Positions 1-64,000 of a DNA stretch of 64,000 nucleotides are shown here, one piece after another. A model generated the notes under the pieces. It was not told the origin of the DNA. It did not search any database and worked only from the letters and a program-made list of their open reading frames with translations. The position numbers and the translations under genes are program-made. How positions within the stretch are numbered: position 1 is the stretch's first letter; every line of letters begins with the position of its first letter. The stretch lies in the NCBI RefSeq assembly GCF_011927665.1, contig NZ_JAATJA010000001.1, positions 1,469,019 to 1,533,018 of the forward strand, in the 5' to 3' direction. Source of the DNA: Desulfobaculum xiamenense (GTDB lineage Bacteria > Desulfobacterota > Desulfovibrionia > Desulfovibrionales > Desulfovibrionaceae).

Positions 1-728
1 CGGACTGGACCTACTCCGACACCGGCTGGGCGGCCGAGAACTACTGCATGTTCGCCGCCAACGACGCCGCGTGGGAACAGAACGTCCGCACCAAGGTGGA
101 CGCCGTACATGGGCTGGGCTGCAAGGTCTGGCTCAACACGGAGTGAGGACACGAATACTATGCAGTCCGGTCTGGACTGAAAAAATTCGGCATCAAAGCC
201 AACTTCGAGCTGAGCAGCATCATCCCCTGGTATGCGCGGTGGATCCGCGAGGGTAAGCTGCCCGTCAGCTCGGAATGGAACAAGGACGCGAAGGTCACCT
301 TCACCCTTCAGGACCCCTGCCAGATGGTGCGCAAGACCCTCGGCGACCCGCTCGCCGACGACCTGCGCTTCGTGGTCAAGTCCGTGGTGGGTGAGGAGAA
401 TCTCATCGAGATGTGGCCCAACAGGGCCAACAACTATTGCTGCGGCGGCGGCGGAGGATTCCTCCAGTCAGGCTACACCGAGGCGCGACACGCCTACGGC
501 AGAAAGAAGTTCGACCAGATCATGGCCACGGGGGCGAAGTACTGCATCACCCCCTGCCACAACTGCCACTCGCAGATCGAGGACCTTTCCCACCACTTCA
601 AGGGTGGGTACAAGACCGTCCATCTCTGGACCCTCATCTGCCTCTCGCTTGGCATCCTCGGCGAGGACGAACGGAACTACCTTGGTCCCGACCTCGACGA
701 ACTTGCCGATTGGCGATCGAACGACTGA
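1..728 (+). CDS. CCG-domain Fe-S oxidoreductase (HdrD/HmcF/TmcB-like), 3' part, probable selenoprotein
   Basis: The gene enters from the left edge in frame 3 and ends at the stop at 726-728. It carries the C-terminal half of a protein with two cysteine-rich CCG domains, as in HdrD, HmcF, TmcB or DsrK, which pass electrons between membrane cytochromes and cytoplasmic partners in sulfate reducers. The second CCG domain is complete: a DPC motif, CCGGGGG, then CITPCHNCH. In the first domain the terminal ligand motif reads NTE-stop-GH, where the family normally has NTECGH; the stop is TGA at 144-146. Coding similarity continues without a frame change on both sides, and a SECIS-like hairpin starts 16 bases after the TGA, so I read it as selenocysteine. 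Downstream initiation after a real nonsense mutation is the alternative. The exact subfamily cannot be fixed without the N-terminus. Confidence 0.8.
144..146 (+). other. In-frame UGA, probable selenocysteine codon
   Basis: This TGA sits exactly where a cysteine ligand is expected in the first CCG domain (NTE-X-GHEYYAVR). The reading frame is otherwise open from base 3 to 725. A hairpin with bacterial SECIS geometry follows. Confidence 0.78.
163..179 (+). promoter_or_regulatory. Bacterial SECIS-type hairpin
   Basis: CAGTCC (163-168) pairs perfectly with GGACTG (174-179) around a 5-nt loop GGTCT that begins with GG. The stem begins 16 nt after the UGA. Bacterial SECIS elements are known to have a short stem and a small apical loop with a guanine among its first two bases, about 16-37 nt after the UGA, so the position and loop both fit. 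The hairpin lies inside the coding sequence, as expected for bacteria. Confidence 0.72.
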
Positions 729-744
729 TCGAGCACGCCATCCA

Positions 745-776
745 CGGGGCGGAAGGACAACCTTCCGCCCCGTTTT
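745..776 (+). terminator. Rho-independent terminator after the Fe-S oxidoreductase gene
   Basis: A perfect 12-bp stem (CGGGGCGGAAGG and its complement) with a 4-nt loop ACAA is followed by TTTT. Confidence 0.85.
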
Positions 777-849
777 CATTGCATCCCGATACGTTGCGGC
801 CTTGCTCCCGCTTTGCGCGCATGCTATGCCTGCACGATGGAGGCGCACC

Positions 850-1368
850 ATGCAAAACGAACTCTCCATCCATGATGCCTGCTCGTCGATCATCTCCGTA
901 CTGCACGAGTGCATTGGCGGCGCTGAAGAATCCGGAGCGTTCCTCGAACCCGGTCCGCACGGCCTTCTGCATGTTCTCGACGCCATCGACGCCGAACAGG
1001 CATCCCGTCCGTCCGCTGGAGCATCCGTCGCCACACATGCACTGCATGTCGCCTTCAGCCTCGACGTGTTCCTCGCATGGATTCGCGGCAACAACGCCAT
1101 CACCCCCGACTGGACGGCGAGTTGGGCGCAATCCGCCGTCACAGAGGAAGAGTGGAAAACCCTGCGCTCCCGCATCGCCATACAGGCCAGTCAACTTGAA
1201 GCGGCCATCGCCGCCCACGCGCCAGCGGACGCAAAGGCCTTGTGGGGCGCTCTAGGTGCGCTGGCGCACACCGCGTTCCACCTCGGTTGCATTCAAATCA
1301 AGGTGGATGCCCTGCTCGATGCGGATTCGCACCTCGAACTGGAGAAGGCGCCCCACCACCCCACGTGA
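850..1368 (+). CDS. DinB-like small protein
   Basis: A 172-residue soluble protein, probably a four-helix bundle. The C-terminal part (ALGALAHTAFHLGCIQIK) resembles the DinB-like superfamily, whose members often carry a histidine triad for metal binding; the histidines of HTAFHLG could be part of such a site. The start at 850 has a strong GGAGG six bases upstream (839-843); an upstream in-frame ATG at 826 lacks one. It has no signal peptide or membrane segment. It lies alone between a terminator and the next promoter region, so the context gives no pathway. The family call rests on the pattern only and the function is unknown. Confidence 0.6.
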   Translation: MQNELSIHDACSSIISVLHECIGGAEESGAFLEPGPHGLLHVLDAIDAEQASRPSAGASVATHALHVAFSLDVFLAWIRGNNAITPDWTASWAQSAVTEEEWKTLRSRIAIQASQLEAAIAAHAPADAKALWGALGALAHTAFHLGCIQIKVDALLDADSHLELEKAPHHPT

Positions 1369-1484
1369 TCAGGTCGGAGAGCCTGTCCCGCAGGCCAACG
1401 TCACGACTCCGACCGCATTCCCGCCGCAAATACGCTCGGCGAGGCGTGGAAATGGTTTTTTTCCGGCATGTTGCGCATACTAAT

Positions 1485-1500
1485 CGTGAATGTTTTCACA
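1485..1500. promoter_or_regulatory. Crp/Fnr-like operator upstream of the molybdopterin oxidoreductase
   Basis: GTGA-N6-TCAC (1486-1499) is the classic symmetry of Crp/Fnr-family sites. It lies about 150 bases before the ATG at 1651. The half-sites differ from the HcpR-type palindromes at 25557 and 29515, so a different family member is implied. No binding data exist here. Confidence 0.4.
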
Positions 1501-1650
1501 AAAACTGATGGACCACTTGCGGAGTTTCACTCTGCACAGGTAGAAGAAAGGGATAGGCGATAATTGCAGAACGTCATGCAGGCCTTCCGCTTCCGGACAC
1601 CGACCCGCGGCGCGTCGCATACCGCCCGCACAGCGTCAGGAGAACGAACA

Positions 1651-3738
1651 ATGCCCACAAAAACGGTGTACAGCGTCTGCGGCATGTGCAGCGTGCGCTG
1701 CCCCATCATGGTCGAGGTCGAGGACGACAAGGTCCGCTTCATCCAAGGCAACCCGCACGATCCCGGCATGGCCGGGGGGCTGTGTCCGCGCGGCGGCGCT
1801 GGCTATGCCCTGCTGGAGGACCACGAGCGCCCACAGTACCCCATGATCCGCGAAGGGGCGCGTGGCGAGGGCAAATGGCGACGCGCAACGTGGGACGAGG
1901 CGCTGGACTACGTGGCCGACAAACTCAAAGGCATCATCGCCGAACACGGCGGACGTTCCGTGCTGTGGTCGGACCGTGGCGGACCGTTCGCGGACCTGCA
2001 CAAGGCCTTCATGCGCGGCATCGGCTCCCCGAACTACTGCAACCATGACGCATCCTGTGCGCGCAACGTGCTCCACGCCGCAAAATCCGTGATGGGTCTC
2101 GGGCGCAAGGGCGTCGCCTACGACCTCAAGAACGCCAAGCACATCGTCCTGCAGACGCGCAACCTCTTCGAGGCCATCAACGTCAAGGAAGTCAACGGCG
2201 CGCTGGACAGCCTCGCCAATGGTGGCAAGCTCACCGTCATCGACATCCGCGCCACGGTTTCGGCCTCCAAGGCCGACAATTTCTTCATGATCCGTCCGGG
2301 TACGGACTACGGCTTCAACCTCGCCGTCATCCGCTGCCTGCTGGCGAACGGCCTGTACGACAAGGCCTACGCCGAGCGTCACATCAAGGATCTCGACCGG
2401 CTTGAGCAGTTCGTCGAGCCGTACACCCTCGAATGGGCCGAAGCGGAAACCGGGGTCAAGGCTGCCGACATCGAAAAGTTCGTCAAGGAGCTGGCCAAGG
2501 CCGCCCCCGCCGTCATCTGGCATCCGGGCTGGATGGTCTCCCGCTACATGAATTCCTTCTACGTCTCGCGCACGGCGTACATCATCAACGCCCTGCTCGG
2601 CTCCATCGGGGCCAAGGGCGGGCTGCCCATCGTCAATAAGCCCAAGGACTTCGGCCGCAAGGGCCTCAAGGCCTTCGCGGACCTGTTCCCCAAGCCGGAA
2701 GACAAGCGCGCCGACGGCGCTGGCTGGAAGCTCAAGCACATCGACGCCGGTCCGGGCCTCATCAACAAGGCATACGAGGCCATCGAATCCGGCGATCCCT
2801 ACCCCGTGAAGGCCTACTTCATCCATCGCCACGATCCGCTGCACGCCCTGCCCGATCAGGCCCGCGTCAAGAAGATCTGGGAGAATCTGGACCTCATCGT
2901 GGCCACCACCTTCAGCTGGTCCGACTCCTCGTGGCACGCGGACGTGGTGCTGCCCATGTCCACCTATCTCGAACGCGAATCGCCCATCGCCACCAAGAAC
3001 GGGCTGAAGTCCTTCTTCTTCCGGCGCTCCCGCTCGGTATCCCCGCGCTACGACACCCGCGCGGACTGGGAGATTCTGGGCGGACTCGCCAAGCGCCTCG
3101 GCTTCCCGGCACTGGCCTTCGAGACCGCCGAGGACATGTGGAACTACCAGTTGCAGGACACCGGCGTGAGCGTCGAGGACTTCGACGCCACCGGGCAGGT
3201 CTGGCTGACGGACAAGCCCAAGTACCGCAGCGTGGAGGAACTCTCCTTCACTACGCCATCGGGCAAGCTGGAAATGATCTGCGACAAGCTGGAAGAGATG
3301 GGCCTCCCCTCGCTCAAGCCGTACGAAAGCCCGGCCTCGCCGCCGGACGGCCGCTTCCGCATAGCCTTCGGCCGTTGCGCCCTGCACACGCAGGGGCACA
3401 CCGTGAACAATCCGGTGCTCAACGAGCAGATGCCCATCAACCCCGTGTGGATCAACACCGAACGCGCCAAGGCGCTCGGCATCGCCGACGGCGACGAGGT
3501 TGAACTGTCCAACGGCTCCTACAGCGCGCGGACCACGGCCTTCGTCACCAACTTCATCCACCCCGACGCGGCCTTCCTGGTCCACGGCTTCGGCCACAAG
3601 CTCCCGCCGGAGACCCGCTCGCGCCGGGGCATCGCCGATCAGGAACTGATGGAGGGCGGCCTGTCCAAGGTCGATCCGGCGGGCGGCGGCGTGGCCATGC
3701 AGGAGCACTTCATCACCATCGCCAAGCCCTCGGCCTAA
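1651..3738 (+). CDS. Molybdopterin oxidoreductase, DMSO reductase family
   Basis: A 695-residue catalytic subunit. The N-terminus binds one [4Fe-4S] cluster (CGMCSVRC, then a fourth Cys in GGLCPRGG near residue 51). A Mo/W-bisPGD core follows (HDASCARN region as the probable metal-ligand loop, WSDSSWHADVVLP), and a C-terminal dinucleotide-binding domain closes the protein. The arrangement is that of PsrA/PhsA-type and related enzymes. The start at 1651 has AGGAG just upstream (1638-1642). No twin-arginine signal is visible, so it is probably cytoplasmic or not Tat-exported. There is no neighbouring electron-transfer Fe-S subunit or membrane anchor, which is unusual for respiratory members. 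The substrate cannot be read from the sequence; a Crp/Fnr-like site upstream suggests redox or nutrient control. Confidence 0.85.
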   Translation: MPTKTVYSVCGMCSVRCPIMVEVEDDKVRFIQGNPHDPGMAGGLCPRGGAGYALLEDHERPQYPMIREGARGEGKWRRATWDEALDYVADKLKGIIAEHGGRSVLWSDRGGPFADLHKAFMRGIGSPNYCNHDASCARNVLHAAKSVMGLGRKGVAYDLKNAKHIVLQTRNLFEAINVKEVNGALDSLANGGKLTVIDIRATVSASKADNFFMIRPGTDYGFNLAVIRCLLANGLYDKAYAERHIKDLDRLEQFVEPYTLEWAEAETGVKAADIEKFVKELAKAAPAVIWHPGWMVSRYMNSFYVSRTAYIINALLGSIGAKGGLPIVNKPKDFGRKGLKAFADLFPKPEDKRADGAGWKLKHIDAGPGLINKAYEAIESGDPYPVKAYFIHRHDPLHALPDQARVKKIWENLDLIVATTFSWSDSSWHADVVLPMSTYLERESPIATKNGLKSFFFRRSRSVSPRYDTRADWEILGGLAKRLGFPALAFETAEDMWNYQLQDTGVSVEDFDATGQVWLTDKPKYRSVEELSFTTPSGKLEMICDKLEEMGLPSLKPYESPASPPDGRFRIAFGRCALHTQGHTVNNPVLNEQMPINPVWINTERAKALGIADGDEVELSNGSYSARTTAFVTNFIHPDAAFLVHGFGHKLPPETRSRRGIADQELMEGGLSKVDPAGGGVAMQEHFITIAKPSA

Positions 3739-3775
3739 CGCTTCCACGCACTCCGCCGAGAGTTACACAATCGAC

Positions 3776-3819
3776 GATGAGCCGCACGCCCGCAACAGGG
3801 CGTAGCGGCTCATCTTTTT
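3776..3819 (+). terminator. Rho-independent terminator
   Basis: GATGAGCCGC at 3776-3785 pairs with GCGGCTCATC at 3805-3814, with an internal GC-rich loop, followed by TTTTT. Confidence 0.8.
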
Positions 3820-3885
3820 GCACTGTTTGACAAAACGTCGCAAGTCTGACATTACACGGCATCAATTCTTTTTCGGAGGAATGCA

Positions 3886-4689
3886 GTGACAGCACTTGCA
3901 CGCATCGCCACACTCCTCTTCTGCATCCAGTTCATTTTCATCTCGACAACATTCGCATCCAGCCTTCCGTTCAATGCAGGAGAAAAGCTCACCTACGCTC
4001 TCAAATGGGAAGCGATTCCAGCAGGAACGGCCAGCATAGAAGTGCTGCCCGAGGCCGTCATCGACGGCAAGCCCATGCACCACTTCAGGATGACGGCCCG
4101 CACCAACTCCTTCGCCGACGTCTTCTACAAAGTCCGCGATCAGGTGGATTCCTATGCTGATATGGACCTCTCACGCTCCACGCACTACCGCCAGAAGCAG
4201 CGCGAGGGCAGCTACAAGCGTGACATCACCGTCAACTTCCTGTGGGATCGTGGGCAGGCCCGCTACGAGAACACCAAGAACGGCCCCAAGGACCCCATCC
4301 TCATCCTGCCCGGAACCTACGATCCGCTCTCGGTCTTCTACGCCTTCCGCTCCATGGAACTCGACGAAGGCGCAAGCATCGACGCCCCGGTCACCGACGG
4401 CGTGAAGTGCGTCATCGGTCAGGCCCGCGTGGTCGGCCGCGAAACGATCCGCGTCCCCGCAGGCGAGTTCGACACGTGGGTCGTGGAACCGGAGCTGCGC
4501 CACATCGGCGGCGTGTTCAAGAAAAGCCCCGATGCGAGCCTGCGGATATGGGTCACCGCCGATGAGAAGAAAATTCCCGTCATGATTTCCAGCAAAGTCG
4601 TGGTCGGCCGATTCTTCGCCGTGCTGAACGACATCGACCATGGTGCGCCCGTCACCGTCGACAATTCCCGCCCCCGGACCGACGGCTGA
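3886..4689 (+). CDS. DUF3108-type exported protein
   Basis: A 267-residue protein with an N-terminal signal peptide (hydrophobic stretch to about residue 24, then ASS) and a beta-rich body that starts FNAGEKLTYALKWEAIPAG, the typical opening of DUF3108 proteins. It is probably periplasmic or associated with the outer membrane. The start is GTG at 3886, chosen because CGGAGGA lies five bases upstream; the nearby ATG at 3881 runs into a stop after two codons. A TTGACA hexamer at 3827 may be part of its promoter. The molecular role of DUF3108 proteins is not established, and its neighbours do not form an operon with it. Confidence 0.72.
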   Translation: MTALARIATLLFCIQFIFISTTFASSLPFNAGEKLTYALKWEAIPAGTASIEVLPEAVIDGKPMHHFRMTARTNSFADVFYKVRDQVDSYADMDLSRSTHYRQKQREGSYKRDITVNFLWDRGQARYENTKNGPKDPILILPGTYDPLSVFYAFRSMELDEGASIDAPVTDGVKCVIGQARVVGRETIRVPAGEFDTWVVEPELRHIGGVFKKSPDASLRIWVTADEKKIPVMISSKVVVGRFFAVLNDIDHGAPVTVDNSRPRTDG

Positions 4690-4732
4690 TCTCACCAGCG
4701 CAATCATTGCTTTCCGTCACGAAATAATTCAT

Positions 4733-4744
4733 CCTACCGGTAGG
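4733..4744. repeat. 12-bp perfect palindrome
   Basis: CCTACCGGTAGG lies in the gap before the GGDEF/EAL gene. It could be a regulator site; no family is recognised. Confidence 0.25.
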
Positions 4745-4805
4745 CGTTCTCACCCGTTCGGGATCGCCCCGACAGTCGGCACTGACGCACGCGCAATGAC
4801 GTAGC

Positions 4806-7055
4806 ATGGACATGAACGCCCCTAACGAAACAATTCTCATCCTCCACAGCCACGGAGCCGAATCCTCCCACCTCGGGAGTCACCTCGACCGCGAGGGCTA
4901 CGCCGTCGAGACGGCCACCCTCGGCGAGGACATCCCGCGCGCCACCGCCGCAACCTGCCCGGACCTCATCATCCTCGACACGAACGGTACCGACGCCGAC
5001 AGCATCGACGTCTGCAACCGCCTGAAGGCCGATCGGGAAACGAGCGCCATCCCGGTGATCTTCGTTTCCCCCGCGAATGACGCGGCATTCAAGGCCCAGG
5101 CGCTGGAATGCGGAGCAGTGGACTATATCACCACGCCCTTCCAGCCGCTGGAACTGCTGGCCCGCATCCGGATGCATCTGACCGTCCAGAATCAGGCACG
5201 GCTCATCAGCCTCTATGCCGACCACCTCGAAGAGATGGTGGACCAGCGCACCAGAAAGCTCTCGGACGCAGAAGCCCAACTCCGGCGGGACTACGAATTT
5301 CAGGGCGCGCTCAAGGGGCTGCTGGAGTTGTCCCTACGCACCCTCCCCCTCGACGACACCCTCGACATGGCGCTGGCCCAGCTGCTTTCGCTGTCCGTCG
5401 CACGCGAGGGCGACGGAGCGGGGGTCTTCCTCGCCACGCCGGACGCCGGATTCCGGCTCGCCGCCTCACGCGGCGTGACTGATCCGTCAATTCTCGACTG
5501 CCCCCACCGAGGGCACGCCATCGCGCCGAACCTCCCCTGCCAACGCGCCGCGGACATCCTGCACATCGTCCCCGGCATGCCCGAAGATGGCCTGAAGCCG
5601 GAGCGCATCTACAGTCAGGTCTGCGTTCCACTCATGCAGGAGGACGAGCTTCTCGGCACCCTGAACTTCGTGACGCAGACGCCGCGCAGCCTCACCGAAC
5701 GCGACTGCGCGTTCCTCATGGCCACGGCCGCAACACTCGGTAGCATCATCCGCCACAAGCAGGCCGAGGCCCAGCTCCATTTTCAGGCCTACTACGACAC
5801 GCTCACCGGCCTGCCGAACAGGACGCGGCTGGTCGAGGAAATCGACGCCGCCCTCGCCGCCGACGCGCAGGGCGCATCCCGCCCCGCGCTGTGCATGTTC
5901 GACCTCGTCCGCTTCAAAATTATAAACGAGAGCATGGGCCACTCCGTGGGCGATGCGGTCCTGCGCGTGGCCGCCGCGCGCCTACGCGAATGCGCGGACG
6001 GAAAATGCTTCATGGCCCGCGTGGGTGGCGACGTCTTCGCCGCGCTTGTGCCCGACGCCAACGACTCGACCCAGGCGCTGGCCTTCGCCCGCGTCATCCA
6101 GCGCGTGCTGTCGCGCCCCTTCGTCACTGCCGGGCAGGACATCTACCTCGCGTGCAGCACGGGCATCGCCCTTGGCGACGGCACCCACACTGGCGAAACC
6201 CTCATCCGCGATGCGGACACGGCCCTGCACATGGCCAAGCGCAAGGGCCCGGGACAGCGGGCCGTCTTCTCCTCCGCCATGCACGACAGCGCCAAAAATT
6301 TCATGCGCACCGCCGCCGCCCTGCGCCGCGCGCTGGAACGCGACGAGCTGGTGGTCCACTATCAGCCCATGGTCGAACTGCGCACCGGCACCATCCGCGG
6401 CGCGGAGGCGCTGGTACGCTGGAACCACCCCACCCGCGGCCTCATCGCCCCGCAGGAGTTCATCCCCATCGCCGAGGACACCGGCATCATCGTGCCGCTT
6501 GGGCGCTTCGTCCTGCGCAGGGCCTGCGAGCAGTTTCACGCGCTCAAGGCCAGAACCACCAACGGCAAGCCCTTCACCATGAGCGTCAACCTTGCAGGCG
6601 CGCAGCTCGGGCGTCCGAACTTCGTCAATGAGGTCGAACAGATTCTCGCCGAAACCGGCGTGCCCGCAGGCAGCCTGAAGCTCGAAATCACTGAGACGGC
6701 GGCCATGCAGAACCCCGAGGCCGCCATCGAAATGCTCGAACGCCTGCGCAAGCTCGGCGTCACCATCGCCATCGACGACTTCGGCACGGGCTACTCCTCA
6801 CTCTCACAACTCCACCGCTTCCCCATCGACACGCTGAAGATCGACCGCTCCTTCGTGAGCCGCATGGCCTCCGGCAACGACAACATCGAAATCGTGCGCA
6901 CGGTGGTCACCCTCGGGCACGTCCTCGGGCTGAACATCATCGCCGAGGGTGTCGAGGCCGCCGAACAGATCAGCATGCTCGACGACCTGCAATGCGAATA
7001 CGGGCAGGGCTATTTCTTCTCGCAGCCGGTTCCGTTCGAGAAGTTCGGACGTTAG
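4806..7055 (+). CDS. REC-GAF-GGDEF-EAL protein, probable c-di-GMP phosphodiesterase
   Basis: A 749-residue cytoplasmic signalling protein. Order: receiver-like domain (1-125), coiled linker (130-160), GAF (about 175-325), GGDEF (about 335-490), EAL (500-745). The EAL domain has its metal and catalytic residues (EALVRW, SVNLA, EITE, IDDFGTGY, LKID, AEGVE, GQGYFF), so it should hydrolyse c-di-GMP. The GGDEF signature is GGDVF near residue 407, which predicts an inactive cyclase that may still bind GTP. The receiver keeps an ILDT aspartate, but the N-terminal acidic pair is replaced by HSHG and the conserved Lys by Thr (YITTPF), so it may not be phosphorylated normally. The Shine-Dalgarno sequence is weak; ATG 4812 is an alternative start. 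Confidence 0.88.
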   Translation: MDMNAPNETILILHSHGAESSHLGSHLDREGYAVETATLGEDIPRATAATCPDLIILDTNGTDADSIDVCNRLKADRETSAIPVIFVSPANDAAFKAQALECGAVDYITTPFQPLELLARIRMHLTVQNQARLISLYADHLEEMVDQRTRKLSDAEAQLRRDYEFQGALKGLLELSLRTLPLDDTLDMALAQLLSLSVAREGDGAGVFLATPDAGFRLAASRGVTDPSILDCPHRGHAIAPNLPCQRAADILHIVPGMPEDGLKPERIYSQVCVPLMQEDELLGTLNFVTQTPRSLTERDCAFLMATAATLGSIIRHKQAEAQLHFQAYYDTLTGLPNRTRLVEEIDAALAADAQGASRPALCMFDLVRFKIINESMGHSVGDAVLRVAAARLRECADGKCFMARVGGDVFAALVPDANDSTQALAFARVIQRVLSRPFVTAGQDIYLACSTGIALGDGTHTGETLIRDADTALHMAKRKGPGQRAVFSSAMHDSAKNFMRTAAALRRALERDELVVHYQPMVELRTGTIRGAEALVRWNHPTRGLIAPQEFIPIAEDTGIIVPLGRFVLRRACEQFHALKARTTNGKPFTMSVNLAGAQLGRPNFVNEVEQILAETGVPAGSLKLEITETAAMQNPEAAIEMLERLRKLGVTIAIDDFGTGYSSLSQLHRFPIDTLKIDRSFVSRMASGNDNIEIVRTVVTLGHVLGLNIIAEGVEAAEQISMLDDLQCEYGQGYFFSQPVPFEKFGR

Positions 7056-7099
7056 CCCCTTTTCGCCGCATTCCACCTCCTTTGCCGCCTTCTGTCGTC

Positions 7100-7130
7100 T
7101 TGACATCATTGCGCCTTTGCCAAAGATAAT
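7100..7130 (+). promoter_or_regulatory. Possible sigma-70 promoter for the stator genes
   Basis: TTGACA (7100-7105) and GATAAT (7125-7130) are separated by 19 nt. Transcription would begin near 7137, after the upstream GTG at 7134, which supports the ATG at 7200 as the real start. Confidence 0.4.
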
Positions 7131-7199
7131 GGAGTGATTCCCGCCGAATGGCGCGCAGAGCACGCTCGCCCTTCGGTCAACCTCCGGCAAGGCGGCCCC

Positions 7200-8069
7200 A
7201 TGCCCAACCAGCGCGACACGGATCACCCCGCCCCCAGCCAACCCCGCCCCGCCGACGCGGCACGGGACGTCCTCGACGCGCCCGGAACCGACGGCAACGG
7301 GACTTCCGTATCAATGCGCAAAGGTCCGCCGCGCACCACCGCGCCCCGCGCAGAGGACGTCTTCGCCTTCGAGGACGACATGCCCACCTTCCACTGGTCC
7401 GTGCCATGGGCAGACCTGATGATGACCATGTTCGTCATGTTCACGGTCCTCTTCGTGTACGCCAGCGCCAAGCGCGACTTCCTGCTCGCCTTCCGTGGCC
7501 ACGTCCAGCAGGAGCGCGTGGAGGAAGCCTCGCAGGTGGGCCGCCACGAGGGCGAGGTCCCGGTCTACGAATTTCCGAAGACGGGCATCAGCCCAAGCCC
7601 CGGTCCGCATCAGCTCTTCGAGATGTGCAAGGCAACGGTGGAGGAATCGGGCCTCAGGGACGTCAGCGTGGAACTGGAGGGCGAGACCATCCGCCTCAGC
7701 ATGCATGGTCCGCTGCTCTTCGAACGCACGCAGGCCGACATCAAGCCCGATGGCCTGCGCTTCCTCGACATGGTCGCCCGCGTCATCGCCAAGGCGCGTT
7801 ATGATGTTGGCGTCCACGGACACACCGACAACTTCCCCGTGCATACCGAACGCTACGACACCAACTGGGAACTCTCCACGGCCCGCGCCACCAACGTGGC
7901 ACGCTATCTCATCGAGCGCCACGGCGTCCCGCCGGAGAGCGTCACCGTCTGCGGGCATTCCATGTACCGTCCTTCCGCCCCGAACCTGTCGCCGGAAGGC
8001 AAATCCAGAAACCGCCGGGTCGAAATAGCCCTCACCCGCCCGAAGCCGGAAGAGCAGGAGACCAGATGA
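7200..8069 (+). CDS. motB: MotB-like stator protein with OmpA domain
   Basis: A 289-residue inner-membrane protein with one transmembrane segment near residues 65-90 and a C-terminal OmpA-like peptidoglycan-binding domain (GHTDNFP, NWELSTARA, KSRNRRVEI). The conserved ion-carrying aspartate is in WADLMMTM at about residue 71, as in MotB/PomB. With the next gene it should form an ion-driven stator that powers flagellar rotation. I chose ATG 7200 because AAGG precedes it and a likely promoter lies at 7100-7130; an in-frame GTG at 7134 would add 22 residues. The pair is in the order B then A, the reverse of the usual motAB, and no other flagellar gene is nearby. Confidence 0.78.
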   Translation: MPNQRDTDHPAPSQPRPADAARDVLDAPGTDGNGTSVSMRKGPPRTTAPRAEDVFAFEDDMPTFHWSVPWADLMMTMFVMFTVLFVYASAKRDFLLAFRGHVQQERVEEASQVGRHEGEVPVYEFPKTGISPSPGPHQLFEMCKATVEESGLRDVSVELEGETIRLSMHGPLLFERTQADIKPDGLRFLDMVARVIAKARYDVGVHGHTDNFPVHTERYDTNWELSTARATNVARYLIERHGVPPESVTVCGHSMYRPSAPNLSPEGKSRNRRVEIALTRPKPEEQETR

Positions 8070-9070
8070 ACCGAACCAACGTCATCGGCGTCACGCTGTG
8101 CGTGATCATTTTCCTCGGCGCGTTCTTCATCACCGGCAACGTCAGCGCCTACCTGAACATCGAGGCGCTGCTCGTGGTGCTCTCCGGCACCTTCGGCGCG
8201 ACCATGCTTTCCTTCCCCTTCGTCGAAATCCGCAATGCGTGGTTCGTTGCACGCGGGGCGTACCGCTCTGGCGGTGCAGACCCCGACGAGGTCATCCGCA
8301 TGCTGCTCGACATGGCCATCAAGTCCCGCATGGACGGCCTGACCAGCCTCGAAAAGATGGAGGGCGAAGCCACGGTCTTCTTCCTGCGCGACGCACTGCG
8401 CATGCTGGCCGACAACTACCCCGAACAGGAAATCCGCGACATCCTGACCACGGAAAGCCACTTCTTCCGGGTCCGCCGCCAACACAACGAGCGCATCTTC
8501 CGGGCCATGGCCACCTACTCCCCGGCCTTTGGCCTCGCGGGCAGCGTCATCGGCCTCATTGGCCTACTCGTGGGCCTCGGCGACACGGGCGAGGTGCTGC
8601 GCTACATCCCCATCGCGCTCATCTCCACCCTCTACGGCATCCTCTTCGGCAACTTCATCCTCTCGCCCTGCGCGGAGAACATCCGGGCCAAGACGGACCG
8701 CGAACTGCTGCTGCAACAGATCATCATCGAGGGCGTCTGCGCCATCAAGGGCGAAACGAACACCCACATTCTCGAACGCAAGCTGACCTCGTTCCTCACC
8801 CCGGCCTCGCGCAACGAGGCGCACGAAAGCTTCATCGAACTGCGCCGCAAGTACGTGCGCCTCGCCCGCGCACGCCACCAGACCGAAGCCGGTCCCGCGG
8901 CCGCGACAGCCGCCACGACATCGACTCCCACCGCGCAGGCCGAGGTACCCAAAGCCAAACCGGCCCCAGCCGCCGCGAACGGCACGTCCCCAGCGCGGCC
9001 CGCCACGCGCCAGGCCCCGGCCGGCCCGACGGCGAACGGTTCCGGCAAGGGCACCGAATCGAAGACCTGA
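8066..9070 (+). CDS. motA: MotA-like stator protein with Ala/Pro-rich tail
   Basis: A 334-residue inner-membrane protein of the MotA/TolQ/ExbB family. It has four hydrophobic segments: two at the N-terminus (to about residue 55) and two around 150-210. The conserved prolines of the channel are present (YSPAFGLAGSVIGL and IPIALISTLYG). Its start ATG overlaps the TGA of the preceding gene (ATGA), which indicates translational coupling with the MotB-like partner. The last 60 or so residues are rich in Ala, Pro and Thr and look disordered, an unusual addition for MotA. A TolQ/ExbB-type function is less likely because the partner has an OmpA domain. Confidence 0.78.
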   Translation: MNRTNVIGVTLCVIIFLGAFFITGNVSAYLNIEALLVVLSGTFGATMLSFPFVEIRNAWFVARGAYRSGGADPDEVIRMLLDMAIKSRMDGLTSLEKMEGEATVFFLRDALRMLADNYPEQEIRDILTTESHFFRVRRQHNERIFRAMATYSPAFGLAGSVIGLIGLLVGLGDTGEVLRYIPIALISTLYGILFGNFILSPCAENIRAKTDRELLLQQIIIEGVCAIKGETNTHILERKLTSFLTPASRNEAHESFIELRRKYVRLARARHQTEAGPAAATAATTSTPTAQAEVPKAKPAPAAANGTSPARPATRQAPAGPTANGSGKGTESKT

Positions 9071-9193
9071 TCGACTGAGGCGACACCTCCCGCGCTGACG
9101 CCAGCCGGGGCGATTGACGTTGAGAAGACGGACGCACGATGTCAGCGGGACGCCCGGCCCCTCGAACCCGAATCCCACCATTTCGCAATGAAA

Positions 9194-9226
9194 AGAGGGG
9201 ACGGAACATGATGTTCCGTCCCCTCT
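9194..9226. terminator. Bidirectional terminator between motA and phnE
   Basis: A perfect 16-bp inverted repeat (AGAGGGGACGGAACAT and its complement) surrounds a single G. It lies between convergent genes and has an A-run on the left side for the minus-strand transcript. Confidence 0.75.
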
Positions 9227-9259
9227 GCATTTCAGGCGAATCCAGCGTTCGGGGGAACG

Positions 9260-10054
9260 CTAGATGATGCGCTTGCGGATGTTGGTGACCAGGATCTCGG
9301 CGAGGATGACGATGGAGAAGATGCACACCAGCACGACGCCGACGCGGTCCCACTCGAAGAGGTTCAGCGCGGTGTCGAGAGCCATGCCGATGCCACCCGC
9401 ACCCACGAGGCCGATGACCGAGGACTCACGGACGTTGATGTCCCAGCGGAAGAGCAGGATGCCCCAGAACGCCGGAGCGACCTGCGGCCAGTAGCCCTTG
9501 AGGAACACCGTCAGCCACGGAGCGCCAGCGGCCTTAAGCGCCTCGACGGGGCCTTCGCTGGCCTCTTCCAGAGCCTCGGCGAACATCTTGCCGCAGAAGC
9601 CGATGGAGCGGAAGCCGATGGCCACGGTTCCGGCCAGAGCGCCGGGACCGAACACGGCCACGAACAGCAGTGCCCACACGAGGGAGTTGACCGTACGCGA
9701 GGAGACGAGAATCAGCTTGGCAAACCAGTTGAGCACCGGAACGCGCGTGATGTTCTCGGCCGCCATGAGGCCCACGGGCAACGCCATGACGATGGCCAGA
9801 AGCGTGCCGAGGGAGGCGATGTGCAGCGTCTCCAGCAGCGGACCGTGGAGCCCTTCGGGATAATAGGCGAAGTCGAGGGGCCACATGCGCGAGAAGAGGT
9901 CCTGCACCTGCAGGGGTGCGTCGTACAGGAATTCGGGGATGACCTCGACGGTCCTCACCGACATCATGAACGCGGCCACAGCGATAAGGTAGAAGGCGAA
10001 CCGGCCCAGCCGCTCGGCGGGGGTCAGGCGCACCCATTTTCTGGTGTTGCTCAT
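9260..10054 (-). CDS. phnE: Phosphonate-type ABC transporter permease, second copy
   Basis: A 264-residue integral membrane protein with about six hydrophobic segments. The binding-protein-dependent permease loop (EALEEASEGPVEALKAAGAP) docks on the ATPase, and the late motif VGAGGIGMALDTAL is typical of PhnE. It is the last gene of the minus-strand operon phnD-phnC-phnE-phnE and its start overlaps the end of the other permease gene by 4 bases. It probably forms a heterodimeric channel with that permease, importing phosphonate, phosphite or a related anion across the inner membrane. Confidence 0.88.
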   Translation of the reverse strand: MSNTRKWVRLTPAERLGRFAFYLIAVAAFMMSVRTVEVIPEFLYDAPLQVQDLFSRMWPLDFAYYPEGLHGPLLETLHIASLGTLLAIVMALPVGLMAAENITRVPVLNWFAKLILVSSRTVNSLVWALLFVAVFGPGALAGTVAIGFRSIGFCGKMFAEALEEASEGPVEALKAAGAPWLTVFLKGYWPQVAPAFWGILLFRWDINVRESSVIGLVGAGGIGMALDTALNLFEWDRVGVVLVCIFSIVILAEILVTNIRKRII

Positions 10055-10839
10055 CGGAACAATGCCTTCACTTTCACCGACAGGAATTCCGATACCATGA
10101 TCAATGCGATGATCGAGATCAGGATCGCGCAGAGGAAGTCATAGTCGAAGCGCTGGAACGCGGCGAACAGCGTGCCGCCGATACCGCCCGCGCCGACAAT
10201 GCCGACCATCGTGGAGTTACGCAGGTTCGCGTCGAACTGATACGACGCGAAGCCCACGAAGCGGTTGAACACCTGCGGCAGCACGCCGAACACGAGCACA
10301 CTCATGAACGGGGCACCTGCGGCGCGCAGAGCCTCGACGGGCTTGAGGCTGATCTCCTCGATGGCCTCGGCGAACAGCTTGCCGATGAAGCCGATGGACG
10401 CGAACACGAGAGTGAGAATGCCGGCCAGAGGTCCGAAGCCCACGGCCTTCACGAACAGAATTGCGAAAATCACGGGGTGGAACGAGCGGCAGATGCAGAT
10501 GACTGTTCGTGCGGGCCAGGTCAGCCAGTCGGGCATGAGGTTTCGGGCCGAGCACAGGCCGATCGGAAGCGAGAAAAGCACGCCGAAGGCCGAGGCAATG
10601 ACCGCGATCTGGATGGTTTCGAGCAGGTTGCCGACAAGCAGTTTCCAGCGCTCGAAGTTCGGCGGCACCATTTCCGATAGGAAATCCGCGCCGTTACCGA
10701 GGCCAGAGATGAAGCGGGACCACGAGATATCCAGAAACGACATGGCATAGAGCGCATAGGCAAAGGCAAGCAGATAGCCCAGCCGCGCCCACCAGTTCGG
10801 TTTGAAGGGCGATTCCCTCCGCATTGCCTGAGCGCTCAT
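10051..10839 (-). CDS. phnE: Phosphonate-type ABC transporter permease, first copy
   Basis: A 262-residue membrane protein homologous to the permease encoded downstream. It has an N-terminal cytoplasmic stretch, about six hydrophobic segments, the ATPase-docking loop ([20 protein letters not shown]) and [15 protein letters not shown]. It overlaps phnC by 4 bases on one side and the second phnE by 4 on the other, so the three are translationally coupled. Two different permease subunits are common in PhnCDE-type systems. Confidence 0.88.
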
Positions 10840-11612
10840 TGCAGCCAGTCCTTGCCGCCGTAGATTTCCTGAAGGTGGCGGGGTTCGAGAGCGTCCGGAG
10901 TTCCGTCGAACACCACATGGCCCTTGCTCATGCCGATGACGCGGTCGGCAAAGCGCTTGCCGAGGGTCACGTCGTGGATGTTGATCAAGAGCGGAATCTG
11001 ACGGTCGGTGCAGACCTTGGTCAGAAGCTCCATGATCTCCACGGAGGTCTTGGGGTCGAGCGAGGACGTGGGTTCGTCAGCCAGCAGGATGTGCGGGTCC
11101 TGCATCAGTGCGCGGGCGATGCCGACACGCTGACGCTGGCCGCCGGAAAGGCTGTCGGCGCGGGCGTTGGCGAAGTCGATCAGACCAACGCTGTCGAGCA
11201 GGTGGAACGCACGCTCGATGTCATCCTTGGGGAACCTGCGCAGCCACGCGCGCCAGACGGGCAGGTAGCCGAGTCGGCCACACAGCACGTTCTCCATGAC
11301 GGAGAGACGTTCGACCAGGTTGAACTCCTGGAAGACCATGCCGATACGGCGGCGGGCGACGCGAAGGTCCTTGCCGGAAAGTCCAGTGATGTCCAGCCCG
11401 GAAATGCTAATGTTTCCGCTGGTGGGATCGATCAGCCTGTTGATGCAGCGAATCAGGGTGGACTTGCCCGTGCCGGAGGGGCCTATGATGGCGGTGGTGG
11501 AACGGCCGACGACCTCGAAGGAGATTCCTTTGAGGACGGGCTTTCCGGGCACGTATTCCTTAACCAGGTTTTCGATACGCAGGGAGCGCTCAGAATCGTT
11601 CATCGTAGACAC
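10836..11612 (-). CDS. phnC: Phosphonate-type ABC transporter ATPase
   Basis: A 258-residue ABC ATPase: Walker [11 protein letters not shown]-loop [12 protein letters not shown], signature [15 protein letters not shown], Walker [14 protein letters not shown], switch histidine in NIHDVTL. The residue pattern matches PhnC. It energises the two PhnE-type permeases downstream. The start is GTG at 11612 with AAGGA 11 bases upstream; ATG at 11603 is an equally possible start. A strong hairpin lies between phnD and this gene and may lower its expression relative to the binding protein. Confidence 0.9.
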
Positions 11613-11637
11613 TTTTCTCGGGGTCCTTACACGTGTG

Positions 11638-11667
11638 GACCCGGAAGGGCTTTCGCCCTTCCGGGTC
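11638..11667 (-). terminator. Intercistronic hairpin between phnD and phnC
   Basis: A 13-bp perfect stem (GACCCGGAAGGGC and complement) with a 4-nt loop and no clear U-run. It is probably a partial terminator or an mRNA-stabilising element that leaves phnD more abundant than phnC-E-E, as often seen in ABC transporter operons. Confidence 0.6.
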
Positions 11668-11706
11668 TGGAATGAACATCCCGCGTTTTCAGCGGGTTGC
11701 AGACAC

Positions 11707-12711
11707 TTACTTCTTGGCCTTCGCGGCTTCCTTCTCGGCCATCTTCTTCAGGCCCGCCTTGTTGTAGGCGGTACCGGTGGCTTCGGCGATGTCACGAATG
11801 ACCTGCCAGTCGGCCATGTAGGTCACGGGGTAGAAGCGGTCGGCACCCTTGAAGGTCTTCTGCATCGCCGGGGGGAAGCGGTAGGTGTGGAACGCACCGA
11901 CGATCTTCTGGACCAGCTCGGGCTTCAGGTCATGAGCATAACCGAAGGACGAGGTGGGGAACTTGGGGCTGCGGAAGATGACGCGGAAATCGTCCTTGTT
12001 GATGCGGCCAGCGGCGGCCATGCGCTCGAACACGTCGGAAGCGACGGGAGCGGCATCGTAGTCGCCGTGGGCCACGCCCATGACGGACTGGTCATGCTTG
12101 CCGGAGTAGACGACACGGTAATCCTCGTCCGGAACCAGACCCAGCTTGGGGAACAGCGCGCGCGGCGCAAGGTTGCCGGAGTTGGAGGAGGCGGAGGTGT
12201 GAGCCACGACCTTGCCCTTCAGGTCTTCCATCTTCTGGTAGGGGCTGTCCTTGCGGACGATCATGATGAGGTTGTAGCCCTGGAAGCCGTCGGCGTAGCC
12301 CTTGACGGCCATGGGAACGTAACCCGCCAGATTGACGGCAAAGCCGGTGGGGCCGGTCGAGAAGCCCGCGATGTGCAGGCGGCCGGAGCGCATGGCCTCG
12401 ACCTCGGCGGCATTGGACTGAACGGTGTAGTACACGACTCGCTTGCCGGTGGCCTTCTCAAGGTAGGCCTGGAAATCGGCGAAGGCGTCCTTGTACACGG
12501 CGGGGTCCTCAACAGGGGTGTAGGTGAAGACCAGCGTGCTCGGATCCTTCCACTGCGAGGGATCCTTGGGGGAATCGGCGACGAGGTCGTTGTCCCCGTC
12601 ACAGTACATCTCGTCGAGCTGACCACGATTCAGACAATCGTCCGCATACGCAACAGCAGCCCATGCAGCCATCAACACGACCAGCAGAGCGGTAAGAATT
12701 CTCTTGGCCAT
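11707..12711 (-). CDS. phnD: Phosphonate-type periplasmic binding protein
   Basis: A 334-residue exported solute-binding protein. A signal peptide ends near AAVAYADD. The body has the PhnD-type layout ([66 protein letters not shown]). The SASSNSG segment lies where PhnD-like proteins coordinate the phosphonate oxygens. The start ATG at 12711 has GAGGAGG just upstream, so the in-frame TTG at 12726 is rejected. It is the first gene of the operon. No C-P lyase or phosphonatase gene is in the window, so the substrate (phosphonate, phosphite or another oxyanion) is open. Confidence 0.88.
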
Positions 12712-12821
12712 CACAGCCCTCCTCAATCAGGTTTGTGAACGGGAAACGGATTCCCAGACCTCATGCCGTCGGCAACCTGCACGCCGGAGCGTCTTCGGCA
12801 GTGCACACACATTTAGAGAGC

Positions 12822-12837
12822 GCCGGAACGTTCCGGC
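12822..12837. promoter_or_regulatory. 16-bp perfect palindrome, possible operator for the phn operon
   Basis: GCCGGAACGTTCCGGC lies 111 bases upstream of the phnD start, in the divergent control region. It has no U-run, so an operator is more likely than a terminator. The cognate regulator is unknown. Confidence 0.4.
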
Positions 12838-12906
12838 AAAACGGCTCTTTCCTTTGAATAGCCGCCAGCGCCCCCTTATATGAAAAATGGCGTTTTCACA
12901 AGATTA

Positions 12907-12936
12907 TTGCCTTCTGGCGATGAAAATTTTTATACT
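12907..12936 (+). promoter_or_regulatory. Possible sigma-70 promoter for the iron-type alcohol dehydrogenase
   Basis: TTGCCT (12907-12912) and TATACT (12931-12936) with an 18-nt spacer, followed by a 5' leader of about 160 nt before the ATG at 13101. Confidence 0.35.
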
Positions 12937-13100
12937 TTTTCTCACTACCGCCAACCAACTTCGATTGCCTTTTTCTATCTTTCAAGGCAGTTGGCGTCCA
13001 CGTCGTCCGGCCGTCCACAAAGTGACACCGGGCACGACGCTCCAAAAGGCGTCAAAACCAGCAATCGGCCCACGTGGCCGCTCGTGATTTCGGAGACACA

Positions 13101-14228
13101 ATGCTCACGATTCCCGAAGTTCTTGTCGTTCCCGCTGAAACCCGCTCGGGGCTGGGCGTTGCACACAGCGTCGCCCTGCACGCATCCCGCTTCGGCGCGC
13201 GCGGCGTGCTCGTCCATGGTGCCAGCCTGCGCCGCAGCGGCGTGCTCGGCCATATTCTCGACGCAACGCCGACCAACATCACCTGCCTGCCGTGGGAACA
13301 TCCCGGTGGCGAACCGACTCTCGACGCGCTGGACGCCCTGCTCGCCTTTGCCCGCGAAAACCACGCGGAGTGGATAGCGGCCGTTGGCGGCGGCAGCGTG
13401 CTCGACATCGCCAAGGCCTGCGCCGGACTCCATGCCCTGCCCATGCCGAGCGTCCAGTATCACGACGGTGCGCCGGTCGATGGCCCCGGACTGCCCTTCA
13501 TCGCCGTGCCGACCACGGCTGGAACAGGCTCCGAGGCGACTCCGGTGGCCGTCCTCACCAATACGCAGACCGGCGTGAAGAAATCCTTCCGCTCACGGAG
13601 CATGACCGCCAGCCTCGTCCTGCTCGATCCCTCGCTCCTCGAATCCTGCCCCGCGTCCGTCGTCGCGTCCTCGGGGCTCGACGCCGTGACGCAGGCCGTG
13701 GAGTCCTACACCAGCCGCTTCGCGACATGGCATTCGCAAGCCCTTGCGCTGAGGGGCCTCGAACTGCTGTGCACGAACCTCGCACCGGCCTACCGCGGCG
13801 CGAGGGACGCCGGGCACGTCGCCCCCGCCCACGCCGAGGGCATCCTCACTGGCAGCTATCTCGCCGGACTGGGCTTCGCCTCGTCGCGCCTCGGCGTGGT
13901 GCATGGTCTGGCCCACCCGCTGGGCGCGCGCTACCACCAACCCCACGGACTGACCTGCGGCGTATGCCTGCCCCTCGCCGTGGAACTCAACCGCGAGGCC
14001 ATGGGCGAGCGCTACGATGAAATGTCCCGCGCCATCGGCACGGACCTGCTGGACGCCATCCATGCCATGCTCGACGAATTCGACATCGGCAATCCCTTCT
14101 CGGGTCAACCGCTGCCGGATCGCGCCGCCGTCATCGAGGAGACCCTCGTCTCCGGCTCAACCAAGGCCAACCCGCTGACGATCACGGCAGAGCACGTCAC
14201 CCTGCTGCTCGACCGCCTCTTCGCCTGA
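13101..14228 (+). CDS. Iron-type (group III) alcohol dehydrogenase family protein
   Basis: A 375-residue cytoplasmic oxidoreductase. The N-terminal NAD(P)-binding domain has GGGSVLDIAK, and TTAGTGSEATPVAV is the family signature. Metal ligands are visible as the Asp of SGLDAVTQAVES and the histidines of VVHGLAHPLG and YHQPHG. It should interconvert an alcohol and an aldehyde or ketone using NAD(P)H. The start at 13101 follows CGGAGA. It is divergent from a phosphonate-type transporter; some iron-type dehydrogenases reduce phosphonoacetaldehyde, but that link is only a guess from the neighbourhood. Confidence 0.85.
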   Translation: MLTIPEVLVVPAETRSGLGVAHSVALHASRFGARGVLVHGASLRRSGVLGHILDATPTNITCLPWEHPGGEPTLDALDALLAFARENHAEWIAAVGGGSVLDIAKACAGLHALPMPSVQYHDGAPVDGPGLPFIAVPTTAGTGSEATPVAVLTNTQTGVKKSFRSRSMTASLVLLDPSLLESCPASVVASSGLDAVTQAVESYTSRFATWHSQALALRGLELLCTNLAPAYRGARDAGHVAPAHAEGILTGSYLAGLGFASSRLGVVHGLAHPLGARYHQPHGLTCGVCLPLAVELNREAMGERYDEMSRAIGTDLLDAIHAMLDEFDIGNPFSGQPLPDRAAVIEETLVSGSTKANPLTITAEHVTLLLDRLFA

Positions 14229-14246
14229 CCGGCGCCCAACGCCAAA

Positions 14247-14286
14247 AAGGTTCGGCCCCCGTCCTTTCGAACGGGGGCCGAACCTT
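14247..14286. terminator. Bidirectional terminator
   Basis: A 16-bp stem, AAGGTTCGGCCCCCGT with its complement and an 8-nt loop, lies between the convergent dehydrogenase and receiver genes. It is flanked by an A-run on the left, giving U-residues to the minus transcript. Confidence 0.8.
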
Positions 14287-14306
14287 CTCCACTCGCGCGG
14301 CGCGCT

Positions 14307-14780
14307 TCAGCCGGGAAGTCTCTCCCGGCGCACCAGCGTTTCGCGGATGGCATGCAACACCATCTCCCATGTCATGGGCTTGCCTATGAATCCGTCCATA
14401 CCAGCATCCATAAACGACTGCACATCCTCCGGCGTACTATGAGCCGTCATCGCAATGATGGGGATTTCCGGATCGAGAACACCGGAGTCCGCCTTGCGTA
14501 TGCTTCGTGCAGCCTCGTCTCCGCTCATGCCCGGCATGCGAATATCCATGAGGACGAGATCATATGACGCTTTGCACAGCTCCTCGATGGCCTTTCGACC
14601 ATCGGACACCGCCTTCACGCGATGCCCGTAGCGCCGCAGTATCATCAACGCAAAGGTCTGATTCACGGCGTTGTCTTCGACCAGCAGGATATTGAGACGC
14701 GGAAGATCGGGCACTCCGACGGCTGCATCCCCCTGCGCCGCACGACAGGAAACCGATGGATTCACCTTTTTCTCTTCCAT
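14307..14780 (-). CDS. Stand-alone response regulator receiver domain
   Basis: A 157-residue protein: a 30-residue lead, then one CheY-like receiver. The acidic pair (LLVEDNAVNQ), the phospho-acceptor Asp (LVLMDIRMPGMSG), Thr/Ser (AMTAHST) and Lys (FIGKPM) are all present, so it should be phosphorylated. The EDNAVNQ motif is typical of receivers from hybrid histidine kinases, but no kinase part is found upstream on this strand. There is no output domain, so it may pass phosphate to a phosphotransfer protein or act by protein contact. A sigma-54-like sequence and a sigma-70-like sequence lie upstream. Confidence 0.85.
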   Translation of the reverse strand: MEEKKVNPSVSCRAAQGDAAVGVPDLPRLNILLVEDNAVNQTFALMILRRYGHRVKAVSDGRKAIEELCKASYDLVLMDIRMPGMSGDEAARSIRKADSGVLDPEIPIIAMTAHSTPEDVQSFMDAGMDGFIGKPMTWEMVLHAIRETLVRRERLPG

Positions 14781-14899
14781 GCGTTCAACAACCCTCGGGA
14801 TGCTTCGCGGCGCACGGAAAGCGAAACATCCGGCGTTCGGCGGAGCGCGTCATTCCCGGGATGCCACCCCCCGGAAACAACACCTCCATGGACGGCCAC

Positions 14900-14914
14900 G
14901 GCACAAAATGTGCC
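14900..14914 (-). promoter_or_regulatory. Sigma-54-like promoter and palindrome upstream of the receiver gene
   Basis: Read on the minus strand, TGGCAC-N5-GTGC has the GG-N10-GC spacing of -24/-12 promoters, with one mismatch from TTGC. The same bases form a palindrome (GGCACA-AAA-TGTGCC), so an operator is an alternative reading. Confidence 0.35.
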
Positions 14915-14978
14915 ATTCCACAACCTGGAACACACGTCTTCCACCGAAACGACTCCGCAAATCTTTCAACCTTTGTAG

Positions 14979-15009
14979 ATTGTAAAGAACATTTCCTCTT
15001 TTTTGTCAA
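14979..15009 (-). promoter_or_regulatory. Possible sigma-70 promoter for the receiver gene
   Basis: On the minus strand TTGACA (15009-15004) precedes TACAAT (14984-14979) with a 19-nt spacer; an overlapping TTTACA gives a 17-nt spacer. The leader to the ATG at 14780 would be near 190 nt. Confidence 0.4.
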
Positions 15010-15163
15010 TACATTCGACACCTCCCGCACCCAAGCATGATCAGCGTGTCGTCATAACAAAATGCATGATTCAAAACTGTCAACGCATTTGCCATGCATC
15101 GCCAGAGCGTCCTCCCTGCACAACTCTGCACATAATCCCATTTAATTCGATGCATTACAGCAT

Positions 15164-15501
15164 TCATCCACAATGACATGACTGATTCTACCCCCTACCT
15201 CACGCCCCGCGACCGGCACGGCCTCCTGTGTCCCACACTCCGCTACGCCCGTCGTCCACAACCCAACACCACGTTCCACACCCGTTGCCTGCATTTCTCC
15301 ATTTTGGAAGCTTATATGCAACGAGCTCAGAATACGTCTTCAAAGATTTTCATAGCTCCGATTTACACGCATTTTCTGCCATTACCATGCAGCGGCGGAA
15401 CATTCTTTTCCACAAGCGGAGCATACATTAGACGCTATTTCAGGATGATAGCCGCAAACCACATGTGAAAAACACTGTGAATGACTTCGCCATCATCCAC
15501 A
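15164..15501 (+). repeat. Cluster of DnaA-box-like nonamers
   Basis: TCATCCACA (15164), TCGTCCACA (15252), CGTTCCACA (15272), TTTTCCACA (15406) and TCATCCACA (15493) share the CCACA core and one orientation; a weaker CATTCCACA is at 14914. The consensus TTATCCACA is matched at 8 of 9 positions by three of them. They lie upstream of an RNR operon in a gene-free, AT-richer stretch. Confidence 0.35.
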
Positions 15502-15861
15502 TCATCCGCAAAACCGCACGGAATACTTGCGTTTTCGACGACAAGCATTTTCCGGGACTCCCCTTTACCTCCCCGCCCTTTTGGACTATGTTCTTGAGAC
15601 TTTGTTACGTTTCTTTAACTCCCTCAAATAACTACTTTTTCAAACAGCAAGGAACGCTTCGGCACCCGCCGCCCGAACCGCCGGACGGCCAGACGCCCGC
15701 CCCTCGTCGGCCTTTCGCACACCCTGCGAAGCCGATGAAGACGGCCAGATGAACGCCGCAAACGAGACTCAAACCGCCTTGCATTCCGCCGCTCGCGCAT
15801 CGGTGTCGCCTGCGGCCTTCGACATGAACCGATGAAACACCAAGGATCAGGAACGCGGCAC

Positions 15862-16611
15862 ATGGAACCCTGGAAATTCGTACGTGGTTTCGAGCGATTC
15901 AGCCTTTGCGACTGGCCCGGAAACACGTGCTGCGTGGTTTTTCTCGGGGGGTGCAACCTGCACTGCCCCACCTGTCATAACGGCGAGATGGCCTGGCGGC
16001 ACGAAAGCCTGCCCCGCATCGACAAGACCGCCCTGCTCGGGTTCCTCTCCCGACGGGCGAAATGGTTGGACGGCATCACCGTCACCGGCGGCGAACCGAC
16101 CACCGTGCCTGGGCTTTCTACCTTCCTCGCCGACCTCGGCTCGGCGGGCCTGCCCATCAAGCTCGACACCAACGGCATGCGACCCGACGTGGTGCGCGAG
16201 CTGGCGGCCACCGATCTGGTCAAGACCTTCGCCGTGGACGTGAAAGGCCCCTTCGCCAAATATCCCGCCCTCACGGGCAACGCCGTCGACGCCGCCGAAG
16301 CGCGCGCGAACATCGAACAGATATTCGACCTCGCGCGCTCCGCTCCCGGACGCTTCTACTTCAGGACCACCAAGGTCCCCATGCTCACGGACGAAGACAT
16401 CGAGACGGTCCGCGGCTATCTGCCCGCGGGTTTTGCCCTAACCGAACAAAAGTACGTTGCACCTCGGAGGACGCCAGATGCCCAAACAGATTCTCAAACG
16501 GGACGGTTGCCTGGAGACATGGTCGCGGGATCGGATTGCGAATGCCATATTCAAGGCCCTCAAGGCCAACGGCATCAAGGATCCGCTGCTCTCCAAGCGG
16601 TTGGCTCGTAA
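15862..16611 (+). CDS. nrdG: Anaerobic ribonucleotide reductase activating protein
   Basis: A 249-residue radical SAM enzyme that generates the glycyl radical on NrdD. The [4Fe-4S]/SAM motif CNLHCPTCHN (CX3CX2C) is near residue 42, followed by ITVTGGEPTTVPGL and KLDTNGMRPDVV, typical of NrdG-type activases. ATG 15862 is chosen because AGGA precedes it; ATG 15832 would add ten residues without a site. The frame does not close before nrdD but runs 134 bases into it, so the last 45 or so residues (after YVAPRR) are read out of frame from the nrdD start region. Either this is a long natural overlap or a shift near 16460 hides an earlier stop. Confidence 0.88.
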   Translation: MEPWKFVRGFERFSLCDWPGNTCCVVFLGGCNLHCPTCHNGEMAWRHESLPRIDKTALLGFLSRRAKWLDGITVTGGEPTTVPGLSTFLADLGSAGLPIKLDTNGMRPDVVRELAATDLVKTFAVDVKGPFAKYPALTGNAVDAAEARANIEQIFDLARSAPGRFYFRTTKVPMLTDEDIETVRGYLPAGFALTEQKYVAPRRTPDAQTDSQTGRLPGDMVAGSDCECHIQGPQGQRHQGSAALQAVGS

Positions 16612-18535
16612 GGTCGAATCAAAGCTCGCTGGCATCGAGGTTCCCGAGCAGGAGCACGTGCAGGACATGGTGGAGCAGGTACTCATGGAGTCCCGCCTCT
16701 ACGCCGTGGCCAAGAAATACATCATCTATCGCGAGAAGCGCCGCGAGTTCCGCGCGCACGACAACGCCTACCTGAACGTCAAGGACACCATCGACAACTA
16801 CATGTCCAAGGCGGACTGGCGCGTCGCGGAAAACGCCAACATGTCCCACTCGTTCCAGGGACTGATGCTGCACCTTTCCGGCTCCATTCAGGCCCGCTAC
16901 GCCCTTGAGAAGTATCCCGAGGAAGTGCGCCTTGCCCACGAGCACGGCTACTTCCACATCCACGACCTGTCCTTCGGTCTGGCCGGGTACTGCGCGGGCT
17001 GGAGCCTGCGCGATCTGCTGCTTGAAGGCTTCAACCTCGAAGGCCGCTCGTGCGCCGGTCCGGCCCGGCATTTCGACTCTGCGCTCGGCCAGATGGTCAA
17101 CTTCCTCGGCACGCTCCAGAACGAGTGGGCCGGTGCGCAGGCCTTCAACAACGTAGACACCTACCTCGCGCCCTTTATCCGGCACGACGGTCTCGACTAC
17201 GACGACGTGCTGCAGGCCATGCAAAAGTTCGTGTTCAACCTGAACACCACCTCGCGATGGGGCGGCCAGAGCCCGTTCACGAACCTCACCTTCGACCTCG
17301 CCTGCCCGAAGCATATCAAGAACGAGGCGGTCATCGTCGGCGGCAAGCTCCTCGATTCGACCTACGGCGAGTACGAGCAGGAGATGGAGTGGATCAACAG
17401 GGCGTTCCTGGAAGTCATGCTCAACGGCGACAGCAACGGCCGCATCTTCTCCTTCCCCATCCCCACCTACAACATCACCGGCGACTTCCCGTGGGAGTCC
17501 GAGATCGGCGAACTGCTGCTGAAGCTCACTGCGAAGTACGGCGTCCCCTACTTCCAGAACTTCATCAACTCGGACATCAGCCCCGAAGACGTGCGCTCCA
17601 TGTGCTGCCGGCTCAAGATGGACCTGCGCGAGCTGCGCAAGAAGGTTGGCGGACTCTTCGGCGCGGGCGACCTCACCGGCTCCATCGGCGTGGTTACCCT
17701 CAACCTGCCCAAGCTCGCCTACCTCTCACAGGGCGAGGAGGACTTCCTCGACCTCATCCGCGAATATGCAGAGCTGGCGCGTGACTCGCTGGAGTTCAAG
17801 CGTAAGCTCATCAATGACAACCTCGAACGCGGCATGTTCCCGTGGTCGCACCGCTACCTGAAGAATGGCTTCAACGGCCATTTCTCCACCATCGGGCTTG
17901 TCGGCGGACACGAGGCCTGCCAGAACCTGCTCGGCAAGGGCATCGAGACTCCGGGCGGAACGCGGCTCATGCAGCGCGTGCTCACGCATCTGCAGGACAT
18001 CACCGCACGCTTCCAGGAGGAGACCGGCCACCTCTATAACCTCGAAGCCACTCCGGCCGAGGGAACGAGCTACCGGCTGGCCAAGATCGACAAGGCCCTC
18101 TACGCGGACATCAATGCCTCCGGCAACGGCGTGCCCTACTACACCAACTCCACCGCGTTGCCCGTCGGCATCTCCGACGACGTCATCTTCGCGCTGGAGC
18201 ATCAGGACAAGCTGCAGCCCATGTACACCGGCGGAACGGTGTTCCACACCTACCTCGGCGAGGCGGTCAGCGACACCACTGCCCTGAAGAACTTCATCGT
18301 GCGCACCTTCACCAACACGAAGCTGCCGTTCCTCTCCATCACGCCGACCTTCTCGGTCTGCAACGAGCACGGCTACATCCCCGGCGAACACTTCACCTGC
18401 CCCACCTGCGGCAAGGAGGCCGAGGTGTACACCCGCATCGTGGGCTACTACCGCCCGGTCAGCCGCTGGAACAAGGGCAAGCAGGCCGAATACGACGATC
18501 GCGTCACCTTCGAGCACGTCTGCGACCACTGCTGA
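16478..18535 (+). CDS. nrdD: Anaerobic ribonucleoside-triphosphate reductase (class III)
   Basis: A 685-residue glycyl radical enzyme that makes deoxyribonucleotides without oxygen. An ATP-cone (1-90, starting KQILKRDGCLETW) gives allosteric control. The barrel has the NrdD motifs NTTSRWGGQSPFTNLTFD and HSFQGLMLHLSGS. Near the C-terminus a zinc ribbon begins CPTCGKE and the glycyl radical site is RIVGYYRPVSRWNKGK. A second cysteine pair, CDHC, is at the very end. The start at 16478 has CGGAGG at 16465-16470. It overlaps the end of nrdG by 134 bases and should be co-transcribed with it. A strong terminator follows. Confidence 0.95.
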   Translation: MPKQILKRDGCLETWSRDRIANAIFKALKANGIKDPLLSKRLARKVESKLAGIEVPEQEHVQDMVEQVLMESRLYAVAKKYIIYREKRREFRAHDNAYLNVKDTIDNYMSKADWRVAENANMSHSFQGLMLHLSGSIQARYALEKYPEEVRLAHEHGYFHIHDLSFGLAGYCAGWSLRDLLLEGFNLEGRSCAGPARHFDSALGQMVNFLGTLQNEWAGAQAFNNVDTYLAPFIRHDGLDYDDVLQAMQKFVFNLNTTSRWGGQSPFTNLTFDLACPKHIKNEAVIVGGKLLDSTYGEYEQEMEWINRAFLEVMLNGDSNGRIFSFPIPTYNITGDFPWESEIGELLLKLTAKYGVPYFQNFINSDISPEDVRSMCCRLKMDLRELRKKVGGLFGAGDLTGSIGVVTLNLPKLAYLSQGEEDFLDLIREYAELARDSLEFKRKLINDNLERGMFPWSHRYLKNGFNGHFSTIGLVGGHEACQNLLGKGIETPGGTRLMQRVLTHLQDITARFQEETGHLYNLEATPAEGTSYRLAKIDKALYADINASGNGVPYYTNSTALPVGISDDVIFALEHQDKLQPMYTGGTVFHTYLGEAVSDTTALKNFIVRTFTNTKLPFLSITPTFSVCNEHGYIPGEHFTCPTCGKEAEVYTRIVGYYRPVSRWNKGKQAEYDDRVTFEHVCDHC

Positions 18536-18560
18536 TCGACACTCCACACCCGAATATGAC

Positions 18561-18593
18561 AAGGCCCCGGCTCTCACGAGCCGGGGCCTTTTT
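18561..18593 (+). terminator. Rho-independent terminator after nrdD
   Basis: A perfect 13-bp stem (AAGGCCCCGGCTC and complement) with loop TCAC is followed by T-residues. Confidence 0.88.
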
Positions 18594-18656
18594 CGTTGTA
18601 CGATTACTGCATCATACGCAGGACGAACCGTTGTGCCGCCCGGCGCGGTTGCGCGA

Positions 18657-20669
18657 TCAGAAGCGCTCGAACTCGTCGTCGCCCTCGCCCATATCAATCG
18701 AAATGCCGCTGCCGGACGAACCTGACGACGAGGCAGGGGCGGGCTTGGCGGCCGGGCGGGCCGGAGCATGGGATGCGCTGCCAAGCTGGCGCGATGGCAT
18801 CGCCGAACGACTGGCCACGGCACGCACGCCGCCACCCGAGCCGTGCCCGTTCAGCCGGAAGTAGGCCATGGTCTGCTGGAGCTGTTCCGCCTGACTCGAC
18901 AGCTCCGTGGAGGTGGAAGCCATTTCCTCGGCGGCGGATGCATTCTGCTGCACCACCTGATCGAGCTGCTGAATGGCCTGATTGATCTGCTCCGCGCCGG
19001 AGTTCTGCTCGTTACTGGCCGCGGCGATCTCCTGCACCAGTTCGGCGGTGCGCTTGATGTCCGGGACCATCTTGGTCAGCATCTCGCCCGCGCGTTCGGC
19101 AACCTCCACGCTGGACGAGGACAGCTCGCTGATTTCCGCGGCCGCTGCGCCACTACGCTCAGCGAGCTTGCGCACCTCGGCTGCGACGACGGCGAAGCCC
19201 TTGCCATGTTCACCGGCCCGCGCTGCCTCAATGGCCGCGTTAAGCGCCAGCAGATTGGTCTGACGGGCGATTTCCTCAATAATGGAAATCTTGTCGGCAA
19301 TCTGCTTCATGGCATCCACAGTATCGGTCACGGCCTTGCCGCCGGTTTCGGCGTCCGTGGCGGACTGGATGGCGATCTTTTCGGTTTGCAGGGCGTTTTC
19401 GGCGTTCTGACGGATGTTGGCCGTCATCTGCTCCATGCTTGAGGAAATCTCCTCCACGGATGCGGCCTGCTCGGTCGCTCCCTGCGAAAGGGATTCCGAC
19501 GAGGCGGAAAGCTGCTGACTGCCTGTGGACACGTTCTGTCCCGCGCTTTGCACCTCGCCCACCACATCGCTCAGGCGGCGGACCATGTTGCGCAGCGCTC
19601 CGGCCAGCATGCCGATCTCGTCGCGCTGGTCGAGTTCGATCTTCGCGCCGAGGTCGCCATCGGCGATGGACTGCGCGAAGCTCACGCCCTGGCGGATAGG
19701 ACCGGTAATGGCGCGAGTGATGATGAGAGCGGCAAGAATGCCGATGGCACCGGCAATGCCAGCACCGGTGAAGATCATCATGTTCGAGGAATTGATCTCC
19801 TCGCTCATCTTGCCTTCCTGATCCTTGCGAGCCTCGATGCACACACCGCGCGCCTCGCGCGCCGCGAGGACCATGGAGTCCTCGGCCTGCTTCTGCTTCG
19901 CCATGATGGCGTCGTACTCGGTGAATGCGGCATGATACTTCTGCACGGCGGCGATGACGCCCTCGACCATGGCCACGTCGCGCGGGTTGTCCATCCGGGC
20001 CTGCATCTTGCGCAACCCTTCGAGGATGGTGGCGATGTTGCCGTTGACGAGTTGACGGAACTTGTCCTCACGAGAAATGATGACTTCCTTCTCATTCTTG
20101 CGGGCGTCGATGAACAGCCTAATGAAATGCGCCGCGTCGTCGGCGTTGAGCAACTTGGCCTGCAACTGCTCACGGGTGGCTGATCCACTGGCCGCGAGGA
20201 CCTCGTAGGCTGCCTTCTGGCTCTTGCCGATCTCTTCGGTCTTGGCCAGCGCGTCACGGGCCACGGTCCGCATGACGCCCATCGTCTCGTCACGCTTGCC
20301 GTTCAGATCAACATACGCGCCGAAGGCCTTGCCGTAATCATTGACCTTGTTCACAATGGTATCGACCTGCTCGATGTTCAACGGGTCCGAGAACTTGGCC
20401 CGAACCAGCTTCGCCTCGTTACGCAAATCCTCGATGAAGGCGACCTGCTTCTCCACATACTCCTTGCTGCCGCGCATGATGAAGTTCTTTTCCTGCAACC
20501 GCGCATCGAGAATGAGCGCGACGAGACGGGTCATGGAACCGACCTTGTCCACGCGGTCGTTCACGCCAGTCATGCCGCGAAGCCCCACCCCGGCTACCAT
20601 GGCCGTCAGAACAAGCACGACGGCGAAGCCGAGCGTCATCTTCACACCGAGCTTCATGTTCTTGAGCAT
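18657..20669 (-). CDS. Methyl-accepting chemotaxis protein
   Basis: A 670-residue transmembrane chemoreceptor. The first membrane helix is near residues 8-30 and the second near 290-312. Between them is an all-helical periplasmic sensor of about 260 residues, probably of the HBM or extended four-helix type. A HAMP domain ([19 protein letters not shown]) and a signalling domain follow, with the hairpin tip [32 protein letters not shown] Pro/Ser/Ala-rich linker ends in an acidic [10 protein letters not shown] tail. No CheR-type pentapeptide of the NWETF kind is present. ATG 20669 is chosen because a purine-rich AAGGGGGG site lies upstream. The ligand is unknown. Confidence 0.9.
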
Positions 20670-20894
20670 CCGCGCCCCCCTTGTTGCGGTTTTGTACAAT
20701 GACGTTCGACAAGCGCCGAACCCATCATTCATTCCATCGAAGGACGCACATCAAGAACCGTTCCACAATTCCGCCAAACACCACATAAAACATTTCAAAT
20801 ACATATCACGAGCAACGCAACGGAACACAACTCCGCACACTGCGCATTGCGATGAAATCGGACTCACATTCCGAAAAAAACAGACTGGAAGGAA

Positions 20895-22298
<1,404 letters not shown>

Positions 22299-22479
22299 GC
22301 CGTGCTCCTTGCGACTGAACGGACGAAGACCCCCATCATATACCACCACCGGCAATCAGCCAACGCCGCGCAATGAATCGCCCGCCCCCATTTGACACAT
22401 GCGACCTCGTCGGCGAAAGTGTCATCATACGCGAAGTGCGGTCCCACCCGGCATCGGAAGAGCCCCCCGGAGGCGTGAC

Positions 22480-23814
22480 ATGTCGAAGAAGCAGATGATC
22501 ACCGAGGACATCATGTCCAGTTGGCAGGACATCGTGGATGTCATGTCCCGCACCATCGGGGTTCCCGTCGGGCTCATCACCCGCGTGGACGATCCGGACA
22601 TCGAGGTGCTCATCGCCAGCCGCACCGAGGGCAACCCCTTCCGCCCCGGCGAACGCGCCCCCTTGGGGGGCAGCGGATTCTACTGCGAGGAAATCATCCG
22701 CCGCAGGGAGAGACTCGTGGTGCCCAACGCGCTCAAGGACCCACGCTGGGCTGGAAACCCGGACGTGGACTACGGTCTTGTCTCGTACATGGGCGTCCCA
22801 ATTCTCATGCCCGACGGCTCCGTCTTCGGCACGCTGTGCGCCATGGACTTCAAGGAAAAAAAGCACAGCGAGGACAGCATCTTCCTGCTGGACAAACTAC
22901 GCGAGGCCATCGAAGGCCATCTGGCCATGCTCTGGCGCAACGCGCTACTCACCGCGCAACAGGAGGTCTCGCCGGACGGCATCGTGGCCGTGGACTTCAC
23001 GGACCGGGTCATCCTCGCCAACCGCCATTTCTACGAACTGTGGGAAATCACGCCGGAGAGCCTGCCGCGCAACGACTATCGCGCCGTGCTTGCGCACATG
23101 CGCTCCCGCATCACGGACCGCGAAGGCTTCGACGCCGTGCACGAGCATCTGCGTGAACACCCGGAGGAGGCCGAACAGGGCGCGGAAATTGCCCTGACCG
23201 ACGGGCGCATGCTGGAACGCCACTCCCGTGGCCTACGCGACGAGGCGGGCACTCTGCACGGGCGCATCTGGTTCTACAGGGACATCACGGGAAAGAAGCG
23301 CGCCGAAGCGCGCCTCGTGCATCTTGCGAACCACGACGCGCTGACCGGGGCCTTCAACCGCCGCCACTTCATGGAACTCGCCCAGAAGGAAATCGAACGC
23401 TCACGGCGCTACGGGCACCCGCTTTCGCTGCTCATGCTCGACATCGACCTGTTCAAGAACGTCAACGACACCTACGGCCACGCCACGGGCGACGAGGTGC
23501 TCAAGGCACTGGTCAAGGTTTGCCGGAACATCCTGCGCGAGGTCGACGCCTTTGGACGCATCGGCGGAGAGGAGTTCGCGGCGGTGCTCCCGGCCACGCC
23601 GAGAGCGGCGGGCATTCAGGCGGCCGAACGCATTCGCGCCGCCGTGGCGAACCACGCCATGCACTCGCCCAAGGGGCCGTTCCATATCACGGTCAGCATC
23701 GGTGTGGCCCAGTACAAGGGGAACGGCGAATCGCTGGACGAACTGCTCTCACGAGCGGACTCGGCCCTCTATGAGGCAAAGGGAGAGGGACGCGACAGGG
23801 TCGTCGCACGATAG
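22480..23814 (+). CDS. GAF-PAS-GGDEF diguanylate cyclase
   Basis: A 444-residue cytoplasmic enzyme that makes c-di-GMP from GTP. The GAF domain (about 15-160, with GSGFYCEEI and YMGVPI) and PAS domain (about 165-280) sense unknown signals; the GGDEF domain fills 285-444. The active site is intact (GGEEF), with RxxD (REVD) five residues before it, so product inhibition is expected. NHDALTGAFNRR and DIDLFKNVNDTYGH are canonical. The start at 22480 has GGAGG. It is divergent from a sigma-54 activator and convergent with a PilZ receptor gene, so synthesis and sensing of c-di-GMP sit side by side. Confidence 0.92.
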   Translation: MSKKQMITEDIMSSWQDIVDVMSRTIGVPVGLITRVDDPDIEVLIASRTEGNPFRPGERAPLGGSGFYCEEIIRRRERLVVPNALKDPRWAGNPDVDYGLVSYMGVPILMPDGSVFGTLCAMDFKEKKHSEDSIFLLDKLREAIEGHLAMLWRNALLTAQQEVSPDGIVAVDFTDRVILANRHFYELWEITPESLPRNDYRAVLAHMRSRITDREGFDAVHEHLREHPEEAEQGAEIALTDGRMLERHSRGLRDEAGTLHGRIWFYRDITGKKRAEARLVHLANHDALTGAFNRRHFMELAQKEIERSRRYGHPLSLLMLDIDLFKNVNDTYGHATGDEVLKALVKVCRNILREVDAFGRIGGEEFAAVLPATPRAAGIQAAERIRAAVANHAMHSPKGPFHITVSIGVAQYKGNGESLDELLSRADSALYEAKGEGRDRVVAR

Positions 23815-23871
23815 GTCCGGCGTACCGGGACTTGGATGGGGAAGAATGGAGAGGGAAGAAACCGGCCGGAA

Positions 23872-24555
23872 TCAATCCAGCAGATAGTCGTTGACGCTCT
23901 CGACGTAGGTGTTGATGGCCATACGGTGCTCATCGTCCAATTCGTGAAACATCACACCAAGATACATGCGGCTTCGATGCAGGGACACGTTCTTGACCTT
24001 GCCAGTGAGCTTTATGCTCCGGTCGGAACCGACCATGGTGAAAGAGACATCAAGGCGCGAATCCACCGCGAAGGATGGCATCTCCGCGTCCTCCGCGCTG
24101 TCGAGCACCAGTTGGCAGCCGCCAGCGCTCAGGTTGAGCATCATGCCGCCGGACTGGACATACTGCCCCTCCCCTTCGCCGCTACCAACCTGCACGGGCA
24201 GGAAGCAGTCCACGCGCTGGGCCTTGCGCAGGTTGAGCGTTTCGATGGTCTTGGGGTAGCGCAGAAAGAGCAGCCGAAACGGGGCTGTGAGGTTCCACAG
24301 CACCTCGGAACCGAAGCCGAAGACCTGCCCCTCGTGCAGATAGCGCACGGTGACGACCTTCTCGACGTACAGATAATCGTTGAGTCCAGGAATGCGCGGC
24401 ACGCGGACGATGAGATACTGCCCGCGCACCATCCCGACGAAATCCGTCTTGAAGCGGTCGCCCATGCCCGCAGGCTCGACCAGCATCCGCGTTCCGATGC
24501 TGATGTTGAGATCGTTGCCCTGCTTCGACTCGATTTCCGGACGCTTCCTCGCCAC
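23872..24555 (-). CDS. PilZ-domain c-di-GMP receptor (YcgR-like)
   Basis: A 227-residue cytoplasmic protein. An N-terminal beta-barrel domain (about 15-105) resembles the YcgR-type flagellar-brake domain, and a C-terminal PilZ domain (110-220) carries both binding motifs: RKAQR for RxxxR and NLSAGG for the D/NxSxxG loop. It should bind c-di-GMP and act on motility or surface behaviour. It lies downstream of the ferredoxin gene on the same strand with a 148-base gap and is convergent with the diguanylate cyclase. No terminator is obvious in the 57 bases between those two. Confidence 0.85.
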   Translation of the reverse strand: MARKRPEIESKQGNDLNISIGTRMLVEPAGMGDRFKTDFVGMVRGQYLIVRVPRIPGLNDYLYVEKVVTVRYLHEGQVFGFGSEVLWNLTAPFRLLFLRYPKTIETLNLRKAQRVDCFLPVQVGSGEGEGQYVQSGGMMLNLSAGGCQLVLDSAEDAEMPSFAVDSRLDVSFTMVGSDRSIKLTGKVKNVSLHRSRMYLGVMFHELDDEHRMAINTYVESVNDYLLD

Positions 24556-24703
24556 TGCCCCTCCGCCCCGTTAGTCCACCGTTTTCACCGCACACCCCAA
24601 CTCTTCCATTTCTATACCGCTTCACCGCCATTGCGCAAGCAATTCCGCCACATCGCACATACGATTTCCGGCACAGAACGGGGCCACCCCTCCCTTCGGC
24701 GCT

Positions 24704-25474
24704 TCACTGTGACTCCCTCTGCGAGACGGGAAGAATGTCGCCCCTGCGCCCCACCACAACCTCACGATACGGCACATCGCGCCCGCTCTGGCGCAGCCCC
24801 TCGCGGACCGCGACGGGAAGCCCCTGACAGCATGGCACCTCCATGCGCACCACGGTGACACTCCTGACGTCCGCAGTGGAAAAGAGCTGCCGGAACCGCT
24901 CCACATACCCCGCGTCGTCGAACTTGGGACAGCCGATCATAACCGCGTTGCCGCCCACGAAACGCGCATGGAAATCCGGCATGGCCACGGGCGCGCAGTC
25001 CGCCGCGACGATGAGGTCCGCACCGTTCAGAAACGGCGCGTGTGGCGGAATGAGCCGAATCTGCACCGGCCAATGCATGAGGTCGCCGACACGGGATGGC
25101 GCGTCGGCCGACGCCGCGCCGGAAGCGGCATCGAAAGTCGCCATGGCGGAACCGGGGCACCCGCCCCCGTGAGGCGCGAAGGTCCGCAGGGCCGTGCCCG
25201 GACACCCGCCCCCGGCAGCCACGCGCGTACGCTCCACATGCGCCATGGCCGCCTCCTCGTCGAAAGGATCGGCCTCACGCTCGATGATCCGCAGCGCCCC
25301 GGTGGGGCACTCGCCAAGGCAGGCCCCAAGGCCATCGCAGAACATATCGCGCACCACACGGGCCTTGCCGTTCACGATGGACAGCGCGCCCTCGGCGCAG
25401 GCGGGCACGCACTGCCCGCAGCCGTTGCACAGTTCCTCGTCTATCTCGATGATCTTGCGGATGATCGCAGCCAT
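24704..25474 (-). CDS. frdX: 2[4Fe-4S] ferredoxin-domain protein of the HcpR regulon
   Basis: A 256-residue protein. The first 60 residues hold two ferredoxin motifs (CNGCGQCVPAC and a second set with CDGLGACLGEC). Two repeats GGGCPG(T/S)A then lie about 20 residues apart. The C-terminal half has a conserved-looking domain with IGCPKFDD and VPCCQGLP, which could bind a further cofactor. It is probably the electron donor for Hcp: in Desulfovibrio a gene of this type accompanies hcp and is induced with it by nitrite and NO. A palindrome identical to the one before hcp lies 83 bases upstream. ATG 25474 follows GGGAGAA. Confidence 0.75.
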   Translation of the reverse strand: MAAIIRKIIEIDEELCNGCGQCVPACAEGALSIVNGKARVVRDMFCDGLGACLGECPTGALRIIEREADPFDEEAAMAHVERTRVAAGGGCPGTALRTFAPHGGGCPGSAMATFDAASGAASADAPSRVGDLMHWPVQIRLIPPHAPFLNGADLIVAADCAPVAMPDFHARFVGGNAVMIGCPKFDDAGYVERFRQLFSTADVRSVTVVRMEVPCCQGLPVAVREGLRQSGRDVPYREVVVGRRGDILPVSQRESQ

Positions 25475-25528
25475 GTCGCAATTCTCCCTGTTGCATTTTC
25501 GGAAGCGGCACTCCGCCCCGTTCATGCG

Positions 25529-25570
25529 ACCATACGAAATCGCCGCCTACGCCGCCTTGACGCAGGTCAA
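25529..25570 (-). promoter_or_regulatory. HcpR-type operator and promoter for the ferredoxin gene
   Basis: TTGACGCAGGTCAA at 25557-25570 is a palindrome (TTGAC-N4-GTCAA) of the HcpR type. On the minus strand a -10-like TATGGT follows after exactly 22 nt (25534-25529), which would centre the box near -41. The same spacing is found at hcp. Confidence 0.75.
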
Positions 25571-25622
25571 TTGGTGAAGTTTCCGGCATGTTCCCATCCA
25601 TAGCCCCCGCCACGAAAGCAAA

Positions 25623-25652
25623 CGGCCCCCGTTCCTTCCGGAGCGGGGGCCG
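25623..25652 (-). terminator. Terminator after the octaheme cytochrome gene
   Basis: A 13-bp GC-rich stem (CGGCCCCCG core) with a TTCC loop, followed on the minus strand by a T-rich stretch. It separates the cytochrome operon from the ferredoxin gene. Confidence 0.75.
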
Positions 25653-25660
25653 CGTAGTCG

Positions 25661-27049
25661 TTACTGCTTGCCGAAGATTTCCGGCGGGCGAGTGGTGTCG
25701 CCACCGGTGCCCGGGAAAGTGGGATACACGTAGGCCTTGGAGCCGGTCTTGATAAGGTGGTTGGCCTCCTCCATGAACCCGTTGAAGCGGTGCTTGCATT
25801 CGTAGAAGCCATGCCACCACGCGTAATCCGGGGCCATCATCATCGCGCCCATGCGCGCCCGACGGCCCTCGTGGTGCCACAGTTCATAGAACTCGACCTC
25901 CAGTTTCTCGTCGAAGAAGGTCTTCTGATCCAGAAGCCCCTTCTCGTAGAGCTGATCGAGCATGGCCTTGGCGGGCTTGAAATAGCCCTCGTTGTATTCC
26001 TCCACCGCCTTGTCGAAATCGACGTAGAAGTCGTCGATCCACTTGCGGCCGTGGCACTGTCCGCAGACCTCGGCCATCTTGTCGCGCTCTGTCTTCCAAT
26101 CCGTGCGCGCCGGGAAGGGCTTGAAGTCCTGCGGGCGCACGGTCAGCGGAGCCTGCGTCTCCCACGAGAGACGCTCGGTCACGTCATGGCTGGTGCGCAC
26201 GGTCCCCGCGCCGGACATGTGGCAGGAGGCGCAGGTCGGCCCGCGGAAATCAACGCCCGGTGTCCAGGTGCCGGGTGCGGAATCCCACGTGTATTCGTGG
26301 CCGAAGGCGGCGTAGATATCGCCGTGCTTGGATTCGGTGAATATCTCGATCTGCGGGTGGTCAGGACCGAGGTGACACTGGCCGCAGGCCTCGGGCTTGC
26401 GGGCGTCCATCACCGAGAAACGATGGCGGGTGTGGCAGCTCGTGCAGCTTCCGAGGGAGCCGTCCAGATTCACACGCCCCACGCCGACGTTGGGCCATGT
26501 GGCGGAATCGAGCTTGCCGTCCTTCATCTTAAGCACCGTGCCGTGACAGTAGAAACAGCCGGTCTTGCGCTCGTTGTCGGAGTTCATGCCCTTGTTCAGC
26601 CACGGGTCGATCTTCCAGATGATCTCTATGGTATTGGCGTGCTTGGAACGCGAATACTGCTTCACCTCGTCGGGATGGCAGCGCGAGCAGTCCTTGGGCG
26701 TGACCACCCCGGCCACGGGAACCTTGTACTCCTTGCGGCCCCACGGGGTATCGCTACGCTCGTACTGACGGTAGTGCTCCTGACTGACGTCCTTGTCCAC
26801 CGGATCGGCCTGATGACAGTCCAGACAAGTGATGCCCGCGCTGGCGTGACGGCTACGCGCCCAGTCGGCATACAGCCCCGGATGCTCGGTGCGGTGGCAC
26901 TCGATGCAGGCCTCGGCCTCGGCGGGCATGGCCCGTTCGAGCCGAAACTCGCGCACCTTCGGATAGTTCTGGGCGAGAGCGGCGACCGCAGTCACGGCCA
27001 CCACCACAAGCGCGACGCCAAGCGCCGCGGGCACACTGCGTTTCTTCAT
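25661..27049 (-). CDS. haoA: Octaheme c-type cytochrome, hydroxylamine oxidoreductase family
   Basis: A 462-residue periplasmic cytochrome with a signal peptide (cleavage near ALAQ, residue 27) and eight CxxCH heme sites at about residues 48, 75, 121, 165, 202, 222, 273 and 329. The late segment GRRARMGAMMMAPDYAWWHGFYE is shared with HAO-type octaheme enzymes. With a NapC/NrfH-type partner immediately upstream it resembles the HaoA-HaoC modules of anaerobes, proposed to reduce nitrite or hydroxylamine rather than oxidise it. Whether the cross-linking tyrosine of true HAO is present cannot be decided by eye. RBS AGGAGGAGG precedes the start. It is not NrfA, which has five hemes and a CxxCK site. 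Confidence 0.8.
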   Translation of the reverse strand: MKKRSVPAALGVALVVVAVTAVAALAQNYPKVREFRLERAMPAEAEACIECHRTEHPGLYADWARSRHASAGITCLDCHQADPVDKDVSQEHYRQYERSDTPWGRKEYKVPVAGVVTPKDCSRCHPDEVKQYSRSKHANTIEIIWKIDPWLNKGMNSDNERKTGCFYCHGTVLKMKDGKLDSATWPNVGVGRVNLDGSLGSCTSCHTRHRFSVMDARKPEACGQCHLGPDHPQIEIFTESKHGDIYAAFGHEYTWDSAPGTWTPGVDFRGPTCASCHMSGAGTVRTSHDVTERLSWETQAPLTVRPQDFKPFPARTDWKTERDKMAEVCGQCHGRKWIDDFYVDFDKAVEEYNEGYFKPAKAMLDQLYEKGLLDQKTFFDEKLEVEFYELWHHEGRRARMGAMMMAPDYAWWHGFYECKHRFNGFMEEANHLIKTGSKAYVYPTFPGTGGDTTRPPEIFGKQ

Positions 27050-27084
27050 GGCCTCCTCCTCGGCTCGTCCGGTTTTGACACGGC

Positions 27085-27642
27085 CTACAGTCCCGCTAGC
27101 GACGCGTTCGGCCGCAATTGCTTGTAATCATAGAAATGCCGTGGGTTATGCACCAGATCGCGATGGCAATCCACGCACCGCTTCTCGTATCCCGGCATGG
27201 GGTACAACACGGAACGATGAGCCAGCATGGCCCCTCGCCTGTCCGGGATATGCAGGATGTTGCGATGGCACTTCTGGCACTGCTCGTTCTTGAACGAAGC
27301 ATAGGCCTTTTCGCGCTGCACGGCGTGGTCGTAGGCATCCGATCCCTTGACGAAGTGCAGAACCACGTCACGTATGCCGTGCGCCGTCTTCATGTAGAAG
27401 AAATTCACGGTATCCTGCGGCGCAGGGAGGTGGCAGTCCATGCAGTCCGCCACGGCGCCCTGACCGTTGTTGACATGGCTCGACGTCTTCCACGTGTTGT
27501 AGGCAAAACGTATCTCGTGGCACGAGGCGCAGAACTGCGGCGTCGATGTGCGCACCATCGTGTAATACAGCATGCTGAACAGCGGAAACGCGAGCACTAT
27601 TCCGAACGCGATCCACACAACCGGCCTGATCCATCCCTTCAT
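27085..27642 (-). CDS. haoC: Tetraheme NapC/NrfH-type membrane cytochrome c
   Basis: A 185-residue quinol dehydrogenase anchored by one N-terminal helix (about 6-28), with four CxxCH motifs (CASCH, CMDCH, CQKCH, CVDCH). Proteins of this family take electrons from menaquinol and hand them to a periplasmic multiheme reductase, here the octaheme cytochrome encoded 35 bases downstream. ATG 27642 is chosen because GGAGGGG lies just upstream; an earlier in-frame start at 27741 would add 33 residues with no membrane or heme motif. A likely promoter lies at 27695-27723. Confidence 0.85.
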   Translation of the reverse strand: MKGWIRPVVWIAFGIVLAFPLFSMLYYTMVRTSTPQFCASCHEIRFAYNTWKTSSHVNNGQGAVADCMDCHLPAPQDTVNFFYMKTAHGIRDVVLHFVKGSDAYDHAVQREKAYASFKNEQCQKCHRNILHIPDRRGAMLAHRSVLYPMPGYEKRCVDCHRDLVHNPRHFYDYKQLRPNASLAGL

Positions 27643-27694
27643 GACGCCCCTCCGGATTGTGATCCATACGCGGCACAGCGCGCAGATACTCCGG

Positions 27695-27723
27695 ATGATA
27701 CCCCATCCCCCACTGTGTGACCA
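27695..27723 (-). promoter_or_regulatory. Probable promoter of the haoC-haoA operon
   Basis: On the minus strand TGGTCA (27723-27718) and TATCAT (27700-27695) are separated by 17 nt. No HcpR-type palindrome is seen near it. Confidence 0.45.
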
Positions 27724-27750
27724 CCCATTTCGAAAAACCATTGGAAACGA

Positions 27751-27788
27751 AAAAGGGCAGGAACCGCGACCATGCGCAGTTCCCGCCC
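27751..27788 (-). terminator. Terminator after hcp
   Basis: On the minus strand an imperfect GC-rich stem (GGCGGGAACTGCG arm) is followed by TTTTTCG. It separates hcp from haoC. Confidence 0.65.
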
Positions 27789-27816
27789 GTCATGTCAGGC
27801 AATGTCGGCGAGGCAA

Positions 27817-29436
27817 TTATCCGAGGATAGCCGCGAGGTCCTCGTCCGGCGTGGTGATGGGCCGAATGCCGTAATTCTCGACCAGCACGCCAAGGACGTT
27901 TGGCGTGATGAACTCCGGCAGCGTGGGCCCGAGACGGATATCCTTGATTCCCAGATGCAGCAGTGTCAGCAGGATGGCCACGGCCTTCTGCTCGTACCAC
28001 GAGAGGACCATGGACAGCGGCAGATCATTCACACCGCAGCCGAAGGCCTCGGCAAGGGCCACGGCGATGCGGATGGCGGAGTAGGCGTCGTTGCACTGCC
28101 CCACGTCAAGCAGGCGGGGGATGCCGCCAATGTCGCCGAGTTTCTTGTCGAAAAAGCGGAACTTGCCGCAAGCGAGGGTCAGCACCACGCAGTCGGCGGG
28201 GACCTTCTCCACGAACTCGGTGTAGTAGTTGCGACCGGGCTTGGCCCCGTCACACCCGGCGACGAGGAAGAAGTGGCGGATCGCGCCGGACTTCACCGCG
28301 TCGATGACCTTGTCGGCCACGCCGAGCACGGCGTTGTGGGCAAAGCCGGTCAGCACACTGCCCCGGTCTTCGTCGGCGGCGAATCCGTCCATGGCCAGCG
28401 CCTTGTCGATGACCGGTCCGAAGTCGCCGTTCTTCACGTGCGTCGCGCCGGGCCAGCCCACGAGGCCGGTGGTGAAGATGTTGTCCATGTACGACGACGC
28501 GGGCTTCTGGATGCAGTTTGTGGTCATGAGGATGGCACCGGGGAACGCCGCGAATTCCTTCTGCTGGTTCTGCCACGCGGTGCCGTAATGCCCGTGGAAA
28601 TGGGCAAACTTCTTCAGTTCCGGATACCCGTGACAGGGCAGCATCTCGCCATGGGTGTAGACGCTGATGCCCTTGCCCTCGGTCTGCTCCAAGAGGTCGC
28701 GCAGGTCCTTCAGGTCATGCCCGGAAACGAGGATGGCCTTACCCCTACGCGGGCCAAGCGGCACCTCAGTGGGCACGGGGTGCCCGTACGTTCCGGTATT
28801 GGCGGCGTCCAGAAGCTCCATGACCTTGAGGTTCACCTCGCCGGTGCGAAGCGCCAACGCCACCCATGCGCCAAGGTCCAGATCGTCGTAAATGGCGGCC
28901 ATGCCCTCGTGCATGAAGGCGTACACCTCGTCGCTCTCCTGCCCGAGAATCCGCGCATGATCGGCGTAGGCGGCCACACCGCGCAGACCGAAGAGCACCG
29001 TGTGCTGCAACGAGCGGATATCCGCATCGGCGGAGTGATCGACGCCCAGCCCGCAGCGCTCGCCCTCGGCCGCGAGGTCCGCCCCGGCGGCGGGAGTATA
29101 GTTCGCGGCGCGCTCGGCGTAGGTGGCGGCTCCACCCGCAGCTTTCACGCGGACCTTCAGCCCCTCGCGCAATTCGATAGCGCGGGCGGCAAGGTCGTGG
29201 AAGCGGTCCGGATCAAAATTGACGTTGGTCAGCGTGGAGAAAAGGCCGACGGCCATGAAGCGGTCCGCCTCGCGGTCCGTCACGCCCACGCGCCGCCCTT
29301 CGCGGGCGACCACGGCGAGGCCGCGCAGCAGATAGGTCAGCAGATCCTGAAGGGCGGCCACGTCCGGCTTCTTTCCGCACACGCCAATCTTGGTGCAGGC
29401 CCCGGCGGCCCGCTGTTCGCACTGGTAACAGAACAT
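27817..29436 (-). CDS. hcp: Hybrid cluster protein (hydroxylamine / NO reductase)
   Basis: A 539-residue cytoplasmic Fe-S protein. The N-terminal cluster cysteines are C3, C6, C14 and C20, the spacing of the Desulfovibrio-type (class I) [4Fe-4S] proteins. Hybrid-cluster ligands are visible in HGEMLPCHGYPEL, TTNCIQKP, VAGCDGAKPGRNYY, VGQCNDAYSA and the late Glu/Lys region. Hcp reduces NO or hydroxylamine and protects anaerobes against nitrosative stress. RBS AGGAGG precedes the start. A HcpR-type palindrome lies about 79-92 bases upstream, and a Crp/Fnr regulator gene is 0.8 kb away. The HAO-type cytochrome genes are directly downstream. Confidence 0.96.
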   Translation of the reverse strand: MFCYQCEQRAAGACTKIGVCGKKPDVAALQDLLTYLLRGLAVVAREGRRVGVTDREADRFMAVGLFSTLTNVNFDPDRFHDLAARAIELREGLKVRVKAAGGAATYAERAANYTPAAGADLAAEGERCGLGVDHSADADIRSLQHTVLFGLRGVAAYADHARILGQESDEVYAFMHEGMAAIYDDLDLGAWVALALRTGEVNLKVMELLDAANTGTYGHPVPTEVPLGPRRGKAILVSGHDLKDLRDLLEQTEGKGISVYTHGEMLPCHGYPELKKFAHFHGHYGTAWQNQQKEFAAFPGAILMTTNCIQKPASSYMDNIFTTGLVGWPGATHVKNGDFGPVIDKALAMDGFAADEDRGSVLTGFAHNAVLGVADKVIDAVKSGAIRHFFLVAGCDGAKPGRNYYTEFVEKVPADCVVLTLACGKFRFFDKKLGDIGGIPRLLDVGQCNDAYSAIRIAVALAEAFGCGVNDLPLSMVLSWYEQKAVAILLTLLHLGIKDIRLGPTLPEFITPNVLGVLVENYGIRPITTPDEDLAAILG

Positions 29437-29486
29437 GTCTCATCCTCCTGTTGGTATCGCAGGGTTTGCGTTCACGTCTTCCCCGA

Positions 29487-29528
29487 GTGCTACCCGTGAT
29501 GGAGGCGAGAGTGTTTGACGCAGGTCAA
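29487..29528 (-). promoter_or_regulatory. HcpR-type operator and promoter for hcp
   Basis: TTGACGCAGGTCAA at 29515-29528, identical in all 14 bases to the ferredoxin box. On the minus strand a -10-like TAGCAC (29492-29487) follows after exactly 22 nt, placing the box near -41 as for an activator. Confidence 0.8.
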
Positions 29529-29628
29529 AACGCCCGCTTTCGCGGAACATTTTCAATGGCGGCACGACGCGGTGGCTCGATCGCATACGGGAATCAAACC
29601 ATGATCCCCCACGCCGCGCAAAAGAAAA

Positions 29629-29655
29629 GGGACGCGCGGCATGACCACGCGTCCC
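29629..29655 (-). terminator. Terminator after the membrane PH-like gene
   Basis: GGGACGCG (29629-29636) pairs with CGCGTCCC (29648-29655); the minus-strand transcript continues into CTTTTCTTTT. Confidence 0.75.
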
Positions 29656-29679
29656 CCGAGATGGCGAAAGGGCTTCCGG

Positions 29680-30207
29680 CTAGTTGCCGGTGTCCACCGG
29701 AATGCTGGCGCGAACGGCCTCGACGAGTCCGTCGAGATCCTTTGGGCCGAGGATGTAGAACAAATCAGGCGTCTTGAGGCACAACACGCGCGAGGAGCGG
29801 CTGACCACCACGGCCTCGCGGCCCGCAGGCAGCATGAACATGCCGGAGCGGTAGCCGAAGTAGGCCATGCAGCGCTCCTTCTTCAGCGGATTGAGCGTCT
29901 CGTCCGTGTCGAGGTCTGTAACAAAGGCGCGGGTCACGGTATCGAGGGTGACGGTGGCGCGCAGGAAGGGCGGAGCCTCGACGAACACCCGTCCCTCATC
30001 CACGATGATGCGCGTGCGCGAGGGGTTCACGTAGAGCATGTACCAGTAGAGCGCCGTGATGGGCACGGCCACGGCCAGAAGACAGATGCCGGTCCACATG
30101 ATGCCGGAGCGGAAGCTCCAGATGGTGGCGGCGGTGACGGAGGCCGCGAACACGAGCAGCATGCCAATCACCACGCCGCGCATGGGCACGGGGAAGAGTC
30201 TATTCAT
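29680..30207 (-). CDS. Two-TM protein with a bacterial PH-like domain
   Basis: A 175-residue inner-membrane protein with two hydrophobic helices (about 10-30 and 37-57) and a beta-rich C-terminal domain (about 65-165, starting RTRIIVDEGRVFVEAPPF) that looks like the bacterial PH-type domains. ATG 30207 is preceded by GAGAGGA. It lies 16 bases after the Crp/Fnr regulator gene and is probably co-transcribed with it. The function is unknown; whether it takes part in the nitrogen-oxide response is only suggested by location. Confidence 0.6.
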   Translation of the reverse strand: MNRLFPVPMRGVVIGMLLVFAASVTAATIWSFRSGIMWTGICLLAVAVPITALYWYMLYVNPSRTRIIVDEGRVFVEAPPFLRATVTLDTVTRAFVTDLDTDETLNPLKKERCMAYFGYRSGMFMLPAGREAVVVSRSSRVLCLKTPDLFYILGPKDLDGLVEAVRASIPVDTGN

Positions 30208-30223
30208 GAAAAATCCTCTCGAT

Positions 30224-30907
30224 TCACAAGCGTTCCTCGCCCGAGGCCAGTGCCTCAAGGCGTTCAATGCGCACCAGCACGATACGACGGCCGTCCACGG
30301 CGATGATTCCCGCATCGCTCATGCGCCGTAGCACGCGCGAGAGCGTCTCCTGCGCGGTGCCGAGCAGGCTTGCCAGATGTCCCTTGGCAATGTCCAGTTC
30401 CAATTCGCTCGCCGAGGCGCTGCGTTCGGACAGATCGAGCAGATAGGCGGCGAGACGCTGGGGCATCTCGCGCAGGGTGAGATTTTCGAGCTTCACCGTA
30501 AAACGCCGCAGCTTCGCGGCCATGATGGCCAGCATGTTCAGGGCGACTCCGGCGTCCCGCTCGATGAGCCGCAACAGCCCCTCGCGCGAAAAATACAGCA
30601 GACGCGATGCCGCCGTGGTCTCCGCGCTGGCCGGAAAGCGTCCACCCTCGAACACCGGCACCTCGGCGAAGGTCTCGCCGGGTCCGTAGATGTGGATGAT
30701 CTGCTCCCGCCCCTCGGGGGAGACCTTGAATATCTTCACCTGCCCCTCGAAGACCACATAGAAGCCGTCGGCCTCGTCACCCTCGGCGAAGATGCTCCGC
30801 CCGCGCGCAAGACGCGTGTCCACGGCGATGTCGGCCACGGCCCGCATATGGTCATCGGGAAGCCCCTTGAACAGGGGCAGCGTTGCCATGAATTCGATCT
30901 TTTCCAT
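30224..30907 (-). CDS. hcpR: Crp/Fnr-family regulator, HcpR-like
   Basis: A 227-residue transcription factor. The cyclic-nucleotide-type beta-roll (about 10-125: GDEADGFYVVFEGQVKIF, IYGPGETFAEVPVFEGG) is followed by a long dimer helix and a C-terminal winged helix with recognition sequence GTAQETLSRVLRRM, whose E-xx-SR pattern is common to Fnr-like proteins. There is no Fnr-type N-terminal cysteine set. In Desulfovibrio, HcpR controls hcp and its ferredoxin from TTGAC-N4-GTCAA sites, and both such sites are present in this block. The assignment to HcpR rests on that context. Confidence 0.8.
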   Translation of the reverse strand: MEKIEFMATLPLFKGLPDDHMRAVADIAVDTRLARGRSIFAEGDEADGFYVVFEGQVKIFKVSPEGREQIIHIYGPGETFAEVPVFEGGRFPASAETTAASRLLYFSREGLLRLIERDAGVALNMLAIMAAKLRRFTVKLENLTLREMPQRLAAYLLDLSERSASASELELDIAKGHLASLLGTAQETLSRVLRRMSDAGIIAVDGRRIVLVRIERLEALASGEERL

Positions 30908-30928
30908 GTCGTTGCGCCCTCTGACCGG

Positions 30929-30957
30929 GTTGTAGCACCACTTGCCGCCGGGAGCAA
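30929..30957 (-). promoter_or_regulatory. Possible promoter of the Crp/Fnr gene
   Basis: On the minus strand TTGCTC (30957-30952) and TACAAC (30934-30929) with a 17-nt spacer, in the 60-base gap after the RND gene. Confidence 0.4.
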
Positions 30958-30967
30958 AGGGACCGAC

Positions 30968-33900
30968 TCAGGGCGGAGAGTCGCCGTTCGTCAGCCCGAG
31001 ATCGGCGAGAATGGCGTACAGCGCGGGCACTACGAGCAGCACGAGCACCGTGGACGCCAACAGCCCGAACACGATGCTGATGCACAGCGGAATGAGAATC
31101 TGCGCCTGAAGGCTCCGTTCGAGGAGTAGCGGCACAAGGCCCATGATGGTGGTCATGGAGGTCAGCACCACGGCGCGGAACCGCCCCCGGCTGGCGACCC
31201 GCGCGGCCTCGGAGGCACGCTGACCATCCGCCATGCGTATCTTGATGAATTCCACCAGCAGGATGGAATCGTTGACCACCACGCCCGCCAGCGACACGAA
31301 GCCCATGATGCTCGGCATGGCCAACTCCTGCCCCATGAGCAGATGCCCCCACACCACGCCGATGAAGGCCAGCGGGATGGCCGAAATGACCACCACCGGC
31401 TCAATGTAGCTGCGGAACTGGAACGACAGCAGCACGAATATGCCGAAGACGCCGATACCGAGCGCGCGCAGGAGCGAGCCGCCGGTACGCTTCGTCTCCC
31501 GCGCCTGTCCTTCGAGGCTCAGACCGATTTCGGGATAGCGTTCCAGCAGCCCAGGCATGAAGTGCTCCCCCGTGTCGGCCACAACCTCGCGGGCGTTGGC
31601 CCGGCGCAGATCCACATCGCCCCGGATGGTGACCGTGCGCACCCCGTCCACCCGCGCGATGCGCGCGAAGCCCCTGCCCTCCTCAAGCGTGGCCACCACC
31701 GACAGCGGCACCTGCGTGCCGTCGGCGGCGGTAACATGGAACCCGTCGAGGTCGGCCAGGCTATCCTGATCGCCAGCCGGGAACTGGACGTTGATCGCGT
31801 AGCTTTCCGCTCCGGCCTGCACCTCTGCGGCGTCGAGGCCATGAAAGGCCGCCCGCAACTGCCGAGCCACGGTTGCCGCGTCGATGCCCAGAGCCAGCGC
31901 CCCCTCGCGCAGGCGCACGCGGATTTCCGGCTTGCCCGGCCGCAGGTCGCCCATGAGGTCCAACACGCCGTCATAGCCGCCAAGCCAACCGAGCAGTTCG
32001 TTCGAGGCCTGCGACAGGCGATGCAGGTCCGGTCCCTGAAGCCGGATGTCGATGGCCATGCCGCCGGGACCGAGGGCTGGTTCCTTGTAGGTGATGGACA
32101 CGGCATCGGGCACGGTGCCGACCTCCCCGCGCCACAGCTCCGAAATCTCGTCGATGGTTCCGTCGCGCTCCTCGGCGGAGAGCAGGTCCGCGCTCACCGT
32201 GACGAGGTGCGGTCCCTGTTCGCCGGAGTCGTTGTTGACGGAATACTGGACGTTCACGTGCTCGACGAGGTCGCGCCCATCGGGCTGTCGATCACGCAGG
32301 GCGTCGTTGACGCGCGAAAGCGCCTGCTCCACGCGCCCGGCCACGGCCTCGGTCTGCGCCAGCGGTGTTCCCTGCGGCATAAGCACGCGGGCTTCGAGCA
32401 CGTCGCCGTCTATCTCGGGAAAGGCCCGCACCTTGAGCCGCCCTCCGGCGATCATCCCTATGGAAAGCAAAAACGTCGCAAACACCGCCGCCACCCACGC
32501 ATAGCGCCAGCGCACGGCCCAATCCACGGCGCGGCCAAGGCCCTCCTCGCGCAGACGGACAAACAGCGCGTCGAAGCCCTCGCGAAAGCGCGAGCGCGTG
32601 TCGTGCTCGTGCCCGCACAGAGAATGCGCCAGATGGTGCGGCAGGATGAAGAAGGCTTCCACGAGGCTCACACCGAGAGTGATGATGAGCACCACCGGCA
32701 TGACCCACAGCACCTTGCCGATGTCGCCCCGGATGAGCAGCGCGATGGTCCCGAAGATGAGCACCGTGGTCGCGAAGGACGAGAACACGCCGCGCACCAC
32801 CTCCGCCGTTCCGTCCACGGCCGCCAGCCGCGCGGACTTGCCCGCCGCCATGTGCGCGGCCACGTTCTCGGCGATGACGATGGCGTCGTCCATGAGCAGA
32901 CCGGTGGCCATGAGCAGGCCTACCATGGAGATCATGTTCAGCGACAGCCCTAGCCCGTCCAGCGCGAAGGCCGCCCCGAGGAAGGACACGGGAAGCCCCA
33001 TGGACACCCAGAACGAGAAGCGGAAGGCGAAGAAGAGCCACATGGTCAGGAACACGAGGGCGAGACCCTCGAAGCCGTTGATCACCAGCATCTGCAACCG
33101 ATCGCGCACGATCTTCGAGACGTTTCGCGTGAGGGTGAAATGCACCGTGGGCGGCGCGGCGAGCCGCTCGCGTTCCAAAAACGATGACACGGCGTCCATG
33201 ATGCGCAGCGCGTCCTCGCCCTTGGTCTTGTTGATCTGGAGCATCCCGGCGCGCATGCCGTCGAAGACGATCTTCTGCTCGTCCAGCTCGAAGGTGTCCG
33301 TGATGCGGGCGATGTCGCCAAGGCGCAGTTCCGCACCCGTGGCACCGGAGAAGATGGTCAGGTCCTCCAGTTCGCGCACGCCGCGGCGCTCGTCCCCGAA
33401 GCGGACCAGGACGTCGGCGTCGCGCGTCTCGACGCTTCCGGCGGGCAGGTCCACGCTGCGGGCGGCGATGCGCCGCGCCACGTCGTCCGCCGACAGCCCA
33501 TGCTGCATGAGTACGGCTGCGGGAATGGATATGCGCAACTGATGATCGGAGAAGCCGAGGATGTCGATCTGCGAGACCTGCGGCAAAAGCTGCATGCGGT
33601 CCTTCAGGTCCTCGCAGTAGAGCTTGAGATCGGAAACCGGCATCGGCCCGGTGACGGCCACGGACACCACGGGGTCCGTACGCCCGAGCTGCTTGATGAC
33701 CGGGTCCTCCGCCTCGTCGGGAAAGTCGTCGATGGCCTCCACCTCGGTACGCACGTCGTCGATGAACTGCGGCATGTCGCCGCCTTCCACCATTTCCACC
33801 ACCACGCGGCCCAGACCTTCGCGTGCCTCGCTGCGCACCTCGTACACGCCGGTCACGCCATCAACGGCGTCCTCCACGCGTTGGCAAATGGCATTTTCCA

Positions 33901-34087
33901 CCTCTTCGGCCGTGGCTCCGGGGTAGACCACGCTCACCTCCACCTCGGGCGCGGTGAAATCGGGAAACGTCTCACGGCGCAGATCCGAAACCGTGAGCGC
34001 CCCCATGAACAGGAAGATGCCCATCAGCAGATTCGCCGCCGTGGGATGCTCCGCGAAGAAGGCTATGACCGCGTTAAGCCACCTCAT
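30968..34087 (-). CDS. RND-family efflux pump, inner-membrane transporter
   Basis: A 1039-residue AcrB/MexB-type proton antiporter with twelve predicted helices: one at the N-terminus, two clusters near 335-465 and 855-1010, and helix 7 near 525. Two large periplasmic loops lie between them. The helix-4 motif GLLMDDAIVIAENV carries the paired aspartates of the proton relay. The sequence is closer to the heterologous multidrug/cation-type group than to CusA. Its start overlaps the end of the adaptor gene by 4 bases. No outer-membrane TolC-like gene is in the operon, so the channel is encoded elsewhere. Confidence 0.92.
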   Translation of the reverse strand: MRWLNAVIAFFAEHPTAANLLMGIFLFMGALTVSDLRRETFPDFTAPEVEVSVVYPGATAEEVENAICQRVEDAVDGVTGVYEVRSEAREGLGRVVVEMVEGGDMPQFIDDVRTEVEAIDDFPDEAEDPVIKQLGRTDPVVSVAVTGPMPVSDLKLYCEDLKDRMQLLPQVSQIDILGFSDHQLRISIPAAVLMQHGLSADDVARRIAARSVDLPAGSVETRDADVLVRFGDERRGVRELEDLTIFSGATGAELRLGDIARITDTFELDEQKIVFDGMRAGMLQINKTKGEDALRIMDAVSSFLERERLAAPPTVHFTLTRNVSKIVRDRLQMLVINGFEGLALVFLTMWLFFAFRFSFWVSMGLPVSFLGAAFALDGLGLSLNMISMVGLLMATGLLMDDAIVIAENVAAHMAAGKSARLAAVDGTAEVVRGVFSSFATTVLIFGTIALLIRGDIGKVLWVMPVVLIITLGVSLVEAFFILPHHLAHSLCGHEHDTRSRFREGFDALFVRLREEGLGRAVDWAVRWRYAWVAAVFATFLLSIGMIAGGRLKVRAFPEIDGDVLEARVLMPQGTPLAQTEAVAGRVEQALSRVNDALRDRQPDGRDLVEHVNVQYSVNNDSGEQGPHLVTVSADLLSAEERDGTIDEISELWRGEVGTVPDAVSITYKEPALGPGGMAIDIRLQGPDLHRLSQASNELLGWLGGYDGVLDLMGDLRPGKPEIRVRLREGALALGIDAATVARQLRAAFHGLDAAEVQAGAESYAINVQFPAGDQDSLADLDGFHVTAADGTQVPLSVVATLEEGRGFARIARVDGVRTVTIRGDVDLRRANAREVVADTGEHFMPGLLERYPEIGLSLEGQARETKRTGGSLLRALGIGVFGIFVLLSFQFRSYIEPVVVISAIPLAFIGVVWGHLLMGQELAMPSIMGFVSLAGVVVNDSILLVEFIKIRMADGQRASEAARVASRGRFRAVVLTSMTTIMGLVPLLLERSLQAQILIPLCISIVFGLLASTVLVLLVVPALYAILADLGLTNGDSPP

Positions 34088-35445
34088 GGCGTGCCCGCCC
34101 CCCCGGAAGCCTCTCGGATGACGTGGGCCAGCAGCTCCGCGTCATCCACGGGTTCGAGCAGCATGCCCTCTATGGCCGGTATCACGTCCGTGGCCACCAC
34201 ACGCTCGCCCGGCTGCACACCGGAACGCAGGGCCACCAGATCCCCCTGCACGGCATCCACCGCCACCTCACGCGTTTCAAGGCGTAAATCCGCGCCAACC
34301 ACCCGCACCCGCCCCTCGCGCACGGCGGAGCGCGGCAGCACCACGGTCGCCGAATGCGGACGCCCACGCAACTCAACCTCGCAATACATGTTCTTGACCA
34401 ACGGCGGACGCTCGCCCGGACGAGCGGAGAAATAACTATCGTCCACGACGACGATGACGCCAACGGTGCGGGTCTTCGGGTCGATGGAATCGGACAGGCG
34501 CGACAGCCGGGCCTTCCACTCCACGGGGCCGGAGGGAAGATTCAAGCGCACCACGCCGTCCACGCCGATGGCACGGCGGATGTCGTCCATGTCGATGTCG
34601 CCGTTACGCACGAGGGGCACGGGTCCGGGGCGCACCAGACGCAGAAACGCGGCGATGGGCACCTGCGCCGACACTTCCGAGGCCCCGATGGAATCGGCAA
34701 CGGCCACGGTCTGCCCGACCTTTGCATACTGCGACAGTTCCACGCCCACCTCGCCGATGCGGCACTCGAAGGGCGCGGTGATGACCGTCCGCCCGAGATC
34801 GAGCCGCGCATCCTCCAGGCGGGAGCGCGCCGCGTCGAGGGCGGCGGACAACTGGCGGCGTTCGGCGGGGATGAGATCAAGCGTGCTGCGGTAACCCTGC
34901 ACCGCGTTTCGCTGGGCCAGCCAACTGCGCTCCTCGCGATCATACTCGGAGCGGGAGATGGTTCCGGTCTCCAAGAGCCGCTGGCGGCGCTGCAACTCGG
35001 CCTCGCCAAGGGTCAGGGATTCGCTCTCCACGGCGAACAGCCGCTCGGTGTTGATCTTCTTCTGCTCAAGCTCGCGCAGCCGGGCCAGCGCGCTCTGCAC
35101 CTCGGCCTCGGCGGCGGCCACTTTCAGTCGGTATTCGGTCTGGTCGATGCGCAGAAGCACCGCTCCGGCGGGCAGGATGGCCCCGCGCTTGAGGCTCGGA
35201 TGCATCTCCACGACGCGCCCGCCCACCTCGGCCACGGCCTCCCACACCTGCGCTGGCCGCACGCTGCCATAGCCAACGACACGCGGCACGAGGGCCACCT
35301 CCGGCGCGGTGATCACCCGCACGGCACGAGCGCGTTCGTCCACATCCAGCCGCTTGGGACCGGACTTCGTCCTCACCAGCGCGACGAACAGCACGATGCC
35401 GAGTGCCGCCACGGGCAGGGCCAACATTCTGCGAGAGAATTGCAT
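34084..35445 (-). CDS. RND efflux periplasmic adaptor (membrane fusion protein)
   Basis: A 453-residue HlyD/AcrA-like adaptor. An N-terminal signal anchor (about 5-24) is followed by a biotinyl-lipoyl half (PAGAVLLRIDQTEYRLKVAAAEAEV), a long alpha-hairpin (about 125-215) rich in Arg and Glu, the second lipoyl half (TVITAPFECRIGEVGVELSQYAKVGQTVAVAD) and beta-barrel domains. It links the inner-membrane pump to an outer-membrane channel. It lies 72 bases after the TetR gene on the same strand and is coupled to the pump gene by a 4-base overlap. Confidence 0.9.
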   Translation of the reverse strand: MQFSRRMLALPVAALGIVLFVALVRTKSGPKRLDVDERARAVRVITAPEVALVPRVVGYGSVRPAQVWEAVAEVGGRVVEMHPSLKRGAILPAGAVLLRIDQTEYRLKVAAAEAEVQSALARLRELEQKKINTERLFAVESESLTLGEAELQRRQRLLETGTISRSEYDREERSWLAQRNAVQGYRSTLDLIPAERRQLSAALDAARSRLEDARLDLGRTVITAPFECRIGEVGVELSQYAKVGQTVAVADSIGASEVSAQVPIAAFLRLVRPGPVPLVRNGDIDMDDIRRAIGVDGVVRLNLPSGPVEWKARLSRLSDSIDPKTRTVGVIVVVDDSYFSARPGERPPLVKNMYCEVELRGRPHSATVVLPRSAVREGRVRVVGADLRLETREVAVDAVQGDLVALRSGVQPGERVVATDVIPAIEGMLLEPVDDAELLAHVIREASGGAGTP

Positions 35446-35517
35446 GACCGTTCTCCATTCCTGAAACGGTGCACCACGCGCCCGACGCTCCCGCGCAAAC
35501 GCGTTTCGACAAATGGT

Positions 35518-36120
35518 CTAATCCTTGGAGTCGATGCCCGCCAGATCGAGCGGCTCGATAAACAGCCCACTGGTCAACATCGTAAACCATGTTCGGGCCA
35601 TATCGCCGGGATCGACGCCGCGCTCGAAGGTTTCGGGCACCATATAGGTATTGATGACGCACTGGATGATCTCGGTGGCGATGTCCGGGTCTATCTGGGA
35701 GCGGACCTCTCCGCGCGCCACACCACGGGCGATGAGCTGCGCATATCTGCGAAGCCCCTGCGAACGGCGGATGTGAATGCGCTCCCACAGTTGGGGATAC
35801 TCCGCCTTGAGATCGACCATGAACACGCGCGTCACCGCCGAGGACATCCGCAGGATGCAGCGGTAGACATTGCCGAAGCAACCGCGCACGCTCTCCCCGT
35901 CCTCCATGGCGTGGAACACCTCGTCCAGACGCGCCCACAGGGTGCGCTCCACGTGTTCGCGCACCAGTTCCTCCTTGCCGCCAAAATACTTATAGAGCGT
36001 CTTCTTGCTCATGCGCATCTCGCGGGCGATGTCGTCCATGGTCACCCGGCGCAGGCCGTGGCGCTGGAACTTCTCGCCCGCGACCTCAAGGATGCGCTCC
36101 CGTGTCGCCTGATCGTTCAT
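35518..36120 (-). CDS. TetR-family regulator of the RND operon
   Basis: A 200-residue repressor-type protein. The N-terminal helix-turn-helix (about 8-52: RERILEVAGEKFQRHGLRRVTMDDIAREMRMSKKTLYKYFGGKEEL) is a textbook TetR domain; the C-terminal part should bind ligand and dimerise. It is first in the tetR-adaptor-pump unit, so it probably controls its own operon and perhaps the divergent lipid-transport operon. ATG 36120 is preceded by CGGAG. A 7-bp inverted repeat (ACTCCGG at 36127, CCGGAGT at 36174) lies in the gap. Confidence 0.9.
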   Translation of the reverse strand: MNDQATRERILEVAGEKFQRHGLRRVTMDDIAREMRMSKKTLYKYFGGKEELVREHVERTLWARLDEVFHAMEDGESVRGCFGNVYRCILRMSSAVTRVFMVDLKAEYPQLWERIHIRRSQGLRRYAQLIARGVARGEVRSQIDPDIATEIIQCVINTYMVPETFERGVDPGDMARTWFTMLTSGLFIEPLDLAGIDSKD

Positions 36121-36326
36121 TTCTGCACTCCGGAAACTTTTGTGGTTTCTCAAGTTTCTTGTCACACGGAAACCGGAGTTCGTCAATCGCGTTTCCGAAT
36201 ATCGACGACATCCTGAAAATCGACAGACCACGGGCGTTGTAAAGCCTCATTCCATACATGATATGGAAACCGGAGCGGTCGCCCCGGTCCCCGCCGCGCC
36301 GCCAGCCGACCCTCCTGCGGGAAATA

Positions 36327-36355
36327 TTGCGGATGCGCGGGGTTACGTTTATATT
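36327..36355 (+). promoter_or_regulatory. Sigma-70 promoter giving a leaderless or near-leaderless mlaE transcript
   Basis: TTGCGG (36327-36332) and TATATT (36350-36355) are separated by 17 nt. Transcription would start near 36362, two bases before the ATG at 36364, which has no Shine-Dalgarno sequence. Confidence 0.6.
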
Positions 36356-36363
36356 ACCCAATC

Positions 36364-37503
36364 ATGAAGACCGAGCGCACCACACATCGCGCCGCCCCAA
36401 CGGCGACGGTTTCAGCCCTGCACGAGGGCGGACTCGCCCTGTCCGGCCGTCTCGACGCCGCAGGAACGGCCGCCGTCTGGAGCGAGGCCCTGCGTATCGC
36501 CCGCGCGGCGAGCGCCACGCCTCTCACAGTGGACATGACGCACGTCACCTTCCTCGACGGGTCAGGAGCCGCCCTCGTGGCGGAACTGCGGGCCGTCGCG
36601 GCGTCGCGCGGGACGACTGCCGAACTGCGCGGCCTGTCGGAGGAGCGTGCGCACCTCGTGGAACTGCTGACGGGCGGGGACTTTTCGCCCAAGGCGCGTC
36701 CGGCCCCAGAAAAGGGACTCATCACGCAGATCGGCCGGGAGGCCAGCGCTATCGGGCGCGACATGTACGCGCTGGTGGCCTTCGTGGGCGAAAGCGCTCG
36801 GGCGCTGTGGCACTCGCTCTTCCGACCTGGCACCGTGCGCTGGCGCGACTACCTGCGAACCTGCGAAACGGCAGGCGTGAACGCGCTGCCCATCATCGCG
36901 CTCATCGGCTTCCTCATGGGGCTCATCACTGCCTTCCAGTCCGCGGTGCCCATGCGCCGCTTCGGCGCGGACATCTACGTGGCCAACCTGCTGGGGCTAT
37001 CCATGTTGCGCGAGTTGGGACCGCTGGTCACGGCCATCCTGCTGGCCGGTCGCTCCGGCTCGGCCTTCGCCGCCGAAATCGGGACCATGACCGTCAACGA
37101 GGAGGTAGACGCGCTGCGCACCATGGGCCTCGACCCCGTGCAGTTCCTCATGGTCCCCCGCGTGCTGGCGGCCATGACCGTCACGCCATTTCTCACGATA
37201 TTCTTCAACCTTTTCGCACTGCTCGGCGGCGCGGTGGTGGTGACCGGCTTCGGGTATCCGTTCGTCGTCTACGCCACGCGCGCCCTGTCCAACGTCACTG
37301 TCGGCGACGTGATGGGAGGCCTGTTCAAGGCGCTGGTGTTCAGCGTGCTCGTGGCCGGAGTGGGCTGCCTGCGCGGACTGGAGACCGGCACCGGCGCAAG
37401 CGCCGTGGGCGAATCCACGACATCGAGCGTGGTCAGCGGACTGGTGCTCATCGCCGTGTCGGACGGCATTCTCGCCACCATCTACTATGCACTTGGAATC
37501 TGA
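36364..37503 (+). CDS. mlaE: STAS-MlaE fusion permease of a lipid ABC transporter
   Basis: A 379-residue protein with an N-terminal STAS domain (about 15-105, like MlaB; the DMTHVTFLDGSG segment is its signature) fused to an MlaE-type permease (about 120-379) with five or six helices and the conserved LRELGPLVTAILLAGRSGSAFAAEIGTM stretch. In Mla systems MlaB is a separate cytoplasmic protein; the fusion provides both parts. The complex moves phospholipids between the inner membrane and an MCE protein. A good promoter ends eight bases before the ATG and there is no ribosome site, so translation is probably leaderless. Confidence 0.88.
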   Translation: MKTERTTHRAAPTATVSALHEGGLALSGRLDAAGTAAVWSEALRIARAASATPLTVDMTHVTFLDGSGAALVAELRAVAASRGTTAELRGLSEERAHLVELLTGGDFSPKARPAPEKGLITQIGREASAIGRDMYALVAFVGESARALWHSLFRPGTVRWRDYLRTCETAGVNALPIIALIGFLMGLITAFQSAVPMRRFGADIYVANLLGLSMLRELGPLVTAILLAGRSGSAFAAEIGTMTVNEEVDALRTMGLDPVQFLMVPRVLAAMTVTPFLTIFFNLFALLGGAVVVTGFGYPFVVYATRALSNVTVGDVMGGLFKALVFSVLVAGVGCLRGLETGTGASAVGESTTSSVVSGLVLIAVSDGILATIYYALGI

Positions 37504-37504
37504 T

Positions 37505-38269
37505 ATGGGCGACAACACGATCATCCGGGTGGACCACCTCACGGCCGGGTACGGCGACACCGTCATCCTCGACGACGTCAGTTTCGACGTGCGCCCCGGC
37601 GAGGTCTTCGTGGTGCTCGGCGGCTCCGGCTGCGGCAAGTCCACGCTACTCAAACACGTGATCGGCCTGCGTCCGCCGCTTTCGGGGCAGGTGCTCATCG
37701 GCGGGGACGACATCGTCTCCGCCACGGGTCCGCAACGCAGGGCCATCCTGCGCCGCTTCGGGGTGACCTACCAGTCCGGCGCGCTCTTCGGCTCCATGAC
37801 GCTTCTGGAGAACATACGCCTGCCGCTGGAGGAATTCACCGACCTGCCGGACGCGGCCATGAACCTCATGGCGCGCATGAAGCTATCGCTGGTGGGCCTT
37901 TCCGGCTTCGAGGAGCACATGCCCTCGGAACTATCGGGCGGCATGCGCAAGCGCGCGGCGCTAGCGCGGGCCATGGCGCTGGACCCGTCCATCCTCTTTC
38001 TCGACGAACCATCGGCCGGGCTGGACCCCGTGACCTCGGCCGGGCTGGACCGACTGATCCTCGACCTGCGCGACGGCCTCGGCATGACCTTCGTGGTCGT
38101 CACGCACGAATTGCCAAGCATTTACACCATCGCGGACCGGGTGATAATGCTGGACAAACGTACGCGGGGCATCGTGGCCGAGGGACGCCCCGCCGACCTG
38201 CGCGACCATTCGGATAATCCGTGGGTCCGCCAGTTCTTCAACCGCGAAGCGGAAAACGAGTCACGATGA
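37505..38269 (+). CDS. mlaF: Mla-type lipid transporter ATPase
   Basis: A 254-residue ABC ATPase: Walker A GGSGCGKST, Q-loop YQSGALFGSMTLLENI, signature LSGGMRKRAALARAM, Walker B ILFLDEPSAGLDP, switch His in VVTHEL. The SGGMRKRAALARA form is the MlaF type. The start ATG at 37505 is one base after the mlaE stop; an in-frame ATG at 37487 would overlap mlaE. It powers the permease encoded just upstream. Confidence 0.92.
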   Translation: MGDNTIIRVDHLTAGYGDTVILDDVSFDVRPGEVFVVLGGSGCGKSTLLKHVIGLRPPLSGQVLIGGDDIVSATGPQRRAILRRFGVTYQSGALFGSMTLLENIRLPLEEFTDLPDAAMNLMARMKLSLVGLSGFEEHMPSELSGGMRKRAALARAMALDPSILFLDEPSAGLDPVTSAGLDRLILDLRDGLGMTFVVVTHELPSIYTIADRVIMLDKRTRGIVAEGRPADLRDHSDNPWVRQFFNREAENESR

Positions 38270-39426
38270 GCACCACGAGTCACCATTTCCGGCTGGGCGC
38301 ATTCATTCTCGCCGGTGTCGGCCTGCTGGCCGCCACCATCATCTACCTCGGCGTCGGCGAACTCTTCAAGGACACCCTCACGGTGGAGACCTACATCGAC
38401 GAATCGGTGCAGGGTCTCGATGTGGGCGGCGCAGTGAAGTTTCGCGGAGTCAAGGTCGGCACCGTGGAGGACATCAGCTTCGTTTGGGCGCGCTACGACA
38501 ACGCCGAGGAGCTCGGACGCTACGTGCTGGTGGACATGGCCCTCGATCGCGACCTGGCCACCAGCTTCTTCGGCCAGAAGGCCTCGCGCGAGACGCTCTT
38601 CCTGCGCAAGCCCGTGGAAAGCGGCCTGCGGGCACGCCTGACCACGCAGGGCCTCACCGGTGTTGCCTTCGTGGAGCTGGACTTCTTCCCGCCCCAGCAG
38701 AATCCGCCCCTGCCCATCACGTGGGAGCCGACCCACCCCTACATTCCCTCCGCGCCAAGCACCATGAGCCGCCTCGAAGCGGCGCTCGGCTCCATCGGTC
38801 AGGGCCTCAAGGAATTCGAAAGCATCGACTTCCGCCGCATGGGCAACAGCCTCGCGGAAATCCTCGACAAGGTGAACGCGGGACTCGACGAGGAGGACGT
38901 CGCCACCATCGGCGAACTGGTCCGCGAAAACCTCGTGGAACTGCGCGACGGCTTCCGCCGCGTGAACGTCCTGCTGGCGGACAAGCGTCTCGACGCGCTC
39001 ATCCCCGATGCGGCGGCGACCCTTGCCGGTGCGCGGCGCATGGTCCAAAGCTCCGAAGAGAACTTCGTGGCCACCTTCCAGCAGGCGAGAAACGTCACTG
39101 CGAACCTCGAACACGCCAGCGCGGGCATCAACTCGCTGTTCAGCAATCCCAAGCTCGAACAGTCCGTGGAGAACGTGCCGCAGGTGCTCGACGACATCCG
39201 CGCCGCCACCCGCGACATCCGCCGCTCCACGGTGCAGCTCGAACGCACGCTGCGCACGGTGAGCGACCTCACGGACAGCGAATCCGCCACCATCCGCGCC
39301 ATTCTGCAGGACGCACGCAAGGTCATGGACAACCTGAGCGCCATCACCGGCGACGCGCGCCAGAACCCCTCGCGCCTCATCCTCGGCGCACCGCCCAAAC
39401 GCATCACCCCGGAGACCATGCCGTGA
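38266..39426 (+). CDS. mlaD: MlaD/MCE-family lipid-binding protein
   Basis: A 386-residue protein with one N-terminal membrane helix (about 12-34) and an MCE domain (about 38-130, with VQGLDVGGAVKFRGVKVGTVEDI). A second MCE-like or insert region and a long helical C-terminus (about 180-370) follow, which could form a periplasmic tube or stalk. It is longer than the 183-residue E. coli MlaD and nearer to the extended MCE proteins that span the periplasm. ATGA overlap with mlaF shows coupling. Confidence 0.88.
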   Translation: MSTTSHHFRLGAFILAGVGLLAATIIYLGVGELFKDTLTVETYIDESVQGLDVGGAVKFRGVKVGTVEDISFVWARYDNAEELGRYVLVDMALDRDLATSFFGQKASRETLFLRKPVESGLRARLTTQGLTGVAFVELDFFPPQQNPPLPITWEPTHPYIPSAPSTMSRLEAALGSIGQGLKEFESIDFRRMGNSLAEILDKVNAGLDEEDVATIGELVRENLVELRDGFRRVNVLLADKRLDALIPDAAATLAGARRMVQSSEENFVATFQQARNVTANLEHASAGINSLFSNPKLEQSVENVPQVLDDIRAATRDIRRSTVQLERTLRTVSDLTDSESATIRAILQDARKVMDNLSAITGDARQNPSRLILGAPPKRITPETMP

Positions 39427-40061
39427 CACATTCGCCACTCTCCGCGCACAAGGCTTCCGCGCTGTTGTGCTGCATGCTCCTGACACTTTTCCTCGCGGGC
39501 TGTTCCACGGGGCTGTCCAAGCCCGCACCGGAAATCCGCCACTACGTCCTGCGCCCGGAACTCCCCCAGCCCGCCGCAACCGCTCGCCCCGGCGTGCTCA
39601 AGGTGCGCCGCGCCGTGGTCTCGCCGGGCTTCGCCGGACGCGAACTCATCTTCCGCACCGGGGAGACCACCTACTCCATCGACTACTACGACCAGTTCCT
39701 CGTCGCACCGGCGGACATGCTGACGCAGGCCCTGCGCGACGCCATGGGCGCCGCCGCGCTGTTCGCGAGCGTCTCGCCCGAGGCCAGCGTCCTGCGTCCG
39801 GACTACGTCCTCGAAACCACCGCCGTGACCATGCACGGCGACTTCCGCGAGGGGAGAGACCCCGCCGCGGTGTTGGAAATGCAGTTCTTCCTGCTCAAAG
39901 ACAGCGACACGGACTACGATATCGTCCTGACGCGGACCTATGCCGAACGCATGCCCTTTGGCGCGCGCACGGCGCAGGCCTACGCCAAGGCCATGGAGCG
40001 GGCGGTGTCGTCCATTCTCGCCCGCCTCGCGGCGGACATCGCGACACTCCCGCAGCCCTGA
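39423..40061 (+). CDS. PqiC-like ABC-transport auxiliary lipoprotein
   Basis: A 212-residue lipoprotein. The lipobox LAGC puts the modified Cys near residue 27, and the aspartate-avoidance context (CSTG) suggests outer-membrane sorting. The body (IRHYVLRPELPQP to the C-terminus) resembles PqiC/DUF330-type proteins that work with MCE transporters. The start is GTG at 39423, overlapping the mlaD stop as GTGA. There is no MlaC or MlaA homologue in this operon, so this lipoprotein probably provides the outer-membrane contact instead. Confidence 0.8.
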   Translation: MTHSPLSAHKASALLCCMLLTLFLAGCSTGLSKPAPEIRHYVLRPELPQPAATARPGVLKVRRAVVSPGFAGRELIFRTGETTYSIDYYDQFLVAPADMLTQALRDAMGAAALFASVSPEASVLRPDYVLETTAVTMHGDFREGRDPAAVLEMQFFLLKDSDTDYDIVLTRTYAERMPFGARTAQAYAKAMERAVSSILARLAADIATLPQP

Positions 40062-40087
40062 CGTCCCGCCCTTCGTAAAAAACGAAA

Positions 40088-40122
40088 AAGGCCCCGATCG
40101 GCATCATGCTGACCGGGGCCTT
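40088..40122. terminator. Bidirectional terminator between the lipoprotein and cyclophilin genes
   Basis: AAGGCCCCG (40088-40096) pairs with CGGGGCCTT (40114-40122), and an inner GCAT/ATGC pair extends the hairpin. An A-rich stretch on the left gives a U-run to the minus transcript. Confidence 0.75.
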
Positions 40123-40155
40123 CGAATCTCTCGCGCTTTGCAGGCGCTCGCCGCA

Positions 40156-40743
40156 TCAACCCTCGTGGCGATACGCGCGGGTGATGATCACCTGCTCGCG
40201 GGGCACGTCCTGCATGCCGGAGCTGCGTCCGGTGACCACGCCGGAAATCTTGTCCACCACGTCCATGCCCCGGATGACCCGGCCGAACACGGCGTAGCCG
40301 AAGCCGCGCGACGAGCCGTCCTTGTGGTTCAGGAAGGCGTTGTCCACGGTATTGATGAAGAACTGGCTGGTGGCGCTGTCCACGTCCATGGTGCGGGCCA
40401 TGGCGATGGTGCCCCGGTCGTTGTCCAGTCCGTTGGCGGCCTCATTGGCGATGGGGGCATGGGTGGCCTTCTGTGCCATGGTGGCATCGAACCCACCGCC
40501 CTGAATCATGAATCCATCGATGACGCGATGGAATATGGTGCCGTCGTAAAAGCCCTCGTCCACGTAGGCGAGGAAGTTCGCCACGCTGACCGGGGCCTTC
40601 TTCTCGTCCAGCATGAGCATAATGGTGCCCATGTTCGTCTCCATGACGATCACGGGACCGGCACCCGGTTTTCCGGCGAAAGCCGCTCCCGCGCAGAGGA
40701 TGGTCAGGGCCACGGCGGCCATGAGGATGCGCAAAGCCTTCAT
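40156..40743 (-). CDS. ppiA: Periplasmic peptidyl-prolyl isomerase (cyclophilin)
   Basis: A 195-residue cyclophilin with a signal peptide (cleavage near AFAG, residue 23). The active-site region [15 protein letters not shown] and [10 protein letters not shown] are intact. It should catalyse proline isomerisation in the periplasm. RBS AAGGAG is seven bases from the start. It stands alone and is convergent with the Mla-type operon. Confidence 0.9.
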
Positions 40744-40892
40744 TCTGTTGCTCCTTCGTTGATCTCGTTGGTTCGAATTCGCGTCCGCCCCCTGTGCGTA
40801 CGGGAGCGGGCCGGGCATGTCAAAGGTGTCGAGACGCCCTCGACACGCACCCCGCATCTTCCCGCTGACGACATTTTCCTGTATTCCAAGAT

Positions 40893-43364
40893 ATGGTCCA
40901 AAAACTGCCCATATCGCCACTCAAGCGTGCCACGCGCAAAAAACGCGTCACCATGGCCTTCTACGGCATCGGCATTGTCTGCGTGCTCGCCGCCTTCACC
41001 ACACTCGCCTACACGGTGGACCACCACGCCGCATCGGAATACGAGGCCATCTTCAACCACCAGCAGGCCACGACGACGCAACTCGCCCGCCGCGCCATGG
41101 AGGAGCGCTTCCGCTCGCTGTGCGCATCGGTCCGTCACATCGCGCAGCACACCATCCCAGCGGTGCTCTCCGGCTCGCAACCCGAAGAGACCTTCATCGC
41201 GATGTTCGAGCCGCTTCGGGCAAGCTTCCCGGAACTGCTCCTGCTCGGATACTACCCGACGCCGGAAGCGGCCCGCTTCCTCTCCGTGGCCGCGTCGCAG
41301 CGCGCCATCGCCGCCGAGCGCGAAACCCTGCGCTGGGTCGAGGAATCATGGAACGAACTCGCACGGCCCGACGCGACCATCCTCGTGCCAGACTTCCACA
41401 TCACCGCGACGAACCGCTTCGCCGCCCTGCTCGTGCCCGTGCAAGACGGCAACACCCTGTGCGGCGTCCTCGCCGCGGCCGCAAACATCGACACGGTGAT
41501 CCACAGCTACATTTCTCCCCTGCGGCTTCAGAAACACGGCGAAGTCTTTCTGGTGGACTCGCATGGGCGATTCCTGTTCAACAACCAGCGCCCCATCCTC
41601 GGACGCAGCCTGCTTGATCCCGAATTCGCCAATGGCCCTATCCCCGCCAAACTCCAGACCACCGTCCTCGACAGCGTCGCGGGAAACGCCGTGGAACTGC
41701 CGGACGATGGATCTCCCGGACGTCTGCTGGCATGGGAGACAGCCTTCCTCGGCAACCGCCGCCTCATCATCGGCTTGTCGGCGCTCACCAGCGACGTCAG
41801 TAGCGGCTTCTCGTACCTACGCCTCCAGCGCACGGCCTTCATAGCGCTACTCGGTCTGGCCTTCGTCAGCGCGGGCGTAGCCTTCCTGCGCCGTCTCGAA
41901 GCCCAGCGTGTCGGCTACCAGAACCTCGTGCTGCGCGCCCAGCAGGACACCTCTCCAGACGGCATCCTCGTCCAGAACCAGCACATGATTCCCACGTCCT
42001 TCAACCACCAGTTCCTCGACATGTGGGGCGTGGAGCCTGAAGACATGCGCATCGAACACATGGAACGCGCCTTCGCCAAGGCCGACCGTCTCGTCTTCGA
42101 CCCCGGTGCGATCCGCGAACACTTCATGTGGCTGTGCGAACACCCGGACGAGGAGGAGACCGGCACCGAAATTCCCCTACGCGACGGACGCATCATCGAA
42201 CGCCGGTCCCGTGGACTTCGTGACGCCTCGGGACGCTACCGTGGCAGAATCTTCTGGTTTCGCGACATCACAGAGCGCAAGCGGCAGGAACAGCGCATCC
42301 ACGAGGCGCTGGCGGATTTCGAGGCGATCTTCGACAACTCCATGGTTGGCGTGCTCCTCACCCGCAGCGACAGACTCATGGCCATGACCAACGACCGCTT
42401 CTGCGAAATGTTCGGATATACGGAGGATGAACTGAAGGGCCAATCCTCGCGGATGATCCATGTCTCGGACGAGAGCTACTCCCGCTTCGCGCAAATGTTC
42501 ATCGACAAGCTCACAAGAGGGGAAACAGTCCACGCGGAATACGACATGCGCCGCAAGGACGGCACCATCTTCCGCGCGGAATTCACGGGCAAGACCCTCG
42601 ACACGTCGAACCTTTCACGCGGCGTAATCTGGATCGTCGACGACGTCACCGAACGCCACAAGCTGGAGCAACTGCGCGAGGATGTGGAGCAGATCATGCG
42701 CCACGACCTCAAGAATCCGCTGCATAACCTCATCTACGTCCCGCAGCTCTTGCGCGAGGACGGCAACCTCACCCCGCCCCAGTTGCGACTGGTGGACGAA
42801 CTGGAAAAGTCCGGCTACCGCATGCTGGACATGATCAACCGCTCCATGGACATCTACAAGATGGAACGCGGCACCTACCAGCTCAAGCGCGAACCAGTCG
42901 ATGCCACGCGGCTCATCGCGCGCATCGTCGCCGACCTCACGCCGGTGAGCACCGCCCGCCAACTGAATGTTGTGACCCATCGTCTGGGCGGCATGCCGCA
43001 GGATGCGCCCTACACCGTCTTCGGCGAGGAACTGCTCCTGTACTCCATGCTCCTCAATCTGTTGAAAAACGCGGTGGAAGCCGCACCGGAAGGCTCGAAC
43101 GTCGAAATATACATCGACGACTCAAACGGCTCCATCGCCATCCACAACGCCGGAGCCGTGCCGGAGGACATCCGCGACAGGTTCTTCGAGAAGCTGGCCA
43201 CCTCCGGCAAGTCCGGCGGTACGGGGCTTGGCACCTATTCTGCCCTGCTCATCGCCCGCGCCCACAACGGCTGCATAGGGCTCGACACGTCGGATGAACG
43301 CGGAACCACCGTCACGGTCCGCCTGCCGCTGTGGGCCGACGCCCCCGCCCCCGTGTGCACCTGA
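40893..43364 (+). CDS. Membrane PAS-sensor histidine kinase
   Basis: An 823-residue sensor kinase. A membrane helix (about 20-42), a periplasmic Cache-like sensor (45-300), and a second helix (about 305-325) are followed by a PAS domain (about 340-465), a second PAS (470-580), and the kinase core. The phospho-accepting His is in [12 protein letters not shown] near residue 605; the ATPase has [13 protein letters not shown] and a G-box GTGLGTYSA. The N-box, G1 and G2 regions look complete. There is no receiver in the protein or nearby, so the partner is unknown. The start at 40893 has no clear ribosome site. Confidence 0.9.
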
Positions 43365-43455
43365 GCACCTTCCCCATGGCAAACCGGTCGATTCTCGTGT
43401 ATCGTCGGCGGATTGCGGATGTTCCGCACCGCACTCCAGCACTCGGGGAGGTTCC

Positions 43456-43932
43456 ATGCCCGGCAAGACCGTACGCGAAAGCCGCATCTCCATGTCCCAG
43501 CTCATGCTCCCGCAGGACGCCAACCCCGCGGGCAACGTCCACGGCGGCGTGGTCATGAAGCTCATCGACACGACCGGTGGAGTGGTCGCCATGCGCCACG
43601 TCCGGGGCAACGTCGTCACCGCCAGCATCGACAGGCTCGATTTCCTCACCCCCGTCTTCGTGGGCGACCTCGTCCATGTGCGGGCCAGCCTGAACCTCGT
43701 GGGCTCCTCGTCCATGGAGGTCGGGGTACGGGTGGAAACGGAAAACATCCACACCGGCGAGCTGCGGCATGCCGTCTCGGCCTATCTGACCTACGTGGCA
43801 CTAGACGAGAACGGAAAGCCCATGACCGCGCCAGCGCTCATCTCCGAAACCGCCGAGGACCTGCGCCGCAGGGACGAGGCCGAACAGCGCCGCAAGGTCC
43901 GCCTTGGCGAGCGCAAGAAACACCGGGGCTAA
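43456..43932 (+). CDS. Acyl-CoA thioesterase (hotdog fold, YciA-like)
   Basis: A 158-residue hotdog-fold protein. The motif NPAGNVHGGVVMKLIDTTGG includes the catalytic Asp, and RLDFLTPVFVGDLVHVRA is typical of broad acyl-CoA thioesterases. It should hydrolyse acyl-CoAs in the cytoplasm. The start has GGGGAGG at 43445-43451. It is followed after 26 bases by the CysQ-like gene on the same strand. The C-terminal 30 residues are charged and extend beyond the usual fold. Confidence 0.85.
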   Translation: MPGKTVRESRISMSQLMLPQDANPAGNVHGGVVMKLIDTTGGVVAMRHVRGNVVTASIDRLDFLTPVFVGDLVHVRASLNLVGSSSMEVGVRVETENIHTGELRHAVSAYLTYVALDENGKPMTAPALISETAEDLRRRDEAEQRRKVRLGERKKHRG

Positions 43933-43958
43933 CCGCCCCGCTCCATCGGAAGCATCCC

Positions 43959-44738
43959 ATGAACACCACGAACGCAAACGCCCTCGCCGCCATGGCGGAC
44001 GCCCTGTGCGCCACCGCCGAGGAGGCGGGACGCATCATCCTCGACATCTACGAGGAAGGCTTCGAGGTCGAGCTCAAGCCCGACGACTCGCCCATCACCC
44101 GCGCCGACCGCGCCTCGCACGTCTTCGTCTCGAAACGCCTCGGCGAACTGTACCCGGATATCCCGCTGCTCTCCGAGGAGGGCATCCACCTGCCCATCGC
44201 CGAGCGCAGCCGCTGGCAACGCTTCTTCCTGCTCGATCCCCTCGACGGCACCAAGGAATTCGTGAAGCGCAACGGTGAATTCACCGTCAACATCGCCCTC
44301 GTCGAGGGCCGCAGCCCCGTGCTCGGCATCGTGCGCATTCCGGTGCGCGGCGTGACCTACTGGGGCGGCCCGCACCTCGGGGCCTTCCGCAGGCACGACG
44401 GCGGCGAGGCGCAGCCCATCGCCACAGCAGCCCCCGGACCGGGCGGCCCGGTGCTTCTGGCCAGCCGCTCGCACCCCGCGCCCGAGACCGAGGCCTTCGC
44501 CGCGCGAAACGGCGTGACGCGCCGCATCGACGCTGGCGGAGCCGTCAAGTTCTGCCTGCTGGCCGAGGGCACGGCACACCTCTACCCGCGCTTCAACGTG
44601 ACCTGGGAATGGGACACGGCAGCCGGGCACGCGCTGATCCTCGGTGCGGGCGGCAGCTTCACCGCGCCGGACGGCGGCGACTTCCCCTACAACAAGGAAG
44701 ACCTCGCCAACGGCGGATTCTTCGCCGCATGGAAATGA
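43959..44738 (+). CDS. cysQ: CysQ-like 3'(2'),5'-bisphosphate nucleotidase
   Basis: A 259-residue member of the lithium-sensitive, Mg-dependent phosphatase family. The metal-binding motifs are present: SEEG, DPLDGTKEF and WEWDTAAGHALI. CysQ removes phosphate from 3'-phosphoadenosine 5'-phosphate, keeping sulfur metabolism and RNA turnover balanced. An inositol monophosphatase-type role cannot be ruled out by sequence alone, but the EFV(KR) context after DGT matches CysQ. It probably shares a transcript with the thioesterase. Confidence 0.85.
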   Translation: MNTTNANALAAMADALCATAEEAGRIILDIYEEGFEVELKPDDSPITRADRASHVFVSKRLGELYPDIPLLSEEGIHLPIAERSRWQRFFLLDPLDGTKEFVKRNGEFTVNIALVEGRSPVLGIVRIPVRGVTYWGGPHLGAFRRHDGGEAQPIATAAPGPGGPVLLASRSHPAPETEAFAARNGVTRRIDAGGAVKFCLLAEGTAHLYPRFNVTWEWDTAAGHALILGAGGSFTAPDGGDFPYNKEDLANGGFFAAWK

Positions 44739-44787
44739 CGAAAGGGCGGAGATGGACGGCAATGCGCCGTTCATCTCCGCCCTTTCG
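44739..44787. terminator. Strong bidirectional terminator after cysQ
   Basis: A 16-bp outer stem (CGAAAGGGCGGAGATG and complement) continues inward through CGGC/GCCG to a 5-nt loop. It begins on the base after the cysQ stop and lies between convergent genes. Confidence 0.75.
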
Positions 44788-44801
44788 CCGCGTCATCAAG
44801 C

Positions 44802-45437
44802 TCAGGGAATGTACAAGACATTCATGAGGAACTGCGCCGCGATCAGCGGGTAGACGCTATCCGTGCGCCACATGCACAGCGTCAGCGCGGCCCCGGTGAT
44901 GATGCCGCCGCACACCTCGGCCGGGCCGAGCGACCAGTGCGACAGCCCGTAGACGACGGCCGACGCGGCCACCGCCCAGCCCGACGTGCCAAGGACGGAC
45001 GACAGTGCTGTCCATGCCAGCCCGCGGAACACGATCTCCTCCACGATGGACACCACGAACAGCCCCACCCACATATCCACGTTACGCAGGGACGAACCGC
45101 TCAAGCCATGGACATTCTGTGCCTGCCACTGCGGCAATGCGACGTCCAACGCGTCCATGCCCCATGTGCTCATAAGGATGAGCACGAGACTCGCCAGCAA
45201 CGCGTAAAAGACGAAGGACCCCGCATCAACGGGGCGTAATCCCAAATCGTCCGGTGCCACCAGCTTTCCCGCCGCCAGCCAGAGCAGAAGCCCCGCCGGA
45301 AGAATCTTTCCGAAAACATAGTCCGCAAGAAGCCACATCCGAAAGTCGCTCGCGAATACGTTCCCGAAATCGTTCAGGAAAAATGGCATGACGACCAGCG
45401 CGTACATGACGACCAGCGCCCGTGGCTTTCCGGACAC
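44802..45437 (-). CDS. CPBP-family intramembrane protease
   Basis: A 211-residue membrane protein with about six helices and the CAAX-protease/CPBP motifs: VEEIVFRGLAW (the EExxxR glutamates) and, further on, GLSHWSLGP with the active-site His. Family members cleave membrane substrates or process peptides; the substrate here is unknown. The start is GTG at 45437, supported by GGGAGA upstream. An in-frame ATG further out (MMERIV) would add a non-hydrophobic lead. Confidence 0.75.
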   Translation of the reverse strand: MSGKPRALVVMYALVVMPFFLNDFGNVFASDFRMWLLADYVFGKILPAGLLLWLAAGKLVAPDDLGLRPVDAGSFVFYALLASLVLILMSTWGMDALDVALPQWQAQNVHGLSGSSLRNVDMWVGLFVVSIVEEIVFRGLAWTALSSVLGTSGWAVAASAVVYGLSHWSLGPAEVCGGIITGAALTLCMWRTDSVYPLIAAQFLMNVLYIP

Positions 45438-45556
45438 GGATGTCTCCCAGCGTTGACAGTTGCGCGGAGTCGGACAAACAATCCTTTCCATCATGCCACA
45501 GCGCAGCGGGACGCGACAAGCCGCTTCCCCACCGGGGGGACACCGCAAAACGCGAC

Positions 45557-45585
45557 TTGTCAACCCAAAGCGTCGCACCTATACT
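45557..45585 (+). promoter_or_regulatory. Sigma-70 promoter for the FAD/Fe-S dehydrogenase
   Basis: TTGTCA (45557-45562) and TATACT (45580-45585) with a 17-nt spacer, both 5 of 6 matches to consensus. Start of transcription would be near 45592, 32 bases before the ATG. Confidence 0.6.
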
Positions 45586-45623
45586 GTTCGGCTCCACAAA
45601 CAACCCCAACGACGGTGTATCGC

Positions 45624-48600
45624 ATGCCATACAAAGGCCCCCACATTTCCATAGCCCCGGAACGCCTGGTGCCCCGCGTACTGGGCCTCGATTACAAGGA
45701 ATTCAAGAGATGGCCAGAGGCGGTGCGCGAAACCGCACTGGACCTCGCCGCCGAACTCTTCCTGATCCGCTACAACCCCTTCATCGACCCGGAAATGGTC
45801 TGGAAAAGCGCGCAGGCATCCTTCAGCCGCGCCAAGCTCGCCCTTTCCGAGGAATACTCCTCCGTGCTCGCCACGGGCATGTTCCGCTTCTGGAACCAGT
45901 TCAAGGACGACCTCAAGTTCAAGGAAGAGGTCATCCGCCGCGCCCGCCAGTTCCTGCCCGAAGAGGCCATCGACATCCGCCCCAACTCGCGCGTGGAATG
46001 CGCCACCGACGCCACCGACCTGCGCATGGAACTGCCCCTGTTCGTGGCGCTGCCCGAGACCACGGCGCAGGTGCGCGATCTGGTGCGCCTCGCCGGGGCC
46101 ATGAATTTCTCGCTCATCCCGCGTGGCGGCGGCTCCGGCCTCACCGGCGGTGCCATCCCGGCGCGCAGGCGTAGCGTGGTGCTGGGGCTCGCCCGCCTGA
46201 ACAAGGTTCTGGACCGCGACCCCGAGGCCATGACCCTGTGCTGTCAGAGCGGCATCATCACCATCGACGCCATCCGCGCCGCTGCCGAGAGCAACATGCT
46301 GTTCACCGTGGACCCAGCCTCCAAGTCCGCGTCGTCCATCGGCGGCAACGTCTCCGAGAACTCCGGCGGCCCCTTCGCCTTCGAATACGGCACCACCATC
46401 GACAACATCCTCTCCTACCGCATGGTCATGCCCTCGGGCGAACTCATCGAGGTGCGCCGCAAGGACCACCCCGGCCACAAGATCATGCCGCACGAGACGG
46501 CCGTCTTCGAAATCCTGAACGAGCACGGCGAGCTGAAGGAAACCGTGGCCCTCGCGGGAACCGACGTGCGCGCCGAAGGCCTCGGCAAGGACGTCACCAA
46601 CAAATTCCTCGGCGGCCTGCCCGGCGTGCAGAAGGAAGGCGTGGACGGCATCATCACCGAAGCCTGCTTCACCTGCCACGAGCGCCTTGCCCACTCGCGC
46701 GTGCTGTGCCTCGAATTCTTCGGCCGCACCATGCGCCCGGCCATGCACGTCATCCGCGACGTGGTGGCCCTGCGCGACGACATCCGCAAGGAAGGCGATC
46801 TGGTCAAGATTTCCGCCCTTGAGGAATTCGGCACCAAGTACGTGCAGGCCATCGAGTACAAGAAGAAGTCCACCCGCTACGAGGGCGAGCCGATCTCCGT
46901 GCTCATCCTCCAGCTCGACTCCAACGACGAGACGGCCCTCGACGGCGCGGTGAAGCGCATCGTGGACATCGTGGAGCCCTACGACGACGTGGACGTCCTC
47001 GCCGCGCGCGACGAGCGCGAGGCCGAAGTCTTCTGGGAGGACCGCCACCGCCTGTCCGCCATTTCCAAGCGGACCTCGGGCTTCAAGATCAACGAGGACA
47101 TCGTCATCCCCCTCGGTGTCATTCCCGAGTTCTCGGACTTCATCGAGGGACTGAACCTCCTGTACATGGCCAAGGCCTACCGCGCCGCCCTGCAGGACGT
47201 GGGACGCCTGCCCGGCATCGGCATCGAGGACCGCTTCATCAACATGGAGTTCACCTTCGCCTCCAAGATCATCAACGGTGACGTCGGCACCAGCGAGATC
47301 TCGGATCAGGAGCTGGAGGTGCAGGCCTACTACTTCTTCCGCGACCTCAAGAGCCGCTACTCCGACCTTGGCGAGGAGCTGGACGCCGTCCACGAGAACA
47401 TGCGCAAGACGCGCATCATCATCGCCAACCACATGCACGCTGGCGACGGCAACTGCCACGTCAACATCCCGGTCAACTCCAACGACCCGGTGATGCTCGC
47501 GCTGGCCGAGGAAGCCATCCACATGGTGGCCGACACCGTCATGGCCATGGGCGGCGTGGTGTCCGGCGAGCACGGCATCGGCATCACCAAAATCGGCTTC
47601 CTGCCCGAGGACCGCATCCGCGCCCTGTCCGAGTACAAGCGCCGCGTGGACCCCAAGGACATCCTGAACCCCGGCAAGCTCACCACCCGCGAGCTGCCCG
47701 CGCCGACCTACACCTTCTCCTTCAACAAGCTCATTCAGGACATCTCCAACACCGGCCTCGCCGACAAGGAACGCCTGATGAGCATGCTGACCAACATCCA
47801 GACCTGCACCCGCTGCGGCAAGTGCAAGCAGGTCTGCCCGATGTACACGCCCAGCCGCTCGCTGATCCACCACCCGCGAAACAAGAACATCAGCCTCGGC
47901 GCACTCATCGAGGCCATCTACTACTCGCAGGTCATCGGCGGCGAGCCGGACCGCTCGCTCATGGACCAGCTGCGCACGCTCGTGGACCACTGCACGGCCT
48001 GCGGCAAGTGCATGGCCGTGTGCCCGGTGAAGATCAACACGCCCGAAGTCACCCTGCACATGCGCACCTTCCTTGAAGAAAAGGGCGCGGGCGGCCACCC
48101 GATCAAGACGCGCGTCCTGCACTTCCTAGTGGGCAATCCCGCGAAGCGCGTGCCCGCCGCGGCCAAGCTGGCCGCCATCGGACAGACGGCGGCCAACCGC
48201 TCCATCACGCTTCTGCCCACCTCGTGGCGCGAGAAGGCCGTGAACCCCATGTTCCAGGGCAAGGGACCGGCGCTTGGCCTCAAAAACCTCGACGACGCGC
48301 TGCACCTCTCGCGCGGGTCGTTCTTCGTGCCCCGGAGCGACGACGACAACGGCAACGCGGTGCTCTACTTCCCCGGCTGCGGAGCGAGCCTGTTCTCCAG
48401 CTCCATCGGTCTGGCCGGTCTCTACATTCTGCTGCGCTCGGGCATCCCCGTAGTGCTGCCGCCGGAGCACATGTGCTGCGGCTACCCGCTCATCACCGCC
48501 GGATGCGAGGAAGAATTCAACGCCAACCGCTCGCGCAACATCGACCGCCTCTCGGACCTGATGCGCGCGGCGAACGGTGCGGGCCTCACGGTGCGCCACG

Positions 48601-49193
48601 TGCTCACCTCCTGCGGCACCTGCCGCGAGGGCCTCAAGGAATACCACCTCGAAACCTTCGCCACGCCGCTGGTCCATCGCGACGTGACCCAGTTCGTCAT
48701 GGAGAACGCGCCGAAGCTGTTCGAGAACGCGCCCGCCTGCGAAGAGCCGCTCCTGTACCACGCGGCCTGCCACGCCGAGTGGTCCGGCGTTCCCGCCACC
48801 AAGGCCTCGGGACGCTACGCCGCCGCACTGGCGGACCTCTCGGGCTGCAAGGTCCGCGTCTCTCCGGGCTGCTGCGGCGAATCCGGCATGGGCGCCATGA
48901 CCACCCCGGAACTCTACAACAAGCTGCGCGCCGAGAAGCAGGAGCGCCTCAAGCTCGACCTCGCCGACTACCCGGCGAAACGCCCCATCGTGGTGGGCTG
49001 CCCCTCGTGCCGCATGGGTATCCGCAGGAGCCTCATCGCCATGAAGGACAACCGTCCCGTCATCCACACGCTGGAATACCTCGCCGAGCGCCTCGGCGGA
49101 GCCAAGTGGAAGAAGGACCTCCTGTCGGCCATCGGCAACGTGGGGTCGCGCCCCGGCGTGCGCCCCGTCAACCTCTCCGGCGACCGGAACTGA
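45624..49193 (+). CDS. FAD-linked oxidase / 2[4Fe-4S] / CCG fusion dehydrogenase
   Basis: A 1189-residue fusion. Residues 110-700 are a GlcD/Dld-type FAD oxidase (PRGGGSGLTGGAIP for FAD, GGNVSENSGGPFAFEYGTT, MHAGDGNCHVN, GEHGIGITK). Residues 730-830 hold two ferredoxin motifs (CTRCGKCKQVCP, CTACGKCMAVCP). Residues 900-1170 hold two CCG domains (FPGCG-CCGYP-CGTC and HAACH-CCGES-CPSC), as in GlpC or HdrD. The enzyme should oxidise a 2-hydroxy acid, most likely lactate or glycolate, and send electrons to the quinone pool. All cysteine ligands are present and there is no UGA here. It has its own promoter. Confidence 0.9.
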   Translation: MPYKGPHISIAPERLVPRVLGLDYKEFKRWPEAVRETALDLAAELFLIRYNPFIDPEMVWKSAQASFSRAKLALSEEYSSVLATGMFRFWNQFKDDLKFKEEVIRRARQFLPEEAIDIRPNSRVECATDATDLRMELPLFVALPETTAQVRDLVRLAGAMNFSLIPRGGGSGLTGGAIPARRRSVVLGLARLNKVLDRDPEAMTLCCQSGIITIDAIRAAAESNMLFTVDPASKSASSIGGNVSENSGGPFAFEYGTTIDNILSYRMVMPSGELIEVRRKDHPGHKIMPHETAVFEILNEHGELKETVALAGTDVRAEGLGKDVTNKFLGGLPGVQKEGVDGIITEACFTCHERLAHSRVLCLEFFGRTMRPAMHVIRDVVALRDDIRKEGDLVKISALEEFGTKYVQAIEYKKKSTRYEGEPISVLILQLDSNDETALDGAVKRIVDIVEPYDDVDVLAARDEREAEVFWEDRHRLSAISKRTSGFKINEDIVIPLGVIPEFSDFIEGLNLLYMAKAYRAALQDVGRLPGIGIEDRFINMEFTFASKIINGDVGTSEISDQELEVQAYYFFRDLKSRYSDLGEELDAVHENMRKTRIIIANHMHAGDGNCHVNIPVNSNDPVMLALAEEAIHMVADTVMAMGGVVSGEHGIGITKIGFLPEDRIRALSEYKRRVDPKDILNPGKLTTRELPAPTYTFSFNKLIQDISNTGLADKERLMSMLTNIQTCTRCGKCKQVCPMYTPSRSLIHHPRNKNISLGALIEAIYYSQVIGGEPDRSLMDQLRTLVDHCTACGKCMAVCPVKINTPEVTLHMRTFLEEKGAGGHPIKTRVLHFLVGNPAKRVPAAAKLAAIGQTAANRSITLLPTSWREKAVNPMFQGKGPALGLKNLDDALHLSRGSFFVPRSDDDNGNAVLYFPGCGASLFSSSIGLAGLYILLRSGIPVVLPPEHMCCGYPLITAGCEEEFNANRSRNIDRLSDLMRAANGAGLTVRHVLTSCGTCREGLKEYHLETFATPLVHRDVTQFVMENAPKLFENAPACEEPLLYHAACHAEWSGVPATKASGRYAAALADLSGCKVRVSPGCCGESGMGAMTTPELYNKLRAEKQERLKLDLADYPAKRPIVVGCPSCRMGIRRSLIAMKDNRPVIHTLEYLAERLGGAKWKKDLLSAIGNVGSRPGVRPVNLSGDRN

Positions 49194-49204
49194 CGGAACG
49201 ACGC

Positions 49205-49624
49205 ATGCGCATTCTCGGTATCGACTTCGGACTCAAACGCGTGGGCCTGGCCATCACCGACGGGCTGGGCATGATGGCCTTTCCCTACAAGACCATCGTG
49301 CGCACCACGCGTGACGCACTGTTCGCCGAACTGGCGGACATCCTCGAAAAGGAACGTGTCGAAGCCATCGTGCTGGGTCTCCCCCTGTCCATGGACGGGG
49401 AGGAGACCCTGATCACGAGGCAGGTTCTCAACTTCAAGGCCAGCCTCGCGCGGCGCACCTCACTGCCCATCCACCTCGTGGACGAGCGGCTGTCCAGCGT
49501 CGCCGCCGAGGAAGATCTCATCGAGGCGGGCATGAAACGCGGCAAGATCAAGAAGGTGCTCGATCAGCAGGCCGCCGTGCGCATCCTCGAATCCCATCTG
49601 TCACAGGAGCGCCGCAACGCATGA
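49205..49624 (+). CDS. ruvX: RuvX / YqgF-family putative Holliday junction resolvase
   Basis: A 139-residue RNase H-fold protein. The first strand ILGIDFGLKRVGLAITD has the catalytic Asp, IVLGLPLSMDG and VDERLSS the others. Members act in rRNA 5'-end processing and possibly in Holliday junction resolution. It starts 11 bases after the dehydrogenase stop and its stop overlaps the mltG start (ATGA), so it is co-transcribed with both. Confidence 0.9.
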   Translation: MRILGIDFGLKRVGLAITDGLGMMAFPYKTIVRTTRDALFAELADILEKERVEAIVLGLPLSMDGEETLITRQVLNFKASLARRTSLPIHLVDERLSSVAAEEDLIEAGMKRGKIKKVLDQQAAVRILESHLSQERRNA

Positions 49625-50646
49625 GAAAGGCTCTCGTCGCCTGCGCCGTGCTGGCCGCCGTGGCCCTCGCCATGGCAGGCTGGACGGCATGGAAGGTTCA
49701 CTCCTTCCTCTCCTCCGCCCCCGAAACGCCCGGACGTGAAGTGATCTTCACCGTCGAACCGGGCCAGAGCTTCGATCAGGTCGCCCGCCTGCTCGCGCGG
49801 GAAAACCTCGTCACCAACGTGAAGCACTTCCGGATGCTCGCCCGGTACGACGGAAAGGTCGGTGCCATCAAGGCAGGCGAGTTCAGCCTCAACACGGGCT
49901 GGACGCCGCGCAGACTGCTCGCGGAATTGACCTCGGGCCGGGTGCGCCTGCACAGGCTGTCCATTCCCGAGGGCCTCACGTGGTGGCAGGTCGGCCGCAT
50001 CGTCGAGCACGCAGGTCTCGGCTCCTTCGAGAGCTTCGAACGCGCCGTGCACGACCGAAAAATCCTCGAGCGCTACCACATTCCCTTCGAAAGCGCCGAG
50101 GGCTTCCTGTATCCGGAGACCTACCACTTCCCGCGCCCGCACGGGGGCGACGCCACTCCCGTCGTCCGTGCGATGCTGGCCATGTTCTGGAAGGCCGCCG
50201 GACACCGCCTGTGGCCCAATGGCCTGCCCTCTCCCGAGGAACTGCGCCGCATCGTGACGCTGGCCTCCATGGTGGAGAAGGAAACGGGCACCGCCTCCGA
50301 ACGTCCGCGCATCGCTGGCGTCTACGCCAACAGGCTCAAGATCGGCATGCTCATGCAGTGCGACCCCACCGTCATCTACGGACTCGGCACTGCCTTCGAC
50401 GGCAACCTCACCCGCAAACACCTGCGCGACGAGACCAACCCCTACAACACCTACAAGCTACCCGGACTGCCCTACGGCCCCATCTGCTCGCCGGGGCTGC
50501 AATCCCTCGAAGCGGCCATGAATCCGGAACCCAACAACTTCATCTTCTTCGTGGCCAAGGGCGACGGCAGCCACTTCTTCAGTGCCACGCTCGACGCGCA
50601 CAACCGCGCCGTGCGCCAGTACCAGCTTGGCATGGCCAATCCCTAA
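49621..50646 (+). CDS. mltG: Endolytic murein transglycosylase (YceG-like)
   Basis: A 341-residue inner-membrane enzyme with an N-terminal membrane helix (about 5-25), a LysM-like lead ([17 protein letters not shown]) and the YceG catalytic part: [11 protein letters not shown] and ASMVEKETG with the active-site Glu. It cuts nascent glycan strands and thus sets their length at the divisome or elongasome. Overlap with ruvX by 4 bases is a common arrangement. Confidence 0.92.
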
Positions 50647-50672
50647 TCATCGGCCAACACACGCGCCATTCA

Positions 50673-50706
50673 CGCCCCGCATCGGCATGCCGATGCGGGG
50701 CGTTTT
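50673..50706 (+). terminator. Rho-independent terminator after mltG
   Basis: CGCCCCGCATCGGCA pairs with TGCCGATGCGGGGCG at once, followed by TTTT. Confidence 0.85.
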
Positions 50707-50809
50707 GCATTGCACGGTCTCCACACGACAGCACCGTTCTTCGACAACAGGTATACGTATGCGCCCCACCATGCTATGCTTGGGCAAACCGTCCGTCATG
50801 GAGGCCCGC

Positions 50810-53062
50810 ATGCGCAAGTCCATCGTGGTCCAAATGATCATCGCCGTGGCAGCCGCCCTCGTCATCGAGGGGCTGTTCTTCTACACGTACCTCACACTCG
50901 ATATCCACCGCCTTTCGCGCGAACGGGCGAACGTCACACGCAAAAACGTCTACCAGATGGAGCAGTACAGCCTGCAGGACGTCGTGCAGCTCGCCTACAC
51001 CACAGTCAATCGCTTCCACGACCAATCCATGGACATCGAGGGACTCAAACGCGACAAGGCCCGCGAACTGCGCAAGATCGTCGATACCGCCCACAGCCTG
51101 CTCACCGAGGAATACCACGCCAACAAGAACTCCCTCCCTCGTGCGGAACTGCTCGAACGGCTCAAGGCCCACATCGTCCGCATGCGCTACGACGACGGCA
51201 ACTACCTCTGGATCACCGACACCGACTCGCACATGATCGCCCATCCCATAAGCCCACAGCTCAACGGCAAGGACATGAGCACCGCCACGGACCCGAAGGG
51301 CAAGCGCCTCTTCGCCGAGATGTCCAAGGTCGCCAAGGCTTCGGGCGAGGGGACCGTGGACTACATGTGGGCCAAGCCCGGAGAGACCGAGGCCAAGGTC
51401 AAGGTCTCCTACGTCAAGCTCGTCCCGGAACTCGGCTGGATCGTCGGCACCGGCGCGTGGGTCGAGGACCTCACCGAGGATCTCAAGCGACAAGCCCTTG
51501 AACAGGTGAAGCGGATGCGGCTGGCCGACAACAACTACTTCTGGATCAACAACCTCGAACCGCGCATGATCATGCACCCCGAAAAGCCGGAGCTTGACGG
51601 CAAGAAGGTCGACGACATCAAGGACCCCACCGGCAAGGCCATCTTCGTCGAATTCGTGAATGCCGTGCGGGAGGACGGGGAAGGCTTCGTCGACTACCAG
51701 TGGCCCAAGCCCGGACAGACCGGGAACTTCCCGAAGCTGTCCTTCGTGAAGCTGTTCAGACCGTGGGGCTGGGTGATCGGCATGGGCGTGTACATGGACG
51801 AAGTCGAGGCGCAGATTGTGCGCGAGCGCGACGATTTCGACGCCGCCGTGTCTGCCATGCTCAACAAGGCAAGCCTCTTCGGCGTGGCCTTCATCACCTT
51901 CGTGATGGCGGCCATCGTCGTGCTGATGCGCATGCGGCTCAAGAAGCCCATCGACGCGGTGGTGGACTATTCCGGCAATGTGGCCCGAGGCGACCTCGAT
52001 GCGACAATGAGCGGCACATTCCGTGGCGAGGTGCTTCGGCTCAAGGAATCCATCGAAGCCATGGTGGACAGCCTCAAGGCCAAGATGCGCGAGGCCGAAC
52101 TCAAGAGCGAAGAGGCCGAAGAGGAGGCCGGGCGCGCCCGCATCGCCAAGCAGGAGGCCGACGAAGCCCGTGCCAAAGCGGAAACGGCGAAACGAGACGG
52201 CATGCTCGAAGCCGCGCGAGCGCTGGAATCCATCGTCGAACGCGTGACCACGGCCTCGGAGGAGTTGTCTTCGCAGTCCGAGCAAATACGCGTAGGCACC
52301 ACCACCCAGAAGCAGCGCATCGGCGAAACCGCAACGGCCATGGACCAGATGAACGCCACGGTGCTCGAAGTGGCCCGCAATGCAGGCAACGCCGCCGACA
52401 ACGCGGACCAGACCCGCCGCAAGGCCATGGAAGGGCGCGACATCGTCACGCAGGCGGTTTCGGCCATCACCTCGGTGCACAAGCTGGCCTCAACCCTCAA
52501 GAAGGACATGGACACCCTCGGCGTTCAGGCCGAAGCCATCGGCCAGATCATGAACGTCATCACCGACATCGCGGACCAGACCAATCTGCTGGCGCTGAAC
52601 GCCGCCATCGAGGCCGCCCGCGCCGGAGACGCCGGGCGCGGCTTCGCCGTCGTCGCGGACGAGGTGCGCAAGCTCGCCGAAAAGACCATGACCGCCACCA
52701 AGGAGGTCGGCGACTCCATCGGCGCCATCCAGCATTCAGCCCGCACCAACGCCGCGCACGTTGACAACGCGGTGGAAACGGTGGAGGAGGCGACTCGGCT
52801 GGCGGATTCATCGGGAACAGCGCTGGCGAGCATCGTGTCCCTCTCCGAGGGCACGGCGGATCAGGTCCGCAACATCGCCACTGCCAGCGAGGAACAATCC
52901 GCGGCCAGCGAGCAGATCAACCGCGTCGTGGACGAAATCAACGCCATCGCGGGGAACATCGCCGACGGCATGGATCAGGCCACGCAGGCCCTGCAGGAGT
53001 TGGCGCAACTGGCGGCGGATCTCGCCGGGCTCATCGAGAGGATCAAGGACGAGAATAGCTGA
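50810..53062 (+). CDS. Methyl-accepting chemotaxis protein with tandem Cache sensors
   Basis: A 750-residue chemoreceptor. Membrane helices lie near residues 5-28 and 355-378. The periplasmic part contains two similar modules ([20 protein letters not shown] and [20 protein letters not shown]), each ending in GWIVGTGAW or GWVIGMGVY, which is a tandem Cache arrangement that normally binds small organic ligands. A HAMP-like stretch ([12 protein letters not shown]), a coiled coil and the signalling domain with the tip [35 protein letters not shown] follow. ATG 50810 has GGAGG five bases upstream. The ligand is unknown. Confidence 0.92.
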
Positions 53063-53097
53063 TCGCGGGGCGCGGCGCTCACTGACCGCCGCGCCTG

Positions 53098-54357
53098 CTA
53101 CATTCTGTCGGGTTCGGACAGGATGGTCCGATACATATCCACCACGTCCCGGGCGTCGTCGCCAACTGTGCGCACGCTCGGGACGTTCGCGCTCAAGCTG
53201 GCGCACAGGGCCTCGTCCGCAGCCAACCGCGACAGGGCGTCGGCCAGTTCCCCTGCGTCCCCTGGCGCAACGACCAGCGCGTTCACGCCGTCGTCGAGCA
53301 CGTCGGCAAGGGCGGGCAGGCGCGACGCCACCAGCGGCACGCCTGCGGCGAAGGCCTCGCGCGCGACAAGGCAATAGCTCTCCTCGCGCGAGGGGACGAC
53401 TACCACATCCAGCCGGGCCAGAATGCCCGCCAGATCGGGCGGTCCGTAGTTTCCCCGGTAGGTCGCACCGGGCAGCCCCATCATCCGCCGCAGAATCGGC
53501 TCGCAATACGCGCCCTGCTCCGCGTGCCCATGGACGTCCAGCGTCGCCGCGCCCGGAGCGAGTCGCGAAAAGGCCTCCACCAGCACATCAAGCCCCTTCT
53601 TGAAGGTCAGCCGCCCCAGATACCCCACGCGCAACGGACCGCGACGCCCGGTGCGGCGCGCACGCACCGTCTCAACGCCGTCCACGCTCACCCCCAGCGG
53701 GAACAGCCGCACGCGCTCTGCCGGAACCCCCGCCCCGGTCAGATGCCCCCGCGTATACTCCGAGGCCGCAAGCACCACGTCTGCCCGCCCGATTACGGCG
53801 CTCAGGTAGCGGCTTCGCAAATCCATGAGCCGCGTCATGACCGCAAGTGGCGCAATGCGCGCCAGCCCCGGCACGCGACCGAGCAGACACCGCGCACAGG
53901 TCGCGGCGTCCACGGGCACCTCGGTGCAGACGTGGCCGTTGTGCCGGACAAGGTGGCACTGATTGCAGTAGGCCCATGCGTCATGCGCGGTGAAGAGGCT
54001 CGCAATCCCGGCCCTAACGCTCAGGTCCAGCGCGCTGCCGGTGAACCCTATGAGGTGATGGAAATGGGCCACCTGCGTGCCACGCTCCCGCAGCAGGGAA
54101 ACCAGCGCGGCCCCCACCTCGTCGTCCCGGAAGCGCGAGGCAACGTCCCGGCGCACGGGCACGGCCACGCCATGAAAGGGCACGCCGTCCACGACGGACC
54201 GTTCCACCGCGCCAAGCGCCCCGCCTTCCGGGCGCGGATACCAGCACGTCACCTCATGCCCGGCGTCGGTCAACTGCCGCGCAAGGGACAGCACATACAG
54301 TTCCACGCCGCCCAGACGGCGGGCCGGGGTCTCGTGCAGAATGAGCGCGATATTCAT
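53098..54357 (-). CDS. Glycosyltransferase family 4 protein
   Basis: A 419-residue GT-B enzyme. The acceptor-side N-terminal domain (GGVELYVLSLARQL) and the donor-side C-terminal domain (RVGYLGRLTFKKGLDVLVEAF, then VVPSREESYCLVAREAFAAGVPLVAS with the conserved E-x7-E) are complete. A cysteine-rich insert (CNQCHLVRHNGHVC, CARC, about 140-170) resembles a small metal-binding loop seen in some group 1 transferases. It probably adds a sugar to a surface polysaccharide or to lipid-linked oligosaccharide. It stands alone, convergent with the chemoreceptor gene. ATG 54357 is chosen; its ribosome site is weak. Confidence 0.85.
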   Translation of the reverse strand: MNIALILHETPARRLGGVELYVLSLARQLTDAGHEVTCWYPRPEGGALGAVERSVVDGVPFHGVAVPVRRDVASRFRDDEVGAALVSLLRERGTQVAHFHHLIGFTGSALDLSVRAGIASLFTAHDAWAYCNQCHLVRHNGHVCTEVPVDAATCARCLLGRVPGLARIAPLAVMTRLMDLRSRYLSAVIGRADVVLAASEYTRGHLTGAGVPAERVRLFPLGVSVDGVETVRARRTGRRGPLRVGYLGRLTFKKGLDVLVEAFSRLAPGAATLDVHGHAEQGAYCEPILRRMMGLPGATYRGNYGPPDLAGILARLDVVVVPSREESYCLVAREAFAAGVPLVASRLPALADVLDDGVNALVVAPGDAGELADALSRLAADEALCASLSANVPSVRTVGDDARDVVDMYRTILSEPDRM

Positions 54358-54424
54358 GCGCCGACCGTAAGGCATTTCGACCACTTGCGAAAGCGTCTAC
54401 GAAATCGCGCGCGCCACAACGCAA

Positions 54425-54455
54425 ACGGCCCGCGTCCGATATGGACGCGGGCCGT
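54425..54455 (-). terminator. Terminator after trpS
   Basis: ACGGCCCGCGTCC pairs with GGACGCGGGCCGT around a short loop; the minus-strand transcript continues into TTTGCGTT. Confidence 0.78.
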
Positions 54456-54483
54456 GGAAAAGCGGAAACCGGAGGAATCCGGC

Positions 54484-55479
54484 CTAGAAATCGAAGTTGA
54501 GGTGGGCGCGCAGGGCGTCCATGGTCTCGTTTGCGGCAGCCTCGGCGCGGCGGTTGCCGTCACGCAGGATCTCCCACACGCGGTCGGGATTCTCGTCCAG
54601 CTCGCGACGGCGGGCGTGGATGGGGGCCAGGAAGCGCTCCATGGATTCAAACAGCAGCTTCTTGCAGTCCACGCAACCCCAGCTGGCGTTGCGGCAGCCC
54701 TCTTCGATCTCGGGCAGACGCTCGGGGTCGGTGAGAATCTTGTGGTAGGGGAACAGGTTGCACACACAGGGATCGCCGGGATCGGCCTTGCGCAGACGGT
54801 TGGTGTCCGTGAGCATGGTCATGAGCTTCTGACGCACGGAGTCCATGTCCTCGCTAAGCGAAATGGAGTTGCCGTAGCTCTTGGACATCTTGCGGCCATC
54901 GAGGCCGGGCAGCTTGGAATCCTCGGTCAGCAGGGCCTGCGGCTCCACAAAGAAGTCGCCGTACAGGAAGTTGAAACGGCGAGCGATCTCGCGCGAAAGC
55001 TCCATGTGCGGCAGCTGGTCCTGCCCCACGGGCACGAACTCCGGCTTGTACATGAGGATGTCGCCGGTCATAAGCACGGGGTAGCCGAGGAAACCGTAGG
55101 TGTTGAGGTCCTTCTGCGCCAGCTGTTCCTTCTGATCCTTGTAGGTGGGGCAGCGCTCCAGCCAGCCGAGCGGCGTGACCATGGACAGCAGCAGGTGCAG
55201 TTCGGCGTGGGCCTTGACCTGCGACTGCTGGAAGATGACGCAGCGCGCGGGGTCGAGACCGGCGGCCACCCAATCCTTGACCAGACCGGGCACGAAGCCC
55301 TTGATCTTGCGGGGATCGGCGTATTCGCTGGTCAGCGCGTGCCAGTCGGCCACGAAGAAGAAGCAGTCGTACTCGTCCTGAAGGTTCACCCAGTTGCGGA
55401 GAACGCCGAAGTAATGGCCAAGATGAAGCGCCCCGGTGGGACGCATGCCGGAGACGATGCGTTTCTTGCTGTGCGTCAT
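54484..55479 (-). CDS. trpS: Tryptophanyl-tRNA synthetase
   Basis: A 331-residue class I synthetase that charges tRNA-Trp. The HIGH-type motif is LHLGHYFG near residue 18, and the KMSKS motif is GRKMSKSYGN near residue 202. A cysteine-bearing segment (CVCNLF, CRNASWGCVDCKKL) is present near 240-275. It starts 10 bases after the end of the site-2-type protease gene, so the two are probably co-transcribed. Confidence 0.95.
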   Translation of the reverse strand: MTHSKKRIVSGMRPTGALHLGHYFGVLRNWVNLQDEYDCFFFVADWHALTSEYADPRKIKGFVPGLVKDWVAAGLDPARCVIFQQSQVKAHAELHLLLSMVTPLGWLERCPTYKDQKEQLAQKDLNTYGFLGYPVLMTGDILMYKPEFVPVGQDQLPHMELSREIARRFNFLYGDFFVEPQALLTEDSKLPGLDGRKMSKSYGNSISLSEDMDSVRQKLMTMLTDTNRLRKADPGDPCVCNLFPYHKILTDPERLPEIEEGCRNASWGCVDCKKLLFESMERFLAPIHARRRELDENPDRVWEILRDGNRRAEAAANETMDALRAHLNFDF

Positions 55480-55489
55480 TGTTTTGGTC

Positions 55490-56146
55490 CTAGATCATGT
55501 GCAGTAGCGGTGCGAGAACAGACAGTACGGGCGCGAAGACGAACCTGAGCATGCCGGTCATGACCAGCACCAGCAGGATGATGAACCCGTAGCGTTCCAG
55601 TTGCATGTACTTGTAGGCCAGTCGCGGCGGCAGAAGCTCGGCCAGAATCTTGCTGCCGTCCAGCGGCGGAATGGGCAGCAGATTGAACACGCCGAGAATC
55701 ACGTTGATCAGCACGCCGTAGCGGACGATGTTCACGAGGGGAACGAAGAAGAACTCGCCCATGCCACCCGGCGCGGGCGGAAAGGCGAGCATGAGCGCGA
55801 AGACGGCGTACAGCGCCACGGCTAGCAGGAAGTTCATGGCCGCGCCCGCTGCGGAAACCACGATGATGCCCTTGCGGATGTCGCGGAAGTTCCGGGGGTT
55901 GATGGGCACGGGCTTGGCCCAGCCGATGATGAAGCCCGAGGTCAGCGCCGTAAGCAGAAAGACCAGCGTCCCCATGGGGTCCATGTGACGGATGGGGTTG
56001 AAGGTCAGCCTTCCGGCGAACTTGGCGGTGGGGTCGCCGTACCAGTAGGCGGCCAGACCGTGTGCCACCTCGTGGCAGGTCACGGCGAGCAGAAAGGGAA
56101 CCGCCAGTATGGCGATTCGCACTATGGCTTCTGATATGTCGAACAT
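55490..56146 (-). CDS. Site-2-type membrane metalloprotease (M50)
   Basis: A 218-residue membrane protein with about five helices. The zinc-binding HEVAH motif is in helix 1 near residue 25, and the second ligand motif LLPIPPLDGSK near 160. It lacks a PDZ or CBS domain, so it belongs to the short group. Such proteins cleave membrane substrates within the bilayer. It lies just upstream of trpS on the same strand, a pairing seen in related genomes as I recall. The ribosome site is weak. Confidence 0.82.
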   Translation of the reverse strand: MFDISEAIVRIAILAVPFLLAVTCHEVAHGLAAYWYGDPTAKFAGRLTFNPIRHMDPMGTLVFLLTALTSGFIIGWAKPVPINPRNFRDIRKGIIVVSAAGAAMNFLLAVALYAVFALMLAFPPAPGGMGEFFFVPLVNIVRYGVLINVILGVFNLLPIPPLDGSKILAELLPPRLAYKYMQLERYGFIILLVLVMTGMLRFVFAPVLSVLAPLLHMI

Positions 56147-56167
56147 GGGGTTTGCGGATTACCACGA

Positions 56168-56196
56168 ACGCCCGCCGGGGGCAAGCCGACGGGCGT
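56168..56196 (-). terminator. Possible terminator after the CheY-like gene
   Basis: An 11-bp arm (ACGCCCGCCGG) pairs with one mismatch; the minus transcript then runs into a moderately T-rich stretch. It lies between two same-strand genes. Confidence 0.45.
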
Positions 56197-56234
56197 GTGG
56201 CGAATCGGGAATGCGGGCGCGGGCATGGCCCGCG

Positions 56235-56600
56235 CTATGCGTTGTCGAGTGCTGCGGAAACCTTGGACTTCAGCTCGCCGAGATCGACGGCCTTCACCAC
56301 GTAGTAGTCCGCGGCGATGGACTTGAGGTCATGCTGGAAGCTGTCGTACGCGGTGCACAGAATCACGGGAAGATTCTGCTCCCGGCTGCGAATCTGCTGA
56401 AGGAGATCCAGCCCGGAGCGATTGTTTCCGAGCTTGATGTCGAGGACGACGACCTCGGGTGTCTCACGGTCGAGCACGTCGAGGATTTCCTCGTTGCCAT
56501 CGGAAGTCGCCACCTCGTAGCCTTCGTTCTGAAGCTCTTCCTGGTAGAGCATGCGGATGTGCTTCTCGTCGTCCACAACCAGGACTTTTCTCTTGCTCAT
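56235..56600 (-). CDS. CheY-like single-domain response regulator
   Basis: A 121-residue receiver. The acidic pair (LVVDDEKHI), phospho-acceptor Asp (VVLDIKLGNNRSG), Thr (CTAYDS) and Lys (YVVKAVDLGEL) are present. KA replaces the usual KP, a pattern seen in some sporulation or stress-type receivers. No output domain is present. RBS GGAGGGG precedes the start. No kinase is adjacent and the partner is unknown. Confidence 0.9.
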   Translation of the reverse strand: MSKRKVLVVDDEKHIRMLYQEELQNEGYEVATSDGNEEILDVLDRETPEVVVLDIKLGNNRSGLDLLQQIRSREQNLPVILCTAYDSFQHDLKSIAADYYVVKAVDLGELKSKVSAALDNA

Positions 56601-56818
56601 GGCCCCTCCGCGGGCGGAATGGACCGTTTGCGGCCTCGCCCCGAAATGTTTACCTTGCGGTACCGACCACGTTGCAGGTCTCGCGTTTCATCAATTTAGC
56701 CACAAAATCCACGAAAAAGGAATCCGAAATTTGCCGCAGCCGAAAAATGCTTGCACCTGCCGCCCGATGCCTGTAGACAGGCAATTCTGATCATTCCGGT
56801 ACGATTTATGGAGAGCAC

Positions 56819-57016
56819 ATGATTACCATACACATCATTCCCGCCGGTGAAACACGGGAAATCCAGAAGCCAAACACCGTCCTCCAGCTCCTCAACAGGC
56901 TGGGACTGCGGCGCACGGACGCGCTCATCATCCGCGGCGACGAAATGCTCACTCAGGACCGCACCATAGACAACGAGGATCACATCACCATCCGCATGGT
57001 GGGTTCGAGGGGATAG
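56819..57016 (+). CDS. ttuB: Ubiquitin-like sulfur carrier (TtuB/MoaD/ThiS-type)
   Basis: A 65-residue beta-grasp protein (ITIHIIPAGETREIQKPNTVLQLLNRLGL, DHITIRMVGSRG). Sulfur carriers end in Gly-Gly; this one ends SRG, so only the last Gly is kept. The terminal Gly would be adenylated and turned into a thiocarboxylate. It sits 4 bases before the TtuA-like gene, so the pair probably makes 2-thiouridine in tRNA, the carrier supplying sulfur. MoaD or ThiS roles are less likely as no molybdopterin or thiamine gene is near. RBS GGAGAG. Confidence 0.75.
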   Translation: MITIHIIPAGETREIQKPNTVLQLLNRLGLRRTDALIIRGDEMLTQDRTIDNEDHITIRMVGSRG

Positions 57017-57020
57017 ACGC

Positions 57021-57920
57021 ATGAAGTGTTCACGCTGCAAGAAAACGGCCCAGGTAGCCCTGCCCAGCCATCACGCAGGGTTCTGCCCCGAGTGCTTCAA
57101 CGAGTTCTTCTCGCGGCAGGTGGAACGTGCCATCCGGCACTTCCGCATGTTCACCAGAAACGACCGCGTGCTGGTGGCGCTCTCGGGCGGCAAGGACTCC
57201 CTCGCCCTGTTCCGCGAACTGCACGTGCAGGGGTATAACGTCACCGGCCTGCACATCGACCTCGCCATCAACGGCTCCTCGCCCCATGCCCGCCAAATGG
57301 TGGAGCGCTTCTGCGAGGGCCTCGGCGCACCGCTACGGGTGGTCTCCATGGCCGAGGAAGGCCTGTCCATCACGGAGGTCAAGCACAAGGTCAAGCGCCC
57401 CATCTGCTCCGTATGCGGCAAGGTGAAGCGCTACTATTTCAACAAGGTCGCCCTCGACGAGGGCTTCACCGCGCTGTGCACTGGGCACAACCTTGATGAC
57501 GAGGTGGGCCGCCTGCTCGCCAACACGCTGCGCTGGGACGTCTCGTACCTGAGTGACCAAAGCCCCGCCCTGCCCGCCTCCGGCGGCTTCGCGCCCAAGT
57601 ACCGCCCACTGTACCGCCTCTCGGAATTCGAGACCGCGGCCTACTGCTTCTTCAACGGCATCGAGCACAGCACCGCCGTGTGCCCCTACAGCGCCGGAGC
57701 GAGCTTCCCCGTGCGCAAGGAGCTGCTCAACACGCTGGAGGAGCACAGCCCCGGCAGCAAGCTGAGCTTCTACGAAACGTTCCTCAAGAACGCCAAGGCG
57801 CTCTTCGAGGCCGCCGAGAAGCGCGACGGCGACAGCCTCGCCCCCTGCACATCCTGCGGCTATCCCACCTCGGCGGGCGTGTGCAACATCTGCCGTCTCA
57901 AGGAACAACTGCGGGACTAG
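57021..57920 (+). CDS. ttuA: TtuA-like tRNA 2-thiolation enzyme
   Basis: A 299-residue PP-loop ATPase of the TtuA/CTU1 group. The ATP motif is LVALSGGKDS (51-60). Zinc sites are C3, C6, C22, C25 at the N-terminus and CTSC...CNIC at the C-terminus. Cysteines C129, C132 and C221 match, within one residue, the three that hold the [4Fe-4S] cluster in Thermus TtuA. That enzyme makes 5-methyl-2-thiouridine at position 54 of tRNA. The gene follows the ubiquitin-like sulfur carrier by 4 bases. TtcA would be the alternative, but the pairing and the two zinc sites favour TtuA. Confidence 0.82.
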   Translation: MKCSRCKKTAQVALPSHHAGFCPECFNEFFSRQVERAIRHFRMFTRNDRVLVALSGGKDSLALFRELHVQGYNVTGLHIDLAINGSSPHARQMVERFCEGLGAPLRVVSMAEEGLSITEVKHKVKRPICSVCGKVKRYYFNKVALDEGFTALCTGHNLDDEVGRLLANTLRWDVSYLSDQSPALPASGGFAPKYRPLYRLSEFETAAYCFFNGIEHSTAVCPYSAGASFPVRKELLNTLEEHSPGSKLSFYETFLKNAKALFEAAEKRDGDSLAPCTSCGYPTSAGVCNICRLKEQLRD

Positions 57921-57940
57921 CCCTTTTCCACGCCACCGAT

Positions 57941-57970
57941 CGACGCCCCGCCGCATGTCGCGGGGCGTCG
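57941..57970 (+). terminator. Rho-independent terminator after ttuA
   Basis: CGACGCCCCGC (57941-57951) pairs with GCGGGGCGTCG (57960-57970); a T/C-rich tract follows. Confidence 0.78.
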
Positions 57971-58006
57971 TCATCCTTTCCCTTCTTTTACGCACCCCGC
58001 CTTGCC

Positions 58007-58031
58007 CTACCCACCTTTTTAAGGTAGGTAG
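58007..58031. repeat. Inverted repeat upstream of the lipoprotein gene
   Basis: CTACCCACCTT and AAGGTAGGTAG, complementary with one mismatch, surround TTT. It could be an operator; no regulator is recognised. Confidence 0.3.
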
Positions 58032-58111
58032 ATTTATGGTACCGAAACTGTAACTGCCGCATGCGCCACGCGGCGGCACTGCGGCAACCAATACGCCCAG
58101 GGGGGAAGGCA

Positions 58112-58498
58112 ATGCGGAAATCGGCTCTCATCGTGCTCGCGCTTTGCGCTGCCATGCTCGTTCCCGCAGGATGCGGCAAGGGCCCCGTTCCGGAAGGGGC
58201 GTCCTACAGTTTCACGTTCGGCAAGCTTGCGTCGGAGGAACCGGGCACCGTCACGGAGCTTCACGCCGCCGTGCTCAAGGCCCTAAAGACCCTTGAACTG
58301 CCCGTGGCCTTCAACAAAAAGGACAACCTCGTCGCGGTCATCCAGACCTTCACATCCGAAGGCGAAAGCATCCAGATCACCATCCACTACCGTTCCGTGG
58401 ACGTCTCGGAACTCAGGTTCGAGTCCGACGACCGGGTGGACGTCTACAAACTGAGCGGCCTGCTGGAGGAAATCCGCAAGAACATGTCGGTCATCTAG
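58112..58498 (+). CDS. Small lipoprotein, DUF3568-like
   Basis: A 128-residue protein with a lipobox (LVPAGC, modified Cys near residue 21) and a small alpha/beta domain (VTELHAAVLKALKTLELPVAFNKKDNLVAVIQTFTSEGESIQITIHYRS) that resembles DUF3568-type lipoproteins. It should be anchored to a membrane in the periplasm. The start has a strong GGGGGGAAGG. It stands alone and has its own terminator; its function is unknown. Confidence 0.65.
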   Translation: MRKSALIVLALCAAMLVPAGCGKGPVPEGASYSFTFGKLASEEPGTVTELHAAVLKALKTLELPVAFNKKDNLVAVIQTFTSEGESIQITIHYRSVDVSELRFESDDRVDVYKLSGLLEEIRKNMSVI

Positions 58499-58519
58499 GC
58501 CGAACGCCTCGCACATCCG

Positions 58520-58552
58520 CGCCCCGGTCCGCATCGACGGTCCGGGGCGTTT
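58520..58552 (+). terminator. Rho-independent terminator after the lipoprotein gene
   Basis: CGCCCCGG (58520-58527) pairs with CCGGGGCG (58542-58549) with an inner CCG/CGG stem; TTT follows. Confidence 0.75.
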
Positions 58553-58608
58553 CGCGTTGGCAACGGCGCACGAAACGGGTATGCATGGTGCTCCCGACGG
58601 ATACCATC

Positions 58609-59631
58609 ATGACGCGACACCCCACCGTTTCCGTGGTCCTGCCCGCCTTCGACGCCGCCCAGAGCCTTCCGGCCTGTCTGGACAGCCTCCTCGCGCAGGA
58701 CATGGACGACTTCGAAATCATCGCCGTGGACGACGGCTCCACGGACGACACCGCCGACATCCTGAACCGCCATGCGCGGCGGGACGAGCGTCTGCACGTC
58801 GTTAACGCACCCCACGCGGGTGTGGCCCATGCCTTCAACACCGGCATCGCACAGGCCACCGGGCGCTACATCGCCCGCATGGACGCCGACGACGTCTGCC
58901 ATCCCTCACGCCTACGCCTTCAGGCCGCACATCTCGACGCCAACCACGACACGGGACTCGTCGCCTGCAGGGTGGCCTTTGGCGGCTGCCGGGAAACCTG
59001 TGCGGGATACGCCCACCATGTGGACTGGACCAACACCCTCGTCAGCGCCGAGGACATCGCCCTCAACCGCTTCGTGGACCTGCCCTTCGCCAATCCGGCA
59101 GTGATGTTCCGAGCGGAGCTGGCAGAGCGCCTTGGCGGCGCGCGCGACGGCGACTTTCCCGAGGACTACGACATGTGGCTGCGCTGGCTGGACGCCGGGG
59201 TACGCATGGAAAAGCTCCCGCAGACCCTCGTCACATGGAACGACCCGCCGACCCGCCTCACCCGCAACGACACGCGCTACGATCCCGAGGCCTTCTACCG
59301 CGTCAAGGCGCACTACCTTGCCCGGTGGCTCGCCGCGCACAATCCGCAGCATCCCGAGGTCTACGTGCTCGGTGCCGGTCGCCCCACCCGCCGCCGCGCG
59401 GACATGCTCCTCGCCCACGGCGTCGCCATCGCGGCCTACGTGGATGTAGACCCGAAAAAAATCGGCATGGTCATCGACGGCCGCCCGGTCATCGCACACG
59501 AGGATCTGCCCGGTCCGGGGCACTGCTTCATGCTGTCCTACGTGGCCAATCGCGGCGCGCGCGAGCGCATCGCCCGCATGCTCGCCGCGCAGGGCTACGC
59601 CATCGGGCGCGACTACCTTCCCGCCGCATAG
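58609..59631 (+). CDS. Family 2 glycosyltransferase with a C-terminal Rossmann-like domain
   Basis: A 340-residue protein. Residues 1-230 form a GT-A glycosyltransferase (SVVLPAFDAAQSLPACLDSLL, VDDGSTDDT, MDADDVCHPSR). Residues 250-340 form a separate domain with a nucleotide-binding opening (VYVLGAGRPTRRRADML), AYVDVDPKKIG and NRGARERIARMLAAQGY, which looks like the small Rossmann domain of some sugar acyltransferase and methyltransferase partners. It has no membrane segment. It probably acts in surface glycan synthesis. ATG 58609 is chosen; ATG 58585 lies upstream. Its 3' end overlaps comEC by 19 bases. Confidence 0.82.
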   Translation: MTRHPTVSVVLPAFDAAQSLPACLDSLLAQDMDDFEIIAVDDGSTDDTADILNRHARRDERLHVVNAPHAGVAHAFNTGIAQATGRYIARMDADDVCHPSRLRLQAAHLDANHDTGLVACRVAFGGCRETCAGYAHHVDWTNTLVSAEDIALNRFVDLPFANPAVMFRAELAERLGGARDGDFPEDYDMWLRWLDAGVRMEKLPQTLVTWNDPPTRLTRNDTRYDPEAFYRVKAHYLARWLAAHNPQHPEVYVLGAGRPTRRRADMLLAHGVAIAAYVDVDPKKIGMVIDGRPVIAHEDLPGPGHCFMLSYVANRGARERIARMLAAQGYAIGRDYLPAA

Positions 59632-62117
59632 ACTGCCCGCTCCACGCGCGGCGGAGAATCCGCCCCGTCCCACACCACGCGAATCCGCCCACAGTCCGCC
59701 ACCGTCATAAGCGGCACCTTGCGTTGCGCCAGCGCCTCGCGCACCTCGGCGTTCGGATAGCGGCGATAGTTCATGAATCCCGCCGAGGCCATGGCCAGCT
59801 TCGGCGCGACGCGGTCATAAAGTTCCGGCGAAAAGCTACTCCGGCTGCCGTGATGCGGCAGGACCAGCACATCGCAACGTACGTCCGCCCCACCCGCCAG
59901 TAGCCCGCCGATGGCTGGAATCTCCACATCCCCCGGCAAAAGCGCCAGCCCACGCCCCTTCCACACCAGCCGCAGCACAAGCGAGGCGTTGTTGCCCCCG
60001 GCCTTGCGACGCTCGTCCGGATACAGCACGTCGAGCCACAGGTCCGGCCCGAGGTCGAGACGCTCTCCGGCGCGCACGATGCGCTCCGGCACCCCGGCCT
60101 CGCGCACCAGTGCCCGCAGGCCCGCGACCTCCTCGCCATGGGGCCAGATGCCGCTATCCACGAATGTTCCGATGTCGAAGAGCTTCAGCAGGTGCGTAAA
60201 GCCCCGGTAGTGATCCGTATCAGGATGGCTCAAAACCGCGAGATCAACGCGCGGCGCACGCCCAAGGCTCAAGGCCGGACCGACCACCGCCCGCCCGATG
60301 TCGAAACCGGGCATGCCGCCTCCGGCGTCCACCAGCACACGCCGTCCGCCCGGACATTCCACGCACAGCGCCTGACTCTGCCCCGTATCGTAGAGCACAA
60401 GGGCCACACGCTCGTGGGAGTCCGCAACACCTTGAACCAGTGACGGCGCAACGAGCAGGACCAGCCCCGCCAGCGCGGCGGCCATGGCTCTGCGCGACAG
60501 CCGATTCACTGCAAAGACCACCGCGACGCAGGCCAGCGCATAGCCGAGGGTCTGCGGCCACAGCGGGCGCAGCACGGCCAGCTCCGGCATGGCACCCACA
60601 GCGTCGAGCCGCGAGAGCACCCCAAGGCCGCAGTCCAGCAGCCACGCCGCCGCGCCAAACACAACCTGCGCCACGTCGGCCAGCCCCGGCAGCAGAAAAA
60701 GAACCAGCCCGCACAGCCCAAGCGGTATAACCACCAGTCCCAGAAGCGGTAGCCACAAAAGATTCAGGTGCAACCCCAGCGGAATCACCCCAAAATTCCA
60801 CGCCATGAGCGGCAACAGCGCGAGATTGGCGCACACGCTCATGATCAGGATGCCACACACCCCGCGCAGGATGCGTTCGATAAGGCTCCGCCTGCCGTAG
60901 CCGTCGCCATGCCGGACGGGCCGCAGCCCCGCCGCGCCGCGCGCCACGCGTTCGCACGCCTTCTCGACGACGCACCACAGGGGCGACCCGAACACGGCGA
61001 TGCCCGCGACGGCGCAGGCCGACATCTGTAGGCCGAGATCGTATGCGGACAGAGGACTTACGCCCAGAATGAGCGCGAGGGCGAGAAACAGACCGTCGAG
61101 CAGCACGCGCTCGCGCCCGGCAAAGAGCAGTACGCCCCAGGCCGCGAACATGATGCCCGCGCGCACAAGGCTTGGCGACGCGCCGCCGAGCCACACGTAC
61201 CCGGCCACGAAGGGCGCGGCGCACAGTACGGCGAGCTTCGGGCGCGGCACGCGCAGCAGAATGGACGGGGCAAGCCAACCCGCAAGCCACGCCAATCCCA
61301 CGCCGATTCCGGCGGCAAAGCCCACATGCATGCCCGACAGCGCAAGGCTGTGCGAAAGCGAGGCCCGACGCAGAAGGTCCGTCGTCTCCTGCGATATGTG
61401 GAAACGATCGCCGGTGAGCAGTGCGGCCAGCACGGCGCGCCCCTGCCCGACGTCACTCCCGCCGTCACCGCCGAAGGCAACCGCCCGCGCCAGCCGCGCC
61501 CGAAGCCCGTCGTCGCGCGCCGTGACCTCCGGATTCCCCTTGCTCCCGCTGCTCCAGCCGCGCCAGAACACGCCCTGACGCGCCCAGTGGAAGGCGGTGT
61601 CCCACCCGCCGGGGTTGAGGTAGCCCCTTGCCGGGCGCACGCGCGTGGTTACGGAGACCACAGCCCCCGGTGCGGGGCGTTGCGCCGGATACTGCCAGTT
61701 CCACAGGAAGCGTCCGGGAACGGGCACGACCTCGCCGCCAGCACGAACCACGCTGGCATCGTCAACGAGCACGCGCAGCATCCGGCCGGGGCAGGACTCG
61801 GTTCCGGCCACGCGGCCCGTCACGCGGACGGTCTCGCGTTCGAGCATCCATGTGGGGATATCGGTGGGGATGTGCGGCATTGCGGCGCTGGCCAGAAACC
61901 AGCCGACGCCGAAGCCGATAAGGAGAGGAAAAGCGCGGAAGACCATCCGCCGGGGGAAATCGGAAAAGGCAACGAGGAGCGCCAGCGCGCACGCAGCGGC
62001 CAGCGGCTGGCGGGGGGCGAAGAGTCCGAACGTCAACGCGAGGAAGAGCACCTGCCACGGCACAAGCCCCGGCACGGTCGGCGCTGCGCCTCGCGCGTCC
62101 TGCCCGTATGCGTCCAT
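59613..62117 (-). CDS. comEC: ComEC/Rec2 family DNA-uptake channel
   Basis: An 834-residue inner-membrane protein. The N-terminal lead has two helices and a beta-rich DUF4131-type region (about 70-200); the central competence domain (220-540) has about eight helices with LSHSLALSGMHVGFAAGIG; and the C-terminal metallo-beta-lactamase-like domain (560-820) shows LSHPDTDHYRGF, LLPGDVE and LPHHGS. ComEC forms the channel for single-stranded DNA in natural transformation. A full three-domain form suggests the pathway could be functional, though no other com gene is seen. RBS GGGAGGGGGC. Confidence 0.9.
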   Translation of the reverse strand: MDAYGQDARGAAPTVPGLVPWQVLFLALTFGLFAPRQPLAAACALALLVAFSDFPRRMVFRAFPLLIGFGVGWFLASAAMPHIPTDIPTWMLERETVRVTGRVAGTESCPGRMLRVLVDDASVVRAGGEVVPVPGRFLWNWQYPAQRPAPGAVVSVTTRVRPARGYLNPGGWDTAFHWARQGVFWRGWSSGSKGNPEVTARDDGLRARLARAVAFGGDGGSDVGQGRAVLAALLTGDRFHISQETTDLLRRASLSHSLALSGMHVGFAAGIGVGLAWLAGWLAPSILLRVPRPKLAVLCAAPFVAGYVWLGGASPSLVRAGIMFAAWGVLLFAGRERVLLDGLFLALALILGVSPLSAYDLGLQMSACAVAGIAVFGSPLWCVVEKACERVARGAAGLRPVRHGDGYGRRSLIERILRGVCGILIMSVCANLALLPLMAWNFGVIPLGLHLNLLWLPLLGLVVIPLGLCGLVLFLLPGLADVAQVVFGAAAWLLDCGLGVLSRLDAVGAMPELAVLRPLWPQTLGYALACVAVVFAVNRLSRRAMAAALAGLVLLVAPSLVQGVADSHERVALVLYDTGQSQALCVECPGGRRVLVDAGGGMPGFDIGRAVVGPALSLGRAPRVDLAVLSHPDTDHYRGFTHLLKLFDIGTFVDSGIWPHGEEVAGLRALVREAGVPERIVRAGERLDLGPDLWLDVLYPDERRKAGGNNASLVLRLVWKGRGLALLPGDVEIPAIGGLLAGGADVRCDVLVLPHHGSRSSFSPELYDRVAPKLAMASAGFMNYRRYPNAEVREALAQRKVPLMTVADCGRIRVVWDGADSPPRVERAVYAAGR

Positions 62118-62146
62118 GCCCCCTCCCGTGGGCGGTCCGGAACGGT

Positions 62147-63316
62147 TTACGCGCCCGAGGCCGCCCCGCGCAGGCGTTCAAGAATGATGGACGCGGCCCG
62201 CTCCGGCGCGCCCGGTTCTCCCACCAGCTCACGCAACCGCGCCAGACTGCCGCGAACGGCCCGGCCCCGCTCTGGTTCGAGCATGGCGAGGGTCCGCTCG
62301 GCCACCACGCGCGCGCAAGCGTCCTCCTGCAACAGTTCAGGGAAGACCTCTTCGCCAAGGATGAGATTGGGCAGGCTGATGAACGGCACATCGACGATCA
62401 TCCGCCCCACGGCGAAGGTCATGGGCGACAGGCGATAGGCCACCACCGTGGGCGTGCCCACCAGCGCGGTTTCAAGGGTCACCGTGCCCGATGCGGCAAT
62501 GATCGCCTCGGCGCGGCGCATCTCGCGGTAGCGCGCTTCCGGTTCGAGAAGTTCCACGGGGAAATCGTCAGGCAGGTGCGCCGCGAGCGTCTCGCGCGCA
62601 ACGCCGGGCGCGCGCACCACCGCAAAGGTCAGCTCCGGCCGGGCCTCGCGCATGAGCCGTGCGGCGGCGATAAATTCGTCGTACAGAGAGCCGATCTCCT
62701 TGCGGCGGCTGCCAGGCAGGATGAGCACACGGCCCGGCTCCGGCGACATGGCGTCAAGCTCCGCAAGGGGAATCTGATCCGTGAGCGGATGGCCAACATA
62801 GTCGGCCTCCAAGCCGTGCCGGGCGAGGAATGGCTTTTCGAAGGGCAGAATGCACAGCACGCGCTCGACCTTCTCGCGCAGGAAGTTCACCCGCCCCGTG
62901 CGCCACGCCCACACCTGCGGACAGATGTAGTAGAAGACCGGGATTCCCAGCCGCCGCGCCATGCGCACCACGAAGAAATTGAAATCCGGCGAATCGATGC
63001 AGACCACCGCCGCCGGGCGCTCGACGCGCATGCGGCGATACATGCGGCGCATGAGGCCGAGGATGCGCGGCAGATGCGCCAGCACCTCGGTCAGCCCCAT
63101 GAGGGACAGCTCGCCGATGTCGAAGGCCTTGTCGAAGCCTGCGGCCTCCATGGCCGGGCCACCCATGCCGGTGAAGCGCATGCCCCCAAGGCCCGAGGCC
63201 ACGCCGCGTTCCCGCAGGGCCGCAAGCAGAAGCGCACCGTGCATGTCGCCCGATGCCTCGCCAGCGCTGATCCAGATCGTCTTTCCAATACCGCGTTTTT
63301 CCATCATCTTTTCCAT
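62147..63316 (-). CDS. lpxB: Lipid-A-disaccharide synthase
   Basis: A 389-residue GT19 enzyme that joins UDP-diacylglucosamine and lipid X to give the lipid A disaccharide at the inner-membrane surface. Family motifs: ISAGEASGDMHGALL, CIDSPDFNF, YYICPQVWAW, ILPGSRRKEI and IAASGTVTLETAL. It lies 29 bases upstream of comEC on the same strand. ATG 63316 is the N-terminal start, with ATG 63304 as an alternative. Confidence 0.95.
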   Translation of the reverse strand: MEKMMEKRGIGKTIWISAGEASGDMHGALLLAALRERGVASGLGGMRFTGMGGPAMEAAGFDKAFDIGELSLMGLTEVLAHLPRILGLMRRMYRRMRVERPAAVVCIDSPDFNFFVVRMARRLGIPVFYYICPQVWAWRTGRVNFLREKVERVLCILPFEKPFLARHGLEADYVGHPLTDQIPLAELDAMSPEPGRVLILPGSRRKEIGSLYDEFIAAARLMREARPELTFAVVRAPGVARETLAAHLPDDFPVELLEPEARYREMRRAEAIIAASGTVTLETALVGTPTVVAYRLSPMTFAVGRMIVDVPFISLPNLILGEEVFPELLQEDACARVVAERTLAMLEPERGRAVRGSLARLRELVGEPGAPERAASIILERLRGAASGA

Positions 63317-63498
63317 ACGAATTCAATCTTTGGCAGGGCGCGGAAAATTTGTTACACGCCACCGCACCAATAAGCGAAATGTTTCGCGATGACAATGACG
63401 ACGCCCGCCCACCGCCGCTGCCCGGAAACGGACCCCCGGAGACGGACGATCATCCTATTCGAACGCCCGACAGGGCATCATTCAAGCGAGCAGGACAA
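63317..63498. other. Divergent gap between lpxB and the Gfo/Idh gene
   Basis: 182 bases. No palindrome, terminator or clear promoter hexamers were recognised; it must hold the two divergent promoters. Confidence 0.4.
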
Positions 63499-64000
63499 AT
63501 GAGCAAGAAGACCATGCGTGTCGGCGTTATCGGTCTCGGATGGATGGGCAAGATCCATCTCCGGGTCTACTCCGAGATGGCCGACGTCGAAGTGGTCGGT
63601 GTCATGGACACCGACGAGAAGACACTGGCCGAGGTGCGCGAGCGCTTCGGCGTGAAGACCTATTCCGACCTCGACGAGCTTCTCGCCCAGCCGCTGGACG
63701 CGGTGAGCGTGTGCGTGCCCACCGTGTACCATCTCCCCGTGGGCCTCAAGGTCATGGAGAAGGACATCCCGCTGCTCATCGAGAAGCCGCTGGCCGCCTC
63801 CGCCGCCGAGGGTCGCCAGCTCATCGAGAAGGCGCAGGAAAAAGGCCTGCCGCTCATGGTCGGCCACATCGAGCGCTTCAATCAGGCCGTGCGCCGCGTG
63901 AAGGAACTGGTGGAGGGCGAGGACGTCATCTCCATCAACATCGAGCGCGTCGGTCCCTATCCGCCCCGCATTCAGGACGTGGGCGTCATCAAGGACCTCG
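63499..64000 (+). CDS. Gfo/Idh/MocA-family oxidoreductase, N-terminal part
   Basis: The first 167 codons; the gene runs off the right edge. The Rossmann fold has GVIGLGWMGKIHLRVY, the cofactor region CVPTVYHLPVGLKVMEK, and the catalytic-type Lys of IEKPLAAS. The segment GHIERFNQAVRRVKELVEG is typical. The enzyme should oxidise or reduce a sugar or sugar nucleotide with NAD(P). It is divergent from lpxB; family members close to lipid A genes in relatives are thought to act in lipopolysaccharide sugar synthesis, but this is an inference. RBS AGGA. Confidence 0.88.
   Translation, partial: MSKKTMRVGVIGLGWMGKIHLRVYSEMADVEVVGVMDTDEKTLAEVRERFGVKTYSDLDELLAQPLDAVSVCVPTVYHLPVGLKVMEKDIPLLIEKPLAASAAEGRQLIEKAQEKGLPLMVGHIERFNQAVRRVKELVEGEDVISINIERVGPYPPRIQDVGVIKDL

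Follow-up and report, generated by a model that had tools for sequence, protein, structure and literature searches.

The window, that is, the whole stretch of 64,000 nucleotides analysed here (C1:1469019-1533018 of a 3.64-Mb genome in 8 contigs), contains a gene-free stretch flanked on one side by a gene for a receiver-only response regulator on the minus strand and, on the other, by nrdG-nrdD on the plus strand (Table 1). From the start of the receiver gene (14780) to the ATG of nrdG (15862) this gap measures 1.08 kb, and its G+C content, 53% over the 1,051 bp scanned (14781-15831) as compared with 61-66% in the 8-kb blocks of the window, bears out the AT-richer region devoid of genes described in the original prediction; C and G account for 34% and 19% of its bases, respectively. 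The product of 15862-16611 is identified as NrdG, the activase of class III ribonucleotide reductase (RNR), from its position before nrdD and from its relatives, the closest of which among named records belong to Pseudodesulfovibrio, Desulfovibrio and other Desulfovibrionaceae and Desulfovibrionales. The nrdG frame stays open for 134 bp into nrdD (window 16478-16611). The response regulator gene has a DNA match at the corresponding place in the genus mate (L008), and it is not thought to be the target of the sites described below.

Table 1. Genes, promoter-like elements and DnaA-box-like sites around the gene-free stretch (window coordinates).
Feature	Position	Strand	Basis or remark
Response regulator, receiver-only, divergent	14307..14780	-	Pfam Response_reg 94.6 bits
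Listed nonamer CATTCCACA	14914..14922	+	TCCACA core; counterpart in relatives not seen
Distal box (tentative), TCATCCACA, 300 bp upstream of the pair	15164..15172	+	Relatives at similar offset
Listed nonamer TCGTCCACA	15252..15260	+	TCCACA core; counterpart in relatives not seen
Listed nonamer CGTTCCACA	15272..15280	+	TCCACA core; counterpart in relatives not seen
Box 1, TTTTCCACA, 58 bp upstream of the pair	15406..15414	+	Plus-strand box at 56-59 bp, 6/6 loci
Box 2 of candidate double DnaA box, TTTTTCACA	15464..15472	-	E. coli matrix; aligned in relatives
Box 3 of candidate double DnaA box, TCATTCACA, 3 bp from box 2	15476..15484	-	E. coli matrix; aligned in relatives
Box 4, TCATCCACA, 8 bp past the pair, opposite orientation	15493..15501	+	Counterpart at +29, 4/6 loci
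–35-like TTTACC, nrdG promoter	15564..15569	+	Conserved; –10-like element 17 bp downstream
–10-like TATGTT, nrdG promoter	15587..15592	+	Conserved in relatives
nrdG, class III RNR activase (radical SAM)	15862..16611	+	Pfam Radical_SAM 52.1 bits, Fer4_12; ORF
nrdD, class III ribonucleotide reductase	16478..18535	+	Pfam NRDD 627.5 bits, ATP-cone

The promoter-like elements of nrdG are those conserved in relatives, and a consensus promoter scan returned no promoter at its threshold. Rfam gave nothing credible on the gap and leader and, in a wider scan of 20 relatives at the gathering threshold, no matches; a repeat search found two weak families of two copies each, and no plasmid DNA match was found. 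The genome also encodes a class II RNR (PF02867) and a second nrdD (L005, minus strand, C1 ~914.2 kb), the leader of which contains a cobalamin riboswitch (L005:1803-1963; 56.2 bits, gathering threshold 31.5); Rfam places none in the leader of the nrdG-nrdD of the window, and the two class III copies therefore seem to be differently controlled. The leader of nrdG-nrdD in the genus mate (L008:1311-1477) has a sub-threshold score for an AdoCbl riboswitch (31.3 bits, gathering threshold 50, E 0.0084). NrdR was searched for with TIGR00244, which matched in 9 of 14 control genomes, and was found neither in the genome under study (0/1) nor in its relatives (0/12), so that no encoded regulator for an NrdR-regulated promoter was found in the 13 genomes searched.

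Nonamers with a CCACA core in the gap

The prediction listed six same-strand nonamers with a CCACA core in the gap, half of which differ from TTATCCACA at a single base, and the scan agrees on every point, with six TCCACA-core nonamers on the plus strand, none on the minus strand, and three of the six at one mismatch from TTATCCACA. Two additional CCACA words, TGTCCCACA and CAAACCACA, are also on the plus strand. As for their density, when the gap was shuffled 500 times with its dinucleotides kept, three or more sites within one mismatch of TTATCCACA, both strands considered, arose once, and six TCCACA on the plus strand never; in 20 sampled stretches that total 393 kb of the genome (13 kb of it, L067, from within the window and also counted in the 593-kb sample used below) the maximum on either strand was 3 TCCACA per 600-bp span, as against 6 here. 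Over the whole window, 9 sites lie within one mismatch of TTATCCACA where 4.2 are expected, and exact copies of TTATCCACA number 11 in the genome and zero in the window.

The common orientation of the nonamers is present as claimed but loses its interest as a feature, because C is in excess over G in the gap and the shuffles themselves give a mean of 0.68 TCCACA on the plus strand and 0.07 on the minus strand. Moreover, counterparts in relatives exist for the nonamers at 15406 and 15493 and, more loosely, at 15164; none was seen for those at 14914, 15252 and 15272. A functionless chance cluster in a C-rich, AT-richer spacer would account for this orientation and for the half of the list that has no counterpart, but it is very unlikely, and already hard to keep, in view of the shuffles, the own-genome samples and a layout that stays fixed in DNA that cannot be aligned (see below).

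A candidate double DnaA box and its conservation

The strongest element of the gap is one that the list of CCACA cores had missed: a pair of minus-strand boxes without a CCACA core, separated by 3 bp (15464-15484). It was scored on both strands, at gaps of 2 and 3 bp, with a matrix built from the 13 distinct double DnaA boxes given for E. coli ChIP-seq in PMC11317965; the matrix is independent of the genome under study, and the pair had already been seen in an alignment (A1) before the matrix scan. With 17.53 the pair is the best of the window (the runner-up reaches 10.4), and it outscores every double box in the 593 kb sampled from its own genome, where the maximum is 15.49. A relaxed pattern, TYWTNCACA-N3-TYWTNCACA with at most one mismatch, composed after the pair was seen, matches once in 3.64 Mb, at the pair of the window and with zero mismatches; its backwards control likewise matches once in the genome, and the same pattern with a gap of 2 has zero genome matches. 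Among 39 ORF-free stretches of the own-genome sample (11.9 kb, counted without L067, which lies inside the window), the one upstream of nrdG has the most boxes (4), followed by that upstream of one of two dnaA genes, dnaA-b (3).

The conservation of the pair was followed in the family, where 72 of 119 genomes contain an nrdG match with an E value of at most 1e-30 (73 match rows); this gave 70 upstream regions, with G041, G034 and G031 left out (lengths of note are 467 bp for L099 and 1,262 bp for L086). A promoter of the TTTACC type is found at six loci from four genera, namely in the genome under study, its genus mate G001, G044, G003, G045 and G028. At all six of them the top-scoring double box of the 600 bp is a minus-strand pair with a gap of 3 bp, at a fixed place with respect to the promoter: its start lies 99-101 bp upstream of the –35 element at five loci (101 bp in L086) and 87 bp upstream of it in L008. 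The plus-strand box that precedes the pair by 56-59 bp recurs at the six loci, and the box at +29 at four; the distal plus-strand box, the offset of which was spotted post hoc, lies at –300 to –305 at four loci and at –284 in L009, with none near in L086. Shuffles of the 600 bp reached the pair score in 1, 0, 9, 0, 0 and 0 of 400 cases, the window region itself accounting for 1/400 above its own score, and the reversed matrix scored lower than the true one at all six loci. The pair of L009 is weak (11.84; 9/400 shuffles), with a left box below 6. As blastn of the gap against 29 relatives gave no match outside the flanking genes, the layout of the array has been kept in diverged DNA.

Other groups of relatives present variants of this arrangement. 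In the genus g22 the best double box is a plus-strand pair with a gap of 2 bp at 5/5 loci, its score being reached by 1, 0, 5, 6 and 2 of 400 shuffles, and a third group has one box and no pair, the single TGTGGAAAA box being placed 91-92 bp before CCTGTACA, a conserved promoter word other than TTTACC, in 15/15 cases. When the mean best score is plotted by gap, the peak falls at 3 bp in the TTTACC group (18.4, next 11.1) and at 2 bp in g22 (18.5, next 14.1), and over all 70 regions gaps of 3 and 2 are the highest (8.5 and 8.4, next 7.7); these are the two spacings that DnaA requires in E. coli. The word TTTTCCACA, on either strand, is found in 26/70 regions, whereas the runner-up among 1,260 words with the same base composition reaches 6/70; many of the more distant members of the 70 are without a strong site. 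A palindrome, TTCTARA-N5-TCTAGAA, is also found in 16/70 nrdG upstream regions (L010-L034, L080, L083), and where it accompanies the TGTGGAAAA box it precedes it by 57-58 bp (9/9 cases). In a count over eight genomes, TTCTARA-C-N4-TCTAGAA with at most one mismatch has 0 matches in the genome under study and 1-4 in every one of the remaining seven; in five of these the place upstream of nrdG is among the matches.

Replication origin and the two DnaA paralogs

Boxes clustered in AT-richer DNA are also what an origin of chromosomal replication would present, and this had been mentioned as a less supported possibility for the gap. GC skew refutes it and leaves it a probability close to nil: in the genome under study the skew turns from negative to positive between ~C2:40,000 and ~C2:100,000, a stretch that includes dnaA-dnaN-gyrB, and it is negative in all 8 of the 8-kb blocks of the window, with no turn at the stretch upstream of nrdG. 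In G103, which is assembled in one contig, the turn is at 2.70 Mb, again at dnaA-dnaN-gyrB, and nrdG (1.707 Mb) lies within constant negative skew. The 20-kb stretches around dnaA-a in these two genomes (~C1:2702159 in G103 and C2 ~92 kb in the genome under study) contain no cluster of TTATCCACA-like sites, so that the yardstick used here is that of E. coli, the DnaA box of this family being deduced from that of other bacteria.

Two full-length DnaA paralogs are encoded in each of the 15 genomes searched; the distinction between dnaA-a and dnaA-b was based on linkage to dnaN-gyrB in G000 and G103 and on the Bac_DnaA_C score in the other genomes. The dnaA loci of the genome under study are L001 and L069:10776-12089 (C2), with the dnaN-gyrB-linked dnaA at the skew turn, and the paralog away from dnaN-gyrB has TGTGGAAAACTTTTTACACAG upstream. 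The upstream stretches examined, from some of the 15 genomes, numbered 11 for dnaA-b (the genome under study included) and 9 for dnaA-a. A site scoring at least 12.1 is present in 10/11 of the former (1,001-1,201 bp) but in 2/9 of the latter (800-801 bp), and the word TGTGGAAAA also occurs upstream of dnaA-b, whose upstream region thus carries boxes of the nrdG type, unlike that of the oriC-linked dnaA-a. Since the two box-richest places of the sample lie before an RNR operon and before a dnaA gene, the distribution fits what would be expected of a DnaA regulon. The idea that dnaA-a has lost the residue that we take to be the DNA-contact arginine was dropped, since the alignment shows an arginine at that position.

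These data also bear on the possibility that a transcription factor other than DnaA recognises the conserved sites, their resemblance to paired DnaA boxes being accidental. The oriC region without a cluster of such boxes and the unexplained palindrome 57-58 bp before the box in some relatives would suit such a factor, but only gaps of 2 and 3 bp stand out with a matrix derived solely from E. coli DnaA sites, the same word TGTGGAAAA is found upstream of dnaA-b, and NrdR, the usual candidate, was not found; another factor is, in our opinion, unlikely.

Predicted control of nrdG-nrdD by DnaA and known systems

Taken together, the stretch is probably (at a rough probability of 0.7) the control region of nrdG-nrdD, with a predicted DnaA-binding array ~60-160 bp upstream of the –35 element. 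It combines a same-strand pair of boxes at a spacing within the 2-3 bp range, an RNR operon downstream and two dnaA genes in the same genome, and, judged from sequence and conservation, the array is a real, conserved DnaA-box-like element that is predicted to control the class III RNR. The central proposal made for this DNA, that its class III RNR is under DnaA control, is supported in silico by the tandem pair, its fixed distance from the promoter and the boxes of dnaA-b; the sites first put forward for it fare less well, half of the six nonamers having no counterparts and the best element having escaped notice. In the mechanism that we propose, a DnaA dimer would occupy the pair and a complex enlarged by the flanking boxes would form there; transcription of nrdG-nrdD would then be set by how much DnaA is present or by which nucleotide it carries, so that the anaerobic supply of dNTPs would follow initiation capacity. 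As the search for NrdR in these genomes gave no match, part of the work of NrdR may fall to DnaA. Activation or state-dependent modulation of nrdG is slightly favoured over repression as the predicted effect, since the array sits upstream of the –35 element. That DnaA is the main regulator of class III RNR without NrdR, with dnaA-b mainly a transcription factor tying dNTP supply to replication and dnaA-a initiating at an origin that lacks clustered TTATCCACA-like sites, is a bolder proposal and a rather doubtful one.

The array could also be a titration or conversion site for DnaA, similar to datA or DARS, with the downstream gene incidental. Several boxes within 340 bp, and perhaps the distal box near –300, would be compatible with such a site, and the DARS core of E. 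coli shares with the window a tandem pair with a 3-bp gap and an oppositely oriented box (PMC8682772). In DARS1, however, convergent boxes are 5 bp apart with a tandem box 3 bp further on, whereas in the window the box at 8 bp is divergent and the only convergent neighbour of the pair is the weak box CAAACCACA at 0 bp; L008, from the genus mate, has a convergent box 1 bp from the pair. The DARS-like reading was dropped on this order, a convergent box ~5 bp from the tandem pair not being found, and the fixed distance of the boxes to the nrdG promoter also speaks against a titration or conversion site, which we regard as improbable.

The predicted control of the downstream RNR by DnaA has its closest parallels in E. 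coli. There, DnaA is found in vivo at box pairs 2 or 3 bp apart, and nrdA and nrdD are among the 16 bound regions (PMC11317965). The nrdD (nrdDG) region shares with the window a class III RNR and a double DnaA box with a gap of 2-3 bp upstream (PMC11317965), but the E. coli pair has a gap of 2 bp and lies ~15 bp before the start codon, whereas here the gap is 3 bp and the pair ~100 bp upstream of the –35 element, with additional boxes and with nrdG preceding nrdD. The nrdAB promoter likewise has several DnaA boxes at an RNR promoter, and nrdAB expression can be raised or lowered by DnaA (PMC8203912); it serves, however, a class Ia RNR in an NrdR-bearing species, as opposed to a class III RNR in a genome in which NrdR was not found. 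In slow growth, loss of DARS2 raises NrdD (PMC12371093), and the sign of the DnaA effect predicted here may differ from that in E. coli. Promoters with NrdR boxes also have paired sites before RNR operons, nrdDG included, but those boxes are palindromes ~31-32 bp apart (PMC2892513), and here an NrdR gene was not found.

A search of the open-licence literature at the level of titles found none on DnaA and RNR in Desulfovibrio. If the proposed control is true, the coupling between RNR and DnaA extends past E. coli and its like to anaerobes of another phylum (the named relative Pseudodesulfovibrio is placed in Thermodesulfobacteriota), and it acts on the oxygen-independent reductase, where NrdR is absent. 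The nrdG and dnaA-b promoters would also offer two places at which to distinguish the DnaA paralogs. The conserved sites before nrdG, which resemble those bound by the replication initiator DnaA, suggest that in this relative of the sulfate-reducing desulfovibrios the supply of DNA building blocks without oxygen is tied to replication. The best reading of the locus is thus a predicted new case of an already known kind, the DnaA-controlled RNR promoter, as in E. coli nrdA and nrdD.
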